Below, piece after piece: positions 1 to 64,000 of a stretch of DNA of 64,000 bases. Below the pieces are notes generated by a model. It ran no database searches. It was not told the origin of the DNA and was given only the letters and a program-made list of their open reading frames with translations. Numbering within the stretch: position 1 is the stretch's first letter; each line of letters begins with the position of its first letter. The stretch is from Tenacibaculum sp. 190524A02b (GTDB taxonomy: Bacteria > Bacteroidota > Bacteroidia > Flavobacteriales > Flavobacteriaceae): contig NZ_OZ038525.1 of NCBI RefSeq assembly GCF_964036645.1, forward strand, positions 2,440,501 to 2,504,500, in the 5' to 3' direction. Both the position numbers and the translations under genes were made by a program.

Positions 1-926
1 TCTCCTGTATTAGGGTCAGTACCAACAATAGCATCTTTATCAACCGGTGAAGGTAAATAACGACATACTGCATCTAATAAAAACTGAACTCCTTTATTTT
101 TGAAAGCTGAACCACAAATCATAGGAATGATAGACATATCCATTACAGCAGCACGAAGAGCAGCGTGTACTTCTTCTTCTGTAATAGAATTCTCATCTTC
201 CATAAATTTCTCTAAAAGATTCTCATCATAAGCAGCAACTTCTTCAATAAGTTTACCACGTAATTCAGCAGCTTCTTCTTTTAAATCTTCTGGGATATCG
301 ATAATATCAAAAGTAGACCCTTGTGTTTCATCATGCCATACAATAGCACGGTTCTTCACTAAATCAACGATACCTTTAAAATCTGCCTCATCACCAATAT
401 TCATTACAATTGGTACTGCATTAGACCCTAACATATCTTTTACTTGTTGACATACAGCCATAAAATTAGACCCTTGACGATCCATTTTATTTACAAAACC
501 AATACGAGGTACTTTATAGTTATCAGCTAATCTCCAGTTAGTTTCAGATTGAGGTTCAACACCATCAACTGCACTAAATAAGAATACTAAACCATCAAGA
601 ACTCTTAAAGAACGGTTTACCTCCACAGTAAAATCAACGTGACCTGGAGTATCAATAATATTAAAATGATATCCTTTAGTTTCATTAGTTGGCTGTCCAT
701 TTTCTGTTGGGAACTTCCACTCACAAGTGGTAGCTGCAGAAGTAATTGTAATACCTCTTTCTTGCTCTTGCTCCATCCAGTCCATTGTAGCGGCACCATC
801 ATGTACCTCACCAATTTTATGACTTACACCTGTATAGTATAATATACGCTCAGTTGTTGTAGTTTTACCCGCATCAATATGCGCTGCAATACCAATATTT
901 CTTGTAAATTTTAAATCTCTACCCAT
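1..926 (-). CDS. fusA: Elongation factor G, N-terminal part (gene runs off the window)
   Basis: Translocation GTPase of the ribosome. Reading left from the ATG at 924-926 the protein opens [20 protein letters not shown], followed by [13 protein letters not shown], the EF-G P-loop. Further on are the G3 motif DTPGHVDF and the G4 motif NKMD. About 308 codons are present, covering the G domain with its insert and the beginning of domain II; the C-terminal half lies before base 1. The gene starts 5 bases after the rpsG stop and closes the rpsL-rpsG-fusA str operon transcribed leftward from the promoter near 1890. The frame is open to base 1, so the truncation is due only to the window edge. Confidence 0.97.
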
Positions 927-931
927 GGTTA

Positions 932-1408
932 TTAAAATCTAAAGTGTGAGAATGCTTTGTTTGCTTCAGCCATTTTGTGAGTATCTACTCTCTTTTTAAC
1001 AGCAGCACCTTCTTCTTTAGCAGCTGCTAAAATTTCAGAAGCTAAACGTTGTGCCATTGTTTTTTCGTTACGCTTACGCGCATACGAAATCATCCACTTA
1101 ATTGCCATAGAAACCTTACGGTCTGGGCGAATTTGCATTGGGATTTGGAAAGTTGCTCCACCAACACGACGAGAACGTACTTCTACGTGCGGCATTACAT
1201 TTGACAATCCGTCTTTCCATATTTCTAAAGCCGACTTTTCTTCGTCAGTCTTTTTTTCGTTTACGATATCAATTGCATCGTAAAATACTTTGAATGCTAC
1301 AGATTTTTTACCGTCCCACATTAAGTTATTCACAAAACGAGTTACTAATTGATCATTAAATCTTGGATCCGGTAACAAAACTCTTTTTTTAGCTCTTCTT
1401 TTCCTCAT
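932..1408 (-). CDS. rpsG: 30S ribosomal protein uS7
   Basis: Primary 16S rRNA-binding protein that nucleates assembly of the 30S head. The 158-aa length matches bacterial uS7. The basic N-terminus MRKRRAKKR, the segment [13 protein letters not shown] and the tail AFSHFRF are diagnostic. It lies between rpsL (34-base gap) and fusA (5-base gap) in the conserved str operon and should be co-transcribed with both. The ATG at 1408 is the only sensible start because it gives the standard N-terminus. In other bacteria uS7 represses this operon; no matching leader structure was identified here. Confidence 0.98.
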
Positions 1409-1441
1409 GTCTTTACATTAAAAAAGGTTACTAATTATTTT

Positions 1442-1822
1442 TTACTTTTTGTCTTTTGGGCGTTTTGCTCCGTATTTAGATCTACGTTGAGTTCTTCCCT
1501 CAACACCTGCAGTATCTAAAGCACCACGAACAATGTGATATTTAACACCTGGTAAATCTTTTACCCTTCCACCTCTAACTAATACTATCGAGTGCTCTTG
1601 TAGGTTGTGCCCCTCACCTGGAATATACGCGTTAATCTCATTACCATTTGTTAACCTAACACGCGCTACTTTACGCATTGCTGAATTAGGTTTCTTTGGT
1701 GTTGTTGTGTATACACGCGTACAAACTCCACGTCTCTGAGGACATCCCGTTAAAGCAGCCGATTTACTCTTCTTAGTTATTTTGGCTCTTCCTTTACGAA
1801 CTAATTGTTGAATAGTTGGCAT
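1442..1822 (-). CDS. rpsL: 30S ribosomal protein uS12
   Basis: Decoding-centre protein and first gene of the str operon. The 126-aa protein carries the conserved loops [11 protein letters not shown] (Lys43) and RVKDLPGV (Lys88, Asp89). Lys43 and Lys88 are the residues altered in streptomycin-resistant or -dependent mutants of other bacteria. Both are wild type here, so no rpsL-type streptomycin resistance is predicted. Asp89 is the residue methylthiolated by RimO in many bacteria. Transcription should start from the strong promoter at 1883-1913, leaving a leader of about 55 bases that contains a small hairpin. Confidence 0.98.
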
Positions 1823-1882
1823 ACTAATTAATTACTATTTTTCGTTTGTACTATAATAAACTCTTAATTATTTAAGAGTGCG

Positions 1883-1913
1883 CAAATGTACGACATTTTT
1901 CTAATTATTCAAA
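1883..1913 (-). promoter_or_regulatory. Promoter of the rpsL-rpsG-fusA operon
   Basis: Read leftward, TTTG (1910-1913), 19 bases, then TACATTTG (1883-1890): a perfect match to the Bacteroidota housekeeping promoter TTTG-N19-TAnnTTTG. Just downstream, 1860-1879 is an inverted repeat (ACTCTTAA, TTAT loop, TTAAGAGT) that would form a hairpin near the 5' end of the ribosomal-protein mRNA. Confidence 0.8.
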
Positions 1914-1970
1914 TATCAACTAGTTATTTTTAAAGAACATAATATTTTCATTACACTAAACTAATAATTA

Positions 1971-3623
1971 GTGTACTTTAGCCCTAAAACACGCACCTTG
2001 AGAGAACTTATTAAAATATTACTTTTCTTTTTTTACTTTACAATCATCTCAAAAACCGCATTATCTCAGAATCTTAATCTAAGAATTACATCTAAAGATA
2101 GTATTGAAAACATTTTTCTAAAAAAAATCAACTTTAAAAAAAGGCATTCATCGGAAAACAATCTAAAAAATGAATTAGAAATAGTTTTAAAACAACTTAA
2201 TCATAATGGTTTTTTTTACCCTGACTATAAGTTAACAAAAACAGATTCTGTTTTCTCCTACTCTTTTAAACTTAATCAAAGAATAAAACACGTAACAATA
2301 TATACACTCAATAATAAAAAAACAACCTTTCCAATTAACCAACTTAACTCTTTTTTAAAATCTGAAACCGAAAAACTAGACGCTAGTGGAAATTCTTTTT
2401 CTGAATTAAAGCTCCAAAATATTAATCTAAAAAAAGATAGTTTATTTGCTTATTTAAAAATCACAGACTCTAAAAAACGTTTTATAGATAGAATTATAAT
2501 TAAAGGGTACAAAAACTTCCCTAAATCTTACACAAAACACTATCTAAAACTAGACAACAACACCTTAGTATCTAAACCCAAACTCAGTATACTTAAAAAC
2601 AAAATAGATAAACTGGACTTTGTCACTTCTTTAAAAAAGCCAGAAATCTTATTCAGTAAAGATTCTACACTATTATATTTGTACCTTAAAAAAAAGAACA
2701 AGAATTTTTTTGATGGTATCATAAATTTCAATTCTGAAGAAAACAGTAAAAAAATCCAGTTTAATGGCTATATTAATCTACAATTACAAAACCTTTTAAA
2801 CACTGGCGAAACCTTAAAGTTAAACTGGAACTCAACCCAAAACCAAAACACCTCTTTTTCCTTAACAACCAATATACCGTATATTTTCAATTCCCCAATC
2901 AGTCTAAAAACTTCATTTGAAATCTTCAAACAAGACTCTAGTTTTCTAAACACAAAATTTAAAAATCAATTTAAATACAACTTAAATACAAACTCAAACA
3001 TCTGTTTAACATACACTCAAAATGAATCAAACAACACCTTAACTAACCAAACAAATATCAACCTTTATTCCTATAATAGTTATTTTGTTGGTTTAGGTTA
3101 TGAATATTCAACCCCTAACAATCAAACCCCAATTGTCTCTCCTGATGTTTTTTTCTTTAAAACACATTCACAGTTTGGCCAACGCACCTCTAACAAACTA
3201 ACTACAAACCAATTAAAAACAAGCATAAACATTAGTTATTTATTAACATTTTCACAAAAAAATCATATACATCTAAAAAACGAATCTGCATATTTAAACT
3301 CAAAAAACCTGCTCATTAACGAGTTATTTAGAATTGGAGGAACTAATTCTATTAGAGGCTTTAGAGACCAAAGTATATTTACTTCAAAATATTCATTTGC
3401 AAACATCGATTACCTATACTCAATAACCCCTACAAACATTATCTATGGATTTATTGACTATGGAATCTCCAACAACGACCAACAAACCTCTATAGGACTA
3501 GGATACAAGCAATTGATTAAAAACACATTAATCAACATAGAGTATTCAATTGGAAAGAGAAAATTAACAAATTTTAATTTTAACAACTCTTTTTTATCTA
3601 TTAGAATACTTAACTATTTTTAA
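1971..3623 (+). CDS. Omp85-family (BamA/TamA-like) outer-membrane protein
   Basis: A 550-aa exported protein ending in a 16-stranded-type barrel. The clue is the C-terminal half, with alternating beta-strand sequence, the motif GGTNSIRGFRDQ (the (V/I)RGF signature of the L6 loop in Omp85 barrels) and a terminal aromatic residue (RILNYF). The N-terminal ~230 residues have alternating polar/hydrophobic strands consistent with POTRA-like domains. The protein is shorter than BamA (about 800 aa) and closer to TamA-like or two-partner-type members. The start is uncertain. The GTG at 1971 gives the longest frame, but a TTG at 1998 gives a compact signal peptide ending ALSQ. A TACTTTAG sequence at 1974-1981 resembles a -7 box and would place transcription start after the GTG. 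Membership of the family is fairly secure; substrate is unknown. Confidence 0.75.
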   Translation: MYFSPKTRTLRELIKILLFFFYFTIISKTALSQNLNLRITSKDSIENIFLKKINFKKRHSSENNLKNELEIVLKQLNHNGFFYPDYKLTKTDSVFSYSFKLNQRIKHVTIYTLNNKKTTFPINQLNSFLKSETEKLDASGNSFSELKLQNINLKKDSLFAYLKITDSKKRFIDRIIIKGYKNFPKSYTKHYLKLDNNTLVSKPKLSILKNKIDKLDFVTSLKKPEILFSKDSTLLYLYLKKKNKNFFDGIINFNSEENSKKIQFNGYINLQLQNLLNTGETLKLNWNSTQNQNTSFSLTTNIPYIFNSPISLKTSFEIFKQDSSFLNTKFKNQFKYNLNTNSNICLTYTQNESNNTLTNQTNINLYSYNSYFVGLGYEYSTPNNQTPIVSPDVFFFKTHSQFGQRTSNKLTTNQLKTSINISYLLTFSQKNHIHLKNESAYLNSKNLLINELFRIGGTNSIRGFRDQSIFTSKYSFANIDYLYSITPTNIIYGFIDYGISNNDQQTSIGLGYKQLIKNTLINIEYSIGKRKLTNFNFNNSFLSIRILNYF

Positions 3624-3712
3624 AACTTTAACATACAGATACTTCTATTAAAAATTTTGTTAAAAACCTCTAAGGCTTAATACAATTATTTAATAATTAG
3701 TTAACAAATTAG

Positions 3713-3743
3713 TTGTTTTTTTAAGTTTTATTTAAGACTTTTG
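3713..3743 (+). promoter_or_regulatory. Predicted promoter of the first SusC/SusD operon
   Basis: TTG at 3713-3715, 20 bases, then GACTTTTG at 3736-3743 (7 of 8 to TAnnTTTG). Transcription would begin near 3748, giving a 5' UTR of about 22 bases. This predicted UTR plus the first five codons (3748-3783) is the stretch that is copied at 33080-33116, where it would be read in antisense by the candidate RNA at 33041-33127. Confidence 0.5.
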
Positions 3744-3747
3744 AAGC

Positions 3748-3783
3748 AATTAATTCAAACAATTACACAATGAAAACAAAGTT
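3748..3783 (+). promoter_or_regulatory. Putative antisense-RNA target: susC 5' UTR and start codon
   Basis: AATTAATTCAAACAATTA (3748-3765), CAC, then AATGAAAACAAAGTT (3769-3783, with the start ATG at 3770-3772). The same two blocks occur at 33080-33097 and 33102-33116, separated by four bases, in an RNA gene that would be transcribed on the opposite strand. The pairing would be 18 bp plus 15 bp around a small mismatch and would cover the ribosome-entry region. Confidence 0.5.
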
Positions 3784-6700
3784 TAATGGAATTTTAACGC
3801 TTTTATTAGCGTTTGTTGTGCAAATAACTTTTGCGCAAGAAAAAACAATTTCAGGTACTGTTTCCGACGAGTCTGGGCCTTTACCTGGAGTGACTGTGTT
3901 AAAGAAAGGGACTTCACAGGGAACAGAAACTGATTTTGACGGAAAATATTCTATTAAAGCTAAAACAGGTGACGTGCTTGTTTTTAGTTTTGTAGGAATG
4001 AAAACTACCGAGAGAAATGTAGGTACTTCGAACACAATAAGTGTTACGATGGAAGGCGATAACGTTTTAGATGAAGTTGTTGTTACCGCTTTAGGTATTA
4101 AGAGAGAAGCTAAAAGTTTAGGTTTTGCTCAACAACAGGTTAAAGGAGAGCAATTAGCTCAAACAAGAGAAGTTGATGTAAACAATTCTATTGCAGGTAA
4201 AGTAGCTGGTGTTCAATTATTGGGTGCCCCTAGTTCTGGTTTTGGAAATGCTTTAATTCGTTTAAGAGGTGAAAGTGACTTATTATATGTTGTAGACGGT
4301 GTTAAAATTGACAACTCAGGAGATATTAATGTTGATGACATCGAAACATTAAACGTTTTAAAAGGTAGTGGTGCTACAGCTTTATATGGACCTATTGGTA
4401 AAAATGGTGTTGTAGTAATTACAACCAAAAGAGCTAAAGGAGGTAAAGCTCAATTTATTTTAGACCAATCTTTACAAATGTCCAATGTTTATATCTTACC
4501 AGAGTACCAAAATGAGTATGGAGGAGGGTATTCACAAACATTTAGAACTGAAAATGGTCAATTAATTCCCAATTATGCTGCTGACGAATCTTGGGGACCT
4601 AAGTTAGATGGAAGACTAGTTAGACATTGGGACAGTTGGATTCCAGGATCTGCTGAATATGGAGAATTAAGACCTTGGTCTGCCAATCCAGATAATGTAA
4701 GAAACTTTTTTGAAACTGGTTTCACTACTAACACGAGTTTAACCTTTACCAAAGGAGGTGATGGATACAATATTAAAACTATCTTAAGAAATGTTAACAT
4801 TGAAGGTATTGTACCTAACTCAGAAAGAGATTTAACTCAAATAAGTACAAGTGCTAGCTTTGACTTATCAGATAAGATACAAATTTATACTAATATTAAC
4901 TACCAATATAGAGAAACTACTAATGACCCTGTAGGTAGATACAATGGTGTTGCTTCAAACTTTAACCAATGGTTCCAGAGACAAGTAGACATGAACCGAT
5001 TAAGAGATAATTATTTCCAAAACGGGAAGTTTTACACTTGGAACATAAAAAGTACTTCAGATTTAACTCCTCAATATTGGGACTCTCCATATTTTGTAAC
5101 TAATCAAAACTTAAATTTACAGTTTAAGAATGCAACTTTTGGAAATATCGGTTTAAACTACAAAATAACTGATAATATTACCATAAATGCAGAAGCAAGA
5201 AGAACTGTTAACGTTTACAAAAGAAATGAAAGAGTTGCCTTTGGAGGTTTAAATCAAACTAAATTTGAAGAAAGAGAAACGACACGTTCTTCTACAGAAT
5301 TCTTTGCAATGGCAACTTACAATAAGGATATTACAGATAAATTTGATGTAACTGCCTCTATTGGTACAGAACTAAGAACTGACCAAGAAAGGTATCTTGA
5401 CGGAGAATCGAGTGGAGGATTAACAATTCCTGGCATCTACAGTGTTGCTACCTCAAAAGACAGACCTGTTTATACTAGATTCGAAGAAAATCAAAAGAAC
5501 AGAGGTTTATTTGCTACTGCTTCATTTGGATATGATGATATGTTATTTTTAGATGGAACTCTTAGATCTGACTGGAACTCTTCTGCTAACCCAGAAGATA
5601 ACAGAGTATTAACTTATGGAGGATCATTAAGTTTCATATTTGATAAAGTAATTGAATGGGATGCTTTAAGTTTTGGTAAATTACGTGTAGGTTATGCTGA
5701 AGCTCCAGACTTCCCTGAGATTAATGCTACTAAAAATGTATTCCAACAGGGGGGGTCATTTAATGGAACCGTATCTTTATCGCCATCACTTAACCAAGCT
5801 AATCCTTTAATTAAAGGAGGTACAAGAAAAGAACTTGAAATAGGTACTGAATTAAAGTTTTTCGGAAATAGATTAGGGATTGACTTCACTTACTTTGATA
5901 GAAAAGATGAAGGATTACCTATAGATGTTCCTTTATCAGCTGCTACAGGCTTTGGTTCCTCTACTGTTAACTCTGGTAAATTCTCTTCTAATGGTATAGA
6001 AGTAGCTTTAACTGGTACACCTGTGAAAAACGAGAACTTTAGATGGGATACAGGAATTAACTTTTCTACACTAAAGAGAACAGTTGATGAATTATATGTT
6101 AACCCAAAAACAGGCGAAGCAATTGAGACAGATGTATTAGTTACTTCATGGAGAGGTTTATCTTTAGAAGCCAGAGTTGGTGATGAATGGGGAGCCTTCT
6201 ATGGTAGAAAAATTAAGAGAGATGCTAACGGAAATATGTTATTAAACACTTCTGGTCAAATTCAATTCGATCAAAATCAATATTTAGGGAACTTATTACC
6301 CGATTTTACTGGTGGTTTTACAAACTCTTTTAACTACAAAGGAATTAACTTATCATTTAGTATTGACTTCCAAAAAGGTGGGAAATTTTTCTCTGTTACC
6401 GATATGTTCAACCATTACGCTGGTTTAGGCGCTGGAACTGTAGGAGACAATGCTATAGGAAACCCTGTAAGAGATGCTTTAGTTGCTGCAGATGGTACTA
6501 TTGTTGATGGCAGTGGCGATCCTTATACTAACTTACCTACTTCTAATACTTCTAACAATACAGGAGGTGTACTTGTAGAAGGAGTAGATTCTACTTCTGG
6601 AAGCCCAGTTTCTTACTATGTAAATGCAAAAACATACTGGAATAGTTTATTTGCATTACATGAAAGATGGATTCATGATGCTTCTTATGTTAAATTAAGA

Positions 6701-6943
6701 CAATTATCACTAGGTTATACTTTTGGAGAAAAAGTATTCCAAAACACACCTATAGAAAGTCTTACTGTTAATTTCTTTGCAAATAACTTATGGTTAATTT
6801 ATTCTGAAATAGATGGCATAGACCCTTCTGAAATAGAAGATTCAAATGGAGGATCTGGAGTTGGAGAAGGATACAGATGGGTTGAAGGTGGTCAGTTACC
6901 AAGTAGCAGAACTTTTGGTATGAATATTAAAGTTAAATTTTAA
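3770..6943 (+). CDS. SusC/RagA-family TonB-linked outer-membrane receptor
   Basis: Outer-membrane nutrient importer of the SusC type, 1057 aa. In order: a signal peptide ending ITFAQ (residues 1-22); a CarboxypepD_reg-like domain (about 25-110, with GTVSDESGPLPGVTVLKKG and FVGMKTTER); the DEVVVTALG segment characteristic of SusC plugs; a TonB plug domain (about 115-220, GVQLLG to VVVITTKRA); and a large beta-barrel ending FGMNIKVKF. SusC proteins bind TonB-ExbBD-driven energy and form a lidded complex with the SusD lipoprotein encoded 18 bases downstream. No glycosidase, peptidase or regulator is linked, so the substrate (glycan, peptide or other) cannot be inferred. The 5' UTR and start codon match a candidate antisense RNA encoded at 33041-33127. 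Confidence 0.95.
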   Translation: MKTKFNGILTLLLAFVVQITFAQEKTISGTVSDESGPLPGVTVLKKGTSQGTETDFDGKYSIKAKTGDVLVFSFVGMKTTERNVGTSNTISVTMEGDNVLDEVVVTALGIKREAKSLGFAQQQVKGEQLAQTREVDVNNSIAGKVAGVQLLGAPSSGFGNALIRLRGESDLLYVVDGVKIDNSGDINVDDIETLNVLKGSGATALYGPIGKNGVVVITTKRAKGGKAQFILDQSLQMSNVYILPEYQNEYGGGYSQTFRTENGQLIPNYAADESWGPKLDGRLVRHWDSWIPGSAEYGELRPWSANPDNVRNFFETGFTTNTSLTFTKGGDGYNIKTILRNVNIEGIVPNSERDLTQISTSASFDLSDKIQIYTNINYQYRETTNDPVGRYNGVASNFNQWFQRQVDMNRLRDNYFQNGKFYTWNIKSTSDLTPQYWDSPYFVTNQNLNLQFKNATFGNIGLNYKITDNITINAEARRTVNVYKRNERVAFGGLNQTKFEERETTRSSTEFFAMATYNKDITDKFDVTASIGTELRTDQERYLDGESSGGLTIPGIYSVATSKDRPVYTRFEENQKNRGLFATASFGYDDMLFLDGTLRSDWNSSANPEDNRVLTYGGSLSFIFDKVIEWDALSFGKLRVGYAEAPDFPEINATKNVFQQGGSFNGTVSLSPSLNQANPLIKGGTRKELEIGTELKFFGNRLGIDFTYFDRKDEGLPIDVPLSAATGFGSSTVNSGKFSSNGIEVALTGTPVKNENFRWDTGINFSTLKRTVDELYVNPKTGEAIETDVLVTSWRGLSLEARVGDEWGAFYGRKIKRDANGNMLLNTSGQIQFDQNQYLGNLLPDFTGGFTNSFNYKGINLSFSIDFQKGGKFFSVTDMFNHYAGLGAGTVGDNAIGNPVRDALVAADGTIVDGSGDPYTNLPTSNTSNNTGGVLVEGVDSTSGSPVSYYVNAKTYWNSLFALHERWIHDASYVKLRQLSLGYTFGEKVFQNTPIESLTVNFFANNLWLIYSEIDGIDPSEIEDSNGGSGVGEGYRWVEGGQLPSSRTFGMNIKVKF

Positions 6944-6961
6944 TTCAAAATTTAGAAAAAA

Positions 6962-8443
6962 ATGAAAAAAAACGTAATAAAAACTTTAGCTCTTGCTTCT
7001 ATATTAGCATTAGGCTATAGTTGTGATACATATGATTTTGGTAACACTGATGATAACTTAAATAACCCATCAACTACTGTACCTTCTTCGTTACTTACTT
7101 CTGCTCAATCAAAATTAGTTGGAGCATTAAGTTTATCAGGTACAGCTACCCCTTCCTTATATGTACAGCACTTGTCTCAAACTCAATATACTGAGGAATC
7201 TAGATACCAGACTATTAATTTTGGTTGGAATATTGTTGGAAGTGGTACCTTGCAACAAGGTAATGTAAATGTATATAACAAGTCTATTTTAGGGCTACAA
7301 ACAATTATTGATGCAAACACCGATACACCTGCAGAAATGATTTCTTTTGGTTCTAATGCCAATCAAATAGCTGTAGCTAGAATTTTAAAAGCTTATTATT
7401 ATCAGTGGATGACCGATAGATGGGGTATGTTACCTTATACTGAAGCTTTAGGAGGTATTGATAATCCTAATCCTAAGTATGACACTCAAGAATTTATCTA
7501 TAAAGATTTATTTAAAGAAGTAGATGCAGCATTAGCTCAAATGGATGGAGGCGCAGGACCTTCTGGTGATATTTTCTTTGGAGGAGATATGGCCAAATGG
7601 AAGAAGTTTGCTAATACTTTTAAAATGAATATGGCTATTCGCTTAGCTAAAGTATATCCTAACTCAGGTGATTATGCTGCAACTAAATTTAACGAAGCTA
7701 TGTCTGGTGCTATTGCTTCTGTAAGTGAAAACATTATGTTTCCTTGTATCGCAGATGATCAATTCGATAATCCATATCAAGATGATTACGTAGATGCAGG
7801 TAGAGAGGACGAATGTTTAAGTGATGTTTTAGTTAACAGAATGCAAGCTTTAAATGATCCTCGTTTACCAAAATTCGGGCAGCCTGCTGCTGATACTGGT
7901 ACATTTGTAGGTTTACGTTATGGATGGGCTGGAGCTGGTACTGTTCCTAATACAGCGGTTTCTTTTATGAATAATACATTAATCAAAGAATCTGAAACCA
8001 ATCTACCTATGTTTACATATGCTCAGATAGCTTTTAACAAAGCAGAAGCTGTTACTCTTGGTTGGATCTCTGGCGATGCTAAAACTTTTTATGAAGATGG
8101 TATTAAAGCATCTATGGAACAATGGGGAGTTACAACTGCTGATGCTACTGCATATTTAGCTGAAACTGATGTAGTTTATAATGCTGGTAATGCAATGAAC
8201 CAAATAGCTGAACAAAAATGGTTAGCTCTTTTCTATCAACCATATGAAGCTTGGGCTGAGTGGAGAAGATTAGATTACCCAGTATTAACTCCAGCTGTTG
8301 ATGCTTTGAATGGTACAAATCAAATACCTACAAGACATGGTTACCCTTCTACAGAACCAAGTCAAAATAAGGCTAATTATGATGCTGCAGTTGCTACACA
8401 AGGAGCTGATGGTTTATTTACTAAATTATGGTGGGATAAATAA
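6962..8443 (+). CDS. SusD/RagB-family surface lipoprotein
   Basis: Substrate-binding lid of the SusCD import complex, 493 aa. The N-terminus MKKNVIKTLALASILALGYS is followed by Cys21, giving a type II signal with lipobox GYSC. The segments WMTDRWGMLPYTEAL and AKWKKFANTFKMNMAIRLAK resemble the SusD-like_2 subgroup, with TPR-like helices. The C-terminal part contains the usual EQKWLALFYQPYEAWAEWRR segment. The protein follows susC after 18 bases and is certainly in the same operon, which ends at the terminator 8472-8506. Ligand cannot be predicted. Confidence 0.93.
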   Translation: MKKNVIKTLALASILALGYSCDTYDFGNTDDNLNNPSTTVPSSLLTSAQSKLVGALSLSGTATPSLYVQHLSQTQYTEESRYQTINFGWNIVGSGTLQQGNVNVYNKSILGLQTIIDANTDTPAEMISFGSNANQIAVARILKAYYYQWMTDRWGMLPYTEALGGIDNPNPKYDTQEFIYKDLFKEVDAALAQMDGGAGPSGDIFFGGDMAKWKKFANTFKMNMAIRLAKVYPNSGDYAATKFNEAMSGAIASVSENIMFPCIADDQFDNPYQDDYVDAGREDECLSDVLVNRMQALNDPRLPKFGQPAADTGTFVGLRYGWAGAGTVPNTAVSFMNNTLIKESETNLPMFTYAQIAFNKAEAVTLGWISGDAKTFYEDGIKASMEQWGVTTADATAYLAETDVVYNAGNAMNQIAEQKWLALFYQPYEAWAEWRRLDYPVLTPAVDALNGTNQIPTRHGYPSTEPSQNKANYDAAVATQGADGLFTKLWWDK

Positions 8444-8471
8444 TCTACATTGTAAGCAATTTTATAATATT

Positions 8472-8506
8472 AAACTACCTTTTACAATAAAAGGTAGTTT
8501 TTTTTT
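8472..8506 (+). terminator. Rho-independent terminator of the SusC/SusD operon
   Basis: Perfect stem with arms AACTACCTTTT and AAAAGGTAGTT around a 5-base loop, followed by a run of T residues. It lies 29 bases after the susD stop and separates the operon from the 8533 gene. Confidence 0.85.
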
Positions 8507-8532
8507 ATATTTATCAAAACAATACTACACAA

Positions 8533-9207
8533 ATGAAAGCTTTAACTATTATATGTCTATTAACACTCATAATTTCTGCACCAACTTTTGCACAAGTTGA
8601 GAATATGAATTTTAATCCCCAAATGATTGGTGGCACTTATCAAAACAATACAATTAATTCAAATTCCCTAAATGGCTATGAAAATATTAAAGGCTCTATA
8701 TATCTCTTTAAAAATTGGTATAACAAATCTACAATTACTTCTGAAACAAATAAAAAATTCACAATTGCCAACCTTAACTACAACTTAAATGATGGTACTT
8801 TTATAGCTAAATTATCCAAAGACAGTGTTTATGTTTTTCAAAACATAAAAAGTGTAAAAATGAATAACTTTCTTTTTGTCAAGCTAGAAAGCGGTTTTTA
8901 TGAACAATTAGTTAATGGTAAAAAATTAAACCTTTATAAAAAACACTCTGGAAAATTAAAAAAACCTATTTTTAACAAAATGACAAATCAACAAATTAAA
9001 GCTGCTGAATTTGTTAAAACTGAGGAATATTTTTATTTATATAAAAACGATCAGTTAAAAGAACTGAAACTTAAAAAAGCTTCTATCTTAAAATTAATGT
9101 CAACACATAAGAATACAATAAAAAAATACACTAAAGAAAATCGATTATCTTTTAAAAAGGAAAGTGATATCGTTAAAATTTTCAAGCAGTATAATAAACT
9201 AAAATAA
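8533..9207 (+). CDS. Exported protein of unknown function, first of a tandem pair
   Basis: A 224-aa protein with a signal peptide ending PTFAQ (about residue 21). I do not recognise the family. It is paralogous to the next gene: both have FNPQMIGG near the mature N-terminus, then KG(S/V)(I/F)YL(F/Y), a central NDSVY(V/I)(F/Y)QN-type strand, and KMTNQQ(I/V)K(A/P)AE before a lysine-rich C-terminal half. The pattern NKKFTIANLNYNL...FIAKLSKDSVYVF looks like alternating beta strands, suggesting a secreted beta-rich protein. The gene lies after the SusCD terminator with its own short upstream region, so a link with the transporter is only positional. Confidence 0.8.
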   Translation: MKALTIICLLTLIISAPTFAQVENMNFNPQMIGGTYQNNTINSNSLNGYENIKGSIYLFKNWYNKSTITSETNKKFTIANLNYNLNDGTFIAKLSKDSVYVFQNIKSVKMNNFLFVKLESGFYEQLVNGKKLNLYKKHSGKLKKPIFNKMTNQQIKAAEFVKTEEYFYLYKNDQLKELKLKKASILKLMSTHKNTIKKYTKENRLSFKKESDIVKIFKQYNKLK

Positions 9208-9243
9208 AAACAATTATAAACATTAACTTAACAACTTCTAATT

Positions 9244-9975
9244 ATGAAAAAGCTAATTTATTTAACATTTTTTATTTACACTCTTACTGCTAAGTCACAA
9301 GGAGGTAAACTAACACTTGCTAGTCAAAGCCCTAAAGCTGAAATCCAAAGGCCAATGTTCTTTAATCCACAAATGATTGGAGGTAGTCTCCAAAACACCA
9401 ATGTTAGAACATATAATAAAATGGATGTTTTTAAAGGTGTTAAAGGTTCTTTTTATCTCTATGACCACTGGAATAATACATCAACAATAATATCACATTC
9501 AGATAAAAGATATATCATTAAAAACCTAAATTTTGATTTAGATGAAGAAAAATTTTTATCAAAAATATCAAATGATAGTGTATATATATATCAAAATTTA
9601 AAAAAAGTAATTATAGGTAAAAAATCTTTCATTGATATAAATGATAAATTTTACGAAGAGGTTTGTCATGGAAAAATTAACCTGTTAAAAAATTATTCAG
9701 GAAAATTAAAAAAAGCAGTTATCAATAAGATGACTAACCAACAAGTAAAACCTGCTGAATATATAAAAGTCACTAAATTATATATATATAAAGATGATAT
9801 ACAATCTTTAAAAAAAATTAAACTCAAAAAATCTAGTATAAACAATTTGTTTTCAGACAAAAAAGAACTCATACTTTCTTATATCCAAAAGAATAAATTG
9901 TCTTACGGCAAGGAAAGTGATTTTTTAAAAATGATTGATTACTTTAACTCTTTATTCCCTATGGATTCTGAGTAA
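9244..9975 (+). CDS. Exported protein of unknown function, second of a tandem pair
   Basis: A 243-aa paralogue of the 8533 gene, 36 bases downstream of it. The signal peptide ends near LTAKSQ. The mature protein repeats the family marks FNPQMIGGS, KGVKGSFYLYDHW, NDSVYIYQN and KMTNQQVKPAEY. It is longer at the N-terminus by about 15 residues. The divergence between the two copies is large, so the duplication is old and both copies appear intact. Its last 17 bases overlap the convergent gene at 9959. No function can be assigned. Confidence 0.8.
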   Translation: MKKLIYLTFFIYTLTAKSQGGKLTLASQSPKAEIQRPMFFNPQMIGGSLQNTNVRTYNKMDVFKGVKGSFYLYDHWNNTSTIISHSDKRYIIKNLNFDLDEEKFLSKISNDSVYIYQNLKKVIIGKKSFIDINDKFYEEVCHGKINLLKNYSGKLKKAVINKMTNQQVKPAEYIKVTKLYIYKDDIQSLKKIKLKKSSINNLFSDKKELILSYIQKNKLSYGKESDFLKMIDYFNSLFPMDSE

Positions 9976-10954
9976 CTTCATCTTTAAAAAAACAATTCCA
10001 TGCCCATAAATCGGCAGTATAAAAACTTGGAGAAGTTAAACGACTACCTATGTTAGATCCTGTAATAGCTTCTCCAAAAATATTCCATTCATTACCTCTT
10101 TCATCACTCAAAATAATTGGGAAATTGTTTACCACTTTCAAATTACTACCTGATGGTATATAAAATACAGAAAAGACCTCCTTATCAATATCTCCATAAA
10201 CAACAACCTCTCTTCCATTTACATTAGTCTTTTTAATTTTAGTTTTATTAAAATCAGTAAAAGAAAACAACTCAACTTTTCTTTCAATTCCTTCACTAAT
10301 AATACCTAAATATTTTTTTGAACCAGCATTAGAAACACTTTCATATGAATAAAGTTTTGCTTCTTTTTTTAATAAATTATGATAATAAACGTCAGCTTCA
10401 GGAAAATATTTTTTTACAGTCTTCCATGTAGTTTCAATAGAAAAAACATCCTTAATACCTAAACTTAAGTCATTACCCTTTATTCCTGACACCAACATTT
10501 GCGACCAAAAAGTTTTATCATCTTCTTTACTTGTCAACACCAAATTATCTTTGTACAAATAACCAGAGGCAAACATATTAAACTCCTTACCATTAATGTT
10601 TTTTTGAAAACAAATGCCACTTTTAGTTTGCGGACAATAACTAGCAACATATTTAAGTCCTTCTATTTCATCATTAACAACTTCTGAATAATTTAAATAT
10701 ATATAAGGGAATACTCTTATCTTTCCTTTATTACTAAACATTAAAACCAATTCATTATCAGATACAGTATCAAATTCGGAAGGCTTCTTAAATTTAGGTG
10801 AATCTATAAGTTCAAATGGAGCTCCCTCTTTCACCAAGCTCTCATCAACTAACCATTGATTATTTTCGTTATTAAAATCATTGATAATCCCACTTTCTTT
10901 TTCATTCGAACACGAAAGATTTATCATCAAAACTAGTAAAAACAAATATCTCAT
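9959..10954 (-). CDS. DUF3179-family lipoprotein
   Basis: A 331-aa lipoprotein: MRYLFLLVLMINLS followed by Cys15 (lipobox NLSC). The central region is a recognisable DUF3179 domain, with RVFPYIYLNYSEVVND, VASYCPQTKSGICF and the FW(S)Q segment after KDNLVL. These follow the family pattern of Tyr-Pro-hinge, EIVND, TYCP and W-Q blocks. Function is unknown in the family; the conserved Cys in YCP (about residue 107) and the second Cys in GICF could bind metal or form a disulfide. The gene is convergent with and overlaps the 9244 gene by 17 bases. A weak -7-like sequence lies upstream. Confidence 0.8.
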   Translation of the reverse strand: MRYLFLLVLMINLSCSNEKESGIINDFNNENNQWLVDESLVKEGAPFELIDSPKFKKPSEFDTVSDNELVLMFSNKGKIRVFPYIYLNYSEVVNDEIEGLKYVASYCPQTKSGICFQKNINGKEFNMFASGYLYKDNLVLTSKEDDKTFWSQMLVSGIKGNDLSLGIKDVFSIETTWKTVKKYFPEADVYYHNLLKKEAKLYSYESVSNAGSKKYLGIISEGIERKVELFSFTDFNKTKIKKTNVNGREVVVYGDIDKEVFSVFYIPSGSNLKVVNNFPIILSDERGNEWNIFGEAITGSNIGSRLTSPSFYTADLWAWNCFFKDEVTQNP

Positions 10955-11064
10955 AACTTTCTATGGTTTAATGGTTAGTCAAAAAAAACAACATAAACTT
11001 ACGTAATATACAAAACTTTATTTCTTACTACTTTAACCACTCACTTCTTCTAAAATAAAATCAG

Positions 11065-11072
11065 TAATTTTG
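11065..11072 (+). promoter_or_regulatory. -7 promoter element for the yjgN-manC operon
   Basis: TAATTTTG, a perfect TAnnTTTG box, 26 bases before the ATG at 11099. No clear TTG is found 19 bases upstream, so only the -7 half is supported. Confidence 0.5.
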
Positions 11073-11098
11073 CTGCCTAAATTAACTTTAATTTTTGC

Positions 11099-12070
11099 AT
11101 GGAAATAATATCAGGACTTAATACAGAAAAGAAAAAGTTTAAATATTGGGGTAAGGGATCAGAATTCGCTCTTATTTATTTTAAAAATATTTTTCTAACA
11201 ATAATTACCTTAGGACTATACTATCCTTGGGCTAAAGTAGAATTACTAAAATACCACTATCAATCCACTGAATTAGGTGACTCTAGATTCACTTTTCATG
11301 GAACAGGAAAGGAAGTTTTTAAAGGTTTTATCAAAGTTTACGCTATTTTTTTTATTCTTTATGCATTTCTATTATATGGTGTTCAATCGCATAATCAAAC
11401 AATTGTGTTTTCTGTATTAGGACTCTTCTACTTAATTTTTATTATTTTAATCCCATTTGCTATACATGGAGCTGCACGTTACCGTTCTTCAAGGAGTTCT
11501 TGGAAAGGAATTCATTTTAAATATTTAGGAGATAGAATGGAATTATTCTGGAAATGTATAACCGGTACACTTTTAACTATACTAACTTTAGGTATCTATG
11601 GAGCTTGGTTTCAAGTTGAAATTAGAAAATATATTCTTAGTCATTTACGATTTGGAAATCTTTCATTTGATTTTAAAGGTAAAGGTGAAACTCTTTTTTG
11701 GATAAATTTAAAGTTTGTTTTATTGGTATACATTACATTAGGGATTTATTCTTTTTGGTACATTAAAAACCTATGGAAGTTTTATGCTGATAATACTGAG
11801 GTAACTCAAGATGGGAAGAAAGTTAATTTTAAATTAAACATGAAACCTGGAGATGTGTTTGAGTTAATGGTAGTTAATTTTCTTTTAATTATTTTTACTT
11901 TTGGTATTGCCACACCATGGGTAGCCGTTAGAACCTTTAAGTTTGTTTTTAGTTTTTTAGAAATTGAAGAAGGGTTAGATACTGATACAATTCAACAAGC
12001 TTCTTATGATGATTATGATGACGCAAGTGGTGATGATTATTTAGACTTTTTAGACTTAGACCTTCTTTAA
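11099..12070 (+). CDS. YjgN-like (DUF898) multi-pass membrane protein
   Basis: A 323-aa inner-membrane protein with about six hydrophobic segments arranged in repeats: FLTIITLGLYYPWAKVE, LLTILTLGIYGAWFQVEIRK and ITLGIYSFWYIKNLW. The recurring (I/L)TLG(I/L)Y..W motif is the hallmark of DUF898/YjgN. The C-terminus is strongly acidic (DDYDDASGDDYLDFLDLDLL). The stop codon overlaps the ATG of the M48 protease gene (TAATG). A DUF898 gene joined to an M48 peptidase gene is a recurrent arrangement in bacteria, which suggests that the two work together at the membrane, but the role is unknown. Confidence 0.85.
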   Translation: MEIISGLNTEKKKFKYWGKGSEFALIYFKNIFLTIITLGLYYPWAKVELLKYHYQSTELGDSRFTFHGTGKEVFKGFIKVYAIFFILYAFLLYGVQSHNQTIVFSVLGLFYLIFIILIPFAIHGAARYRSSRSSWKGIHFKYLGDRMELFWKCITGTLLTILTLGIYGAWFQVEIRKYILSHLRFGNLSFDFKGKGETLFWINLKFVLLVYITLGIYSFWYIKNLWKFYADNTEVTQDGKKVNFKLNMKPGDVFELMVVNFLLIIFTFGIATPWVAVRTFKFVFSFLEIEEGLDTDTIQQASYDDYDDASGDDYLDFLDLDLL

Positions 12071-13179
12071 TGTCCTACAATGTTGTTTTTTTTGATGGCA
12101 AAAGCTCTAAATCTAATAAAGCTTCACTCTCAATAAGATTAAACACTTGGGAAATTGGCTATAGTGATGAACTAGGAAACTATAATCAAATTGTGTGGCA
12201 AATCTCAAAAATAAAGAGATCTGAAGTTTATACTGGAGATATTGTCACATTTACATATGGTAAAACATTTCCTTTTCAAAAAGTAGAAAGTAAAGACCTC
12301 AATTTTATAGAATATATTAGGAATAATGAAGGTTCAAATTTAAATGGCAAACTAGATACTTTTTTACATAAATCAATTCATAAATCTATAGCCGTAATAC
12401 TTGTTATTATTTTTTCATTTGCTTTAGCTATGCATATGTATATTATACCAGCTGTTGCGGTTAACTTCACAACCAATTTGAGTAAACAAAATGTTGTCAG
12501 CTTTGGTGAATACGTTTTTAATCTACTCTCAAATGACCTAGATATAAATGATAAAAAAACAAAAAAGCTACAAGACTTTGTTGATCAGTTGGAAATAAAA
12601 AGTAATTTTCCTATAAAAATCTATGTATCAAACAATGAAGAATTAAATGCTTATGCTATTTCCGGTGGAAAAATTATAGTTCATTCAGGATTATTAGACA
12701 AAATAAAAACTGAACATCAATTAGCTGCTTTAATTGGTCATGAAGTTTCCCATATAGAAAACAGGCATGCTTTAAAAAACCTGTCAAGAACTATTGCAAG
12801 CACTGTATTTATTTCTACCCTTTTTGGAGATGTTAATAGTGTTACTGCTATTCTTGCTGATAATGCTCATTTATTTTCTCAACTGTCATATTCTAGAGAA
12901 TTGGAAAAAGAAGCTGATATATACGGCATAGAAACTATTCGGAATAACCATTTAGACCTTAATGGAATGCCTCAACTATTTCAGTTATTAAAAGAGCATA
13001 GTAATTTTGACACTCCTACTTACTTTAGTAGTCATCCAGAACTTAAAGACAGAATTGAATATTCTACAAAAATAGCCGAACAACAAAATCATAAAATAGA
13101 AAATAAACGTTTAAAACAAATGTGGATTGAACTATATCAATACATCCACAAAGAAGATATTACAGAACAAAATGACTAA
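12070..13179 (+). CDS. M48-family membrane zinc metalloprotease
   Basis: A 369-aa peptidase. The zinc site HEVSH starts at His224 (GHEVSHIENRH), with the distal Glu ligand expected in the ELEKEADIYG segment, as in HtpX/Ste24/BepA-type M48 enzymes. A hydrophobic segment near residues 110-135 (IAVILVIIFSFALAMHMYI) anchors it. Residues 1-100 form a separate N-terminal domain without a family match that I recognise. Start and upstream stop overlap (TAATG), and the stop overlaps the SDR start by 8 bases, indicating translational coupling. Likely substrates are membrane or envelope proteins. Confidence 0.9.
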   Translation: MSYNVVFFDGKSSKSNKASLSIRLNTWEIGYSDELGNYNQIVWQISKIKRSEVYTGDIVTFTYGKTFPFQKVESKDLNFIEYIRNNEGSNLNGKLDTFLHKSIHKSIAVILVIIFSFALAMHMYIIPAVAVNFTTNLSKQNVVSFGEYVFNLLSNDLDINDKKTKKLQDFVDQLEIKSNFPIKIYVSNNEELNAYAISGGKIIVHSGLLDKIKTEHQLAALIGHEVSHIENRHALKNLSRTIASTVFISTLFGDVNSVTAILADNAHLFSQLSYSRELEKEADIYGIETIRNNHLDLNGMPQLFQLLKEHSNFDTPTYFSSHPELKDRIEYSTKIAEQQNHKIENKRLKQMWIELYQYIHKEDITEQND

Positions 13180-13855
13180 ACATATTATAATAACTGGAAC
13201 AAGTAGAGGTATTGGTTTTGAATTGGCTCAACAATTTGCAAAAGAAGGACATCAAGTTTTAGCTTTATCTAGAAATACAGAATCTTTACTTACTATTAAT
13301 CATCCTAATATTACAGCTATTTCAGTAGATTTAGCCTCTGATTCTGACATAGAAAAAGCTTCTACCTTTGTCAAAAACAATTGGCCTAAGGTTGATATTC
13401 TAATCAACAATGCTGGTAAATTAATAAACAAACCTTTTTCAGGTTTAACTAAATCTGATTTTGAAGAGGTCTATAAAGTAAATGTTTTTGCCGTAGCGGA
13501 ATTAACTAAAAATATACTTCCTTTTATGACCAAAGGAAGCCATGTTGTAACCATAAGTAGTATGGGAGGTATCCAAGGAAGTATAAAGTTTCCTGGTTTG
13601 GCAGCTTATAGTTCTGCTAAAGGAGCTGTTATTACACTTTCTGAATTACTTGCTGAAGAATATAAAGAAGCTGGAATTTCTTTTAATGTTTTAGCTCTTG
13701 GTGCTGTTCAAACAGAAATGCTAGAAGAAGCTTTCCCTGGTTATATTGCTCCTACTTCAGCTAAAGAAATGGCTGATTATATTTTCAACTTTTCTTTAAC
13801 AGGTAATAAGTTTTATAATGGAAAAGTTTTACAAGTATCTAGCACAACCCCATAA
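13172..13855 (+). CDS. Short-chain dehydrogenase/reductase
   Basis: A 227-aa NAD(P)-dependent oxidoreductase of the classical SDR fold. Visible are the nucleotide-binding TGTSRGIG near the N-terminus, the NNAG motif, the catalytic Ser in TISSMGG and the YSSAK active-site motif (Tyr-x3-Lys). The start is the ATG at 13172, which overlaps the previous stop (ATGACTAA). A longer frame from 13127 would only add residues read through the protease gene. The substrate is not predictable; the length and lack of extra domains fit carbonyl reductase-type members. Confidence 0.9.
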   Translation: MTKHIIITGTSRGIGFELAQQFAKEGHQVLALSRNTESLLTINHPNITAISVDLASDSDIEKASTFVKNNWPKVDILINNAGKLINKPFSGLTKSDFEEVYKVNVFAVAELTKNILPFMTKGSHVVTISSMGGIQGSIKFPGLAAYSSAKGAVITLSELLAEEYKEAGISFNVLALGAVQTEMLEEAFPGYIAPTSAKEMADYIFNFSLTGNKFYNGKVLQVSSTTP

Positions 13856-13867
13856 CTAAAAAATAAT

Positions 13868-14452
13868 TTGTCATTAAAAAAATACATTCCTGAAAAAGCT
13901 GTCCCTCTTGCTGAATATTTAATTCAACAACATCAAATAAATTTAAAAGTAGTTGGACAACGTCAAACCAAACATGGTGATTTTCGTAGATTACCTAATG
14001 GAAAAATGCTTATTACTGTTAATAACAATTTAAATCCATATCAGTTTTTATTAACTTTAGTTCATGAAATAGCACACCATGTTACGTATCAAAAATTTGG
14101 AAGAGTTCAACCCCATGGAAAAGAATGGAAAACAGTTTTTCAACATTTAATGCTTCCTTTTTTAAAACCCGAAATATACCCTTTAGAAATATTACCTTTT
14201 CTAGCTAATTATTTAAAAAACCCTAAAGCTAGTACTGATACTGATGTAAAATTATCATTAGCTTTGCGAGGCGGTATGGCTGAGTCAGGAAAGAATTTTA
14301 TCTTTGAAGTCCCAAACGGAAGTATTTTTCAGTTTAAAAATACGTTATATAAAAGAGGAAGTAAACGAAGAACACGTTATGAATGCTTAAATCTAAACAA
14401 CAAACGCGTGTATCTTTTCAATCAAAATGCAGAAGTACTACTTATTGAGTAG
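13868..14452 (+). CDS. SprT-like zinc metalloprotease-fold protein
   Basis: A 194-aa protein with the SprT-type zinc motif HEIAHH starting at His66 (LVHEIAHHVTYQKFG), followed by HGKEWKTVF, the usual third-ligand region (His in PHGKEW). Family members include SprT of Escherichia coli and the protease domain of eukaryotic Spartan; bacterial function is largely unknown. The C-terminal half holds KRGSKRRTRYECLNL, which in related proteins is a zinc-ribbon; only one cysteine is visible here. No ATG is present near the 5' end, so TTG at 13868 is the likely start, 12 bases after the SDR stop. Confidence 0.8.
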   Translation: MSLKKYIPEKAVPLAEYLIQQHQINLKVVGQRQTKHGDFRRLPNGKMLITVNNNLNPYQFLLTLVHEIAHHVTYQKFGRVQPHGKEWKTVFQHLMLPFLKPEIYPLEILPFLANYLKNPKASTDTDVKLSLALRGGMAESGKNFIFEVPNGSIFQFKNTLYKRGSKRRTRYECLNLNNKRVYLFNQNAEVLLIE

Positions 14453-14468
14453 CTTAAAAACATAAAAT

Positions 14469-15539
14469 ATGAATACTAATTATTACGCTGTAATTATGGC
14501 TGGTGGTGTTGGGTCTCGGTTTTGGCCTGTAAGCACAAAGCAGTTTCCAAAACAATTCCATGATATGCTAGGAACTGGTGAGTCATTAATTCAGAAAACC
14601 TTTCAAAGAATTAATCAACTTATTCCCTTAAGTAATGTTTTAATTGCTACCAATGAACTTTACGAAAACTTAGTTTTAGAACAGTTACCTAAACTAAATA
14701 AAAACCAGCTGCTATTAGAGCCAGCTATGCGTAATACCGCTCCATGTATTTTGTATGCTGCCTTAAAGATTTATAATCAAAATCCTGATGGAATCATGTT
14801 AGTAGCACCATCTGATCATTGGATAGAAAATGAAACTAATTTTTTAAATAGTATTGAAACTTCTTTCAAAGCTTGTGAAAAGGAAGACATTCTTATGACA
14901 TTAGGTATTCAACCCGATTTTCCTAATACTGGTTATGGATATATACAATTTGATAAAGAAGAAGGAACTATTAAAAAAGTAAAAAACTTTACTGAAAAAC
15001 CTAATTTAGAAAAGGCTAAAACTTTTTTAGCTAGCGGTGACTATCTTTGGAATGCTGGAATATTCATTTGGTCTGTTAAAAGTGTTTTAAACGCTTTTAA
15101 AGAACACTTACCTGAAATGTTTACTATAATGAATAGCACAGAATATAATACCGATAATGAACATGACTTTATTTTAAAGAATTATGAAGCTTGTGAAAAC
15201 ATTTCAATTGATTTTGGAATTATGGAGCGTGCTAACAATGTACATGTTTTACCCGTTAATTTTGGGTGGAATGATTTAGGCACTTGGGGATCATTATATA
15301 ATAAGCTTGATAAAAATGAGCAGCAAAATGCTATTGTAGGAGCTCAAACTATATTTAAAGATGCTAATGGGAATATGGTTAGAACCCAAAATGGTAAAAA
15401 GGTAATTATTCAAGGTTTAAGCGATTTTATCATTGTAGAAAAAGAGGATGTTTTGTTAATATGCCCTAAAAAAGATGAACAAGATATAAAACAAATTTCC
15501 CAAGAAGCTAAAGCTATTTTTGGAGATGATATTGTATAA
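14469..15539 (+). CDS. manC: Mannose-1-phosphate guanylyltransferase
   Basis: Makes GDP-mannose from mannose-1-phosphate and GTP for surface polysaccharide, lipopolysaccharide or glycan synthesis. The N-terminal pyrophosphorylase signature is AGGVGSRFWPVSTKQFPKQF; then LLEPAMRNTAPC, APSDHW, FTEKP and the sugar-binding YLWNAGIF and FGWNDLGTW motifs. At 356 aa it is the single-domain (GMP) form without the C-terminal phosphomannose isomerase domain. It is the last gene of the 11099-15539 operon and is followed immediately by a bidirectional terminator. Confidence 0.93.
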   Translation: MNTNYYAVIMAGGVGSRFWPVSTKQFPKQFHDMLGTGESLIQKTFQRINQLIPLSNVLIATNELYENLVLEQLPKLNKNQLLLEPAMRNTAPCILYAALKIYNQNPDGIMLVAPSDHWIENETNFLNSIETSFKACEKEDILMTLGIQPDFPNTGYGYIQFDKEEGTIKKVKNFTEKPNLEKAKTFLASGDYLWNAGIFIWSVKSVLNAFKEHLPEMFTIMNSTEYNTDNEHDFILKNYEACENISIDFGIMERANNVHVLPVNFGWNDLGTWGSLYNKLDKNEQQNAIVGAQTIFKDANGNMVRTQNGKKVIIQGLSDFIIVEKEDVLLICPKKDEQDIKQISQEAKAIFGDDIV

Positions 15540-15541
15540 AA

Positions 15542-15570
15542 AATCCGAAGCTAATACTTCGGATTTTTTT
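15542..15570. terminator. Bidirectional terminator between manC and the thioredoxin gene
   Basis: Stem AATCCGAAG / CTTCGGATT with a 6-base loop, T-run on the right for manC and A-run on the left (T-run on the minus strand). The stop codon of the leftward 15551 gene lies inside the loop, so the two convergent genes share one hairpin. Confidence 0.85.
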
Positions 15571-16030
15571 TATAATATTTATTCACTACTGTTTCAAAAA
15601 AGGGATAATAATAATCAGTCAAATAAGTTCCTCTCTTCTCTCCTAATGTTTTTTCATTTTTATCAATTACTAAAACCATAGGAAAAGAGTTTTTATATTT
15701 ATTTTTTAGTTTTTCATTTTCTATTCTAGCTGCATTAGTTACCAAATCTTTATTTCTAGGAAAATTCGCCATATATAAAATTAAATTTTTATCTGCATAC
15801 TCCTTAAATTTTAAGGTATGAAATAACTCTTTATCTAACCTAATACAAGGCCCACACCAATCTGAACCTGTAAAGTATATCAATAGTGGTTTATTTTCTT
15901 TTGCAGCTTTAGCTAAAGCATTAGTGTAAGTTGATTCCCAATTTATATTAATTAAACTATTTTCAACTTCTTGTGAAGTTACCAATGAAGTACTAATTAA
16001 TAGAACAAGAGTTAGAATTACTTTCTTCAT
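15551..16030 (-). CDS. Exported thioredoxin-fold protein
   Basis: A 159-aa periplasmic protein with signal peptide MKKVILTLVLLISTSLVTSQ. The redox motif is WCGPC in FTGSDWCGPCIRLDKELF, preceded by the KAKEENKPLL-like segment of the Thioredoxin_7 subfamily. A cis-Pro region SFPMVLVID follows. Members of this subfamily reduce disulfides in exported proteins. The gene is monocistronic between a terminator and the lpxK gene, 55 bases upstream. Confidence 0.88.
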   Translation of the reverse strand: MKKVILTLVLLISTSLVTSQEVENSLININWESTYTNALAKAAKENKPLLIYFTGSDWCGPCIRLDKELFHTLKFKEYADKNLILYMANFPRNKDLVTNAARIENEKLKNKYKNSFPMVLVIDKNEKTLGEKRGTYLTDYYYPFFETVVNKYYKKNPKY

Positions 16031-16085
16031 TTCAGACTATTTTCAACTATTTATAGTTATCAAAAACAATACCAAATTTACAACT

Positions 16086-17111
16086 TTATCTATTAACATA
16101 ACTGTTTATTAAACTATTAAATTCATTTTGTTTTTCTAAAAAAACACTTTCTATACTTAGGTAATATAAATTATCTATTTTATTTTCTAGTCTAACAAAA
16201 TCTTTTTCTGTAGTTAAAAGGATTTTTTCATTTCCTTTAATAGCATCATATTTCTTTATAATTTTTTCAATGTCAGCTTGTGTAAAATTATAATGGTCTG
16301 GAAATGGCAAATGTTTAAACTTAATTTCTTTTAAAGTTAAAAAATCCAATAATGGTTTGGGATTGGCTATTCCTGTTATTAATAGTAACTCTTTATTTTT
16401 TAATTTATCAACTAGTATTTCTTTTTTTCCATTTATGTTTTCTTCATATAATATACCTGTAAAATATACTTGTTGGTGTTTTAGTGGCTTTATTTTTTTT
16501 ATTATAGTTTGTTTTAAATCTTCTGATAAATTATTAGGACATTTTGTTATAATTATCATATTTGCCCTTTTAGCACCTCTCCTACCTTCTCTTAAATTAC
16601 CTGTTGGTAATATAAAATCATCTACAAATAAATCATCAAACTTAGTTAATAGTATATAAAAACCTGCTTTTACTTTCCTATGTTGAAATGCATCATCTAA
16701 TAAAATTACTTCAGGCTTTTCTGGTAATCTTAACAACTTATTTATCCCATTTGTTCTATTTGCATCAACGGCTACTTTAATTTCTTTACCATATTTTTTA
16801 TAAAACTGTAAAGGCTCGTCTCCTACATCTTCAACAGAATGTTTATTATTAACTAGTAAGAATCCTTCTGTTTTTCGTTTATAACCTCTACTTAGTGTAG
16901 CAACTCTGTAATCATTTTTTAACAAACGAATTAAATATTCAATTTGGGGAGACTTACCTGTTCCTCCAACACTCAAGTTTCCTACAGCTATAATTGGTAT
17001 CTCAAATTTATTTTCCTTGAAAATATTGTAATCATATAACAAATTACGAATTGTTGTTACTAAGTCATACACCAAGGCAATTGGGAATAGTAAAAATCGA
17101 ATAAATTTCAT
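16086..17111 (-). CDS. lpxK: Tetraacyldisaccharide 4'-kinase
   Basis: Phosphorylates the 4'-position of the lipid A disaccharide at the inner membrane. The 341-aa protein has an N-terminal membrane-associated helix (RFLLFPIALVYDLVTTIRN), the Walker A VGNLSVGGTGKSP, the catalytic ATLSRGYKRKT segment and the LDDAFQHRKVK motif, all typical of LpxK. It is divergent from the Nif3-like gene with only 29 bases between the -7 box of that gene and its own ATG. Its presence implies a lipid A-containing outer membrane, expected in this group. Confidence 0.95.
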   Translation of the reverse strand: MKFIRFLLFPIALVYDLVTTIRNLLYDYNIFKENKFEIPIIAVGNLSVGGTGKSPQIEYLIRLLKNDYRVATLSRGYKRKTEGFLLVNNKHSVEDVGDEPLQFYKKYGKEIKVAVDANRTNGINKLLRLPEKPEVILLDDAFQHRKVKAGFYILLTKFDDLFVDDFILPTGNLREGRRGAKRANMIIITKCPNNLSEDLKQTIIKKIKPLKHQQVYFTGILYEENINGKKEILVDKLKNKELLLITGIANPKPLLDFLTLKEIKFKHLPFPDHYNFTQADIEKIIKKYDAIKGNEKILLTTEKDFVRLENKIDNLYYLSIESVFLEKQNEFNSLINSYVNR

Positions 17112-17135
17112 TAGAACGAAAGTAATTAAAAATCT

Positions 17136-17143
17136 TAACTTTG
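17136..17143 (+). promoter_or_regulatory. -7 promoter element of the Nif3-like gene
   Basis: TAACTTTG, a perfect TAnnTTTG box, 30 bases before the ATG at 17174. It overlaps the alternative TTG at 17141, which therefore cannot be the translation start of this transcript. Confidence 0.6.
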
Positions 17144-17173
17144 ATACTTCATTTTACTCTTATAAAGTATACC

Positions 17174-18268
17174 ATGAAAATACGAGAAATTACAAACTAC
17201 ATAGAAAAGCTTGCTCCTCTTCCTTATGCTGAAGATTTTGATAATGTAGGCTTGTTAATAGGTGAATATACAACCGAAGTAACTGGAGTTTTAGTAACGT
17301 TAGATACCTTAGAAAAAACGATATATGAAGCTATTGAAAAAAATTGCAATCTAATAATTAGCTTTCATCCAATTATTTTTAGCGGTTTAAAAAAGCTTAA
17401 TGGGAATAATTATGTAGAAAGAGTAGTTTTGAAAGCTATTCAAAACAATATTGCTATTTATGCTACACATACTGCTTTAGATAATGTAAAAAATGGTGTT
17501 TCAGCCAAAATGAGTGAAATTTTAGGGCTGCAAAACTTAAAGACATTAATCCCTAAAAAAGGAATCATAAAAAAACTAACTACTTATGTTCCCACGTCAA
17601 AAGCTAACACATTGAGAAATGTTCTTTTTGATGCTGGTGCTGGAAATATTGGTAATTACGATAATTGTTCTTTCAATATAGTTGGAAAAGGTAGTTATAG
17701 AGGAAATGAGAATTCTAATCCAACTATTGGGAAAAAAGGAGATTTAATGTTTGAAGAAGAAACTTGTATTTCTATAACTTTCGATGGTTACCTAGAAAGT
17801 AAAATAGTAGCTACTTTATTAAAAGAACACCCTTATGAAGAAGTTGCCTATGAAATAGTAACACTAAACAATGCTAATCAAAATGTAGGAATGGGAATGA
17901 TTGGTGAATTAGAAAGTTCTTTAGATGAAATAAGCTTTTTAAAACTAGTAAAGAAAATATTTAAAACAGATTGTGTAAGGCATTCTGAATTTATAAATAA
18001 ACCTATAAAAAAAGTAGCTGTACTAGGAGGCTCAGGAAGTTTTGCTATTAATAATGCCATAAAATCTAATGCAGACGCTTATATTAGTGCTGATTTCAAG
18101 TATCATGAGTTTTTTAAAGCTGAAGGTAAAATACTTTTAGCTGATGTTGGACATTATGAGAGTGAACAATTTACAAAAAACCTTTTGGTTGATTATCTTA
18201 GCAAAAAATTTAGTACTTTTGCAATTATTTTAAGCGAAGAAAGTACGAATCCAATACACTATATTTAA
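17174..18268 (+). CDS. Nif3-like dinuclear metal-centre protein (GTP cyclohydrolase 1 type 2 family)
   Basis: A 364-aa member of the Nif3/YbgI/YqfO family, toroidal hexamers with a dinuclear metal site of unknown physiological role. Metal-ligand segments are visible: FHPIIFSGLKKL near the N-terminus and SADFKYHEFF plus DVGHYESEQ near the C-terminus. The long form contains an inserted CutA1-like middle domain (about residues 130-235), as in Gram-positive YqfO and Bacteroidota homologues. ATG 17174 is chosen because it gives the standard KIREITNYIEKLAPL N-terminus and lies downstream of a perfect -7 box. Confidence 0.88.
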   Translation: MKIREITNYIEKLAPLPYAEDFDNVGLLIGEYTTEVTGVLVTLDTLEKTIYEAIEKNCNLIISFHPIIFSGLKKLNGNNYVERVVLKAIQNNIAIYATHTALDNVKNGVSAKMSEILGLQNLKTLIPKKGIIKKLTTYVPTSKANTLRNVLFDAGAGNIGNYDNCSFNIVGKGSYRGNENSNPTIGKKGDLMFEEETCISITFDGYLESKIVATLLKEHPYEEVAYEIVTLNNANQNVGMGMIGELESSLDEISFLKLVKKIFKTDCVRHSEFINKPIKKVAVLGGSGSFAINNAIKSNADAYISADFKYHEFFKAEGKILLADVGHYESEQFTKNLLVDYLSKKFSTFAIILSEESTNPIHYI

Positions 18269-18271
18269 AAG

Positions 18272-19048
18272 ATGGCAAAAAAAGACGTAACGGTAGAAGA
18301 GAAATTAAGAGCACTGTATGACTTACAGTTAATCGATTCTCGAATTGATGAAATTAGAAACGTTCGTGGTGAATTACCTCTAGAAGTTAACGATTTAGAA
18401 GATGAAGTTGCCGGATTAAACACCAGACTTTCTAACCTAGCCTCTGATGTTAGTAACTTAGAAACAGATATTTCTAATAAAAAACAAGCTATTACTGAAT
18501 CAAAAGCTTTAATAACTAAATATACTGAACAACAAAAAAACGTTCGTAATAACCGTGAGTTTGATTCTTTATCAAAAGAAATTGAATATCAAGAATTAGA
18601 AATTCAATTATCTGAGAAAAGAATTAAAGAGTATAAAGCAAAAATAGCTCAGAAAAATGAGGTTATTTCTGGAACCAAAGGTAAATTAACTAAACAAGAG
18701 TCTCATTTAAAGCACAAAAAAAATGAGCTTGACGCTATTTTAAAAGAAACAGAAAAAGAAGAACAATTATTAAAAGAAAAGTCTGAAGAGTTCTCTCAAT
18801 CTATAGATCGTCATTTGTTAACTGCTTACAATAGAATTCGTAATAAAGTAAAAAATGGTTTAGCAGTTGTTTCTATTGAACGTGGAGCTGCTGGTGGATC
18901 TTTTTTTACCATTCCTCCTCAAGTACAGTTGGAAATAGCTAATCGTAAAAAAATTACTATTGATGAGCATAGTGGACGTATTTTAGTTGACGCTGCTTTA
19001 GCTGCCGAAGAGCGTGAGAAAATAGATAGTTTATTTTCTTCTTTCTAG
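18272..19048 (+). CDS. C4-type zinc-ribbon-family coiled-coil protein lacking its cysteines
   Basis: A 258-aa protein. Residues about 10-190 are long coiled-coil helices rich in Glu, Lys and Leu. The C-terminal domain (AAGGSFFTIPPQVQLEIANRK ... DEHSGRILVD, shortened here) aligns with the C4 zinc ribbon of the DUF164 family, in which CGGC and CEYCGR-type pairs bind zinc. All four ligand positions are replaced (A/S and D/S) and the whole protein has no cysteine, so it cannot bind zinc in the usual way. It starts 4 bases after the Nif3-like stop; the two genes are commonly adjacent. Function is unknown. Confidence 0.85.
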   Translation: MAKKDVTVEEKLRALYDLQLIDSRIDEIRNVRGELPLEVNDLEDEVAGLNTRLSNLASDVSNLETDISNKKQAITESKALITKYTEQQKNVRNNREFDSLSKEIEYQELEIQLSEKRIKEYKAKIAQKNEVISGTKGKLTKQESHLKHKKNELDAILKETEKEEQLLKEKSEEFSQSIDRHLLTAYNRIRNKVKNGLAVVSIERGAAGGSFFTIPPQVQLEIANRKKITIDEHSGRILVDAALAAEEREKIDSLFSSF

Positions 19049-19077
19049 AAAATAAATTTTAAAGAATAACACAATAT

Positions 19078-19113
19078 AAAAAGCTCAATCTTTTATAAAA
19101 GATTGAGCTTTTT
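19078..19113. terminator. Bidirectional terminator between the zinc-ribbon-family gene and rpsU
   Basis: Near-perfect inverted repeat: AAAAAGCTCAATCTTTT, two bases, AAAAGATTGAGCTTTTT. T-runs on both strands allow it to serve the convergent genes at 18272 and 19139. Confidence 0.85.
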
Positions 19114-19138
19114 ATATTAAACCGAAAAGAAAAATATT

Positions 19139-19327
19139 CTACTCTTCTCTTAAAAACTGCTCTTTATAAGCTGCTTTTTTAACCTCTGCTCTTCTTGCAA
19201 CTGATGGCTTTGTATATTGCTTTCTTTCTCTTAATTGTTGTAAAATTTTAACGTCTCTAAACTTACGCTTATAACGTTTTAAAGCTCTATCAATATTTTC
19301 ACCATCTTTTACTATAATTTTTAACAT
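19139..19327 (-). CDS. rpsU: 30S ribosomal protein bS21
   Basis: A 62-aa basic protein, MLKIIVKDGENIDRALKRYK at the start, with the conserved KYKRKF/RERKQY-type segments of bS21. In Bacteroidota bS21 together with bS18 and bS6 sequesters the anti-Shine-Dalgarno end of 16S rRNA, which explains the scarcity of Shine-Dalgarno sites in this window. Work in Flavobacterium johnsoniae showed autoregulation of rpsU through a Shine-Dalgarno sequence used only by ribosomes lacking bS21. Here the predicted promoter is 240 bases upstream and the leader has no strong Shine-Dalgarno next to the ATG (see the leader entry). Confidence 0.95.
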   Translation of the reverse strand: MLKIIVKDGENIDRALKRYKRKFRDVKILQQLRERKQYTKPSVARRAEVKKAAYKEQFLREE

Positions 19328-19562
19328 ATATCTAATTTTAATTTATATCACGCTTCTTAAAGTTTCAATTTTGCTCTAAAACTATATAGATTTTAGTAAA
19401 ATTCTATATAGTTGTACATCTAACCTTTACCTAATGGTAGATTAAACTTAATTCATAAAAAGAAAAATTTATTATTAAACTTTGAAAATAAGTTATATAA
19501 CTAGAATTATGATAAATGCTTATTTCGCAGACATTCCCCTCTTTAAGGATAGAACCTAAATG
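19328..19562 (-). promoter_or_regulatory. Long 5' leader of rpsU with hairpin and possible upstream peptide
   Basis: No gene in about 330 bases; the region between the predicted promoter and rpsU forms a leader of about 235 bases. It contains an inverted repeat (AACTATATAGA at 19403-19413 as read leftward, partner at 19380-19390), an 8-codon frame ATG at 19419 to stop at 19393 (MYNYIEFY) preceded by AAAGG four bases upstream, and AAGAAGCGTGAT about 19 bases before the rpsU ATG, which resembles an eroded extended Shine-Dalgarno (AAGGAGGTGAT). The arrangement suggests post-transcriptional control but none of these parts is individually strong. Confidence 0.4.
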
Positions 19563-19568
19563 AAGGTG

Positions 19569-19600
19569 CAAAGTTATTGTTTATTTAGTTATCAACCAAA
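19569..19600 (-). promoter_or_regulatory. Predicted promoter of rpsU
   Basis: Read leftward: TTTG (19597-19600), 20 bases, TAACTTTG (19569-19576), a perfect -7 box with near-ideal spacing. No better -7 box lies closer to rpsU. Confidence 0.6.
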
Positions 19601-19601
19601 T

Positions 19602-19643
19602 AAATAATAAACCTCAATCTTTAAAGATTGAGGTTTATTATTT
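19602..19643 (-). terminator. Terminator of prfA, a 42-bp perfect palindrome
   Basis: Perfect inverted repeat of 21 bp per arm centred at 19622/19623 (core CCTCAATCTTT / AAAGATTGAGG) 17 bases after the prfA stop. Its AT flank gives a T-rich 3' end on the minus strand. Confidence 0.8.
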
Positions 19644-19660
19644 ATATTATAAAATACTTA

Positions 19661-20737
19661 TTAAATAGTCTCTCCTAATTCTTTTAATTTAGAGGTATTT
19701 TCTGCAAGCATTAATTCATCTATAATTTTTTGGATATCTCCATTCACTATATTTTGTAAATCATATAATGTCAAGCCAATTCTATGATCAGTTACTCGTC
19801 CTTGAGGGTAATTATATGTTCTAATCTTGGCAGAGCGGTCTCCTGAAGTTACCATGGAACCTCTTTTAGCGGCATCTTCTGCTTGCTTTTTTGCCAACTC
19901 TAAATCATATAAACGAGAACGTAATACTTTAAATGCCTTCTCTTTATTCTTATGTTGTGACTTTTGATCTTGACATTGCGCTACTAAACCTGTTGGAATA
20001 TGTGTTAAACGCACAGCAGAATACGTAGTATTCACCGACTGACCTCCTGGTCCAGATGAACAGAAATAATCAATACGTACATCTTTAGGATTTATCTCTA
20101 CATCAAATTCTTCAGCTTCAGGAAAAACCATGCATGTAGCTGCTGAAGTATGAACACGCCCTTGAGTTTCTGTCTGTGGTACTCGTTGCACACGATGTAC
20201 ACCAGCCTCAAACTTTAAAGTCCCATAAACATCTTCTCCTGATACTTCAAATTGAATTTCCTTAAAACCACCGTTAGTCCCTTCACTATAATCTACCACA
20301 GATACATTCCAACCTTTACCTTCACAATATTTAGAATACATTCTAAATAAGTCTCCAGCAAATATACTAGCCTCATCACCTCCTGTACCTGCTCTTAATT
20401 CCACAACAGCATTTTTAGAATCTTCAGGATCTTTAGGTATTAATAAAAACTTTATTTCCTCTTCTAAAGTAGGAATACGACCTTTAGCTTCATCCATTTC
20501 CATTTTAGCCATTTCTACCATTTCCGCATCACTCCCATCAGCTATAATTTCCTTAGCTTCATCAATAGTATTTAAAAGCCCTTCATACTCTTTAGCCTTT
20601 TTAACTACCTTACCTAAATCCTTATATTCTTTATTTAATTGCACATAACGCTTTTGATCAGTAATTACATCTGGTTGAATAATTAAATCAGAAACCTCAT
20701 CAAAACGTTGTTTTACTATCTGTAATTTGTCTAGCAT
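19661..20737 (-). CDS. prfA: Peptide chain release factor 1
   Basis: Terminates translation at UAA and UAG. The 358-aa length is standard. The catalytic GGQ motif is at residues 231-233 ([12 protein letters not shown]), whose Gln is normally methylated by PrmC. Domain 1 is the helical N-terminus; the [20 protein letters not shown] and GVHRVQRVP(Q/A)T blocks are characteristic of class I release factors, and [14 protein letters not shown] follows. The gene appears monocistronic, with its own terminator at 19602-19643. RF1 rather than RF2 is supported by the absence of a programmed frameshift near the start. Confidence 0.96.
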
Positions 20738-20891
20738 TGTATCTTTTCTTGGAGTGCGAATTTACGATTTTTCTTAAAATTAAACACATAACAAACTATT
20801 TAAAATATCTAACCATCATACAATTTAAGGTAATTCACTCTTCTTTTTCAAATGTAAATTAATTTATTTTTAACATTATTACTTTCTAGAT

Positions 20892-20914
20892 TAATAGTAT
20901 TACTATTATTTTTG
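20892..20914 (+). promoter_or_regulatory. Promoter with palindromic operator, likely the TetR binding site
   Basis: TAATAGTA-T-TACTATTA (20892-20908) is a perfect 17-bp palindrome that overlaps the -7 box TATTTTTG (20907-20914). The ATG of the TetR-type gene is 19 bases downstream. The position is ideal for autorepression of the regulator/ABC/HlyD/TolC operon. Confidence 0.6.
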
Positions 20915-20932
20915 CGATAAATATTTTCACAT

Positions 20933-21610
20933 ATGAAAAGATTACTTTCGAATATAAAAATTGACATTCCAGAAGGAATTTATATAAAAGACCCTGAATC
21001 TTCTAGTTTAGGTAAAAAAATTATTAGCAATAGCATAATACTTATTGAAGAAATTGGATTTGAAAGATTTAATTTCAAAAAACTTGGCACCTCAATAGGC
21101 TCAAATGAAAGTTCAATTTATAGATATTTTGAAAGTAAACATCATTTATTAATTTACTTAACTGCCTGGTACTGGGGATGGTTAGAATACCTATTAGTTA
21201 TTGAAACCTACAGCATTAGCAACTCTAAAGATAAATTGATAAAGGCTATTGAAGTAGTTACTAGAACAACAAAACAGGACAATAATTATGGACATATAAA
21301 TGAAGTTTTGTTAAATAAAATTGTTATTAATGAAAATTCTAAATCTTATTTAACAAAAGATGTTGATAATGAAAATAAAGAAGGTTTCTTCTTGCCTTAT
21401 AAACGAGTAGTTAGACGTTTGTCAGAGATAATATTAGCCTATAACAACAATTATAAGTATGCTTTAAGTCTTGCAAGCACCCTTACTGAAAGTGGCCTAC
21501 ATCAACATTTTATAAAATTACATTTTCCTTCTATCACAAGTTGTAATGCTAACATTACACCAACTAGTTTTTTAACTGATTTAATTTTAAAGACACTTAC
21601 AAATGACTAA
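20933..21610 (+). CDS. TetR-family transcriptional regulator
   Basis: A 225-aa regulator. The N-terminal helix-turn-helix spans about residues 25-70: SNSIILIEEIGFERFNFKKL, then SIGSNESSIYRYFESKHHLL, the usual TetR recognition-helix pattern ending YRYF.SK..L. The C-terminal ligand domain is not recognisable. Its stop overlaps the start of the ABC gene by 8 bases, so it is the first gene of the export operon and probably represses it through the palindrome at 20892-20908. Confidence 0.88.
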   Translation: MKRLLSNIKIDIPEGIYIKDPESSSLGKKIISNSIILIEEIGFERFNFKKLGTSIGSNESSIYRYFESKHHLLIYLTAWYWGWLEYLLVIETYSISNSKDKLIKAIEVVTRTTKQDNNYGHINEVLLNKIVINENSKSYLTKDVDNENKEGFFLPYKRVVRRLSEIILAYNNNYKYALSLASTLTESGLHQHFIKLHFPSITSCNANITPTSFLTDLILKTLTND

Positions 21611-23270
21611 CCCTCCTCTTTCTCCTTGGACTAGATTCTTAGGATTAATAAAACTTGAAAGGAAAGATTTTTTACAGATAGCCTATTTTGCCGTATTTGA
21701 AGGAGTGGTAGCGTTATCATTGCCTTTAGGAATACAGGCCATTATAAATTTACTTCAAGGAGCACAAATATCAGCTTCTTGGATTATTTTAATTATCCTT
21801 GTAACCTTTGGCGTTGCTTTCTCTGGCGCATTAAAACTAATGCAAATGCGAATTATAGAAACTATTCAGCAACGAATTTTCACTAGAGCTTCATTTGAAT
21901 TAAGTTATCGCTTACCAAAAATAAAAATGAGTGAACTTAGAAATTATTATTTACCTGAATTGGCTAATCGTTTCTTCGACACTTTAACTATTCAAAAAGG
22001 ACTTGCTAAAATATTAATTGATGTACCGTCAGCATTTTTACAAATAATTTTTGCTTTAGTACTTTTATCATTTTACCATCCGTTTTTTATTTTCTTTGGG
22101 TTATTACTAATTCTATTAATTTATGGTGTGTTTAAATATACAGCTCAAAAAGGATTAGATACTAGTTTAATTGAATCTAAAAATAAATATAAAGTTGCAC
22201 ACTGGCTTCAAGAAATAGCTAGAACAGTAATTAGTTTTAAGCTATCTGGAAAAACAAATTTAGCTTTAGATAAAAGTGATAATCTTGTAAGTGATTATTT
22301 AAAGTCTAGAGAGAATCATTTTAAAATATTGGTTATTCAATTTATTCAAATGATAGGTTTTAAAGTGTTAGTAACAGCTGGACTATTACTTATTGGTGGT
22401 TTTTTAGTTCTAAACCAAAAAATGAATATTGGTCAATTTGTTGCAGCAGAAATCATTATTCTTTTAGTAATTACTTCTGTTGAAAAATTAATTGTTGGCT
22501 TAGAGTCTTTTTACGATGTGCTTACTTCTATAGAAAAGCTTGGACAAGTTGTTGATAAACCTTTAGAACCTCAAGAAGGAGAAATCATCACAAATGGAAA
22601 TCCTATTACTATTGAACTTCAAAATGCAAGTTATAAAGTAAAAGAGGTTAATAATCCAATTTTAAATGATATTTCTTTAACTATTACTCCAAAAGATAGA
22701 GTATTTATTGAAGGCGCTAGTGGTAGCGGTAAATCAAGTTTACTACAGCTTATTTCAGGTGTTATTCTACCTACTTCTGGCTATCTATACATTAACAATC
22801 TATCAATATCAAGCTTATTAATTAATAATTATCGAGCTAATTTAGGACTTTCCTTATCTGAAGAAACTCCTTTTGAAGGAACCATACGTGAAAATATAAC
22901 GTTTGGAAATACTGATATTACAGATGATGAAATTTATAAGATCCTAAATTGTGTAGGGTTAACTGACTTTATCAAACAACAACCTAAAGGGCTTAACACT
23001 TTCTTAAAACCAGAGGGTAAACAAATAGCCTACACAACCGCTAAAAAAATAGTTTTAGCAAGAGCTATTGCTAAAAAACCTAAGGTTTTAATTCTTGAAG
23101 ATCCTCTAGATCAATTTAGGAAAGAAGTAACTCAAAACATCATAAACTTCTTAACGGATCCTTCTCAATCTTGGAGTTTAATTGTAGTTAGTAACAATCA
23201 AGCATGGAAAGAAAAATGTAACAAACATATTCTTTTGGAAAAAGGTGGTATTAAAAAGTTTAAATCGTAA
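21603..23270 (+). CDS. ABC exporter-type protein with degenerate ATPase motifs
   Basis: A 555-aa fusion of a transmembrane domain (about residues 20-310, six hydrophobic segments) and an ABC domain (about 335-555). Walker A is intact (EGASGSGKSS, Gly371 onward), but the Q-loop Gln is replaced (LSEETPFEGT), LSGGQ is absent (PEGKQIAYTTAKK, about 470), Walker B reads VLILEDP with Glu499-Asp500 instead of Asp-Glu, and the switch His is Asn531 (VVSNNQAW). No C39 peptidase domain is present. It is coupled to the HlyD and TolC genes, so it should energise or gate a type I-like export complex; hydrolysis may be impaired or need a partner. Substrate unknown. Confidence 0.88.
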   Translation: MTNPPLSPWTRFLGLIKLERKDFLQIAYFAVFEGVVALSLPLGIQAIINLLQGAQISASWIILIILVTFGVAFSGALKLMQMRIIETIQQRIFTRASFELSYRLPKIKMSELRNYYLPELANRFFDTLTIQKGLAKILIDVPSAFLQIIFALVLLSFYHPFFIFFGLLLILLIYGVFKYTAQKGLDTSLIESKNKYKVAHWLQEIARTVISFKLSGKTNLALDKSDNLVSDYLKSRENHFKILVIQFIQMIGFKVLVTAGLLLIGGFLVLNQKMNIGQFVAAEIIILLVITSVEKLIVGLESFYDVLTSIEKLGQVVDKPLEPQEGEIITNGNPITIELQNASYKVKEVNNPILNDISLTITPKDRVFIEGASGSGKSSLLQLISGVILPTSGYLYINNLSISSLLINNYRANLGLSLSEETPFEGTIRENITFGNTDITDDEIYKILNCVGLTDFIKQQPKGLNTFLKPEGKQIAYTTAKKIVLARAIAKKPKVLILEDPLDQFRKEVTQNIINFLTDPSQSWSLIVVSNNQAWKEKCNKHILLEKGGIKKFKS

Positions 23271-23275
23271 ATGCT

Positions 23276-24634
23276 ATGCTAAACATTTCAAAAAATAAAA
23301 TCTCAGAATATATAGACATCACTTCATTTAAATCTGGAAGTGAAATTTTCACCAAAGAGTACCATAAGCGGTTTAAACGCTTCTTATTATACATTACTCT
23401 ATTTTTATTTATTGTTTTATTCTTACCATGGACTCAAAACATTACAAGTAAAGGAAATGTGACTACGTTAAAACCAAGTCAAAGACCTCAAACATTACAA
23501 TCTCAAATACCTGGACGTATTGAAGAGTGGTTTGTAAGAGAAGGTGAATTAGTTAAAAAAGGAGACACTATACTTCGTATATCTGAAATAAAAAGTGAGT
23601 ACTTTGACAATAAACTAGCTGAGCGAACAGGTGATCAAATTAATGCCAAATCTTCTTCTGTAAATGCTTACAAAAACAAAGTTATTGCTTTACAACAACA
23701 AATAGTAGCATTACAAAAAGAACGCTCTTTAAAATTAGCACAAGCTAAAAACAAACTTACTCAATCTCATTTAAAAGTTAAAAGTGATAGTATTGACTTA
23801 GAAGCTATCAAAATAAAATCTTCCATTGCAAAAACCCAATTTGAAAGAACTGTCTCTCTTCAAAAAGAAGGTCTTAAAGCTGTAAAAGATGTTGAAGAAA
23901 AACGCTCAAAATTTCAAGAAGCTAATGCTAAATTAATTTCCCAACAAAATAAATTACTTACTTCTAGAAACAATATTATAAATGCCGAGCTTACTATTTC
24001 TACATTAAAAGCTAGTTATGCAGATAAAATTTCTAAAGTACAAAGTAATTTATTTTCTGCACAGTCTAGTGCTTTTGATAGTGAAGCTCAAGTTTCAAAA
24101 CTTGAAACTAACTTAGCTAACTACAAAAGAAGAGGAAGTTTATTATTTGTTACCGCTCCTCAAGATGGATATATAAATAAAGCTATTAAATCTGGAATTG
24201 GAGAAACATTTAAAGAAGGTGAACAGTTGGTAAGTATTATGCCTGCCAATTATGAGTTAGCAGTTGAAATGTATGTTAGACCTATTGACTTACCTCTAAT
24301 CCATATTGATGAAATGGTTAGAGTTCAGTTTGATGGATGGCCTGCCATAGTTTTTAGTGGATGGCCAAATGTTTCTTACGGTACTTATGGAGCTAAAGTT
24401 ATTGCTATTGAAAACTTTATTAGTACAAATGGTATGTATCGAGTTTTATTAGCCCCTGATAAAGACGCAGAACCTTGGCCTAAAGCTATAAGAATAGGTT
24501 CTGGCGCTAGAACTATTGCTTTACTTGAAAATGTACCTATTTGGTATGAGTTATGGAGGCAAATTAATAGCTTCCCTCCTAATTTTTACCAACCTGAAAC
24601 TACAATAAATTCAACATCTAAAAAGAAAAAATAA
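23276..24634 (+). CDS. HlyD-family periplasmic adaptor
   Basis: A 452-aa membrane-fusion protein linking the inner-membrane ABC protein to TolC. One N-terminal membrane segment (FLLYITLFLFIVLFLPW, about residues 33-50) is followed by a biotinyl-lipoyl half-motif (QIPGRIEEWFVREGELVKKG), a long coiled-coil hairpin (about 110-285), the second lipoyl half (LLFVTAPQDGYINKAIKSGIGETFKEG) and a beta-barrel. The stop overlaps the TolC start by one base (TAATG). The architecture matches type I secretion or colicin-V-type adaptors more than RND adaptors. Confidence 0.93.
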   Translation: MLNISKNKISEYIDITSFKSGSEIFTKEYHKRFKRFLLYITLFLFIVLFLPWTQNITSKGNVTTLKPSQRPQTLQSQIPGRIEEWFVREGELVKKGDTILRISEIKSEYFDNKLAERTGDQINAKSSSVNAYKNKVIALQQQIVALQKERSLKLAQAKNKLTQSHLKVKSDSIDLEAIKIKSSIAKTQFERTVSLQKEGLKAVKDVEEKRSKFQEANAKLISQQNKLLTSRNNIINAELTISTLKASYADKISKVQSNLFSAQSSAFDSEAQVSKLETNLANYKRRGSLLFVTAPQDGYINKAIKSGIGETFKEGEQLVSIMPANYELAVEMYVRPIDLPLIHIDEMVRVQFDGWPAIVFSGWPNVSYGTYGAKVIAIENFISTNGMYRVLLAPDKDAEPWPKAIRIGSGARTIALLENVPIWYELWRQINSFPPNFYQPETTINSTSKKKK

Positions 24635-26022
24635 TGAAAAAGTTTTTATCCTTTTTATTATTTATTAGCACAGTTACTATTGCTCAAACTCCAGATATTT
24701 TAAGTCTTGAAGAATATATAGGCTATGTAAAAAAATACCATCCTATTTTAAAACAGGCTCAATTAATTACTAGTAATGGAGAAGCTAAACTTTTAAAGGC
24801 TAGAGGTGCATTTGACCCCAAAATTGAGGTAGACTATAATCGTAAAAAATTTAAAAAATCTGAATATTACAATAAATTGAATACTACTTTTAAAATACCT
24901 ACTTGGTACGGTATTGAATTTAAAGCTAATTATGAGACTAATTCTGGTATTTATCTAAACCCTGAGTTAAAAACTCCTAAAAATGGTTTGTATAGTGCTG
25001 GAGTATCTATTTCTTTAGCAAGAGGCTTACTTACTAATAAGCGTATGGCTACTTTACGAAAAGCCAAACTATACAACAAGCAATCTATAGAACAACAAAA
25101 GTTAGCTATAAATCAAATTTTATTTGATGCTATTAACGTTTATTTTAAATGGTTAAAAAACTATCAAACACAATCTGTTTATGGTGATTATTTAACAAAT
25201 GCAAAAGTAAGATTAACTAATATTAAAAAGAGTTTTTACGCTGGAGACAAACCAGCTATTGACACCTTAGAAGCTAACATTAATTACAAAAATAGAGTTT
25301 TAGATTTAGAGAAATCTAAATTAAGTTATACAAAATCTAAATTAGAGCTTTCTAATTTTTTATGGTTAAATAATAACCTTCCTCTGGAATTAAAAAACTC
25401 TATAATTCCTGATATAAACACCTTAACTATTATCGATACGGTTTTAGATTCATCTATCTCTAAAGCTTTGAACTTTAACATAGAAGTACACCCAAAGTTA
25501 AAACAACTAAATTTAAAGAAAGAAAGTTTATTAATTGAAAAAAGATTACAACTTAACAAATTATTACCTAAAGTAGATCTACAATACAACTTCCTTTCTG
25601 CAGACTACAGAAATATTAATTCTTTTAACACTTCTAACTATAAAGGTGCACTCCAAATTAGTTTCCCTCTATTTTTAAGAAAAGAACGTGGTAATTTAAA
25701 GCTAGCTAAACTTAAAGTTAAGGATATTGATTTTGACATTACTGCTACTAAAGTGGCTTTACAAAATAAAATTAAAGCTACTATTACTGAAATTAATTCT
25801 TATAATGAACAAAATAGGATTTTAAATGACCTTGTTAATGATTATAGTACTATAGTAAATAGTGAAGAAAGAAAGTTTTCTTTAGGTGAAGGTTCCCTAT
25901 TCCTTATTAATTATAGAGAAGTTAAATTAATTGAGAGTAAACTCAAACTCATTAAAACTCAAAATGAGTTATTCATAGCTAAGTCTACTTTGGTTCAACT
26001 TCTAAATAACTTTAAAGTTTAA
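24634..26022 (+). CDS. TolC-family outer-membrane channel
   Basis: A 462-aa outer-membrane efflux protein. Signal peptide MKKFLSFLLFISTVTIAQ. Two internally related halves contain the long alpha-helical barrel segments, for example SLEEYIGYVKKYHPILKQAQ in the first repeat and DFDITATKVALQNKIKATITEI in the second, as in OEP/TolC proteins. It completes the TetR-ABC-HlyD-TolC operon. Downstream at 26048-26071 is a hairpin with T-run that can end this transcript as well as the leftward RNA on the other strand. Confidence 0.92.
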   Translation: MKKFLSFLLFISTVTIAQTPDILSLEEYIGYVKKYHPILKQAQLITSNGEAKLLKARGAFDPKIEVDYNRKKFKKSEYYNKLNTTFKIPTWYGIEFKANYETNSGIYLNPELKTPKNGLYSAGVSISLARGLLTNKRMATLRKAKLYNKQSIEQQKLAINQILFDAINVYFKWLKNYQTQSVYGDYLTNAKVRLTNIKKSFYAGDKPAIDTLEANINYKNRVLDLEKSKLSYTKSKLELSNFLWLNNNLPLELKNSIIPDINTLTIIDTVLDSSISKALNFNIEVHPKLKQLNLKKESLLIEKRLQLNKLLPKVDLQYNFLSADYRNINSFNTSNYKGALQISFPLFLRKERGNLKLAKLKVKDIDFDITATKVALQNKIKATITEINSYNEQNRILNDLVNDYSTIVNSEERKFSLGEGSLFLINYREVKLIESKLKLIKTQNELFIAKSTLVQLLNNFKV

Positions 26023-26040
26023 GTATCTATTATTAGATAT

Positions 26041-26295
26041 AAAAAAACCTGAACTCACATTCAGGTTTTTTATAACCAAACTTAGTATAAAACTAACTAC
26101 TACTATTTAAAAACTATACTTTTCTATTTTTTTAAAAGCTCTCCTTTCAGGGGTGTCTTTTCAGACCGCATATACAAGGGAAATCTTACTCAGAGAGACT
26201 TTAGGTGTTTATACCTTTGTATAAACTAGGGAAAACAAACTATATTATACAATGAAAACTCAGCTTAACAACAAAACCATTTTAAACTGATTTTC
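26041..26295 (-). ncRNA. Candidate structured ncRNA, unit A
   Basis: Leftward transcript of about 255 nt from the GTGAC/TGTCA element to the terminator at 26041-26071 (stem CCTGAA/TTCAGG, T7 on the minus strand). Contains hairpins GUUUAUAC/GUAUAAAC and GUCU-GAAA-AGAC (GNRA-type tetraloop), a closing helix AAAG-CUCUC / GAGAG-CUUU and the 3' box. No Rfam family is recognised by eye; not RNase P, tmRNA, 6S or SRP RNA. Confidence 0.55.
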
Positions 26296-26302
26296 AGTTA
26301 TT

Positions 26303-26328
26303 TGACACATTTTTTTTCATTAAGTCAC
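26303..26328 (-). promoter_or_regulatory. Conserved GTGAC-N16-TGTCA element, unit A
   Basis: GTGAC (26324-26328), exactly 16 bases, TGTCA (26303-26307), read leftward, followed by AATAACTG. The layout resembles -35/-10 boxes of an ECF-type sigma factor and does not match the housekeeping TAnnTTTG promoter. It also forms a TGAC/GTCA dyad. Confidence 0.55.
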
Positions 26329-26347
26329 TTCTTTTGTAAAAAACATT

Positions 26348-26614
26348 AAAAAAACCTTGAACTCTCACTCAAGGCTTTTTATAACCAAACTTAGTATAAA
26401 AACTAACTACTACTATTTAAAAACTATACTTTTCTATTTTTTAAAACTCTCTTTTCAGGAGCACCTTTTCAGATTACATTATACTAGGGAAATCTTACTC
26501 AGAGAGTATTTAAGGGTTTATATTTATTAGGGAAAAACAAACTATAAACTACTAATATTAACTATTCTAATGATCGTTTTAAAACTTGAAACAAATTATT
26601 TGTTTATTACTTAC
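26348..26614 (-). ncRNA. Candidate structured ncRNA, unit B
   Basis: Leftward transcript of about 265 nt ending at the terminator 26348-26380 (stem CCTTGA/TCAAGG, T7 on the minus strand). The tetraloop hairpin reads AUCU-GAAA-AGGU: relative to units A and C one G-C pair has become A-U and one U-A has become U-G, with the loop unchanged. The first hairpin (GUUUAUAC) is shortened by about 11 bases and not retained. Confidence 0.55.
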
Positions 26615-26621
26615 ATTTATA

Positions 26622-26647
26622 TGACACATTTTTTTCTACTAGGTCAC
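26622..26647 (-). promoter_or_regulatory. Conserved GTGAC-N16-TGTCA element, unit B
   Basis: GTGAC (26643-26647), 16 bases, TGTCA (26622-26626), read leftward, followed by TATAAATG. The spacer differs from the other copies while the boxes and distance are identical. Confidence 0.55.
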
Positions 26648-26780
26648 ATCCTTACAAAGAAAAACTTTACTACATAACCAACATACTTGTTTTATTTTAT
26701 CTCCAAATAATGACTAAAAAAGAATTAAGATTAGAACAATAGTATAAACTGGTTTAATTTCATCTTCAAAAACACCTAAT

Positions 26781-27061
26781 AAAAAAGACCTTGAATATTC
26801 ATCCAAGGCCTTTTTGTCTAACCAAACTTAGTATAAAAACTAACTACTACTATTTTAAAAACTATATTTTTTTCTTTATTAAAAGCTCTCTTTTCAGGAA
26901 TGTCTTTTCAGACCGCATATACAAGGGAAATCTTACTCAGAGAGACTTTGGGTGTTTATACATTTTGTATAAACTAGGGAAAAACAAACTATAATTAATT
27001 ATAATTATATCTTTAATGAACTTGTAAAAAACTTTAAAACTATTACTTTGTTTTTGTTTTC
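26781..27061 (-). ncRNA. Candidate structured ncRNA, unit C
   Basis: Leftward transcript of about 280 nt ending at the terminator 26781-26816 (GGCCTTGGAT paired with ATTCAAGGTC, then T6). Core nearly identical to unit A, including GUUUAUAC/GUAUAAAC, GUCU-GAAA-AGAC and the AAAG-CUCUC closing helix. A rightward 67-codon frame in this unit is not kept in the other copies and is rejected as coding. Confidence 0.55.
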
Positions 27062-27068
27062 ATTTATA

Positions 27069-27094
27069 TGACACTTACTTTTCTAAGAAGTCAC
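27069..27094 (-). promoter_or_regulatory. Conserved GTGAC-N16-TGTCA element, unit C
   Basis: GTGAC (27090-27094), 16 bases, TGTCA (27069-27073), read leftward, followed by TATAAATGAAAAC. Confidence 0.55.
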
Positions 27095-27130
27095 ATAAAA
27101 GTTAATTTTTATTTTCTTTTAATTCTTTTT

Positions 27131-27389
27131 AAAAAGACCTTGAACATATATCCAAGGCCTTTTCGTCTAACCAAACTTAGTATAAAAACTAACTACTACT
27201 ATTTTTAAGAACTTTTCTTTCTTTTTAATTAAAAACCTCTCTTTTCAGTACTTCTTTTTCTGTATTCATACACCATATCTTACTAAGAGAGACTTGTTTT
27301 TAGGGGCTTTTTTAAAGAAAAAAGCTAACTAATTGTTCAATGAACATTTAAAAACTTCAAAACTGTTATTTTATTGTTTTGTGTTTTCA
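27131..27389 (-). ncRNA. Candidate structured ncRNA, unit D (most diverged)
   Basis: Leftward transcript of about 260 nt ending at the terminator 27131-27164. The first hairpin has an entirely different sequence, GCUUUUUU/AAAAAAGC with a CUUU loop, in the place of GUUUAUAC/GUAUAAAC in units A and C, so pairing is kept without sequence. The GAAA tetraloop hairpin is degraded. CUCUC/GAGAG and the 3' box are retained. Confidence 0.5.
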
Positions 27390-27396
27390 TGTTATT

Positions 27397-27422
27397 TGAC
27401 ACGTCTTTTTTTAGATAGTCAC
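27397..27422 (-). promoter_or_regulatory. Conserved GTGAC-N16-TGTCA element, unit D
   Basis: GTGAC (27418-27422), 16 bases, TGTCA (27397-27401), read leftward, followed by AATAACATGAAAAC. It begins 9 bases after the terminator of the upstream clpS operon. Confidence 0.55.
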
Positions 27423-27430
27423 ATTGAATC

Positions 27431-27466
27431 AAAAAAAAAATCTCAAAATTTTTATTTTGAGATTTT
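27431..27466 (-). terminator. Terminator of the tpiA-prmA-clpS gene group
   Basis: Stem AATCTCAAAAT/ATTTTGAGATT with a 4-base loop and a run of ten T on the minus strand, directly after the stop of the 27467 gene. It insulates the ncRNA array from the upstream operon. Confidence 0.85.
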
Positions 27467-27751
27467 CTAGTATAAATATTTTCTTAAAATTACTCGGTGT
27501 TCTGGTAGTGATTTATCATACTTTTCTACCAGTTTTTCAAGTATTTCTGGCGGTTTCACTCCTACTTCTTTTTTTGATTTAAATTTAGAAACATATAAGT
27601 TATAATATTCTTCTTCTTTTATTTTTTCTTTCTCAAAAATTAAAAAATGAGTTTCATTTAACTCTGTAAAGCATATTTTTTTTCCTTTGAAAGCCCCTGA
27701 TTTGTCTTCAAAAAAATCAGAAAACTCATAATACCTAAAAACGTTTTCCAT
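27467..27751 (-). CDS. Small conserved-looking protein downstream of clpS
   Basis: A 94-aa acidic/basic soluble protein beginning MENVFRYYEFSDFFEDKSGA from the ATG at 27751; a TTG nine bases upstream would overlap the clpS stop. I do not recognise the family. It has no signal peptide or membrane segment and ends LPEHRVILRKYLY. The start lies one base from the clpS stop, so it is the last gene of the clpS transcript and is probably translationally coupled. A role with ClpS cannot be inferred beyond this linkage. Confidence 0.65.
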   Translation of the reverse strand: MENVFRYYEFSDFFEDKSGAFKGKKICFTELNETHFLIFEKEKIKEEEYYNLYVSKFKSKKEVGVKPPEILEKLVEKYDKSLPEHRVILRKYLY

Positions 27752-27752
27752 A

Positions 27753-28028
27753 TTATACAATCTCCGCAGAAAGTCCTAGCTGTAGTAACCTAGAGCATCT
27801 TGGTTCTAAATCTTTATATTCTCCAGTTTTTACTGCACACTTACCTTTGTAGTGAACTAAAACTGTACATTGTTCTGCTTGTTCTGGTGTATGCTCACAC
27901 ACACTTATTAAACTATCAATTACAAAATCAAAGGTATTTACATCATCATTGTATAAGATAATTTCATACTCTTTTGTTTCTTGTATTAAAACATCTAATT
28001 CTTCTTGAATTTTCTCTATTGTGCTCAT
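27753..28028 (-). CDS. clpS: ATP-dependent Clp protease adaptor ClpS
   Basis: Delivers N-degron substrates to ClpAP/ClpCP. The 91-aa protein has the family core ILYNDDVNTFDFVIDSLISV (substrate-pocket Asn-Asp), followed by HTPEQAEQCTVLVHYKGKCAV, which matches the HxxGxxxV-type edge with Tyr-Lys-Gly in this group. It sits 7 bases downstream of prmA in a leftward housekeeping gene group. Confidence 0.92.
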   Translation of the reverse strand: MSTIEKIQEELDVLIQETKEYEIILYNDDVNTFDFVIDSLISVCEHTPEQAEQCTVLVHYKGKCAVKTGEYKDLEPRCSRLLQLGLSAEIV

Positions 28029-28035
28029 CTTCCTT

Positions 28036-28872
28036 CTATTTTTGATATCTCAATGCTACCCAATTATTCCTTTCTATGGTTTTATATAAAGATAATCCAT
28101 ATTTTATTACATTGCTATCTATTATTGAAATATCTTCTTTATAAAAACCACTTAATAGTAATGTTCCTTCTTCATTTAAACTATTAATATAAGTTTCCAT
28201 ATCATTGAGCAAGATATTTCTATTAATATTCGCTATAATAACGTCATATTTTTTATCTATTAAAAGCTTAGCATCTCCTTGATATACATTTATTTCTTGA
28301 CATTTATTTCTTTCTACATTTTCAATAGAGTTTTCATAACACCATTTATCTATATCTATAGCGTCTATGGGTTTTGCTCCTTTTATTTCTGCAAAAATGG
28401 CTAAAATTCCTGTACCACACCCCATATCAAGTACTTTTTTATCGTCCAAATCTAAATTTAGCAAATGTTGTACCATCATATGTGTAGTTTCATGATGACC
28501 TGTCCCAAAACTCATTTTAGGCTCTATTACTATATCATATCTCAAATTAGGATTCTCATGAAAAGGAGCTCTAATACTTACTAAATCATCTACTTGTATA
28601 GGTTGAAAATTTTTTTCCCATTCCGCATTCCAATTAGTTTGAGCTACTTCAGTATTCTGGTATTCAAAGATAAATTCTGGAGAGTTTAATATAAATATTT
28701 CTTCTAAAATACTCTCGTTCCAGTCCTGCTTTTGTATATATGCCGTAACCCCTTGTTCATTCTCTACAAAACTTTCAAATCCTACATTACCTAATTCTGC
28801 TATCAATATTTCAGTTGCAGGTTCTTTTGGTGTTACTTTAAAAGTATACTCTATATAAACATTATCCATCAA
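28036..28872 (-). CDS. prmA: Ribosomal protein L11 methyltransferase
   Basis: S-adenosylmethionine-dependent trimethylation of ribosomal protein uL11. The 278-aa protein has an N-terminal substrate-recognition domain (about 1-110) and a Rossmann methyltransferase domain with motif I VLDMGCGTGILAIFA, preceded by KMSFGTGHHETTHMM, the PrmA-specific AdoMet-binding loop, and ANINRNILL (motif IV). Start MMDN overlaps the preceding gene by 4 bases; either Met could initiate. Confidence 0.95.
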   Translation of the reverse strand: MMDNVYIEYTFKVTPKEPATEILIAELGNVGFESFVENEQGVTAYIQKQDWNESILEEIFILNSPEFIFEYQNTEVAQTNWNAEWEKNFQPIQVDDLVSIRAPFHENPNLRYDIVIEPKMSFGTGHHETTHMMVQHLLNLDLDDKKVLDMGCGTGILAIFAEIKGAKPIDAIDIDKWCYENSIENVERNKCQEINVYQGDAKLLIDKKYDVIIANINRNILLNDMETYINSLNEEGTLLLSGFYKEDISIIDSNVIKYGLSLYKTIERNNWVALRYQK

Positions 28873-29276
28873 TCTATTCCTTCTTTTTGTCTTAGTTTAT
28901 TAATAAAATCAATACCACATTCTAATTTTTTAGCGATTGGCATTTTCTTAGAGATTACTCTCCAAAAAGGCATTATACTCTCTAACTTTTCTCCTTCTTT
29001 ATACTTTTGATAAGCTAACTCAGTAACTATCCTTAAAAAAATACTAGTAGTTACTGGACAAGAATTATCAGCATTATTGGCTAAAGCAATATCTTTTCGC
29101 ATTGTTTTTAAATCAACTTGGGCACCATAAGGAATTTCGTTAACATAACTTTCAATTATTTGAGGAGTTGCTATAAACATATTAGTTCCTTCTGAAAGAT
29201 CTGCAAACCTTTTTTCTATCACCTTTTTTTGAGGTGGTTTTGCGTTATTATATTTTTCTTGCCAAGTTTTTGCCAT
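28869..29276 (-). CDS. Conserved protein of unknown function, possibly alkyltransferase-like
   Basis: A 135-aa soluble protein beginning MAKTWQEKYNNAKPPQKKVI. I do not know an assigned function. Recognisable blocks are IPYGAQVDLKTMRKDIALAN, NSCPVTTSIFLRIVTE and PFWRVISKKMPIAKKL. The IPxG...IA block together with a PxWRVI segment recalls the winged-helix C-terminal domain of alkyltransferase-like proteins (IPxGxV...IA, PWHRV), but the similarity is weak and by eye. It is packed between tpiA (1 base) and prmA (4-base overlap). Confidence 0.75.
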   Translation of the reverse strand: MAKTWQEKYNNAKPPQKKVIEKRFADLSEGTNMFIATPQIIESYVNEIPYGAQVDLKTMRKDIALANNADNSCPVTTSIFLRIVTELAYQKYKEGEKLESIMPFWRVISKKMPIAKKLECGIDFINKLRQKEGID

Positions 29277-29277
29277 T

Positions 29278-30036
29278 TTATATTGCCTCTACTATCGCTA
29301 AAAAGTCTTCTGATTTTAATGAAGCGCCACCTATTAAGCCTCCATCTACATCTGATTTCGAAAATATTTCTTTTGCATTGGCTGGTTTAACGCTTCCTCC
29401 ATACAATATAGAAACTTTATTAGCTAATTCTTCATTGTATTCTTTAGCTAAAACTTGTCTGATAAAAGCGTGCATCTCCTGTGCTTGCTCTGGTGTTGCT
29501 GTTTCTCCTGTTCCTATTGCCCATACTGGCTCATAAGCTAAAGTTATTTTCGAATAATTATCTTCTAACAAATGAAACAAACTTTCTTTTAATTGCGTCT
29601 CTACAACTTCAAAGTGTTTTTCAGTTTTTCTATCTTCTAATTGTTCTCCAAAACAAAATATTACTTCTAAACTGTTAGTTAGTGCTGCATCTACTTTTTT
29701 AGCTAACATTTCACTTGTTTCTCCAAAATAACTTCTTCTTTCTGAATGACCAATAATAACAATACCTACCCCTATTTCAGTTAACATCTCTGCTGCAACT
29801 TCTCCCGTAAATGCACCACTTTTTTCTTGGTGTACATTTTGTGCAGCCACTTCAATTACTGATTTTTCGGTTCTCTTTACTGCTGTACTTAAGTTAACAA
29901 AGCTTGGCGCTATGATAACTCTTTTATCTTTTAGCTCTTGTTTTTTTAATCCTTTTTTTATTCCCTTAATTAGCTTTTTTGCTTCATCAAGGTTTTTATT
30001 CATTTTCCAGTTGCCTGCAATAATTTTGTTTCTCAC
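29278..30036 (-). CDS. tpiA: Triosephosphate isomerase
   Basis: Interconverts dihydroxyacetone phosphate and glyceraldehyde-3-phosphate in glycolysis. The 252-aa TIM barrel shows all catalytic elements: GNWKMNK (Lys), IGHSERR (His), AYEPVWAIGTG (Glu and the flexible loop) and YGGSVKPANA (phosphate binding). It heads the leftward tpiA-28869-prmA-clpS-27467 gene group, which ends at the terminator 27431-27466. Confidence 0.97.
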   Translation of the reverse strand: MRNKIIAGNWKMNKNLDEAKKLIKGIKKGLKKQELKDKRVIIAPSFVNLSTAVKRTEKSVIEVAAQNVHQEKSGAFTGEVAAEMLTEIGVGIVIIGHSERRSYFGETSEMLAKKVDAALTNSLEVIFCFGEQLEDRKTEKHFEVVETQLKESLFHLLEDNYSKITLAYEPVWAIGTGETATPEQAQEMHAFIRQVLAKEYNEELANKVSILYGGSVKPANAKEIFSKSDVDGGLIGGASLKSEDFLAIVEAI

Positions 30037-30094
30037 GGTGTTAAGTTTTTAGTTGATTGTGTTATAGTTTTGTTGTTAAGCTTGCAAAAATACA

Positions 30095-30583
30095 TCATTT
30101 TTTTAAGCTTTGTTCTATTTGTTTATCTGTTGATTTTGTAGCATTGAATACTTTGATTCCGCCAGTTTCATCTACCACTAAATATCTAGGAATCCAACGT
30201 AATTGAAGAAAATTAGCGAAATCTCCTTCCCATCCAGACTGCATAAAGTAATGATTTCCGCTTAAATTTAATCTTTCAATACTTTCTTTCCATTCTTCTA
30301 AAGATTTATCTAATGATAAAAACACGTAAGATGCTTGTGGATATTTTTCTTTTAATTCTAATAAATAAGGTAAACTATCTAAACAATCTTTACACCATGA
30401 AGCCCAAACATTAATTACTATTATTTTTCCTTTATTTTCTTCTAATATTTGATTAAAAGCTACCTCATTATTATTTATGTTTATAAATGTGTCGGCCAAT
30501 GCTTTTTTTGAAAAGGCTGTTTCATTAGTTATACAGCTAGAATAAAGACTAGTTATTAATAGTAGTAGAATATACTTTTTCAT
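30095..30583 (-). CDS. TlpA/ResA-like thioredoxin-fold lipoprotein
   Basis: A 162-aa lipoprotein (MKKYILLLLITSLYSSC, lipobox YSSC). The redox site is WASWCKDCLDSL, a CxxC of TlpA type with Lys-Asp between the cysteines; the cis-Pro segment is LRWIPRYLVVDETG. It should act as a membrane-anchored periplasmic disulfide reductase. It follows a paralogue by 4 bases in the same transcript. Confidence 0.88.
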   Translation of the reverse strand: MKKYILLLLITSLYSSCITNETAFSKKALADTFININNNEVAFNQILEENKGKIIVINVWASWCKDCLDSLPYLLELKEKYPQASYVFLSLDKSLEEWKESIERLNLSGNHYFMQSGWEGDFANFLQLRWIPRYLVVDETGGIKVFNATKSTDKQIEQSLKK

Positions 30584-30586
30584 TTG

Positions 30587-31072
30587 TTATTTTATTAGTT
30601 TAGCTTCAATATCTGCAACTTTAGCACTTTTAAACACTACTATTTCTTGATTGGTATTAATTAATAAAAATCTAGGTATTGTTTTTAATTTTATAAATTT
30701 TGCTATAGCTCCTTTTCCTTTTTGCGGGATATAATAATGTTGTCCTTTTAAATTCTTTAAATTTTCTAGTCCTCTTTTCCAATCATGATACGAATGATCT
30801 ACTGATAGGAAAACATAATCAATATCATTATTTTTTTCTTGTAGTTTTTCTACATCTTTAAAACTATCTTGACTGTAGGGACAATAACTTGCATAAACTT
30901 GTATAAAAGTTTGTTTATTCTTATTCCTTTTTAACAATTCGTTTAAATTGATTGAATCTCTATTTATTGTTACTAACTTTTCTTCTAAAGATTCTTTTGT
31001 AAATGATTTTGGTTGAAAAACGGTACAACTTGTAAAAAATATGGTTATTAAAATTATTAAAACTTTCTTCAT
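30587..31072 (-). CDS. TlpA-like thioredoxin-fold lipoprotein with a CPYS site
   Basis: A 161-aa paralogue of the downstream gene with lipoprotein signal MKKVLIILITIFFTSC. The active-site segment is VYASYCPYSQDS, in which the second cysteine of CxxC is serine. The cis-Pro segment LKTIPRFLLINT is kept. Thioredoxin-fold proteins with CxxS can form mixed disulfides or act as isomerases/chaperones but cannot complete a two-cysteine reduction by themselves. Being co-transcribed with a CxxC paralogue suggests that the pair works together. Confidence 0.85.
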   Translation of the reverse strand: MKKVLIILITIFFTSCTVFQPKSFTKESLEEKLVTINRDSINLNELLKRNKNKQTFIQVYASYCPYSQDSFKDVEKLQEKNNDIDYVFLSVDHSYHDWKRGLENLKNLKGQHYYIPQKGKGAIAKFIKLKTIPRFLLINTNQEIVVFKSAKVADIEAKLIK

Positions 31073-31087
31073 ATTTATATTCTCTTT

Positions 31088-32167
31088 TTACTCATATAAA
31101 TTTACTCTAGGGTCAAGCACACTATATAATATATCTACTACAATATTAATAATAATAAACAATGTTGCTATGACTAATACACTCCCCATAATTACTGGTA
31201 AATCTAAAGTATTCAATGCATTTACAATCTCTTTACCTAAACCATTCCAGTTAAAAATATACTCTACAAAAACGGCTCCTGCTAACATAGAAGCAAACCA
31301 ACCTGAAATTGCAGTTATAACTGGATTTAAAGAGTTTTTTAACGCATGTTTTTTTATTACTTGATAGGTATTAAGTCCTTTTGCTTTAGCAGTTCTTATA
31401 TAATCTTGACCTAATGTTTCTAATAATGAATTTCTCATTAGCTGAATTATAACTGCTAGAGGTCTTATTCCTAAAACTAGTGCCGGTAGTGTTAAATTTT
31501 TCCATTTTATAAAAACATCTTCTCCAAAATCATCTACCTCAAATAAACTACCTGTCATATTTAGATTTGTATATTTATGTAATATAAACCCAAAAAACCA
31601 CGCAAATAATATTGCTGAAAAAAAAGATGGAATACTCATTCCTAATGTACTTATAACAGCTATTATCCTATCAAAAATAGTGTCTTTAAGTATAGCTGAT
31701 AAAACACCTAATAATATTCCAAAAAAAATAGCTAAAGCTATAGCTGTAATGGCTAAAACTGCCGTATTAGGTAATGTTTCTGCTATTACTTCTGATACAC
31801 TTTTCCCATTTTTCTGAAATGACTGTCTTAAATATGGGTATTTAACAACTAACGTTAAGTTTCCTAGATTAAATAATTTATGATAATTATACTTATTTTC
31901 ACTCAAAAAAGTATAATCATCATTATTTTTACTATGTAATGATATTGGAGAAACATCATTAAGATAATATAGATATTGAGTGAAGATTGGTTTGTCAAAC
32001 CCATATTTCTTTCTAATATTATCCAGTTGTTCTGTATCTTCTCTTTGGTCTAGCATCATTCTAGCCGGATCTCCAGGTAAAATATTAAATAATAAAAAGA
32101 TAACTGTTACTACCCCAAACAGGGTTATAAAACCGTAGAAAAGTTTATTTATAATGTATTGGATCAT
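31088..32167 (-). CDS. DppB/OppB-type ABC transporter permease
   Basis: A 359-aa inner-membrane permease of the oligopeptide/nickel family. The N-terminus IQYIINKLFYGFITLFGVVTV and NILPGDPARMMLDQR are the DppB hallmark, and the EAA-like loop reads RTAKAKGLNTYQVIKKHALKNSL. A periplasmic insert follows the first helix. The start is ATG 32167 rather than TTG 32176. No DppC, ATPase or binding protein is adjacent, so partners must be encoded elsewhere. Confidence 0.9.
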   Translation of the reverse strand: MIQYIINKLFYGFITLFGVVTVIFLLFNILPGDPARMMLDQREDTEQLDNIRKKYGFDKPIFTQYLYYLNDVSPISLHSKNNDDYTFLSENKYNYHKLFNLGNLTLVVKYPYLRQSFQKNGKSVSEVIAETLPNTAVLAITAIALAIFFGILLGVLSAILKDTIFDRIIAVISTLGMSIPSFFSAILFAWFFGFILHKYTNLNMTGSLFEVDDFGEDVFIKWKNLTLPALVLGIRPLAVIIQLMRNSLLETLGQDYIRTAKAKGLNTYQVIKKHALKNSLNPVITAISGWFASMLAGAVFVEYIFNWNGLGKEIVNALNTLDLPVIMGSVLVIATLFIIINIVVDILYSVLDPRVNLYE

Positions 32168-32202
32168 TAGAAACAAAGATAAGAGAAACTCGTAAAATTG
32201 TT

Positions 32203-32210
32203 TACTTTTG
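32203..32210 (+). promoter_or_regulatory. -7 promoter element of pyrF
   Basis: TACTTTTG, a perfect TAnnTTTG box, 20 bases before the pyrF ATG. No clear -33 TTG is seen. Confidence 0.55.
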
Positions 32211-32230
32211 CCTAACTTTTATAACTATTC

Positions 32231-33058
32231 ATGACAACACAACAACTTGTAACTGAAATTAAAAGAAAGGAATCTTTTTTATGCATAGGCCTTGATGTAG
32301 ACCTTACCAAAATACCTAATCATTTACTTAAAAAAGATGATCCTATTTTTGAATTTAATAAAGCTATTATAGATGCCACTCATCATTTATGTGTAGCTTA
32401 CAAACCTAATACGGCTTTCTATGAAGCATATGGTTTAAAAGGTTGGAAAGCCCTTGAAAAAACTATTCGTTATATTAACGAAAATCACCCTGAAATTTTC
32501 ACTATTGCCGATGCTAAACGCGGTGATATTGGAAACACTTCTACCATGTACGCCAAGGCTTTTTTTGATGATTTAGCTTTTGATAGTGTTACCGTTGCTC
32601 CGTATATGGGTAAAGATTCAGTAGAGCCTTTCTTAGCTTTTAAAGATAAACATACTATTCTTTTAGCCTTAACTTCAAACCAAGGTGCTTTTGATTTTCA
32701 AACTCAGTTAACTAACAACAAAGAGTTATATAAAAATGTATTAGCCACTTCTAAAAAATGGGCTAATTCACAAAATTTAATGTATGTTGTGGGTGCTACA
32801 AAAGCAGAATACCTATCTGAAATACGTGAAATTATCCCTAATAGTTTTCTTTTGGTTCCTGGTGTTGGCGCTCAAGGTGGTAACTTACAAGATGTATGCA
32901 AACATGGAATGAATGAAAATATAGGGCTTCTTATAAATTCATCTAGAGGTATTATCTATGCTAGTAGTGATGATGATTTTGCATTTGCTGCTGCTGAAAA
33001 AGCAACAGCTTTGCAAATAGAAATGAAAAATATATTACATAAAAAAAGCCAAGGTTAA
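32231..33058 (+). CDS. pyrF: Orotidine 5'-phosphate decarboxylase (type 2)
   Basis: Last step of de novo UMP synthesis. The 275-aa enzyme belongs to the longer type 2 subfamily: [12 protein letters not shown] near the N-terminus, [12 protein letters not shown], the catalytic [15 protein letters not shown] (Lys-Asp array), [14 protein letters not shown] and VPGVGAQGG. It is a single gene, unlinked to other pyr genes. Its stop codon lies inside the loop of a hairpin whose T-run is on the other strand. Confidence 0.96.
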
Positions 33059-33127
33059 TTACTCCTTGGCTTACCAATTAATTAATTCAAACAATTATAC
33101 CAATGAAAACAAAGTTGTTGGTATACG
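33041..33127 (-). ncRNA. Candidate antisense sRNA matching a susC 5' UTR and start codon
   Basis: Predicted leftward RNA of about 87 nt. Its 5' end folds into a hairpin: stem 33118-33125 with 33096-33103 (UAUACCAA/UUGGUAUA) and a 14-base loop CAACUUUGUUUUCA. The linker contains UAAUUGUUUGAAUUAAUU. The RNA ends at a terminator (stem AAGCCAAGG/CCTTGGCTT, T7, 33041-33071) whose T-run exists only on the minus strand. The loop is antisense to AUGAAAACAAAGUU and the linker to the 5' UTR of the susC at 3770. On the plus strand the same bases look like a copied susC start (ATGAAAACAAAG at 33103) that stops after 13 codons, so a relic is the alternative. It lies just after the terminator of the second SusCD operon. 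Confidence 0.6.
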
Positions 33128-33131
33128 CCTG

Positions 33132-33139
33132 CAAAAGTA
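33132..33139 (-). promoter_or_regulatory. -7 promoter element of the candidate antisense sRNA
   Basis: Read leftward TACTTTTG, a perfect TAnnTTTG box identical to that of pyrF, placing the RNA start at about 33127. The -33 position (33159-33161) is AAA rather than TTG, so the promoter is supported by one element only. Confidence 0.5.
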
Positions 33140-33221
33140 AATAGGTTTAAAAAGTTTCTTTATAGTTTTGATTTGAATTGCTTGCTTTTTGAATTAAACA
33201 ATCAGGAATTACTACATCAAT

Positions 33222-33253
33222 AAAAAAGACTGCCCTCTCGGACAGCCTCTTTC
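33222..33253 (-). terminator. Terminator of the second SusC/SusD operon
   Basis: Read leftward AGAGGCTGTCC, loop GAGAG, GGCAGTCT, T6: a GC-rich stem with one bulge, 22 bases after the susD stop. Confidence 0.8.
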
Positions 33254-33274
33254 GAAATTAAAGGGGAATAATTT

Positions 33275-34474
33275 TTATTTTAATAAAGGATTTGAATCTA
33301 CTGCTCTTGTAGGATAAGGTAAAACATAAGTAGTTTTTCCTTCTAACTTCATATCTTCCCACCTAGTCCACTCAAAAGACATTTCTAAACGTCTTTCTTC
33401 TTCAAAAGTTAACGAAGATTTTCTTGCTGCTTGTAATTCTGTTAATCTATTTGCGTTTCCTGCTTCTGCTGATACTAAGTACATTTCAGCTACTCTAGAA
33501 ATTAATAAATCTGAGTTTCCTTCTGTTTTATATTTTTTTGAATAAATAAAGCCATCATTAGCTACTTGTCCTTCAAAATCAAATAAGACTTTACGAGTAT
33601 CTTCTCCTTTTACTAAAGCTGTTAAATCATCAGCTGCAGCAAAACAATTCCATGACTTTGCATCAACACTCATAATCCAACCCCATTGACCTACTTCTTC
33701 AGATTTATTTCCTTTAAACATAAAGATTACTTCAGAAGCTCTTTCTAATGGATTAGTTGACAAAGAAAATTTACCGGAATTAATAACATATTCTGCTTCC
33801 ACTCCTGCTGACGCTATATCTCCTTTTATCCTATAAACTCTCGCCAACAATGCAGCAGCTGCTTCTTTTGATGGAGTTTTTTGGCCAGTAACTATATCAA
33901 TACTATTAAAGTTTAATGTATTTGCTTTAGCATATTTTAAATCCTCAATTATAAAGTCTATAACCTCATCCTTAGAAGAAGGAGCAATTGGTTTTCTGTC
34001 ATAATTTTCATCAATTAAAGGTACTCTTTCAAACATATCATAAAGTCTTAAATAACTTAATGCTCTACAATATCTTGCTGCTCCTTTTTGCACATTATCA
34101 GCCGTTGGTACTTTTAAAACTGTATTTGCTCTATCAATACCAGCATAATAATCTGCATAAAAATAGCTTAATAAAATATCAGAAGCTGGCACTGTGTTTT
34201 CGTAAAAGTTTTTTACTTGAGACCATTGAAATTTAACAGGCTTATAATTATCACCCATTATCTCAGTGTTCATTATAGCAAAGTAACCATATTGATTTGG
34301 GTGCCTTAATTTTTTATAAACCCCAGTTAATAATTTATCTACGTCTTCTTTCGCCAAATCTGCAGTTGCAGAAAGTGATGCTTCAGAAGGAGTATCTAAT
34401 TCATTACTACAAGAAGTAAGTAATAAAGAAGCGAAAAGACCTACTGAAACTATTTTCGATATTTGCTTTAACAT
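33275..34474 (-). CDS. SusD/RagB-family surface lipoprotein, short form
   Basis: A 399-aa lipoprotein with signal MLKQISKIVSVGLFASLLLT before SC (lipobox LTSC). SusD hallmarks are GDNYKP near residue 75, the ARYCRALSYLRLYDMF TPR-like segment, TPSKEAAAALLARVY and the C-terminal RISRVAEMYLVSAEAG and FEEERRLEMSFEWTRWEDM blocks, ending PTRAVDSNPLLK. It is about 100 residues shorter than the usual 480-550 because loops are reduced, but both ends are intact. It pairs with the SusC 12 bases upstream. Confidence 0.92.
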   Translation of the reverse strand: MLKQISKIVSVGLFASLLLTSCSNELDTPSEASLSATADLAKEDVDKLLTGVYKKLRHPNQYGYFAIMNTEIMGDNYKPVKFQWSQVKNFYENTVPASDILLSYFYADYYAGIDRANTVLKVPTADNVQKGAARYCRALSYLRLYDMFERVPLIDENYDRKPIAPSSKDEVIDFIIEDLKYAKANTLNFNSIDIVTGQKTPSKEAAAALLARVYRIKGDIASAGVEAEYVINSGKFSLSTNPLERASEVIFMFKGNKSEEVGQWGWIMSVDAKSWNCFAAADDLTALVKGEDTRKVLFDFEGQVANDGFIYSKKYKTEGNSDLLISRVAEMYLVSAEAGNANRLTELQAARKSSLTFEEERRLEMSFEWTRWEDMKLEGKTTYVLPYPTRAVDSNPLLK

Positions 34475-34486
34475 ATTTTTTACTTA

Positions 34487-37400
34487 TTAAAATTTAACAT
34501 TTAATCCAACTGAAAAAGATTTAATATTAGGAATACCTCCTAAATCAACTCCTGCTTCAATTTTACTTCCATCTGATCTATCTTGACTATTCTCCTCTGT
34601 TTGGTCTACATAGCTAGTTTCTGGATCTGCTCCTGAATAACTAGTAAAAGTAAATGGATTTACTAACTGCGCATAAATTCTTAAAGACTTAATAAAGTTC
34701 ATTTTAGGATTATCTTTCAAGAAATTAAAACTATATCCTAATGTAATATTAGATATTCTTAAATAATCTGCATTTTCTAAAAACCTTGTAGATTCTCTAG
34801 TATTCCATGAAGATATTGTTGATGCTAAATGTGGTCTTGGATTAGCAGCATTTGGATTTTCTGGCGTCCAATAATCTAACATTTCTGTTATCATATTGTT
34901 TGAGTAAGAAGGAGCTCCTACAGCACCTCCATTTAAAAGGTCTCTTTTAAATAATGCATATACTTTTTTACCAATAGAATACTGTCCACTAATACCTAAA
35001 TCAAATCCTTTATAATCAATTCTTGTGTTAAAACCTCCATAAATTGGAGCAATTCCCCCTTCAAAAACTTTTTTATCATCATCGTTAATTTGACCGTCCT
35101 GATTTTGATCAACATAAATCATATCACCTGCAGCCACGGTATATCCATCATTTCCATCTTTATCTTTATATGTATAACTTTCATTAGCTATTCCTGCAGC
35201 TTCTAAAATAAAGAAAGAACCTAAACTATTACCTTCTTTTACAACAGATACAAAACCAGTAGTATATTGTCCCGTTTCAGAACCTACTTTTAACACCTCA
35301 TTTTTATTATAAGAAAAATTTCCTCCAAAACTCCATCTGAAATCTTCTTTCTCTATAATTCTAGCATTTACATTTACTTCAAAACCTTTATTAGAAATTT
35401 TACCAACATTAGCTAACATTGTTCTAAAACCACTTTCTTGAGGAACATTAATTCTACTTAATAAATCCTGAGTTTCTTTCTGATAGTAATCAAAATTAAT
35501 ATCAATCTTATTAAATAACGTCATATCAAAACCAACATTAAAATCTTCTGCTTTTTCCCAAATTAAATTTGGATTGAAAATACTAGTTGAAGCTAAACCT
35601 GGAGCTTGATCATAGTTTTCACCTGAGCCTATTAAGTTTTGACCAGACGCATAAGAAATACCTGATTGGTTACCATTATAACCAAAAGAACCTCTAATTT
35701 TTAAACTATTTATAGCTGAGACATTAAAGAAATCTTCATTTGAAACTGTCCAACCTGCTGATACAGCAGGGAAATTACCCCATCTATTATCTTTTGTAAA
35801 CTTAGATGAACCATCATATCTAGTAGATAACATTAAATGATATTTAGCATCCCATGATAATTGTAACCTTGTAAAGTACGATTCTAAAGCCATAGCTTTA
35901 TAATAACTACGACCTCTGTTAATCTCTCCAGCTGAAGTTAACCACTTTAAATCACTAGATGGAAAACCTTCTCCTTCAACAAATGAGTCTTCATATTCCC
36001 ATTTTTGAAATGAATGTCCTCCTAATAAATTTACATTTAACTTATCATTGAAAAAGCTATCTCTAAAAGTTACCGTATTCTCTATTAAATAATCTCTATT
36101 GTTATCTGTACTATAATAACCGTAACCAGTTGGCACACCATCTCCATTTAAACCTCTTCGTGTATTTGGAGCATCATATCTATTATATCTATTACTTCTA
36201 ATATTTCCACTATAAGCAGAATGCCACACTACACTCTCTACAGGCTTTACATCAAAATAAAAAGTTCCTCCTAAATTTTGCCACTTACTAGTTAACTGTC
36301 TTTCAAAAGCATATAATGGATTTCTAAAAGTGTATTCTGCTATTTTCCCATCAGCCGTATAAGGACTCACATCTGGTCTGGCTTCTAAAGCTTTTGTATA
36401 CGGTTGGTATGAATTATTATCATCAACTATTGGGGTAGCTTCTGAGAATGCAAAGTTTGAGTTTATTCCAAACTTTATATAATCATTCATTTTTTGCTCC
36501 ATATTTAACTTTACACGAGCAATTTTATAAGTATCCTCTTTAATAACTCCTTCTTGATCAAATAAAGAAGCAGATAAATAAGCTCTTGTATTTTCACCAC
36601 CTCCAGATATGCTAAACTGATGCCTCTTTACTGCTGCATTCTCTTTTAATACTAAAGACAACCAATCTACATCATAATTACTAGTTGGTAATGGTGTTAG
36701 AGAATTAGGATCTTTTGGCCCTGCTAAAATTCCAGCAGCAATATCATTTTCATAGTTTACTCTAGCTACATCAGAAATATGTTTGTATTGTGTACTATTT
36801 AATAAACTTGGTCTTTTTACAATATTTTGAATTCCGTAAGAAGTATTCAATGAAACTTGAATCCCTTTACCGTAAGAACCTCTTTTAGTTTGAATTAAAA
36901 CAACTCCATTAGAAGCTCTAGATCCATAAATTGCCGTAGAAGCTGCATCTTTTAAAACACTAATGCTTTTAATATCTTCAGGAGAAATACCTGTCATATC
37001 TTCTTGAGGAACACCATCAATAACATATAGCGCATTATTTGAAGCACTAAGTGATCCATTTCCTCTTATACTAATTTGCGTTGCATCTCCTGTTCTACCT
37101 CCTGTACTTACAATTTGTAACCCTGAAGTTGCTCCTTGTAATGCTTGAGTAACAGAAGCTACTGGCTTATCTTCTAATTGTTCAATTCCAATTGTAGAAA
37201 TTGCCCCTGTTAAATCTTTTTTAGCTACTGAACCATATCCAACTACCACTATCTCTTCTAACATATCATTATCATCTTCTAATAATACATTAATAGTTGT
37301 TTGTGTTCCAACTGCTTTTTCAACAGTTTTCATTCCCACAAAACTGAACACTAAAACATCTCCCTGTTTAGCATTTATTAGATAATTCCCTTCAAAGTCT

Positions 37401-37564
37401 GTTTCCGTTCCATTCATGGTTCCCTTTAGGATTACATTAACCCCAGGTAATGGACCTGTACTATCAGACACTGTTCCAGCAATCTTTTTTTGTTGTGCAT
37501 TTATATTTAGTAGAAAACTAAAAAATAAAAACACACAGATTACGTTTCTGTAACGTGAATTCAT
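34487..37564 (-). CDS. SusC/RagA-family TonB-linked outer-membrane receptor
   Basis: A 1025-aa importer. Signal peptide ends LNINAQ; CarboxypepD_reg-like domain (GTVSDSTGPLPGVNVILKG to FVGMKTVEKAV); the EEIVVVGYG segment; plug domain ISIRGNGSLSASNNALYVIDG with the SusC-type GSRASNGVVLIQTKRG; then the barrel ending SFSVGLNVKF. It forms an operon with the short SusD. Its 5' UTR and N-terminal codons (MNSRYRN) differ from the gene at 3770 and do not match the candidate antisense RNA. The divergent LytTR/LytS genes start 270 bases away and may regulate it. No degradative enzyme is linked. Confidence 0.95.
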   Translation of the reverse strand: MNSRYRNVICVFLFFSFLLNINAQQKKIAGTVSDSTGPLPGVNVILKGTMNGTETDFEGNYLINAKQGDVLVFSFVGMKTVEKAVGTQTTINVLLEDDNDMLEEIVVVGYGSVAKKDLTGAISTIGIEQLEDKPVASVTQALQGATSGLQIVSTGGRTGDATQISIRGNGSLSASNNALYVIDGVPQEDMTGISPEDIKSISVLKDAASTAIYGSRASNGVVLIQTKRGSYGKGIQVSLNTSYGIQNIVKRPSLLNSTQYKHISDVARVNYENDIAAGILAGPKDPNSLTPLPTSNYDVDWLSLVLKENAAVKRHQFSISGGGENTRAYLSASLFDQEGVIKEDTYKIARVKLNMEQKMNDYIKFGINSNFAFSEATPIVDDNNSYQPYTKALEARPDVSPYTADGKIAEYTFRNPLYAFERQLTSKWQNLGGTFYFDVKPVESVVWHSAYSGNIRSNRYNRYDAPNTRRGLNGDGVPTGYGYYSTDNNRDYLIENTVTFRDSFFNDKLNVNLLGGHSFQKWEYEDSFVEGEGFPSSDLKWLTSAGEINRGRSYYKAMALESYFTRLQLSWDAKYHLMLSTRYDGSSKFTKDNRWGNFPAVSAGWTVSNEDFFNVSAINSLKIRGSFGYNGNQSGISYASGQNLIGSGENYDQAPGLASTSIFNPNLIWEKAEDFNVGFDMTLFNKIDINFDYYQKETQDLLSRINVPQESGFRTMLANVGKISNKGFEVNVNARIIEKEDFRWSFGGNFSYNKNEVLKVGSETGQYTTGFVSVVKEGNSLGSFFILEAAGIANESYTYKDKDGNDGYTVAAGDMIYVDQNQDGQINDDDKKVFEGGIAPIYGGFNTRIDYKGFDLGISGQYSIGKKVYALFKRDLLNGGAVGAPSYSNNMITEMLDYWTPENPNAANPRPHLASTISSWNTRESTRFLENADYLRISNITLGYSFNFLKDNPKMNFIKSLRIYAQLVNPFTFTSYSGADPETSYVDQTEENSQDRSDGSKIEAGVDLGGIPNIKSFSVGLNVKF

Positions 37565-37590
37565 AAATTATTTATTTTTTATTAATTAAT

Positions 37591-37598
37591 CAAACATA
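37591..37598 (-). promoter_or_regulatory. -7 promoter element of the second SusC gene
   Basis: Read leftward TATGTTTG, a perfect TAnnTTTG box, 27 bases before the ATG. No clear -33 TTG. Confidence 0.5.
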
Positions 37599-37773
37599 AA
37601 AGTACGAGCAGTAACCTTTTGTTAATATCTGTTTGAAGTAAACAACCTATAAATTGATGTGGAAAAACTTTTTTTAGATTTGAACAAAACCTACCCTTAA
37701 CATTTTTTTAGGAAAACTGTGTTAAAGTTTGAAATTAACGTACCATTTCTAGTTATAGTATTTTTTCCTTCAT

Positions 37774-37781
37774 TAATTTTG
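37774..37781 (+). promoter_or_regulatory. -7 promoter element of the LytTR regulator
   Basis: TAATTTTG, a perfect TAnnTTTG box, 53 bases before the ATG at 37835. The 270-base divergent interval to the susC gene otherwise shows no repeat or hairpin that I can support. Confidence 0.5.
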
Positions 37782-37834
37782 CTAAAAAAATCGACTTAAC
37801 CCCCAAATGATTAACCCACTTATTACCTAAAAAA

Positions 37835-38623
37835 ATGAATATATCAGTTTTTATAGTTGATGATGAAAGTCTTGCTAGAATAAGAGTTAAAAACTTAATA
37901 AATCAACACGAATCTTTAAAAATCATTGGTGATTGTGCCACTGGTAAGGAAGCTATTGAAAAAATAAACTCTTTAAATCCTGACGTGGTTTTTTTAGATA
38001 TTAAAATTAAAGACATGAGTGGGTTTGACATTATTGAAAACATTACGCTACCCAAAAAACCAATCTTTATCTTTACTACAGCTTATAATGAGTTTGCTTT
38101 AAAAGCTTTTGATTATTTTGCTTTTGACTATTTACTAAAGCCTTTTAAAGATGAACGCTTCTTTTCCTCTATTGAAAAAGTTATTGACTATAAGAAAAAA
38201 GAAGAACTTTCTAATTTTCAAAATAACTTAGAAAACATTCTTGATATTGTTAAGGATAATAAAGGTATATCTGAATCTCCAATTATCAATAATAAAAAAA
38301 TAAACATTAAATCAGGTAATAAAATTATCTTTTTAGATATTGAATCTATTAAATATATTTCTGCATCTGGTTATTATGTAGAAATTTTTACTGTTGATAA
38401 TAAAAAGTTTTTATTAAGAGAATCATTATCTAGTATTATTAATCGGTTAAATTCCAATCTTTTTATCCGCATTCATAGATCAACTATTATTAACTCAAAC
38501 TTCATAGACGAAATTATCTCTTCAAATTATGGAGAAACTGATGTAAAAATTAAAGACAATAAAATTTTTAGAGTTAGTAAAGGTTACAAAAAGGAATTTC
38601 AAGAAGCTCTTGGTGTTAAATAA
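37835..38623 (+). CDS. LytTR-family response regulator
   Basis: A 262-aa regulator. Receiver domain (about 1-120): acidic pair in FIVDDE, phosphoacceptor Asp in DVVFLDIKIKDMSGFD, Thr in FTTAYNE and Lys in YLLKPFKDE. LytTR DNA-binding domain (about 150-262) with FLDIESIKYISASGYYVEIF and the FIRIHRSTIIN segment. It is paired with the histidine kinase 35 bases downstream. Divergence from the SusCD operon suggests that locus as a target, which is an inference from position only. Confidence 0.93.
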   Translation: MNISVFIVDDESLARIRVKNLINQHESLKIIGDCATGKEAIEKINSLNPDVVFLDIKIKDMSGFDIIENITLPKKPIFIFTTAYNEFALKAFDYFAFDYLLKPFKDERFFSSIEKVIDYKKKEELSNFQNNLENILDIVKDNKGISESPIINNKKINIKSGNKIIFLDIESIKYISASGYYVEIFTVDNKKFLLRESLSSIINRLNSNLFIRIHRSTIINSNFIDEIISSNYGETDVKIKDNKIFRVSKGYKKEFQEALGVK

Positions 38624-38658
38624 ACTACTTTAACTTCAATTTTTAGCAAGCCATTTAG

Positions 38659-39777
38659 ATGAAATTTATTAGTTTTAAAAAAAATAAGCTAACATTGTTT
38701 TTTGCTATTTTCTATGCATTTATTTGCTCATTACATTTAGTTAAAGTATACTATTTAAAAAATATTGGATATCGTTACACTAATAAAAGTTGGTCTATTC
38801 TTCTTACTGATTCTCTTATTGATTATCTATTAGTAATATTACTTTTTGTAGCCATAAATAAAACTACGTTAAAACTCCTAAAGAGAAAAAAATCATGGAA
38901 ACAAATAGCCTTTATTCATTTAGCTTTTTCTTTTTTAATGAGTTTTTCTATAGTACTTGGCATTTATATTTTTCATATTTCAAACGGCAACATTAAGCTT
39001 AACCATTCTATTCCAAAAGAAATTCTAAGATATACTATTAGTACTATAGATATAAACGTACTTATTTATTTTGTAATTATACTTATAATTTATTCTTACC
39101 ATTACCTAAAGAAAAATGAAAAAAACGAAAAAGAGAAATCATCTTTAGAAAAACAACTTATAAAAACTAGACTAAACTTATTACGCTCTAATTTACAACC
39201 TCATTTTCTTTTTAACACTTTAAATAGTATTACTACTTTAATTGACATTCATCCTAAAAAAGCTCAAGATACTATTATTGATTTGAGTAGCTTTTTAAGA
39301 GAGCTATTAGACGCTAAAGAACAACTAACTACGGATTTATTTTGCGAATTAAATACTTTAAAAAAATATATAAATATTTTAGAGGTTCGATTTTCTGACA
39401 GTTTTTCGTTTAATACAAATATTGAAGACAAAACTATACTTAATGCTAAAGTTCCTTATTTATTATTACAACCTATTGTTGAAAACTCTGTTAAACACGG
39501 TTACTCATATAACCATACTGTTTTAACCATAGCCCTCACCATAAAAAAGAAAAATGATTTTATTGTAATTTCTATTGAAAATGATGGCCAATTACTTTCT
39601 GAAAACTTTTGCGCTAAAAAAATGAATATTGGACTAGAAAGCACTATTGAAAGGTTAAAAAGTACTTATGAAAAGTTTTATACATTTGAAATGAGAAATA
39701 ATAAAAATAAAAGTGGTGTAATCACAACTATCACTTTTCCCTATATTGTTCTTAAAAAGAATACTAACATTGATTGA
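38659..39777 (+). CDS. LytS-type (His_kinase family) sensor histidine kinase
   Basis: A 372-aa kinase. Four hydrophobic segments in residues 1-150 form the sensor. The dimerisation/phosphoacceptor region reads RSNLQPHFLFNTLNSITTLI (His in QPHFLFN), followed by the HATPase domain with the N-box ENSVKHGYSYN and a G-box near MNIGLESTIERL. This is the usual partner of LytTR regulators in Bacteroidota. No periplasmic ligand domain is present, so the signal may be membrane-derived or cytoplasmic. Confidence 0.92.
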   Translation: MKFISFKKNKLTLFFAIFYAFICSLHLVKVYYLKNIGYRYTNKSWSILLTDSLIDYLLVILLFVAINKTTLKLLKRKKSWKQIAFIHLAFSFLMSFSIVLGIYIFHISNGNIKLNHSIPKEILRYTISTIDINVLIYFVIILIIYSYHYLKKNEKNEKEKSSLEKQLIKTRLNLLRSNLQPHFLFNTLNSITTLIDIHPKKAQDTIIDLSSFLRELLDAKEQLTTDLFCELNTLKKYINILEVRFSDSFSFNTNIEDKTILNAKVPYLLLQPIVENSVKHGYSYNHTVLTIALTIKKKNDFIVISIENDGQLLSENFCAKKMNIGLESTIERLKSTYEKFYTFEMRNNKNKSGVITTITFPYIVLKKNTNID

Positions 39778-40555
39778 CCAGCTAAACAGAAAAATAATCA
39801 TTAATAACACACCTACTAGAATTATTTCTTTGGTTCCAAGTCAAACTGAACTTTTGGTTGACCTAGGTTTGGAGCCACATATTGTAGGAATTACCAAATT
39901 TTGTATTCACCCTAATGAGTTAAGAAAAAGTAAAACAATAGTTGGAGGAACTAAAAATATAAAAATCGAAAAAATTAAGGAACTAAAACCTGATATCATT
40001 CTATGTAACAAGGAAGAAAACACCAAAGAAATTGTTGAAATATGTGAAAAAATAGCGCCTACCCATGTTTCTGACATTTTTACTTTAGAAGATGCTAAAG
40101 GGTTAATACTACAATACGGTAAGCTATTTTCTATTCCAGATAAAGCTGAAGAAATAATTAATAAGTTAAACCATGAAATTGTTAGTTTTAAAACTTTTAT
40201 TAAGAATAGACCTTACAAAAAAGTAGCTTATTTTATATGGAGAGATCCATGGATGGTGGCAGGTAACAATACTTTTATCAACCACCTACTTTTATTAAAT
40301 AAGTTTGAAAATATTTTTAGCAACCAACCTAGATATCCTCAAATAGATATTGACAATACAATACAAGCTAAGAATCCTGATCTAATATTACTATCATCAG
40401 AACCTTATCCTTTTAAAGAAAAACATATTATAGAATTGCAAGAAAAAACACATCAATCTAAAATTCTATTAGTTGATGGAGAAATGTTTTCTTGGTATGG
40501 GAGCAGATTATTAAAAGCGTTTGATTATTTTAAAAGACTAAATAATAGAATTTGA
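39770..40555 (+). CDS. Helical-backbone metal/cobalamin-binding protein (BtuF-like), apparently cytosolic
   Basis: A 261-aa protein of the periplasmic-binding protein class III fold: PTRIISLVPSQTELLVDLGL at the start, GGTKNIKIEKIKELKPDIIL, and the C-terminal VDGEMFSWYGSRLLKAFDYF. Family members bind vitamin B12 or ferric siderophores for ABC import. There is no signal peptide with either start (TTG 39746 or TTG 39770); 39770 is preferred because homologues begin at MIDQ and it overlaps the kinase stop by only 8 bases. A cytosolic binding protein is odd and is recorded as such. Confidence 0.82.
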   Translation: MIDQLNRKIIINNTPTRIISLVPSQTELLVDLGLEPHIVGITKFCIHPNELRKSKTIVGGTKNIKIEKIKELKPDIILCNKEENTKEIVEICEKIAPTHVSDIFTLEDAKGLILQYGKLFSIPDKAEEIINKLNHEIVSFKTFIKNRPYKKVAYFIWRDPWMVAGNNTFINHLLLLNKFENIFSNQPRYPQIDIDNTIQAKNPDLILLSSEPYPFKEKHIIELQEKTHQSKILLVDGEMFSWYGSRLLKAFDYFKRLNNRI

Positions 40556-40735
40556 TATTTCGTTATCTAAATATTTAAGCCTATTTAATTTTTCCAAAAC
40601 TTTCATTGCCTTAAATGCTGACCTGTCACTCTTACATTCATCAACATATTTGTAATCATTAGCTCTTTCTACTAGTTTCCCATATCTTTCTTCAAGATGT
40701 TTCTTGTATCTATGTAGTTGATTTACTCGTAACAT
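40538..40735 (-). CDS. Small helical protein of unknown function
   Basis: A 65-aa charged protein, MLRVNQLHRYKKHLEERYGK onward, predicted to be two amphipathic helices with a KSDRSAFKAMKVLEKL segment. This pattern (YxKLxExA...KSDxxAxxA) recalls small Lacal_2735-type flavobacterial proteins, but the match is by eye and unsure. It overlaps the convergent binding-protein gene by 18 bases. Upstream, TATATTTA with a TTG 17 bases before it could be a promoter. Confidence 0.5.
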   Translation of the reverse strand: MLRVNQLHRYKKHLEERYGKLVERANDYKYVDECKSDRSAFKAMKVLEKLNRLKYLDNEISNSII

Positions 40736-40860
40736 TTTTGTTCAATTAAACGACATATAAATATACACAATATTTTGACTAACAAGTAATTAAAATTTAT
40801 TGTTTTTATATAAAAATGTATAATTTGCAATTTTTTATTGATTAATATCAAACCAAAAAG

Positions 40861-40890
40861 AAAAGAACCCTCATTTGAAGGTTCTTTTTT
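40861..40890 (-). terminator. Terminator of the DUF4197 gene
   Basis: Arms AAAAGAACC and GGTTCTTTT around a 10-base loop, 26 bases after the stop at 40916; T-rich on both strands. Confidence 0.75.
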
Positions 40891-40915
40891 ATCATATATC
40901 TTCTTATTTTATAAT

Positions 40916-41623
40916 TTACCTTTTATCTTGTAAAGCAAAAACTCTTCTTAATAAATCAGTATTACGTAATCCCACTTTTTCTCTAATTCCTTTTTCTTCA
41001 ACTGCAATCATTTTAAAAACTCCTTTTAGAGCCTCTGTAGTTACATAATCAGTTAAATCTGGATTCACCTTTTTTACAAATGGAATACTATTATATTTTG
41101 TTATTAAGTCTCCCCATATTTTATCTGCTCCAACTTTTCCAAAAGAATTTTTAATTACAGGATTAAATTTATTATATAAAGCTGTATTTGTTTTTCCTTG
41201 TAAATACGTAGTTGCAGCATTTTGTTCTCCTAGCAATATATTTTTTGCATCATTAAATGTAATTCCCTTAACAGCATTGACAAAAATTGGAGTTGCCGTT
41301 TTAACAGCATCTTCGGCTGTTCTATTAATAGCCCTTAACCCTTCATCTGCCAAAGAACTCAACCCTATTTTTCTCAACCCTTTATCCACTACCTGTAACT
41401 CTTCAGGAAGTAATATTTTCACCAATTCATTTTTATAAAAACCATCCTTAGCTGTTAATTTTGTAACCTGATGCTGAATTCCATTATCTAAAGCCTGCCT
41501 TAATCCATTTCCTATTTGATCTTGTGTTAAAACTCCTTGGTTTGGTAGCTGACTTACTACTTTTTGTAATTCTGCGCACCCAACAAATTGGAAAGCCAAA
41601 AACAGTATAATTAATTTTTTCAT
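40916..41623 (-). CDS. DUF4197-family lipoprotein
   Basis: A 235-aa lipoprotein, MKKLIILFLAFQFVG then Cys16 (lipobox FVGC). The body is all-helical and matches DUF4197: GLRQALDNGIQHQVTKLTAKDGFYKNELVKILLP (abbreviated here: GLRQAL, GFYKN, VKILLPEEL), AINRTAEDAVKTATPIFVNA and the C-terminal YVTTEALKGVFKMIAVEE. The family is widespread in Gram-negative bacteria and has no established function. It appears monocistronic. Confidence 0.88.
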   Translation of the reverse strand: MKKLIILFLAFQFVGCAELQKVVSQLPNQGVLTQDQIGNGLRQALDNGIQHQVTKLTAKDGFYKNELVKILLPEELQVVDKGLRKIGLSSLADEGLRAINRTAEDAVKTATPIFVNAVKGITFNDAKNILLGEQNAATTYLQGKTNTALYNKFNPVIKNSFGKVGADKIWGDLITKYNSIPFVKKVNPDLTDYVTTEALKGVFKMIAVEEKGIREKVGLRNTDLLRRVFALQDKR

Positions 41624-41682
41624 GTATATATTCTATTTAGTTCTTTTTTAATTTAGATACAAATACTTAAATATTGTCACTT

Positions 41683-41847
41683 TTATTTAAAACTATCTGT
41701 TTTTTTATCATATCCATACGGGCAATGTCTACATCCGCTTTTACAACAATACCCTCTTCTTAAATGATACTGTTCTGTAAAAACCTTATACCCTTGTTCA
41801 TTTAAATAATAATCTCCTTCTTCTAACTCTATTCGTTGTCTATACAT
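41683..41847 (-). CDS. DUF5522-type cysteine-rich small protein
   Basis: A 54-aa protein read leftward from the ATG at 41845-41847: MYRQRIELEEGDYYLNEQGY, then KVFTEQYHLRRGYCCKSGCR, then HCPYGYDKKTDSFK. The CCxxGCxxCPYG motif (four cysteines plus His) is the hallmark of this small conserved family, which is common in Bacteroidota and some Proteobacteria and probably binds zinc or another metal. The E(E)GDYY.NEQG opening is also typical. It lies alone between the DUF4197 gene and the 41958 gene. Confidence 0.85.
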   Translation of the reverse strand: MYRQRIELEEGDYYLNEQGYKVFTEQYHLRRGYCCKSGCRHCPYGYDKKTDSFK

Positions 41848-41957
41848 GGTACAAAAATACCAATCAATTTTTAATTTTTGATGAATTATGCTTTATTGGT
41901 AAGAATAATCGAAAAATTAATTTTTCAGCTTTATGTTTTTAGTACTTTTACCAAATT

Positions 41958-43067
41958 ATGATTTTAGTCAAGAAAATTGAAGATAAAAGTATTGTCTGGT
42001 TATCACAAAGTAATCAATATATAGTTGTTGAAAACATTGTTGCTGACATACTTTCTTTATTAAGCAATAGCACTCCAAAAAAGGAAGTTATTAACTTTTT
42101 ATTCAATCAAATAAATATTCCTTATCAACAAGCCGAAAACTTTGTGTCTGATATTGAAAATCTACTTAACCACCCAAAAAACGAGGAACAACAAAAACAG
42201 ACTTCTGAACTACCTAAAAGTTTTGAGCAAACCAAATACTATAAGATTAATGAATTTGTTTTTTTTATTCAATTCTCATCTGAATATGAGCTTTCATTAA
42301 TTCATCCAAAATTTGCCCACCTAGAAATTAATCAACAAGAAAAATTTGATTTTAATTATCAAGTTTTTTCAAAAGGCAATACTATTTATTTTTATGTAAA
42401 TAATGAGTTCATTAACTCATGGAATAAAACTGAAAGCCATTATTTTCAAGGAAAGTTCTCTATGAAAATAATTGAACACACACATCAAAACCCAGAAGAT
42501 AAATGGATGGGTATTTTTCATGCATCAGCAGTTAGTGATAATAATAAATCTATGCTTTTTTTAGGAGATTCTGGTAACGGAAAAAGTACTTCTTTGGCTT
42601 TATTACAAGCAAATGGTTTTACTTGTTTAGCTGATGATTTTGTTCCTGTTTTAGCCAAAACTAATGAAGTGTATAGTTTTCCTTCTGCTATTTCTATCAA
42701 AAAAAATAGTGTTCCTGTTTTACTTTCTATGTACCCTGAGCTAGCTACAACTGCTGAATATCATTTTAAAGCTTTAAATAAAATTGTAAGATATTTACCT
42801 CCAAAAAATAACAATTATAGTCAGCATAAAAAATGTACTTCACTTGTGTTCATAAAATATGTACCAGAAAGTGATATACAAATTAACCAAATCTCTAGTT
42901 TAAACGCTTTTGAAAAATTAGTTCCTGATTCATGGTTATCACCCCATGCTGAAAATGCAAAAGCTTTTTTAGATTGGTTTGAGAACTTAACCTGTTATAA
43001 GTTAACTTACTCTGATAATAAAAAAATGATTGACACTGTTAATAAACTTTTTTCAGATGAATTATAA
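41958..43067 (+). CDS. HPr kinase-like protein with N-terminal PqqD-like domain
   Basis: A 369-aa protein. Residues about 1-75 resemble a PqqD/RRE-like winged helix (VWLSQSNQYIVVENIVADIL). The C-terminal part is an HPrK-like serine kinase: Walker A FLGDSGNGKSTSLALL and the acidic pair LADDFVPV, followed by SFPSAISIKK. Classic HprK phosphorylates HPr of the phosphotransferase system, but this short form with PqqD-like front resembles the kinases found with nucleotidyltransferases in RiPP and other clusters. It overlaps the NTP_transf_5 gene by 11 bases. Confidence 0.8.
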   Translation: MILVKKIEDKSIVWLSQSNQYIVVENIVADILSLLSNSTPKKEVINFLFNQINIPYQQAENFVSDIENLLNHPKNEEQQKQTSELPKSFEQTKYYKINEFVFFIQFSSEYELSLIHPKFAHLEINQQEKFDFNYQVFSKGNTIYFYVNNEFINSWNKTESHYFQGKFSMKIIEHTHQNPEDKWMGIFHASAVSDNNKSMLFLGDSGNGKSTSLALLQANGFTCLADDFVPVLAKTNEVYSFPSAISIKKNSVPVLLSMYPELATTAEYHFKALNKIVRYLPPKNNNYSQHKKCTSLVFIKYVPESDIQINQISSLNAFEKLVPDSWLSPHAENAKAFLDWFENLTCYKLTYSDNKKMIDTVNKLFSDEL

Positions 43068-44142
43068 AGAAACTTTATTTTTTGTAGCTAAATGTTTAAC
43101 GATTTCTCATGAAGAAGAGAATAAAAAACTAGTTGAAGAAAAAATCGTTTCTGGAAGTGTTAATTGGGATAATGTAGTTAAACTGAGTACTTCTCATTTT
43201 GTTTTTCCTGCTTTGTACTGTAATTTAAAACGTGCTGATTTCTTACAGTATTTGCCAAACGATTTAGTTGAATATATGCAGCATATTACCCAACTAAACA
43301 GAGAGCGAAATGAACAAATAATTGAACAAGCCAAAGAGATTAATCAACTTCTTTTAGACAACGGCATTACTCCTATTTTCTTAAAAGGTACTGGAAATTT
43401 ACTTGAAGGATTGTATGAAGATATTGCTGAACGTATGGTTGGAGATATTGATTTCATCATACATAAAAGTGATTATCTTCAAACTATTAAACTATTAAAA
43501 TCAAAAAATTACTCATATGTTGCTAATTTAAAATACAACTTCCCTTCTTTTAAACATTATCCAAGAATTCAAAATGAGCAAAAAATAGCAGCCGTAGAAA
43601 TTCATAAACAAATAACCATTGAAAAATATGCTAATGAATTTAATTTTGATTTTGTTGTTAAAGATAAACAGGTTATCAATGGAGTAAATGTTTTAAGTTA
43701 TCAACATCAACTCTGCTTATCTATAATAGCTAAACAAATTAATGATGATGGTATCTATTTTAAAGATATTTCCTTGCGAAATGCATACGATGTTTTTTTA
43801 CTTTCTAAAAAAACATCAGCTAAGAATAGTTTTGATAAACTAAACAAATTAAAAAAACCTTTAAACTCCTTTTTAGCTTCTTGTCATTTCGTATTTGGTG
43901 AAATAGAATCTCTTGACTATAAAGACTGTAAGGATACTCAATCTTACTTATCTTTTTTTAAAAGATTATTAAATGACAGTCAATTACAGAAAAAACATTT
44001 TTCTAAACAAAAAAAATACATCTATCTAAAAAGTAGATTAAATATTATTTACAAATCCATATTTGACAAAGATCATAGGTTTTGGCTAATTAAAAGACTA
44101 ACTGACAACGAGTTAAAAAAACAATTAAAAAACTTAAACTAA
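43057..44142 (+). CDS. Nucleotidyltransferase-fold protein (NTP_transf_5 family)
   Basis: A 361-aa protein. The polymerase-beta-like active site is visible in FLKGTGNLLEGLYEDIAERM followed by VGDIDFIIHKSDY, where the D(I)D pair would bind metal. The N-terminal helices (KLSTSHFVFPALYCNLKR) and C-terminal part match NTP_transf_5. ATG 43057 is used because the longer TTG frame runs within the kinase gene. Such proteins accompany HPrK-like kinases in lasso-peptide and polysaccharide clusters; here no precursor, cyclase or peptidase was found, so the substrate is unknown. Confidence 0.82.
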   Translation: MNYKETLFFVAKCLTISHEEENKKLVEEKIVSGSVNWDNVVKLSTSHFVFPALYCNLKRADFLQYLPNDLVEYMQHITQLNRERNEQIIEQAKEINQLLLDNGITPIFLKGTGNLLEGLYEDIAERMVGDIDFIIHKSDYLQTIKLLKSKNYSYVANLKYNFPSFKHYPRIQNEQKIAAVEIHKQITIEKYANEFNFDFVVKDKQVINGVNVLSYQHQLCLSIIAKQINDDGIYFKDISLRNAYDVFLLSKKTSAKNSFDKLNKLKKPLNSFLASCHFVFGEIESLDYKDCKDTQSYLSFFKRLLNDSQLQKKHFSKQKKYIYLKSRLNIIYKSIFDKDHRFWLIKRLTDNELKKQLKNLN

Positions 44143-45486
44143 CTCCTTAACCTCATCAAAATTCAACCCTCCATAATTACCAGAACTCATTAATAAAAGA
44201 GATTTATTTTTTAACTCCTCATTAAACAAAAAATCTTTAAATTCTTGGGGGTTTGTATATATAATTAAATCCTCTCGTTCAAAAGCTAGTGCTATTTGCT
44301 CTTTAGTTATGGTATCCAGTCGTTTTATTTTTACAGCTTCAGGTGAATAAAACACTACTGCTTTATCTGCGTTTTCTAGTGCTCCTTTGTATTCAGCCAA
44401 AAACTCAGCATTCAAACTGCTATAAGTATGCAATTCTAAACAGGCTAATAACTCTCTATTCTCATATTGTTTTTTTACAGCTTTTGTAGTTGCTTTTACC
44501 TTACTAGGGCTGTGTGCAAAATCTTTAAAAACAACAGTGGTATTATTTTCTGCTATTTTTTCTAAACGCTTACTTGCCCCTTTAAAACTGGCAATGGCTT
44601 CATAAAAATCATCTTCATCTATTCCCATGTGTTGACAAATCCATTTAGCGCCTGCAAGGTTTTGTAAATTATGAGTTCCAAAAACTTCTAAAGGCATTTC
44701 TCCATCAGGTGTATCAATATAGGTAACACCATCCTCAACAAAATTCTTTGGTGTTGTATAAGGGTATTTTTTTATAGCATGCTCAGAAGCTTCCACTACA
44801 TTTCTTACTTCCTGATCTTCTTCATTGTAAACCATAATCCCTCCATTAGTCAAAGAATCTGTAAAAATTGAAAATTGCTCTATATAATTTTCATAAGTTG
44901 GAAATACATTTATATGATCCCATGCTATCCCACTAATCAGAGCTATATTAGGTTTATATAAATGAAATTTAGGCCTTAAATCAATTGGTGAACTTAAATA
45001 CTCATCCCCTTCTAAAACCATAAATTCATTTTCTTCAGTTAAATGAACCATCGTATCGAAACCTTCTAGCTGAGCTCCAACCATATAATCTACTTCTACA
45101 TTATGATAATTCAACACATGTAAAATCATAGAAGTAATGGTAGTTTTACCATGTGATCCACCAATAACTACACGTGTTTTATTTTTAGCTTGCTCGTATA
45201 AAAACTCAGGATAAGAATAGATTTTTACACCTAACTCTTGAGCTCTAAGTAATTCTTCATTATCTTTCTTAGCATGCATTCCTAATATCACAGCGTCTAA
45301 ATTAGAAGAAATTTTTTCAGAAAACCATCCAAATTCATTGGGTAACAACCCATATTGCTTCAAGCGTGACTTTGAAGGATCGTGAATAACATCATCACTT
45401 CCTGTTACTTGATACCCTTCCTTATGTAATGCTATTGCTAAATTGTGCATTGCACTTCCTCCTATGGCTATAAAATGTATTTTCAT
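44134..45486 (-). CDS. mpl: Mur ligase family peptidoglycan-recycling ligase (Mpl-like)
   Basis: Attaches recycled L-Ala-gamma-D-Glu-meso-DAP tripeptide to UDP-MurNAc. The 450-aa protein has the MurC-like N-terminus IHFIAIGGSAMHNLAIALHK, the ATP site VVIGGSHGKTTITSMILHVL, the central ligase motif and the C-terminal domain (FKDFAHSPSKVKATTKAV). The GGSAM and EGDEY motifs favour Mpl over MurC (which has GIGG and more typical AADEYD). The gene is convergent with the 43057 gene and overlaps it by 9 bases. Confidence 0.88.
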   Translation of the reverse strand: MKIHFIAIGGSAMHNLAIALHKEGYQVTGSDDVIHDPSKSRLKQYGLLPNEFGWFSEKISSNLDAVILGMHAKKDNEELLRAQELGVKIYSYPEFLYEQAKNKTRVVIGGSHGKTTITSMILHVLNYHNVEVDYMVGAQLEGFDTMVHLTEENEFMVLEGDEYLSSPIDLRPKFHLYKPNIALISGIAWDHINVFPTYENYIEQFSIFTDSLTNGGIMVYNEEDQEVRNVVEASEHAIKKYPYTTPKNFVEDGVTYIDTPDGEMPLEVFGTHNLQNLAGAKWICQHMGIDEDDFYEAIASFKGASKRLEKIAENNTTVVFKDFAHSPSKVKATTKAVKKQYENRELLACLELHTYSSLNAEFLAEYKGALENADKAVVFYSPEAVKIKRLDTITKEQIALAFEREDLIIYTNPQEFKDFLFNEELKNKSLLLMSSGNYGGLNFDEVKELV

Positions 45487-45680
45487 ATGTATAAAACTCT
45501 ATACGCTTTGAGCTGTTAATGTTCCTTAAAAACAGATATATGTAATTATAAACTTCTTTTTCGGGGTAAAGATAAGGGTTGATTCAATATTTATGAACCA
45601 ACATTTGAAAATTTACTATTTTTTATGTTTTTTTGCCGATTGAAAAATGAAGTTAAATAATTGCTACCAATCATATTACT

Positions 45681-48575
45681 ATGCAAAAAACAATAACAAA
45701 TTATATTCTAACAATTACTCTAATTTTGTTTAACTGCCAGATGGCTTTCTCTCAATGCGCAGGGATTGACAATACTGTAATTATCTGTAACAAAGAGTTG
45801 AATGAAAACTATAAAAGTTTTGATCTTTTTAATATCTTAAATGGTTCTCCAGAAACGGGTGGTGTTTGGTCTGCCAATAACCCTATAAATGAACCTGCTT
45901 TAGATAATCTTAATGGACTAGTAAACTTATGGAGAATTAATCGTTTTGGAGAACATAAGTTTACTTATACCAATACTAGTTGTAATGAAACTTCAGAGAT
46001 TACTATTTTTTTAGGTGGATACCCAGGTGAAGATAACGTTGATGGTGGCGCAAACGCTTGTAGTGATGATACCACTGTGGATTTATTTACTTTTTTAGAT
46101 AATGACTTGACTGATATTAGTGCTGATTTGAATGGTACATGGGAAATTCTTCCTCCTAAATCAACGGCCTTATTAAATGAGAATATTTTTAATGCTCAAG
46201 CTGCTGGTGTAGGAACTTATAGCTTCACCTACACAGTTGATGAAGTAGAAACATGTACTTCTAGAATAGCAAACGTTGTCTTGGAAGTTCACAGAGCTCC
46301 TGAATCTGGAAAATCTACCGATATTATTATCTGTGATACCGATGATTTATCTCCTTATACTAATGTTAACTTATTTGAACAAATTTCTGGATACGATCCT
46401 AATGGAATATGGATTGATGTTGACAGTACCAATCAAATAACTTTTCCTACGGATCATATTATAAATATTCAAGAAATCTATGATAATTTTGGTTCTGGTC
46501 AATATAATTTTGAATACACTGTGTACCCCACACATGGAGTATGTCCTGAAAGCGTTACAAGAGTTACTGTAAAACTTCCTCAAATATCAGGTAAATTTTT
46601 AACCACTAATCAATGTTTAAATAATGATGGCATTGATATAGATATTATTCATAGTAACCCAAGTAACTTAAATATGTCTTATGATTTAACCTATGAAATT
46701 GTTAATAATCATACTAATCAAATTATCTATACAGGTACCTACACTGATATTAAAGTAATAAAGGATACTAACGCTCCTGACGGACCTTTAATAACCTTAC
46801 CAAGTAATATTTTTACTGCTGGAAACTATACAATACGTACTTCTAATATTTCTAATTTAAAAGGATTAATTTGCAACTCTTACACCGTAACAGAAGACAC
46901 TTTTACAATATTAAATGCAAATATGAGTATTGAAGATAAGTGTTATGAAACTGACCTTATCAATGCTACTATATCTGATTTAATTGATAACTCAGGAAAT
47001 CCATCTAATGATACTGTAAGTATTAGTTATTTAATAACTGATACTACTTCCAAGGAACAAATTGTTTTTAATAACCAAAGTGTTTCATTTACAGATGGAC
47101 AAGCGAATCTTTCAATTAATATTTCCGCTTTTACTGAACAAAATTCTGATTATAATATTGCTATTTCTTCAGCATCAGATCCAAATTTACAATGTATTAA
47201 TCTTGATTTCAGTGTAAATAGAGTTCCTGAAGATATTAAACTTGACCTTCAAGTGGACAATACTTGTAATGCTACTGATATGAAGGTTATTATTGATGCT
47301 CCACAACTTACTAACGGAACTTATGTTGTAAGTTATGAAGTAACAGAAATTGGCAATCCAACAAAACTAATAGAAAACACGATAACATTTACAGGAGGGC
47401 AAGCAAATTACAATGTAGATATTACTAATTTAAATGAAGGAGCGTATAATGTAATACTTAAAAGTACCCAAAACGACATGCATCCTTGTAGAACTCAATT
47501 CGATTTTGAAATTCAAAAAAACTTTTCAATTGGTGGAATTCCTGATGCTCCTGAAATAGAAAATGAAACTATATTTTGTTTACCCGACTTCTTACCTAAT
47601 GTTCCAACATTAGCTGATATAACATCTACAAGTCCGCATACATTAAAATGGTATGCTGATGAAACTATCACTACAGAGCTTCCCATGAATACAGTATTGG
47701 TAAATGGTGAAACTTACTTTGCAAGCGCTACCAATACAAATAGTAATTGTGAGAGTGAAAATAGAAATCAAACAACAGTAATTTTACTTTCACCACAACC
47801 TGTAACTTCCACTAATACCAATCCTATATTTTGTGGTATTACTAACCCAACTATTACTAACTTAGAAGCAATAGCAAACACTGGAAATTTAGTCTGGTAT
47901 GATTCAGCTACTGGAGGCAATTTATTAACTAATGACACACCATTAACTAACACCTCCATTTATTATGCTACCGAAAGTATTCAAGGATGTGAATACCCTA
48001 ACAGATTAGCTTTTAATGTTACTGTTATTTCTCCTCCTACTCCTGTATTAGAAGGCACAACACTTTTATGCGCTTTAGCTAATACTACCTTATTAGATTT
48101 TGAAAGCTCTTTTACTTTAAATACTAATTTTGACCTTGTTTGGTATGATAGTATTGATAATGAAATTCCTTTAGATGAATCTGACTTATTGGAAGAAGAT
48201 ATTACTTACTATGTTGTTTATAAAGATTCAAATACTGGTTGTGAAGGTAATCGACTGCCTATTACAGTTACTTTGAATAATTGTAATCCTGAAGATTATG
48301 ATTTCTTTATCCCTGATGGTTTTTCTCCTAATAATGACGGTACAAATGACCAATATTATATTCCTAATATAGAATATTTTTATCCTGATTATCAATTAGA
48401 AATTTTCAACAGGTATGGACAATCTTTATTTAAAGGAGATATAAACACCCCAAAATGGAACGGGCAAAATAGTGCTTCAGGGAATGATGTAACCAATGGT
48501 GTTTATTTCTATATTCTACAATATAACAAAGATAATTTAGCTCCGAAACAAGGAAGGATATACTTAAGTAAATAA
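45681..48575 (+). CDS. Large secreted protein with T9SS type B (gliding-associated) C-terminal domain
   Basis: A 964-aa exported protein. Signal peptide ends near NCQMAFSQ. Most of the chain consists of Ig-like beta repeats (tens of residues each, e.g. ANACSDDTTVDLFTFLDND). The C-terminal ~85 residues are the CHU_C / gliding-motility-associated sorting domain: FIPDGFSPNNDGTNDQYYIP, LEIFNRYGQSLFKGD, NGVYFYILQYN and the terminal GRIYLSK. The domain directs export through PorSS/T9SS and links to PorP/SprF-type partners, which is the next gene. A surface adhesin is likely. Confidence 0.9.
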   Translation: MQKTITNYILTITLILFNCQMAFSQCAGIDNTVIICNKELNENYKSFDLFNILNGSPETGGVWSANNPINEPALDNLNGLVNLWRINRFGEHKFTYTNTSCNETSEITIFLGGYPGEDNVDGGANACSDDTTVDLFTFLDNDLTDISADLNGTWEILPPKSTALLNENIFNAQAAGVGTYSFTYTVDEVETCTSRIANVVLEVHRAPESGKSTDIIICDTDDLSPYTNVNLFEQISGYDPNGIWIDVDSTNQITFPTDHIINIQEIYDNFGSGQYNFEYTVYPTHGVCPESVTRVTVKLPQISGKFLTTNQCLNNDGIDIDIIHSNPSNLNMSYDLTYEIVNNHTNQIIYTGTYTDIKVIKDTNAPDGPLITLPSNIFTAGNYTIRTSNISNLKGLICNSYTVTEDTFTILNANMSIEDKCYETDLINATISDLIDNSGNPSNDTVSISYLITDTTSKEQIVFNNQSVSFTDGQANLSINISAFTEQNSDYNIAISSASDPNLQCINLDFSVNRVPEDIKLDLQVDNTCNATDMKVIIDAPQLTNGTYVVSYEVTEIGNPTKLIENTITFTGGQANYNVDITNLNEGAYNVILKSTQNDMHPCRTQFDFEIQKNFSIGGIPDAPEIENETIFCLPDFLPNVPTLADITSTSPHTLKWYADETITTELPMNTVLVNGETYFASATNTNSNCESENRNQTTVILLSPQPVTSTNTNPIFCGITNPTITNLEAIANTGNLVWYDSATGGNLLTNDTPLTNTSIYYATESIQGCEYPNRLAFNVTVISPPTPVLEGTTLLCALANTTLLDFESSFTLNTNFDLVWYDSIDNEIPLDESDLLEEDITYYVVYKDSNTGCEGNRLPITVTLNNCNPEDYDFFIPDGFSPNNDGTNDQYYIPNIEYFYPDYQLEIFNRYGQSLFKGDINTPKWNGQNSASGNDVTNGVYFYILQYNKDNLAPKQGRIYLSK

Positions 48576-48581
48576 AAATTC

Positions 48582-49535
48582 ATGAAAAAAATAAGTCTCA
48601 TTTTAACTCTTATAGGCTCAATCTTGACCATATCGGCTCAACAAGATCCACAGTACACGCAATACATGTACAATCAAAATGTTATAAATCCTGCATACGT
48701 AACTAATGAATTAGGAATTGTAAATTTTGGTTTTATGCATAGAACACAATGGACAAATGCAGTTGGAGCACCAAAAACATATACCTTTTTTGCTCATACT
48801 CCTATCACTAAAAAATTTGAAATAGGACTTTCTTTAATAACCGATAATATTGGAGATGGTGCATTAAAAGAAAATAATGTGTATGCTGACTTTGCTTATA
48901 TTTTACAATTTAACGAAGACCATAAACTTTCTTTAGGTTTAAAAGCTGGGGTAACTAGTTTAGCAACTAATTTTACCAACTTTAGGTTTCCTGATGATGA
49001 TATTATTACGGGATTTACTACTAACGATATTGCTTTTGACAATCAAAATACTACTGTGCCGAATTTTGGAATTGGCGCTTTTTATTTTACAGATAATTAT
49101 TATGTTGGTATTTCTGCCCCCAACTTATTAAATTCAAAACACTTAGAAGACAAAAACGGACTTAAAAGCATTGGTGGAGAAGAAATTCACTTTTTTATGA
49201 ATGCAGGATATGTTTTTAAATTAAGTGATGTAGTAAAACTAAAACCTTCTATGCTTTTAAAGGCAGTAAAAGGCTCTCCTTTAGTATTAGATACTTCTAT
49301 AAATGTGTTATTCAATGAACGATTTGAAGGTGGTTTATCCTACAGGATTAATGATTCTGCTAGTGCAATGTTTAATGTTAGAGCTACCGATTTTTTACGA
49401 ATTGGTTATGCTTTTGATTATACTACCAGTAATCTTAGTAACTTTAACTCTGGTACTCACGAAGTATTTGTTTTATTTGACTTTGATTTATTAGGATTGA
49501 AAAAAGGATATGATAAATCTCCACGATTTTTTTAA
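48582..49535 (+). CDS. PorP/SprF-family outer-membrane protein
   Basis: A 317-aa beta-barrel that works with the CHU_C cargo proteins in secretion or attachment. Signal peptide ends TISAQ; the family signature is QDPQYTQYMYNQNVINPAYV at the mature start. Further marks are RTQWTNAVGAPKTYTFFAHTP and RIGYAFDYTTSNLSNFNSGT, near the C-terminus, as in PorP/SprF proteins. It follows the cargo gene after 6 bases and is followed by the OmpA-type gene after 10 bases, the standard cargo-PorP-OmpA cassette. Confidence 0.93.
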   Translation: MKKISLILTLIGSILTISAQQDPQYTQYMYNQNVINPAYVTNELGIVNFGFMHRTQWTNAVGAPKTYTFFAHTPITKKFEIGLSLITDNIGDGALKENNVYADFAYILQFNEDHKLSLGLKAGVTSLATNFTNFRFPDDDIITGFTTNDIAFDNQNTTVPNFGIGAFYFTDNYYVGISAPNLLNSKHLEDKNGLKSIGGEEIHFFMNAGYVFKLSDVVKLKPSMLLKAVKGSPLVLDTSINVLFNERFEGGLSYRINDSASAMFNVRATDFLRIGYAFDYTTSNLSNFNSGTHEVFVLFDFDLLGLKKGYDKSPRFF

Positions 49536-49545
49536 AAAATACAGC

Positions 49546-51618
49546 ATGAAAAAAACAATTTTTATACTCATTACATTTCTTTTTGTTCAGCATACAAATG
49601 CACAAATTAATAGAGACTTAAAAAGAGCTAACAAACTTTTTGAAAGAACTTTTTACTATAGCGCTATTCCTTTGTATGAAAAAGCTATAAAAAACAACAA
49701 AACTTTTAAAGCAGTAAAAAATTTAGCGGACGCTTATTACTTTACAAATAACTTTGATAAAGCAGCTATTCACTATAAATACCTAATTAAATACTACAAG
49801 TCTCTTATTAAGGAAACACATTATGTACGATATGCAACTGTATTAAAAGCACAAGGAAAATATAACAACGCCTATAACTTATTACGTCGTTACTATAAAA
49901 AGAATGATACTAAGAAGTTAGAAGAGTTAAACCGTTCAGAAAAATATTTAGACAATATTAGAGCTATTGGCAATAGATATACCATTAAAAACTTGTCTTT
50001 AAATACTTCTTCTTCTGAATTTGGAGCCATAGAGAAAAATGGAAAAATAATTTTTGCAGCTCCTAAAAAGCAAGCTGATAACTTAGCAAAACGTTTTGGG
50101 TGGACTGGAAATCACTATCTTGATTTATATGAAATAAACGCTAATGAAATTCATCTAGGCGATAGCATTGCATATCCGTTTTCTAATGCAATTAACACCA
50201 AACTACATGAGTCTAATATTATTTTTACCAAAGATGGAAAAACAGCGTATTTCACTAGAAATAATTTTATAAAAGGTAAACGTAAAAAGGACAACAAAAA
50301 AGTTACCCATGTTCAAATTTTTAAAGCACAATTTATTGATGGTTCATGGAAAAATATCACATCACTCCCTTTTAATGACAACTCATTCTCTACAGAGCAT
50401 CCAGCATTAAGTAAAGATGAAAAAACCTTATATTTTGCTTCTGATATGGTAGGTGGTTTTGGCTCTTTTGATTTGTATGCTGTTAGTATTAATTCTGATG
50501 GTAGTTATGGAACTCCTAGAAATTTAGGCTCAAAAATAAATACAGATAAAAAAGAACAGTTTCCTTTTGTTAGTGATGATGACAAATTATATTTTGCTTC
50601 TAATGGGCATCCAAGTTTTGGTTCTTTAGATATTTTTGTTAGTACTATTTCTAATGATTCGTTTTCTAAACCTGACAATGTAGGTTTCCCTGTAAACTCT
50701 GGTCATGATGACTTTTCATTTTTTATTAACTCCGCAACTAAAGAAGGTTTTTTCTCTTCTAACAGACCAGAAGGAAAAGGCGGAGATGATATTTATAAAA
50801 TTGTGGAGCAAAAACCTTTAATTATTGAAGATTGTTATCAATTTATTTCTGGAATTATTACAGACATTGATACGCGAGAAATATTAGCCAATGCTACTAT
50901 TAAGCTAACGAATCAAGACACTAAAAAAGCCACTTCTGTTCAAACAGATACTAATGGAAAATTTGGTTTTAAGGTAGCTTGTAAAACTGAATACCTTATT
51001 AAAGCTTCTAAAGAAGGTTATGAAAGCAAACAGAAAACATTGTTACTTTTAAAAGAACGTAAAAAGAATAACGATGCTTCTATGGCATTAAAATCTTTAG
51101 AGCAAATAGATAGGGAGTTTAAAGAACAATTAGCTTTAAAAAAGAAAAAACAAGAAGCACTTAGAAAAAAATTAGCTTTGCAACTTGACTTAGATAAAAA
51201 GAAAAAAACAGAAGAAGCTATTGATAAAGAAAAAGATATTGTAAAAGATAAAGGTCAAATAATTGTTAAGACTGACGAAATAAATTTTGACTATAATTTA
51301 TGGTATTTAAGACGTGATGCTAAAAAAGCCATAGACAAAGTAATTGGATTGATGAAAAAGTATCCAGACATGATTGTTGAAATTGGTACACATTCAGATA
51401 TCCGAGGTAATAACAGATACAATCTTGAACTTTCTCAAAAAAGAGCCAATTCTGCAAGAACCTATTTTATGGAACAGGGTATTGAACCTGATAGAATAAG
51501 TGCTATTGGTTATGGTGAAAACAAACCAATTATTAAATGTAAAACAGAGGAGTCTTGTTCAGAAGAACAACACGAATTAAACCGACGTTGTGAATTTATA
51601 GTAAAAAAAATATATTAA
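49546..51618 (+). CDS. OmpA-family lipoprotein-like protein with WD40/PD40 repeats
   Basis: A 690-aa protein. The start is ATG 49546 (MKKTIFILITFLFVQHTNAQ, signal peptide), not 49510. Next comes a TPR-like region (about 25-135), PD40/WD40-like repeats (about 160-410; HPALSKDEKTLYFASDMVGG, DDKLYFASNGHPSFGSLDIF), a CarboxypepD_reg-like domain (about 415-500; ISGIITDIDTREILANATIK), a Lys/Glu-rich linker and an OmpA peptidoglycan-binding domain (about 575-690; IRGNNRYNLELSQKRANSAR, RISAIGYGENKP). The order matches PorE-like proteins of T9SS cassettes and would tie the PorP-type barrel to peptidoglycan. Confidence 0.92.
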   Translation: MKKTIFILITFLFVQHTNAQINRDLKRANKLFERTFYYSAIPLYEKAIKNNKTFKAVKNLADAYYFTNNFDKAAIHYKYLIKYYKSLIKETHYVRYATVLKAQGKYNNAYNLLRRYYKKNDTKKLEELNRSEKYLDNIRAIGNRYTIKNLSLNTSSSEFGAIEKNGKIIFAAPKKQADNLAKRFGWTGNHYLDLYEINANEIHLGDSIAYPFSNAINTKLHESNIIFTKDGKTAYFTRNNFIKGKRKKDNKKVTHVQIFKAQFIDGSWKNITSLPFNDNSFSTEHPALSKDEKTLYFASDMVGGFGSFDLYAVSINSDGSYGTPRNLGSKINTDKKEQFPFVSDDDKLYFASNGHPSFGSLDIFVSTISNDSFSKPDNVGFPVNSGHDDFSFFINSATKEGFFSSNRPEGKGGDDIYKIVEQKPLIIEDCYQFISGIITDIDTREILANATIKLTNQDTKKATSVQTDTNGKFGFKVACKTEYLIKASKEGYESKQKTLLLLKERKKNNDASMALKSLEQIDREFKEQLALKKKKQEALRKKLALQLDLDKKKKTEEAIDKEKDIVKDKGQIIVKTDEINFDYNLWYLRRDAKKAIDKVIGLMKKYPDMIVEIGTHSDIRGNNRYNLELSQKRANSARTYFMEQGIEPDRISAIGYGENKPIIKCKTEESCSEEQHELNRRCEFIVKKIY

Positions 51619-51623
51619 AATTA

Positions 51624-51651
51624 AATAAACGAGCCAATTGGCTCGTTTATT
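51624..51651 (+). terminator. Terminator of the T9SS cassette
   Basis: Perfect palindrome, arms AATAAACGAGCC and GGCTCGTTTATT with an AATT loop, 6 bases after the stop; the following T-run is short. Confidence 0.75.
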
Positions 51652-51693
51652 GTTTTATAGATATTAAGTGAAACCTATACCTTTTTTTACTTT

Positions 51694-51714
51694 AAACTGG
51701 TATTAGTATCTTTA
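51694..51714 (+). promoter_or_regulatory. Shared upstream element of the macroglobulin gene
   Basis: AAACTGGTATTAGT directly precedes a -7-like TATCTTTA (51707-51714). The same element, AAACTAGTATTAGT next to TATATTTG, lies upstream of the 58352 barrel gene, which suggests common control. A 14-bp palindrome TGCTTTATAAAGCA (51798-51811) is also found 16 bases before the ATG. Confidence 0.4.
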
Positions 51715-51826
51715 ACCTAACTAGACCAATCATTTTGTTTACTCAGTTAAAGTAGTAGTTCACTAAATTTTAATTGATAAACTAACTAATAATTCAGTGC
51801 TTTATAAAGCATAAAGTAGATAAGTT

Positions 51827-54800
51827 ATGAGAAAACTGACACCCTTTTTACTAATGATATTTTTATTTTCAACCACTTGTAAATCTCAAGAAAATTATAG
51901 CGAGTTATGGAACAAGGTTCATCAATTTGAAATAGACAACCTTCCAAAATCTGCGTTGAAAATTGTTGATGAAATTTATAATAAAGCACAAAAAAGTAAC
52001 AACTCACCTCAACTTGTTAAGTCACTATTTTATAAAAGTAAGTTTTCATTAACGTTAGAAGAAGATGCTCAACTAAAAGTAATAAAACACTATCAAAAGC
52101 ATATTGCTAATTCAAAAACACCAACTAAAAATATACTAGAAAATATACTGGCTAATTTATACTGGCAATACTTTACTGAAAATAGATGGAAATTTTACAA
52201 CCGAACGCAAACCAACAAAAAAGTTGATAAAAACGATTTTAGAACTTGGGATTTGACCACGCTTTTTAATGAAATACATGTACATTACCAAAACTCATTA
52301 CAAAATACCAAACAGCTACAAAAAATAAGTATTCGTGAATTTGCAGATATTCTACAACTTTCAAAAGATGCTTTAAAATATCATCCTACTTTATTTGACT
52401 TTCTAGCGCAAAACACCCTTAGTTTTTACACCACTAATGAAACAAACATTACCAAACCTGCGTATCAATTTAAACTAAACAATCCAGCATATTTAGCAGC
52501 TATTGAAACGTTCTCTAAACTAAATATTACCACTAAAGACCAAACCTCTTTACAATTTAATGCTTTAAAAGTATATCAACAACTTTTACAATTTCATCTT
52601 CGTTCAAAAAATATAGATGCATTAACCAATATTGATTTACAACGTTTACAATTTGTCAATAAAAATGGAACCTTTAGTAATAAACAATCCTTATTATTAG
52701 AGGCTTTAGAAAAAGCTAAAAACAACTATAAAAAACACGAAGCATCTGGGTTATATGCCTATGAAATAGCCAAAATATATAATGAACAGGCAAATACCTA
52801 CAAGGCTATTAAAAATGAAGTTCATCAATTTAAAAACAAAGAAGCTTTAACCATCTGTAATACGGTTATTAAACAATTTCCTAAAAGTTTAGGCGCTAAA
52901 AAATGCACCAGTTTAAAGAATCAAATTACAACACCTACTTTAAACATTACCTCTGAAAAGCACTTACCTATAAATCAATATTCAAGAGCTTTAGTTTCTT
53001 ATAAAAACTTAAATAACCTGTACTTTTCTTTGTATAAAGTCACGCCATCTCAAATTGAAGAATTAGACAAATTATATACAGAAGAAAAACGTATTAATTT
53101 TATTCAAAAATTAACAAAATTAGAAAACTGGGAAAATAACTTAAAGAATGAAGGCGATTATCAAGTTCATACTACAGAAGTTGTTATTCCTAAATTAAAA
53201 ACAGGGAATTACTTAGTTGTTGCCACTACTAATAAAGATTTTTCCAAAGAAACAACTTTGGCTTTTGATGCTATTCAAATAACCAACATTGCTTTTATTA
53301 CCAATCATAAAAACACCAATAATTACCAAGTTGTAGATAGAAATACAGGAAAACCTTTAGCGGGTGCAAAAGTACACCTTAGTAATACTCCTAGACGCTA
53401 CGGTAAAAAGCTAGACAAACATTTTACCACCAATAAAAATGGTGAATTTACTTTTACACCTAACAAACAATATTATTCAGGCGTTGAAGCAAAAATTACA
53501 CATAATAAAGAAACGGCTATTTTTAAACGTTTTTATATAAACCCTAGATATAAAAATCATCATAACGAGCCAAAAGCACGTATTGAAACGTTTGTTTTTA
53601 CTGATAGAAGCATTTACAGACCTGGACAAACCATCCATTTTAAAGGAATTGCCATGAAAGCTCTTAAAAACAAATCAAATGTTGTTACTAATGAAACCGC
53701 TTACATTACATTGAAAGATGTAAATCATCAAATAATAAAAGAATTAAAATTAACTACTAATGAATTTGGTTCTTTCTCATCTACCTTTACCATTCCTAGT
53801 AATACGTTAACTGGGCAATTTTTAATAGAAACTGCTGTAAGTAGTGGTAGAAACTACACGTATATATCTGTTGAAGAATACAAAAGACCAAAATTTGCAA
53901 CCAGCTTTAAACCCATTACCGATGCTATACAGGTAAATGACCAAGTAAAAGTTACGGGTACTGCCAATTCGTTTTCTGGAATCAATATTACAGATGCAAA
54001 AGTTGTTTATAGAGTACATCGTAAAATAGAATATCCAAGATGGTGGTATTGGTACAGACCTCATTTTGTATCCGAGCCACAAGAAATTAAACAAGGAGAA
54101 ACCACAACCAATGATTCTGGAGTTTTTGAAATTGACTTTAAAGCACTGCCTGATGAAAGTGTTGCTAAAAAAGACTTGCCTGTTTTTACTTATGAAGTTA
54201 CTGCTGATGTTACGGATATTAATGGAGAAACAAGAAGTGCTACTACCACTATAAAAGTTGGGTATCATACGCTAATTGCCGATGTAACTTTACCTGAGTT
54301 GTTAAACAAAACCAATACAGAAAATACCATTACGGTAAACACCAAAAACTTAAATGGAGAAAAAGTAGCTTCAAAAGGCGTTTTAAAAGTCTACAAACTA
54401 CAAGCTCCTAATCGTATATTACGTAAACGCCCTTGGGCTTTTCCAGACTATCAAGCCATTCCTAAAAAACAATTTGAAAAACAATTTCCAAATGATGCCT
54501 ATACTGATGAAGACAAAGTTACTAATTGGAAAAAAGGAAAACTTGTTTTTGAAACCAATGTAAATACGGACACTCAAAAGGAAATTAACCTTAAAAACAT
54601 TCAAAAATGGGCATCTGGTCAATACATTTGTGTTTTTGAAACGAAAGATACATACGGACAAAAAGTAACAGGAAGACAGTTTTTTGAAGTCTTTTCAGCT
54701 AAAGACAAATCACCTGCGGACAACAAATTAATCAATGTTTCTTTAGACAAACCAACCTACAAAGTTGGAGAAAAAGCAACGGTAACCGTAAGTACTCATT

Positions 54801-57800
54801 CAAAAAATATAACGGTAATGCTTTTTATAGAAAAAAAACACAAAACAGTTGAAAGGTATTACATACATTTAAATAAAAGTCATAAAAAAATAAGCATTCC
54901 CATTTCTCAAAATGATTTAGGCGGATTTAGCGTACAATGGTATTTTGTAAATTACAATGCTTTTGATAAAGGAAGTTTAGCGGTAAATGTTCCATATCCT
55001 AAAACAGAATTAGAAATTACTACCAATACTTTAAGAGACAAATTACAACCAGGCACACATCAAACATGGAGCTTTACGGTAAAAGGGCCTAAAAAAGATG
55101 CAGTAGCTGCTGAGTTATTAGCCGGTATGTATGATGCCTCTTTAGATGCATTTAAACAACACGATTGGTACTTCTCTCCTATTCAAAAACCTAGGTATCG
55201 TAGTTATAACAATGCAGAAGCTAATGTTAGTTTTGGTAACAATAGTTTTAAAATACAGAACCTTCCTTACGCTGGAAATTCTTATTTTCAATCTTACCAA
55301 CCAAATGCACAATTTAACTGGTTTGGATTCAGCTTTAATAAAAATAGATGGACTAATCAACAATACATCCGTAACTTAAAAATACAACGAACAAAATTCG
55401 ACGGTACGTTTACAGGTATTGTTGAAAATATAAATGGTACCCCTCTACCTTTTGTTAATATATATATTAAAGGAACAAAATTTGGGACAACTACTGATAT
55501 TAATGGGAAATTCACCCTAAAAGCTAATAGTGGAGACACTATCAGCATTAGTTTCGTTGGTTATAAATCAATAGAAAAAACAATTACAAACTTTAATGAT
55601 ACTGTAATTATTTTAGAAGAAACTACCAATTCATTAAACGAAGTTGTTATTAGAGGTAATGCTAGTCTGAGAAGAAAATCATCCATTACTGGTAGTGCTA
55701 CTACTATGAGTGATGAAGTTATAAATAACGAATCAGTTGTTGCTGAAGGTGCAATGGCTAATGATAATTCAGATGGAAAATTAGGACTTTTTGATTCATC
55801 CGATATACCTGCTAAAAAAGAAACCGATTTACAAAATGTAAAAGCTAGAAAAAACTTACAAGAAACGGCATTTTTCTATCCGCATTTAACAACAGATAAA
55901 AACGGGAACGTTACTTTTAATTTTACGGTTCCAGAAGCGTTAACCAAATGGAAATTGCAATTGTTAGCACATACAAAAGAATTACACTCGGCCACCAAAA
56001 CATTGGAAACTGTTACTCAAAAAGAATTAATGGTAACACCTAATGCACCACGTTTCCTTCGTCATGGTGATAAACTTACGTTAAGTGCTAAAATTTCTAA
56101 TCTTTCGACTGCCAATTTAGAAGGTGTTGCACAACTTATTTTAACCAATCCTATTACTGGGAAAAATATAGATATATTGAATGATTCTAGTGCAAAGAAC
56201 TCTTTTACTGTAGCTAAAAATGGAAATACATCAGTTTCATGGAACCTAAAAGTTCCTGAAACATTAGATGCGGTTCAATATAAAATAGTAGCCAAAGCTG
56301 GTGATTTTTCTGATGGTGAGCAAAATGCGTTACCAGTACTTACCAATAGAATGTTAGTGACTGAAACGTTACCTATGTGGATTCGTAGTAAAGAAACTAA
56401 GACTTTTGCACTGGATAAACTAAAAAATACTACTTCCAAAACACTACGTAATCATAAATTAACCTTAGAAGTTACTTCCAACCCTGCTTGGTATGCTGTA
56501 CAAGCTTTGCCTTATTTAATGGAGTATCCTCACGAATGTAGCGAACAAATTTTTGCGCGTTACTATGCAAATAGTTTAGCTAGTTATATTGCAAATTCTA
56601 ACCCAAGAATACAAGAAGTATTCAAACAATGGAAATCTTCAGAAGCATTATTAAGTAACTTAGAAAAAAATCAAGAATTAAAATCATTAATCATTCAGGA
56701 AACACCTTGGTTACGTGAAGCACAATCTGAATCTGAGCAAAAGAAACGTATTGCTTTGTTATTTGACTTGAATAAATTAAGCAACGAAAAACAAGGTGCT
56801 ATTCAAAAGTTAAAACAATTACAAATGAGTAATGGTGGGTTTCCTTGGTTTAAAGGAAGTACCTATCCAAATAGCTATATTACTTTACATGTTGCTAGTG
56901 GTTTTGGACATTTACAACTGCTTGGAGTTACTAATTTAGATGATAATGCAAAAACCATTGTAAATAAAGCTATTCAATTTTTAGATGCTGAAATTGCAGA
57001 AACTCATAGAAAATTATTGGAACAGGCTAATAGAATTAAAGAGAAAGATGGTGAAGCTAAAGCTGCTAAGTATCTTGCTGAAAAGCATATCAACAACTTT
57101 GAGTTACAATACTTATACATGCGTAGTTTTTATAGTAAGATACCTACCAATAATAAAACCGAACAAAGTATTGCTTATTTCAAAAAACAAGCAGCAACGT
57201 ATTGGAAAGAGTTTGGATTGTATAGCAAAGGATTGATTGCTTTAATACAACATAGAGCGGGTGATAAAACCAATGCTAACAAAATTCTAAAATCATTAAA
57301 AGAAAACAGCATTACTTCAGAAGAGTTGGGTATGTATTGGAAAAGCAACCAACCAAGCTGGAACTGGTATCAATCTCCTATTGAAACACAGGCTTTATTA
57401 ATAGAAGCTTTTACTGAAATTGAAAACGATATTAAAACTATTGATAACCTAAAGATATGGTTATTAAAAAATAAGCAAGTCAATCAATGGAAAACCACCA
57501 AAGCTACTACTGAAGCTGTATACGCTTTGCTATTACAAGGTAGTGACTGGTTATCTGTTTCTGATTTAGTTGATGTAAAAGTAGGTAATCAAACCATTGA
57601 TCCTACAAAAAATCCTGAAATGAAAGCGGAAGCAGGTACTGGATATTTTAAAACTTCTTGGAATACTTCTGAAATAACACCTGCTATGGGAACAGTAACC
57701 TTAACTGCTAAGAATAATTCTATTGCTTGGGGTGGTTTGTACTGGCAGTATTTTGAAGATTTAGATAAAATTACTTCTTCTGAAACACCTTTACAACTTA

Positions 57801-58207
57801 AAAAGAAATTATTTAAAAAAGTAAATTCAGATACTGGTAAAAAACTACTTGAAGTTACCAATACTACTGATTTAAAAGTAGGTGATTTACTTACCGTAAG
57901 AATAGAACTTCGTGCTGATAGAACTATGGAATTTATACATATGAAAGATATGCGTGCCAGTGGTGTTGAACCTGTTACTATATTATCAGAATACAAATGG
58001 CAAGATGGTTTAGGGTATTATGAAAGTACTAAAGATGCTTCTACCAACTTCTTTTTTGATAGATTACCAAAAGGCGTTTATGTTTTTGAATATGATGTTC
58101 GTGTAAATAATGCTGGTGATTTTAGTAATGGTATTACCACTATTCAAAGTATGTATGCCCCAGAATTTACAAGTCATTCAAAAGGTATTCGTATTAGAGT
58201 TAAGTAA
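51827..58207 (+). CDS. Alpha-2-macroglobulin-family protein with thioester motif and inserted CarboxypepD_reg-like domain
   Basis: A 2126-aa exported protein, probably a lipoprotein (LFSTTC at residue 18). Residues about 1-420 are helical/TPR-like. Macroglobulin (MG) beta domains follow, including the bait-like middle with VFTDRSIYRPGQTIHFKG. An insertion at about 1191-1276 is a CarboxypepD_reg-like domain (VENINGTPLPFVNIYIKGTK and FVGYKSIEK) ending LNEVVIRG, as in SusC N-termini. The A2M domain follows (ETAFFYPHLTTDKNGNVTF), then YPHECSEQ with the thioester Cys1571 (CxEQ), and the alpha-helical TED and C-terminal MG domains. Likely traps proteases at the cell surface or in the periplasm. It is transcribed alone; a PbpC partner is not adjacent. 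Confidence 0.93.
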   Translation: MRKLTPFLLMIFLFSTTCKSQENYSELWNKVHQFEIDNLPKSALKIVDEIYNKAQKSNNSPQLVKSLFYKSKFSLTLEEDAQLKVIKHYQKHIANSKTPTKNILENILANLYWQYFTENRWKFYNRTQTNKKVDKNDFRTWDLTTLFNEIHVHYQNSLQNTKQLQKISIREFADILQLSKDALKYHPTLFDFLAQNTLSFYTTNETNITKPAYQFKLNNPAYLAAIETFSKLNITTKDQTSLQFNALKVYQQLLQFHLRSKNIDALTNIDLQRLQFVNKNGTFSNKQSLLLEALEKAKNNYKKHEASGLYAYEIAKIYNEQANTYKAIKNEVHQFKNKEALTICNTVIKQFPKSLGAKKCTSLKNQITTPTLNITSEKHLPINQYSRALVSYKNLNNLYFSLYKVTPSQIEELDKLYTEEKRINFIQKLTKLENWENNLKNEGDYQVHTTEVVIPKLKTGNYLVVATTNKDFSKETTLAFDAIQITNIAFITNHKNTNNYQVVDRNTGKPLAGAKVHLSNTPRRYGKKLDKHFTTNKNGEFTFTPNKQYYSGVEAKITHNKETAIFKRFYINPRYKNHHNEPKARIETFVFTDRSIYRPGQTIHFKGIAMKALKNKSNVVTNETAYITLKDVNHQIIKELKLTTNEFGSFSSTFTIPSNTLTGQFLIETAVSSGRNYTYISVEEYKRPKFATSFKPITDAIQVNDQVKVTGTANSFSGINITDAKVVYRVHRKIEYPRWWYWYRPHFVSEPQEIKQGETTTNDSGVFEIDFKALPDESVAKKDLPVFTYEVTADVTDINGETRSATTTIKVGYHTLIADVTLPELLNKTNTENTITVNTKNLNGEKVASKGVLKVYKLQAPNRILRKRPWAFPDYQAIPKKQFEKQFPNDAYTDEDKVTNWKKGKLVFETNVNTDTQKEINLKNIQKWASGQYICVFETKDTYGQKVTGRQFFEVFSAKDKSPADNKLINVSLDKPTYKVGEKATVTVSTHSKNITVMLFIEKKHKTVERYYIHLNKSHKKISIPISQNDLGGFSVQWYFVNYNAFDKGSLAVNVPYPKTELEITTNTLRDKLQPGTHQTWSFTVKGPKKDAVAAELLAGMYDASLDAFKQHDWYFSPIQKPRYRSYNNAEANVSFGNNSFKIQNLPYAGNSYFQSYQPNAQFNWFGFSFNKNRWTNQQYIRNLKIQRTKFDGTFTGIVENINGTPLPFVNIYIKGTKFGTTTDINGKFTLKANSGDTISISFVGYKSIEKTITNFNDTVIILEETTNSLNEVVIRGNASLRRKSSITGSATTMSDEVINNESVVAEGAMANDNSDGKLGLFDSSDIPAKKETDLQNVKARKNLQETAFFYPHLTTDKNGNVTFNFTVPEALTKWKLQLLAHTKELHSATKTLETVTQKELMVTPNAPRFLRHGDKLTLSAKISNLSTANLEGVAQLILTNPITGKNIDILNDSSAKNSFTVAKNGNTSVSWNLKVPETLDAVQYKIVAKAGDFSDGEQNALPVLTNRMLVTETLPMWIRSKETKTFALDKLKNTTSKTLRNHKLTLEVTSNPAWYAVQALPYLMEYPHECSEQIFARYYANSLASYIANSNPRIQEVFKQWKSSEALLSNLEKNQELKSLIIQETPWLREAQSESEQKKRIALLFDLNKLSNEKQGAIQKLKQLQMSNGGFPWFKGSTYPNSYITLHVASGFGHLQLLGVTNLDDNAKTIVNKAIQFLDAEIAETHRKLLEQANRIKEKDGEAKAAKYLAEKHINNFELQYLYMRSFYSKIPTNNKTEQSIAYFKKQAATYWKEFGLYSKGLIALIQHRAGDKTNANKILKSLKENSITSEELGMYWKSNQPSWNWYQSPIETQALLIEAFTEIENDIKTIDNLKIWLLKNKQVNQWKTTKATTEAVYALLLQGSDWLSVSDLVDVKVGNQTIDPTKNPEMKAEAGTGYFKTSWNTSEITPAMGTVTLTAKNNSIAWGGLYWQYFEDLDKITSSETPLQLKKKLFKKVNSDTGKKLLEVTNTTDLKVGDLLTVRIELRADRTMEFIHMKDMRASGVEPVTILSEYKWQDGLGYYESTKDASTNFFFDRLPKGVYVFEYDVRVNNAGDFSNGITTIQSMYAPEFTSHSKGIRIRVK

Positions 58208-58272
58208 AGAATTTTATTTGTTTTTTTGACAGCATACTAAAACATAAAAACAATTGTTTATAGCTAAATACA

Positions 58273-58303
58273 ACTAATACTAAACTAGTATTAGTTATAT
58301 TTG
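58273..58303 (+). promoter_or_regulatory. Promoter with 23-bp inverted-repeat operator
   Basis: ACTAATACTA-AAC-TAGTATTAGT (58273-58295) is a perfect 10-bp inverted repeat abutting the -7 box TATATTTG (58296-58303), 48 bases upstream of the ATG at 58352. A regulator bound here would cover the space between -33 and -7. Half of this element recurs at 51694-51707. Confidence 0.55.
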
Positions 58304-58351
58304 GCATATAATTTGCCTAAAAAGAGGTTAAACAATTAAAATTTTTTAATT

Positions 58352-58849
58352 ATGAGAAAACTATTTTTATTCATTGGCTTTTTAACATTATCAGTTTTAA
58401 CAGCTAATGCACAAGAAATCTCAGACAATGCCATTGGTATCCGTATTGGAGACAATAATGGATTTGGTGGAGAAATTTCGTACCAACGTAAATTAGGTAG
58501 TGCTAATCGTTTAGAAGTAGATCTAGGAATTAGAAGCAATAGTAACTTTAGTGCTTTTAAAGCTACAGGGTTGTACGAATGGGTATGGCAACTAGAAGAT
58601 CGTTTTAATTGGTACGCTGGTGTTGGTGGTGGTTTTGGTAGTTGGAAAACCAAAGCAAAAACAGTTGGTGGTTTAACTATTGAAAGTTCAAGTAGTACTG
58701 CCTTATTTGCTGCTGGTGTTATTGGTGTGGAATATAACTTTGATATTCCTTTATTAATTTCATTAGACTATCGCCCTGAGATTGGTTTTAATGATACTTA
58801 TGATGGGTTTAACTCAGACTTCGGATTAAGTGTTCGTTATCAGTTTTAA
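58352..58849 (+). CDS. Small outer-membrane beta-barrel protein
   Basis: A 165-aa protein with signal peptide MRKLFLFIGFLTLSVLTANAQ and an eight-stranded-type barrel: alternating strands such as GFGGEISYQRKLGSANRLEV, ALYEWVWQL-like WVWQLEDRFNWYAGVGGGFG and the C-terminal FGLSVRYQF with terminal Phe. It resembles OMP_b-brl/OmpW-like small porins common in flavobacteria. It is monocistronic, from the operator-bearing promoter to the terminator at 58915-58946. Function unknown. Confidence 0.85.
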   Translation: MRKLFLFIGFLTLSVLTANAQEISDNAIGIRIGDNNGFGGEISYQRKLGSANRLEVDLGIRSNSNFSAFKATGLYEWVWQLEDRFNWYAGVGGGFGSWKTKAKTVGGLTIESSSSTALFAAGVIGVEYNFDIPLLISLDYRPEIGFNDTYDGFNSDFGLSVRYQF

Positions 58850-58914
58850 AAACTCCAACTTGTCAATCTAATTTCCCATATTACATAAAATTTAGATAAC
58901 AAGCTAACTATATT

Positions 58915-58946
58915 GAAAACCTTCAAATTAAGTTTTGAAGGTTTTC
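58915..58946 (+). terminator. Terminator of the barrel gene
   Basis: Arms GAAAACCTTCAAA and TTTGAAGGTTTTC with a 6-base loop; T-rich downstream. Confidence 0.75.
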
Positions 58947-59015
58947 TTAGTTTTATATTTTAAAAATCTTCTCTGTAATTTCAATATAAAATTAAAATCT
59001 CTATGTTTTAAGCAT

Positions 59016-59089
59016 AAAAAAAACCCACTCAAAATTGAGTGGGAAAATTGCTATGAAAAAGAAAAAGTATCTAGGACGTCTCCTAGACA
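59016..59089 (-). ncRNA. Candidate small regulatory RNA, about 75 nt
   Basis: The 428 bases between 58849 and 59278 hold no convincing protein gene. On the minus strand a perfect housekeeping promoter (59093-59122) is followed at its expected start by an 11-bp hairpin (59066-59091: AGTGTCTAGGA, GACG loop, TCCTAGATACT), then a linker of about 22 bases containing UUUUUCUUUUUCAUAGC, then a Rho-independent terminator (CCCACTCAA/TTGAGTGGG, 2-base loop, T8; 59016-59043). The A-rich side of the terminator lies on the plus strand, so it acts only leftward. The linker UUUUUCAU would pair with AUGAAAAA starts, common in this genome; targets are otherwise unknown. Confidence 0.65.
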
Positions 59090-59092
59090 CTA

Positions 59093-59122
59093 CAAATATA
59101 TAAAACTTCTGATTAAATACAA
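59093..59122 (-). promoter_or_regulatory. Perfect Bacteroidota promoter of the candidate sRNA
   Basis: Read leftward TTG (59120-59122), exactly 19 bases, TATATTTG (59093-59100). Matches the consensus TTG-N19-TAnnTTTG in every defined position, one of the best promoters in the window, and no gene but the RNA lies downstream before a terminator. Confidence 0.7.
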
Positions 59123-59277
59123 TATATTTATGGGAAATTTTTAGACTATAATTTTAACTATTTTTATCCTTACTTATAAACATAGGTTAAACCATATTTT
59201 TAATTAGAGGTTTTCACATACTTCTATCTAAATATTATATAAATTTACTTTCATTATAAACCTTAACAAACTAGTCT

Positions 59278-60564
59278 ATGACTAAAAGTTTTATTAAATC
59301 TTTTTTTATTGGTTTAGCCATATTGTCTTTTTTATCAATCCCTTTTATACATAATTACTTTCCAAAGCTTAAAGACTGGAAACCATACAAACAACATTAC
59401 AAAAAATATCACAATATAGTTAACAAGTCTATTTCAGATAGACAGCTTTTATTTGAAAAGCTAGAGCAAAATAAACTAACTAAATATGATTTTTTAATTA
59501 AAGCTCGAGGTATTGAAAAAACTGAAAAAATAGAGCTAAAAAAATATCATAAAAAAAGAAAGCTTTTAAAAAAAGAATATTCTTTTCTGGGTTACACGTC
59601 TTTCAGATATTTTCTTTATGCTGTTGGTCTACCAATATTTAGTTTAGGAATATCTGTTTTTATACTTATTTTAATTCATAGTCCTCCTTTATCTAAAAAA
59701 ATCAAAAAAATATATTCAATAATAAACTATAGCTTTATTTATGTATCCTCATACTGGGTTTTGCACTCTTTCTTAACCAGAACAGACTTCCCTAAAATGT
59801 TTTATGGAACTAGTATTGTAATCGTATCATTATTAACAACAATAGCTACTTATAGTTTAACTATATTCTTTTCTAGAAGAAAATCTAGAAATGAAAAACG
59901 ATACAATATAGCTCTAGATACAATTGAAAATTTGAAAAAAGAAGTATTCACCAAACAAAAAGAAGAAAGAGAAAAAGAACGTCAACGGATCTCTGAAGAA
60001 TTACACGATGGTGTATTGGGTAAACTATTTGGGACTCGTTTAGGACTCGGTTTTTTAAATATTCCTGAGGAAACTGACAAGGAAAAATACCAACAGTTTT
60101 TAGATGAACTCCAAGAAGTTGAAAAGGAAATTCGTGAGGTGTCTCATAAATTAAGTGCAAACTTAGATGGTTCTAATATTGGTTTTGAAGGTATTGTTTC
60201 GCAATTAGTAAAAGATAAAAGTAAACTGGGTAATTTTGAATACTCCATAAATACAGATACTACTATTGACTGGAATTCTGTTAATGAAGTAAACCGTGTA
60301 AACTTATACCGAATTATTCAAGAAGCCTTGCAAAATATTATTAAACATGCAAAAGCTAGCCATTTAACCCTTGCTTTTTCTAAACAAAACGGACATATTC
60401 TAATTTCTATAGAGGATAATGGTGTTGGTTTTAACACGGCTAAAAACAGGAACGGAATTGGTATTAATAATATTAAGTCTAGAGTAAAAAGGTTAAAAGC
60501 GACTCTAGAGCTAGATTCTTCACCTAATAATGGAACTTCTTTAGTTATTAAAAACCTTATTTAA
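59278..60564 (+). CDS. NarL/LiaS-type sensor histidine kinase, first of a tandem pair
   Basis: A 428-aa kinase. N-terminal sensor with membrane segments near residues 8-25, 108-135 and about 145-200 (several hydrophobic stretches), with a basic region of about 80 residues outside. Coiled linker, then HisKA_3 (RQRISEELHDGVLGKLFGTR, phosphoacceptor His in ELHDG) and HATPase_c (RIIQEALQNIIKHAKA, SIEDNGVGFN, GIGINNIKSRVK). Its catalytic half is nearly identical to that of the next gene. No response regulator is adjacent; a NarL/FixJ-type partner must be elsewhere. Confidence 0.93.
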   Translation: MTKSFIKSFFIGLAILSFLSIPFIHNYFPKLKDWKPYKQHYKKYHNIVNKSISDRQLLFEKLEQNKLTKYDFLIKARGIEKTEKIELKKYHKKRKLLKKEYSFLGYTSFRYFLYAVGLPIFSLGISVFILILIHSPPLSKKIKKIYSIINYSFIYVSSYWVLHSFLTRTDFPKMFYGTSIVIVSLLTTIATYSLTIFFSRRKSRNEKRYNIALDTIENLKKEVFTKQKEEREKERQRISEELHDGVLGKLFGTRLGLGFLNIPEETDKEKYQQFLDELQEVEKEIREVSHKLSANLDGSNIGFEGIVSQLVKDKSKLGNFEYSINTDTTIDWNSVNEVNRVNLYRIIQEALQNIIKHAKASHLTLAFSKQNGHILISIEDNGVGFNTAKNRNGIGINNIKSRVKRLKATLELDSSPNNGTSLVIKNLI

Positions 60565-60604
60565 TTATCAAAACAGCTTCCTAAACATAAAACTGAACAC
60601 TTAA

Positions 60605-61684
60605 ATGAAAAAAAAATTATACAAACTATTATTAATCTCAATTACACTACTCTTTGTTATAGCTCCTTATATTCATATTTTTTTAGATAAAAAAAGTAAA
60701 GTGAAAATTTTTGGTTTCAAAAATGCGAGATACTTTATGTATGCTATTGGCACACCTTTATCTCTATTCCTTTGTTCTCTATTTTTGTTAATGGCTACTA
60801 AACATATTAAAGAAAAATATAACAAATCTTTTTACTCTACTGTTTCCTTTTTATTTACATGGAGTTGTTTTTTTCAATTTATTTGGATTTTTTGGGATAG
60901 ACAAGATTTACCTAAACCTACTTATTACTTTAGTATTGTAATTTTAAGCGTAATTATATCTAAAGTATTTATACAATTTTTACACAAAAGAAAAAGCGCC
61001 CTTGATATAGCAAAAAGCACCATCCAACAACTAGAACAAGAAGTATTCACTAAACAAAAAGAAGAAAGAGAAAAAGAACGTCAGCGAATTTCTGAAGAGT
61101 TACACGATGGCGTGCTTGGCAAACTGTTTGGTACTCGTTTAGGTCTTGGTTTTTTAAATATTCCTGAGGAAGCTGACAAGGAAAAATACCAACAGTTTTT
61201 AGATGAACTCCAAGAAGTTGAAAAGGAAATTCGTGAAGTTTCTCATAAATTAAGTGCAAACTTAGATGGTTCCGATATTGGTTTTGAAGGTATTGTTACT
61301 CAATTAGTAAAAGATAAAAGCAAGCTTGGCAATTTTGAATATACCCTAAACACTGATGTTACGATTAACTGGAGTTCTGTTAATGAAGTAAACCGTGTAA
61401 ACTTATACCGAATTATTCAAGAAGCCTTGCAAAATATTATTAAACATGCCAAAGCTAACCATGTAACCCTCACTTTTTCTACACAAAACGGACATATTTT
61501 AATTTCTATAGAGGATAATGGTGTTGGTTTTAACACTTCTAAAAACAGGAACGGAATTGGTATTAATAATATTAAGTCTAGAGTAAAAAGGTTAAACGCT
61601 ACTATGGAATTGGTTTCTTCTCCTAAAAATGGAACTACTATACAGATTAAAATGCCTTATATGATAAAGGAATTTGTTGGTTAA
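60605..61684 (+). CDS. NarL/LiaS-type sensor histidine kinase, second of a tandem pair
   Basis: A 359-aa kinase 40 bases after its paralogue. The sensor is shorter (lacking the first copy's extra basic region) and only RYFMYAIGTP recalls the other. From KQKEERE onward the catalytic half repeats the first copy with only a few substitutions (EADKEKYQQF, ANLDGSDIGF, HVTLTF) at both protein and DNA level, pointing to recent duplication or gene conversion of the kinase module while sensors diverged. HisKA_3 His and HATPase motifs are intact. The two proteins may share one response regulator or form heterodimers. Confidence 0.92.
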   Translation: MKKKLYKLLLISITLLFVIAPYIHIFLDKKSKVKIFGFKNARYFMYAIGTPLSLFLCSLFLLMATKHIKEKYNKSFYSTVSFLFTWSCFFQFIWIFWDRQDLPKPTYYFSIVILSVIISKVFIQFLHKRKSALDIAKSTIQQLEQEVFTKQKEEREKERQRISEELHDGVLGKLFGTRLGLGFLNIPEEADKEKYQQFLDELQEVEKEIREVSHKLSANLDGSDIGFEGIVTQLVKDKSKLGNFEYTLNTDVTINWSSVNEVNRVNLYRIIQEALQNIIKHAKANHVTLTFSTQNGHILISIEDNGVGFNTSKNRNGIGINNIKSRVKRLNATMELVSSPKNGTTIQIKMPYMIKEFVG

Positions 61685-61734
61685 GTTCAGTACTTAGCCT
61701 TGAACTATTAGCTTTTGGATTTTTGAAAAATAGA

Positions 61735-61866
61735 TTTATAGATTGCTTCGTGCCTCGCAATGACTTTAGGATTCATCACCCTAAGGAATGATAACGAATG
61801 AAGGAATCTTTTTTTGTTTATCTAGAATTAAACAGATTCCTTCAATTCTTCGCAATGACTTGTATA
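61735..61866. repeat. REP-like dispersed repeat with inverted arms
   Basis: The 220 bases between the second kinase and the 61905 gene contain GTCATTGCGAGGCACGAAGC (read leftward, 61745-61764) and a related GTCATTGCGAAGAATTGAAG (61840-61859), plus inverted arms AAGGAATCT (61801-61809) and AGATTCCTT (61834-61842). GTCATTGCGAGG...GAAGCAATC is a widely dispersed extragenic repeat in many bacterial genomes. No gene was found in the stretch. Confidence 0.65.
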
Positions 61867-61904
61867 TACGCTCTACTCTACTTTGACTTTAATATATTTT
61901 AAAG

Positions 61905-62654
61905 TTACAACGTACTCAACTCCGCTGTAGTAATTCCACCAGTAGTTATAGCTCCGTCTGTATATTTTGCATAGGGTCTAAAATAATATTTGGTATTAGG
62001 TATTAAACCACTCAACTCTTTTCTGTATGAAGACCCTGTTTGGAAGTTTCTATTAATATTTAAATCTATTAAAGCCAACTTACTATCGGAAAAATTGGCA
62101 TTTACACTATACTCAAATCCAATGTCTACTGGAGATTCACTGTTAAGTTTAACAACTTTTAATTCTGCGGTTATTTCTGTAGTAGAACGCCAAAAAGGTA
62201 ATGAATTCATTTCTAATTCTAAACTGCGTGTACCACTAAGATCAAAAAAAGTATTGGCTCCTATTTCATTTCCGTAAAAAAAGCTACCATCATTCATTTT
62301 AAAATAACCTCTTATTCTAAAGTTTCTATTTCTCTCTAACCAATCCAAATGCCCCACAACACTTTCAGGTTCTCCCAATGCTGGAACTGTATTTGAATCT
62401 CCAACCTCAGGATCTGTATTAAATCCATATACAAAGCCACGTTCTATAACATTTGAATTAGGATCAGTATCTTCATAAGATCCTACAACTCTTAAGTATG
62501 CAGTTCCATTTCTATTAATGAAAACTCCATTTATTCTATCTGTATTAAATTCTTTAGTATGTACTAATTTTAATTCTAAGTCTTGGTCATTTCTGCATCC
62601 CACTAAAAACACAATGGTTATAAACAACGCTAATTGATTAATTGATTTTTTCAT
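61905..62654 (-). CDS. Lipoprotein with two fibronectin-like domains, family copy 1
   Basis: A 249-aa lipoprotein (MKKSINQLALFITIVFLVGC, lipobox LVGC). Two beta-sandwich domains are recognisable by ERGFVYGFNTDPEVGDSN ... FRIRGYFKMNDGSFFYGNEI (about 30-135) and by LIPNTKYYFRPYAKYTDGAI (about 170-245); the (R/P)xYxKxxDGxxxYG ending is common in surface-exposed FN3-like modules of Bacteroidota. It is one of three tandem paralogues (next at 62821 and 63811). Function unknown; surface lipoprotein likely. Confidence 0.8.
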   Translation of the reverse strand: MKKSINQLALFITIVFLVGCRNDQDLELKLVHTKEFNTDRINGVFINRNGTAYLRVVGSYEDTDPNSNVIERGFVYGFNTDPEVGDSNTVPALGEPESVVGHLDWLERNRNFRIRGYFKMNDGSFFYGNEIGANTFFDLSGTRSLELEMNSLPFWRSTTEITAELKVVKLNSESPVDIGFEYSVNANFSDSKLALIDLNINRNFQTGSSYRKELSGLIPNTKYYFRPYAKYTDGAITTGGITTAELSTL

Positions 62655-62820
62655 GTTGATTAGTTTTGGTTGATAAAAGAAGTAAAACTTCCTTAGTATA
62701 AGACGTAAAAAACTTTATATACCCTATCAATTTTACTAATTATTTAACAATCATAAAAGTAAACTAACATTTAACTTCAATATTGTTATATTATAAAAGA
62801 TTTATTATAGAAGCTTAACA

Positions 62821-63567
62821 TTAATTTGTGCTCAGTTCAGCAGTACTAACTCCTCCGTGAGTAATGGTACCATCTGCATATTTTGCATACGGCCTAAAAT
62901 AATATTTGGTAACTGGTGTAAGTCCGCTTAATACTTTTTGATAAAATGTAACACGAAAATTTTGATTCATATCTAAATCAACAATAGATATTATACTATC
63001 AGAAAAATCATCTTTCAAGCTATACTCAAACCCTAATTCTACAGGAGATTCTTGTGTTAGCTCTGTAACATCCAACTGCGGTGTCATTTCAGTAGTAGAA
63101 CGCCAAAATGGATCTGGTTTCATGGTCATTTTCAAAGTACGGGTAGTACTGAAATCAACCTCTGTACTTGCCTGAATTTCGTTACCGTAAAAAAAGCTCC
63201 CATCATTCATTTTAAAATACCCTCTTATATAATATGTTTTTCCTTTTTCTAAACTTCTTAAATTCCCTGTTACATTATCTTGCGGACCAATGGCTATTTC
63301 AGTATTTGAATCTCCTACTGTTGGTTCTGAATTTAAGCCAAACACAAATCCACGTTCAGTAACTTTAGAATCTGGATCTGTATCTTTAAAAGATCCAGAA
63401 ACAGTTAAATAAACTGTACCGTTTCTGTTTATAAAAGTACTTTCTGCCTCTTTAGTTAGAAACTCTTTAGTATGTACAATTTGAAAATCATTATTTGTAT
63501 CATTAGAGCAACTTACTATAGTTATAATAGTAAACAATAATGCTAATTGGTTAATTATTTTTTTCAT
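62821..63567 (-). CDS. Lipoprotein with two fibronectin-like domains, family copy 2
   Basis: A 248-aa paralogue of the 61905 gene with lipobox IVSC (MKKIINQLALLFTIITIVSC). The same blocks recur: TERGFVFGLNSEPTVGDSNT, YYIRGYFKMNDGSFFYGNEI and LTPVTKYYFRPYAKYADGTI, ending STAELSTN. Similarity to copy 3 is higher than to copy 1 at the C-terminus. A 20-bp perfect palindrome (63663-63682) lies about 95 bases upstream of the start. Confidence 0.82.
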   Translation of the reverse strand: MKKIINQLALLFTIITIVSCSNDTNNDFQIVHTKEFLTKEAESTFINRNGTVYLTVSGSFKDTDPDSKVTERGFVFGLNSEPTVGDSNTEIAIGPQDNVTGNLRSLEKGKTYYIRGYFKMNDGSFFYGNEIQASTEVDFSTTRTLKMTMKPDPFWRSTTEMTPQLDVTELTQESPVELGFEYSLKDDFSDSIISIVDLDMNQNFRVTFYQKVLSGLTPVTKYYFRPYAKYADGTITHGGVSTAELSTN

Positions 63568-63662
63568 TTTTTTAGTTTTTGTTTATAATTAACTACCTAA
63601 AAAATATTCTTTAGTAATGTTAATAAATTTTGCTACTGTTTTTATACCTAAACTGCTGTTGC

Positions 63663-63682
63663 ATACTATTAATTAATAGTAT
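63663..63682. promoter_or_regulatory. 20-bp perfect palindrome upstream of lipoprotein copy 2
   Basis: ATACTATTAATTAATAGTAT, a perfect dyad between lipoprotein copies 2 and 3, well placed as an operator but without a recognised -7 box beside it. Confidence 0.35.
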
Positions 63683-63751
63683 AGCACTTTTTAGTTTTCT
63701 ATCAAATTTACTAATTAAGTAACAATTTAAAAAAACAAGTATTTATAAACT

Positions 63752-63780
63752 AAAAATCCACAACTATAATAAGTTGTGGA
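63752..63780 (-). terminator. Terminator of lipoprotein copy 3
   Basis: Read leftward TCCACAACT, 6-base loop, AGTTGTGGA, T5, 31 bases after the stop at 63811. Confidence 0.75.
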
Positions 63781-63810
63781 ATGAAACTAATTTTAAGAAT
63801 AAATGCGTTA

Positions 63811-64000
63811 TTAATTTGTACTTAATTCTGCTGTACTTGTACCTCCTTGCGAAATGGTACCATCTGCATACTTAGCATACGGCCTAAAGTAATATTTGGT
63901 TGCAGGTGTTAAGTTATTAAGCACGTCTGAATACTTTCTTACTTTTACATTTCCTATATCCAATCCATTAATACCTCTAACTAACCATATTTTACTATCA
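63811..64000 (-). CDS. Lipoprotein family copy 3, C-terminal fragment (cut by window end)
   Basis: Read leftward to the stop at 63811-63813, the 63 visible codons end LTPATKYYFRPYAKYADGTI then SQGGTSTAELSTN, nearly the same as copy 2. The start lies beyond base 64000. Together with 61905 and 62821 it forms a tandem family whose copies each have their own terminator or spacer. No frameshift is visible. Confidence 0.8.
   Translation of the reverse strand, partial: DSKIWLVRGINGLDIGNVKVRKYSDVLNNLTPATKYYFRPYAKYADGTISQGGTSTAELSTN

What the first reader, a model, noticed from the sequence alone, without database searches (positions are those of the whole stretch)
26041..27422. Four tandem copies of an apparent structured non-coding RNA gene
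A 1.4-kb interval without genes contains four diverged leftward units, each with an upstream box pair, a conserved core and its own Rho-independent terminator, giving predicted RNAs of about 255-280 nt. Conserved blocks (GAGTAAGAT, CUCUC/GAGAG, a nearly invariant AGTAGTAGTTAG...CTAAGTTTGGTTA 3' box) are separated by freely varying sequence. I cannot match it to RNase P, tmRNA, 6S, SRP or a riboswitch. Four individually terminated paralogous RNAs suggest dosage or several related regulators (target multiplicity), or decoy/sponge function.
Basis: partly seen in the sequence, partly recalled or inferred. Interest (0 to 1): 0.9.

Follow-up and report, generated by a model that had tools for sequence, protein, structure and literature searches.

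The report
Sigma-driven tandem small RNA genes
Four side-by-side small RNA genes in a marine Tenacibaculum-group bacterium appear to be switched on by a stress-type sigma factor and to carry a fixed sequence that can pair with that sigma factor's own messenger RNA, suggesting an RNA brake on a stress response; in sister species the same spot often holds a small protein gene with the same switch and the same end.

Summary
Observation confirmed: four leftward, individually terminated units in a gene-free 1.4 kb, no Rfam match at cut-off. The 'box pair' is an exactly spaced GTGAC-N15-GTGTCA that I read as an ECF sigma promoter: it also precedes an ECF sigma gene here, in 88 of 90 genus genomes examined and 27 of 29 other genera. 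The 3' box plus terminator reaches E<1e-6 in 101 of 166 Tenacibaculum/Polaribacter genomes, usually beside clpS, in 1-7 copies. In many Polaribacter the same promoter and box enclose a ~62-aa PID-CTERM-like gene ending inside the box; that gene decayed repeatedly while the box stayed. The box is antisense to the ECF mRNA just before its start codon: 12 perfect pairs, against 0 of 857 other start regions of this genome. Most likely: ECF-driven sRNAs that brake their own sigma operon. RNA family and promoter: strong. Feedback target: supported, unproven; shuffle tests are weaker and separate the two forms less clearly. Direction of the coding/noncoding change is open.

The parts
27397..27422 (-). 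U1 promoter, GTGAC-N15-GTGTCA (ECF-type)
   Evidence: same motif before the ECF gene
27129..27390 (-). U1 predicted RNA (start inferred)
27233..27295 (-). U1 P1 hairpin, CUCUC/GAGAG stem with AGUA...GAA internal motif
27168..27200 (-). U1 3' box AGTAGTAGTTAG...GGTTA
27129..27163 (-). U1 terminator
   Evidence: family D6
27069..27094 (-). U2 promoter
26780..27062 (-). U2 predicted RNA (start inferred)
26886..26944 (-). U2 P1 hairpin
26819..26851 (-). U2 3' box
26780..26814 (-). U2 terminator
   Evidence: family D6
26622..26647 (-). U3 promoter
26346..26615 (-). U3 predicted RNA (start inferred)
26446..26507 (-). U3 P1 hairpin
26382..26414 (-). U3 3' box
26346..26380 (-). U3 terminator
26303..26328 (-). 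U4 promoter
26038..26296 (-). U4 predicted RNA (start inferred)
26139..26197 (-). U4 P1 hairpin
26073..26104 (-). U4 3' box
26038..26072 (-). U4 terminator
   Evidence: family D6
27753..28028 (-). clpS, conserved upstream neighbour that marks the locus
   Evidence: name recalled from its sequence
27467..27754 (-). conserved ORF of unknown function between clpS and the array
   Evidence: no Pfam hit

Best explanation
U1-U4 are four copies of one family of trans-acting small regulatory RNAs. An ECF sigma factor (G000:C1:2921134-2921703) transcribes them from GTGAC-N15-GTGTCA promoters, and the same sigma factor transcribes its own gene from such a promoter. The nearly invariant 3' box next to the terminator is the seed. 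It pairs with the leader of the ECF mRNA just before the TTG start codon, and probably with the leader of the mechanosensitive-channel gene in the same operon, and represses translation. When the ECF is active the RNAs accumulate, several copies giving more dose, and shut the sigma operon down: a negative-feedback brake. The 5' parts (P1 hairpin, AAGUUCAUU and UCCC motifs) differ between copies and may serve other targets. SHOWN in sequence: units, shared promoter, box conservation, complementarity. INFERRED: transcription by this ECF, pairing in the cell, repression. In many Polaribacter the same promoter and box carry a PID-CTERM-like small protein gene, so the box there is the 3' end of an mRNA.
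For: Shared promoter: 11 exact genomic GTGAC-N15-GTGTCA sites, control 0; the variant pattern GTGAC-N17-GTCWTA has 10 sites, control 1, one of them before the ECF gene. The promoter (one substitution and spacer 14-16 allowed) precedes the ECF in 88 of 90 genus genomes examined, own included, and in 27 of 29 other genera, the 29 best of 73 other-genus genomes with a hit. ECF identity: TIGR02937, 99.3 bits; Sigma70_r2 and r4_2; PDB SigW/RpoE relatives. Co-occurrence in 166 genomes: box and ECF 92, box only 9, ECF only 10, neither 55, Fisher p=5e-24 (not corrected for relatedness). Pairing: the ECF leader has a 12-bp Watson-Crick run to the box; 0 of 857 sampled other start regions of this genome reach 12. 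Against 378 control start regions, the ECF-leader/box duplex is in the top 5% in 40 of 47 noncoding-form, 5 of 19 coding-form and 12 of 23 genomes of unfetched form (one search counts, after moving G012 and G020 to coding and setting aside the pseudogene G096), and in 4 of 29 other genera. Two different leader sequences, antisense to two different halves of the box, sit at the same place before the start codon in different species groups. Channel-gene leader: 13 of 30 genus loci reach the 5% level against 3 of 22 outgroup loci; the ORF between, 1 of 30. RNA-level selection: box kept where the coding sequence decayed; P1 stem pairs vary in type.
Against: No expression data. Single-genome energy evidence is modest: ECF -17.3 kcal/mol, and 26 of 857 own start regions do as well or better. 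Shuffling the leader gives p<=0.05 in only 20 of 47 noncoding-form genomes, and also in 5 of 19 coding-form ones; own p=0.10. Shuffling the box gives 9 of 24 nonredundant noncoding-form leaders, own p=0.086, and 2 of only 3 nonredundant coding-form leaders; so the pairing is not cleanly confined to the sRNA form. Coding-form leaders keep a shorter 10-pair match with G-U pairs over the start codon. Short leaders bring promoter bases into the tested region. The box barely varies, so compensatory change between box and target cannot be tested. The box is not clearly open in predicted folds: mean unpaired probability 0.1-0.7 per position, 0.49 over the 5' part. No Hfq above cut-off, 12.6 bits against 27. 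The antisense 12-mer is not over-represented: 10 genomic matches, 4 of them the boxes themselves, against 9 for the control. In several outgroup loci the channel start was poorly placed. That this ECF rather than another uses the promoter is inferred from autoregulation.
Confidence: 0.58

Rival explanations
1. ECF-driven sRNAs as above, but the main targets are other mRNAs (envelope or secreted proteins, as for E. coli sigma-E sRNAs); the ECF-leader match is secondary or fortuitous.
For: Sibling sRNAs of sigma-E commonly act on envelope mRNAs (recalled; FoxJ abstract). A second perfect 12-mer lies 3 nt before the start of a D-arabinono-1,4-lactone oxidase gene. Conserved 5' motif AAGTTCATT in 32 of 107 noncoding units, shuffle mean 0.3, has no known partner. 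Shuffle tests of the ECF match are only moderate.
Against: The ECF and channel leaders carry strong sites more often in noncoding-form genomes and rarely in other genera.
Confidence: 0.26
2. The box is a protein-binding or 3'-stability element shared by sRNA and mRNA, and the RNAs act as protein decoys (like CsrB/RsmY, recalled).
For: Near-invariance of the box in coding and noncoding forms; repeated UAG units; tandem copies fit a titration role.
Against: It does not explain the 12-pair match to the ECF leader or the pattern across genomes.
Confidence: 0.1
3. The units are remnants of a duplicated PID-CTERM protein gene with no RNA function.
For: The same locus codes for the peptide in many Polaribacter; decayed copies exist (L283, L067, L092).
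Against: The box is kept in 35 Tenacibaculum-clade loci that all lack the coding sequence, and many units have P1 stems whose pairs vary in type. Parsimony slightly favours a noncoding root (cost 4 against 5).
Confidence: 0.03
4. The box is a DNA recombination site that shuffles cassettes (integron-like).
For: Variable inserts between constant ends and tandem copies.
Against: 88 of 98 fetched loci with a box lie beside prmA/clpS/the conserved ORF, often as a single copy, and most inserts carry their own promoter. No recombinase ORF was seen in the 13 kb listed around the array (by eye).
Confidence: 0.02

Closest known systems
Sigma-E dependent sRNAs (RybB, MicA, MicL of enterobacteria - recalled; FoxI/FoxJ of Fusobacterium, PMC11005410, abstract and outline seen)
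   Same: sRNA arm of an ECF sigma response, predicted base pairing
   Different: Here several tandem paralogues; the predicted target is the sigma operon itself; no Hfq found above cut-off; a different phylum; the seed lies at the 3' end beside the terminator
UdsC of Rhodobacter sphaeroides (PMC9779115, abstract and outline seen)
   Same: 3'-UTR-derived sRNA that binds the 5' UTR of an alternative sigma factor mRNA
   Different: UdsC comes from an mRNA 3' UTR and acts on rpoHII; here a free-standing multicopy sRNA apparently driven by the same sigma factor it would repress
Autoregulatory 3'-UTR sRNAs OppZ and CarZ (PMC7398697, abstract and outline seen)
   Same: Negative feedback by an sRNA that shares an mRNA 3' end
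   Different: Those repress their own transcripts; here the predicted target is the regulator's mRNA, elsewhere in the genome
Flavobacterium psychrophilum ECF-type promoter SM6 and sRNA Rfp11 (PMC9723704, abstract and passages seen)
   Same: A flavobacterial sRNA placed after a sigma-ECF promoter, with an ECF/anti-sigma pair in the same regulon
   Different: No sequence comparison with Rfp11 was made here; its relation to this family is unknown

Membership tests
Any Rfam 15 family (RNase P, tmRNA, 6S, SRP, riboswitches) | score at or above the family's gathering cut-off | tested here: not met
   0 matches in the window at gathering; below-threshold matches reach 29.4 bits against a cut-off of 54 (STnc370), in alignments that take in the terminator hairpin
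ECF-sigma-dependent sRNA | ECF-type promoter shared with the ECF's own gene | tested here: met
   (sequence level only)
ECF-sigma-dependent sRNA | transcript depends on the sigma factor in vivo | not testable with these tools
   no RNA data available
ECF-sigma-dependent sRNA | Rho-independent terminator at the 3' end | tested here: met
   4 of 4 units by sequence and alignment; the simple scan scored 1 of 4
ECF-sigma-dependent sRNA | antisense pairing with a target mRNA near its start codon | tested here: inconclusive
   comparative and own-genome signals, weaker shuffle tests, no experiment
Hfq-dependent sRNA | Hfq encoded in the genome | tested here: not met
   best Pfam PF17209 match 12.6 bits, cut-off 27
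3'-UTR-derived sRNA | sRNA shares its 3' end with an mRNA | tested here: inconclusive
   the box and terminator end a coding gene in Polaribacter loci and a noncoding unit in others, but no single genome was shown to make both; the window's genome has no PID_CTERM match at E<=1
3'-UTR-derived sRNA | processing from the mRNA by RNase | not testable with these tools
   needs RNA-seq
PID-CTERM protein | NCBIfam NF046080 cut-off (26 bits) | tested here: not met
   the one peptide tested (G001) scores 19.7 bits, E=0.00055, hence 'PID-CTERM-like'

The most novel reading that the evidence does not exclude
A sigma factor's noncoding brake occupies one locus that has toggled between a small-protein mRNA and free-standing sRNAs while keeping the same promoter and 3' seed. 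In the sRNA state it multiplied to as many as seven tandem copies, and the sigma operon's leaders gained longer matching target sites. A second conserved small RNA (GGGGGA-loop hairpin, one sigma-A-type and one ECF-type copy) downstream of the ECF operon would add another RNA layer to the same circuit.
Probability: 0.38. Interest if true: 0.85.

Novelty: new variant of a known kind. Interest (0 to 1): 0.72.

Why it matters
Regulatory RNA in Bacteroidota is less charted than in enterobacteria (recalled), and no Hfq passes the cut-off in this genome. This gives an sRNA family, a sigma factor, a precise predicted target site and many natural variants. It offers a series of related genomes in which a coding sequence disappears while its promoter and 3' end persist, and it makes the evolution of sRNA copy number and target sites testable. 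Some genus members are fish-associated (names; lifestyle recalled), so the circuit may matter for stress survival there.

Tried and rejected
Rfam at gathering and relaxed thresholds: only below-threshold matches. Sigma-70 scan: 10 found, shuffle mean 9.0, uninformative. 3' box outside the genus: at E<=1e-4, 43 of 397 family genomes match, two of them of the genus; the best match outside is 49 bits. I take these for terminator noise; the box pattern found none in the loci fetched for them (L109-L136). The conserved neighbour ORF as outgroup anchor: 3 of 149 genomes, too few. A sponge pairing between the GGGGGA-loop RNA and the UCCC motifs: runs of 6 or more in 35 of 107 units against 25.7 in shuffles, not convincing. 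A hairpin just before the box: seen in many coding units, in remnants and in L054, weak elsewhere. A story of one-way mRNA-to-sRNA conversion: the root is unresolved (cost 4 noncoding, 5 coding; the node joining L054 to the Polaribacter side has 59% support), so not claimed. PADLOC, PHROGs, structure prediction and fold search were not used. Literature: listings (15 of 18 shown; 3 of 4,804 shown) held no paper on this RNA family by title and abstract start; the library holds only open-licence papers. Dropped or moved rows: G012 and G020 were first counted as noncoding and are coding; G096 is a pseudogene. One search examined 90 of the 102 genomes with an ECF hit. One search left out units without a recognisable promoter.

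Full report
OBSERVATION. On the minus strand of window 26038-27422 lie four units 310-440 bp apart, each with an upstream box pair, a variable 5' part, a P1 hairpin, a 32-33 nt 3' box and its own terminator. The box pair GTGAC-N15-GTGTCA is perfect in 4 of 4 units. The interval has no ORF of 60 aa or more on that strand. No Rfam family reaches its cut-off; relaxed hits stay far below theirs.

PROMOTER. The genome has 11 exact box pairs and the backwards control none. With the looser GTGAC-N17-GTCWTA pattern (10 hits, control 1), one site drives an ECF sigma gene with a TTG start (TIGR02937 and Sigma70 domains). Other sites stand before an M48-like peptidase gene, a repeat protein, a small and a large secreted-looking protein (these labels are recalled from the sequences; the repeat protein and the large one gave no Pfam hit). 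The same promoter, one substitution allowed, precedes the ECF in 88 of 90 genus genomes examined and in 27 of the 29 best-scoring loci of other genera. I therefore read it as the autoregulated ECF's promoter. [quoted passage not shown] psychrophilum (PMC9723704, passages).

DISTRIBUTION. A covariance model of the 3' box and terminator (six sequences) finds the family at E<1e-6 in 101 of 166 genomes of the genus (per-genome best E, sorted by hand). Named hits of an exact pattern are Tenacibaculum, Polaribacter and a few records named only as Flavobacteriaceae or Bacteroidia (61 stretches). In 397 family genomes the best match outside the genus is 49 bits. Of 98 fetched loci with a box (several from the same genome), 88 show prmA, clpS or the conserved ORF; the other 10 include contig-end fragments but also L041 and L073, which seem to lie elsewhere. 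Among 61 named loci 48 have one box, 13 have two to seven.

TWO FORMS. Of 132 unique units with a recognisable promoter, 24 code for a peptide: 22 flagged by the script plus L279 and L280, found by eye. 107 are noncoding by this screen, and one (L283) is a decayed gene. The peptide is a ~62-aa secreted-looking protein (PID_CTERM 19.7 bits against a cut-off of 26 for the one tested), mostly ending KDSSS-stop, where the codons AGT AGT AGT TAG are the start of the box. On a prmA+clpS+ORF tree of 53 loci, all 35 Tenacibaculum-clade loci are noncoding; the nine coding loci sit in the Polaribacter-side clade together with six noncoding ones, which means three losses if the gene was gained once. In three of those six (L067, L084, L092) no such promoter was recognised near the box. 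The root state is open: cost 4 noncoding, 5 coding. The window's genome has no PID_CTERM match. The box persists when the protein is lost, which argues for function at the RNA level.

RNA ANATOMY. 43 of 107 noncoding units carry the CUUCUC-type P1 stem, 26 of them with AGUA and GAA just inside the arms, which resembles a loop E / sarcin-ricin motif (recalled). Stem positions vary between A-U, G-C and U-A/C-G pairs, with the caveat that the stems were chosen for pairing. AAGTTCATT occurs in 32 of 107 units (dinucleotide-shuffle mean 0.3) and TCCC in 60 (28).

TARGET. The ECF leader contains TAACCAAACTTA, perfect antisense to TAAGTTTGGTTA of the box, with 4 nt between it and the start codon. In this genome 0 of 857 sampled other start regions (24% of the genome plus the window; ATG-started ORFs of 110 aa or more) reach a 12-bp run; three reach 11. 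Across genomes the leader is mostly about 35-50 nt with an antisense site in noncoding-form Tenacibaculum, and mostly about 15 nt in coding-form Polaribacter, where a shorter match with G-U pairs over the start codon remains. One group uses a different antisense (AAACTAACTATACT, to the first half of the box with one bulge) at the same place. Corrected counts: 40 of 47 noncoding-form, 5 of 19 coding-form and 12 of 23 genomes of unfetched form fall in the top 5% of 378 control start regions. In other genera, where no convincing box was found, 4 of 29 do. The mechanosensitive-channel gene (Pfam MS_channel) in the same operon shows sites too: 13 of 30 against 3 of 22 in outgroups.

AGAINST. Energy in the single genome is not exceptional (26 of 857 as good). 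Leader shuffles give p<=0.05 in 20 of 47 noncoding-form and 5 of 19 coding-form genomes. Box shuffles give 9 of 24 nonredundant noncoding-form leaders (binomial p=1.3e-6), own genome 0.086, and 2 of 3 coding-form leaders. So pairing may exist in both forms and the claimed link to the sRNA form is a tendency. The box is not predicted to be fully open. No Hfq above cut-off. The 12-mer is no more frequent in the genome than its control. Related genomes are not independent.

MECHANISM. Shown: units, promoter sharing, conservation, complementarity. Inferred: ECF transcribes the RNAs; the box pairs with the ECF-operon leaders and blocks translation; several copies raise dose. Nearest works seen: UdsC, OppZ/CarZ and FoxJ (abstracts and outlines only). 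Their abstracts do not describe a tandem multicopy sRNA repressing the sigma factor that drives it.

VERDICT. A real sRNA family not in Rfam 15 at cut-off, with no paper found in the listings, best explained as the noncoding feedback arm of a flavobacterial ECF sigma factor.

Noticed in passing
L150:3185 and 3320; L356:7818 and 7953 (own genome, directly after the ECF operon): A second small-RNA family: hairpin GATAGA-loop TTTCGGGGGACT-TCTATC followed by a terminator-like hairpin, in 30 of 30 genus loci L150-L179. The first copy follows a loosely defined sigma-A-like TAnnTTTG box; in 23 of 30 loci a second (twice a third) copy follows the ECF promoter. A related GGGGGAC hairpin was seen in 3 of 20 Polaribacter-type regions. 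In 29 loci of other genera one match, taken for chance; those loci may end too early. No strong Rfam family: best E 0.0002, all below cut-off.
   Followed up: partly
L187:1501-1518 (own genome 3540965): A perfect TAACCAAACTTA site 3 nt before the start codon of a D-arabinono-1,4-lactone oxidase gene: a possible second target of the box.
   Followed up: partly
L002:1127-1526, minus strand (own genome 565337): Another ECF-type promoter with no ORF of 60 aa behind it on that strand and no 3' box seen: possibly a further sRNA.
   Followed up: no
L001:1501-1720 (own genome 453883): ECF-type promoter followed by a C6/G6 hairpin-like leader before a large secreted-looking gene; possible attenuator.
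   Followed up: no
L012 about 1584-1600, minus strand; also L067, L092, L054 just before the box: A small hairpin just before the box (GGATCT/AGATCC, GAGTCT/AGACTC, GCACT/AGTGC) seems kept with changed pairs in coding, decayed and noncoding forms; a possible processing signal. Several coding units lack it.
   Followed up: partly
L143:2148-2345: A 65-aa ORF directly after the ECF gene with no Pfam or NCBIfam hit, recurring in 30 genus and 28 outgroup loci at E<=1e-3; perhaps a regulator of the ECF.
   Followed up: no
L106:5060-5200 and L073:4414-4540: Box units away from the usual clpS place in Tenacibaculum sp. M341.
   Followed up: no
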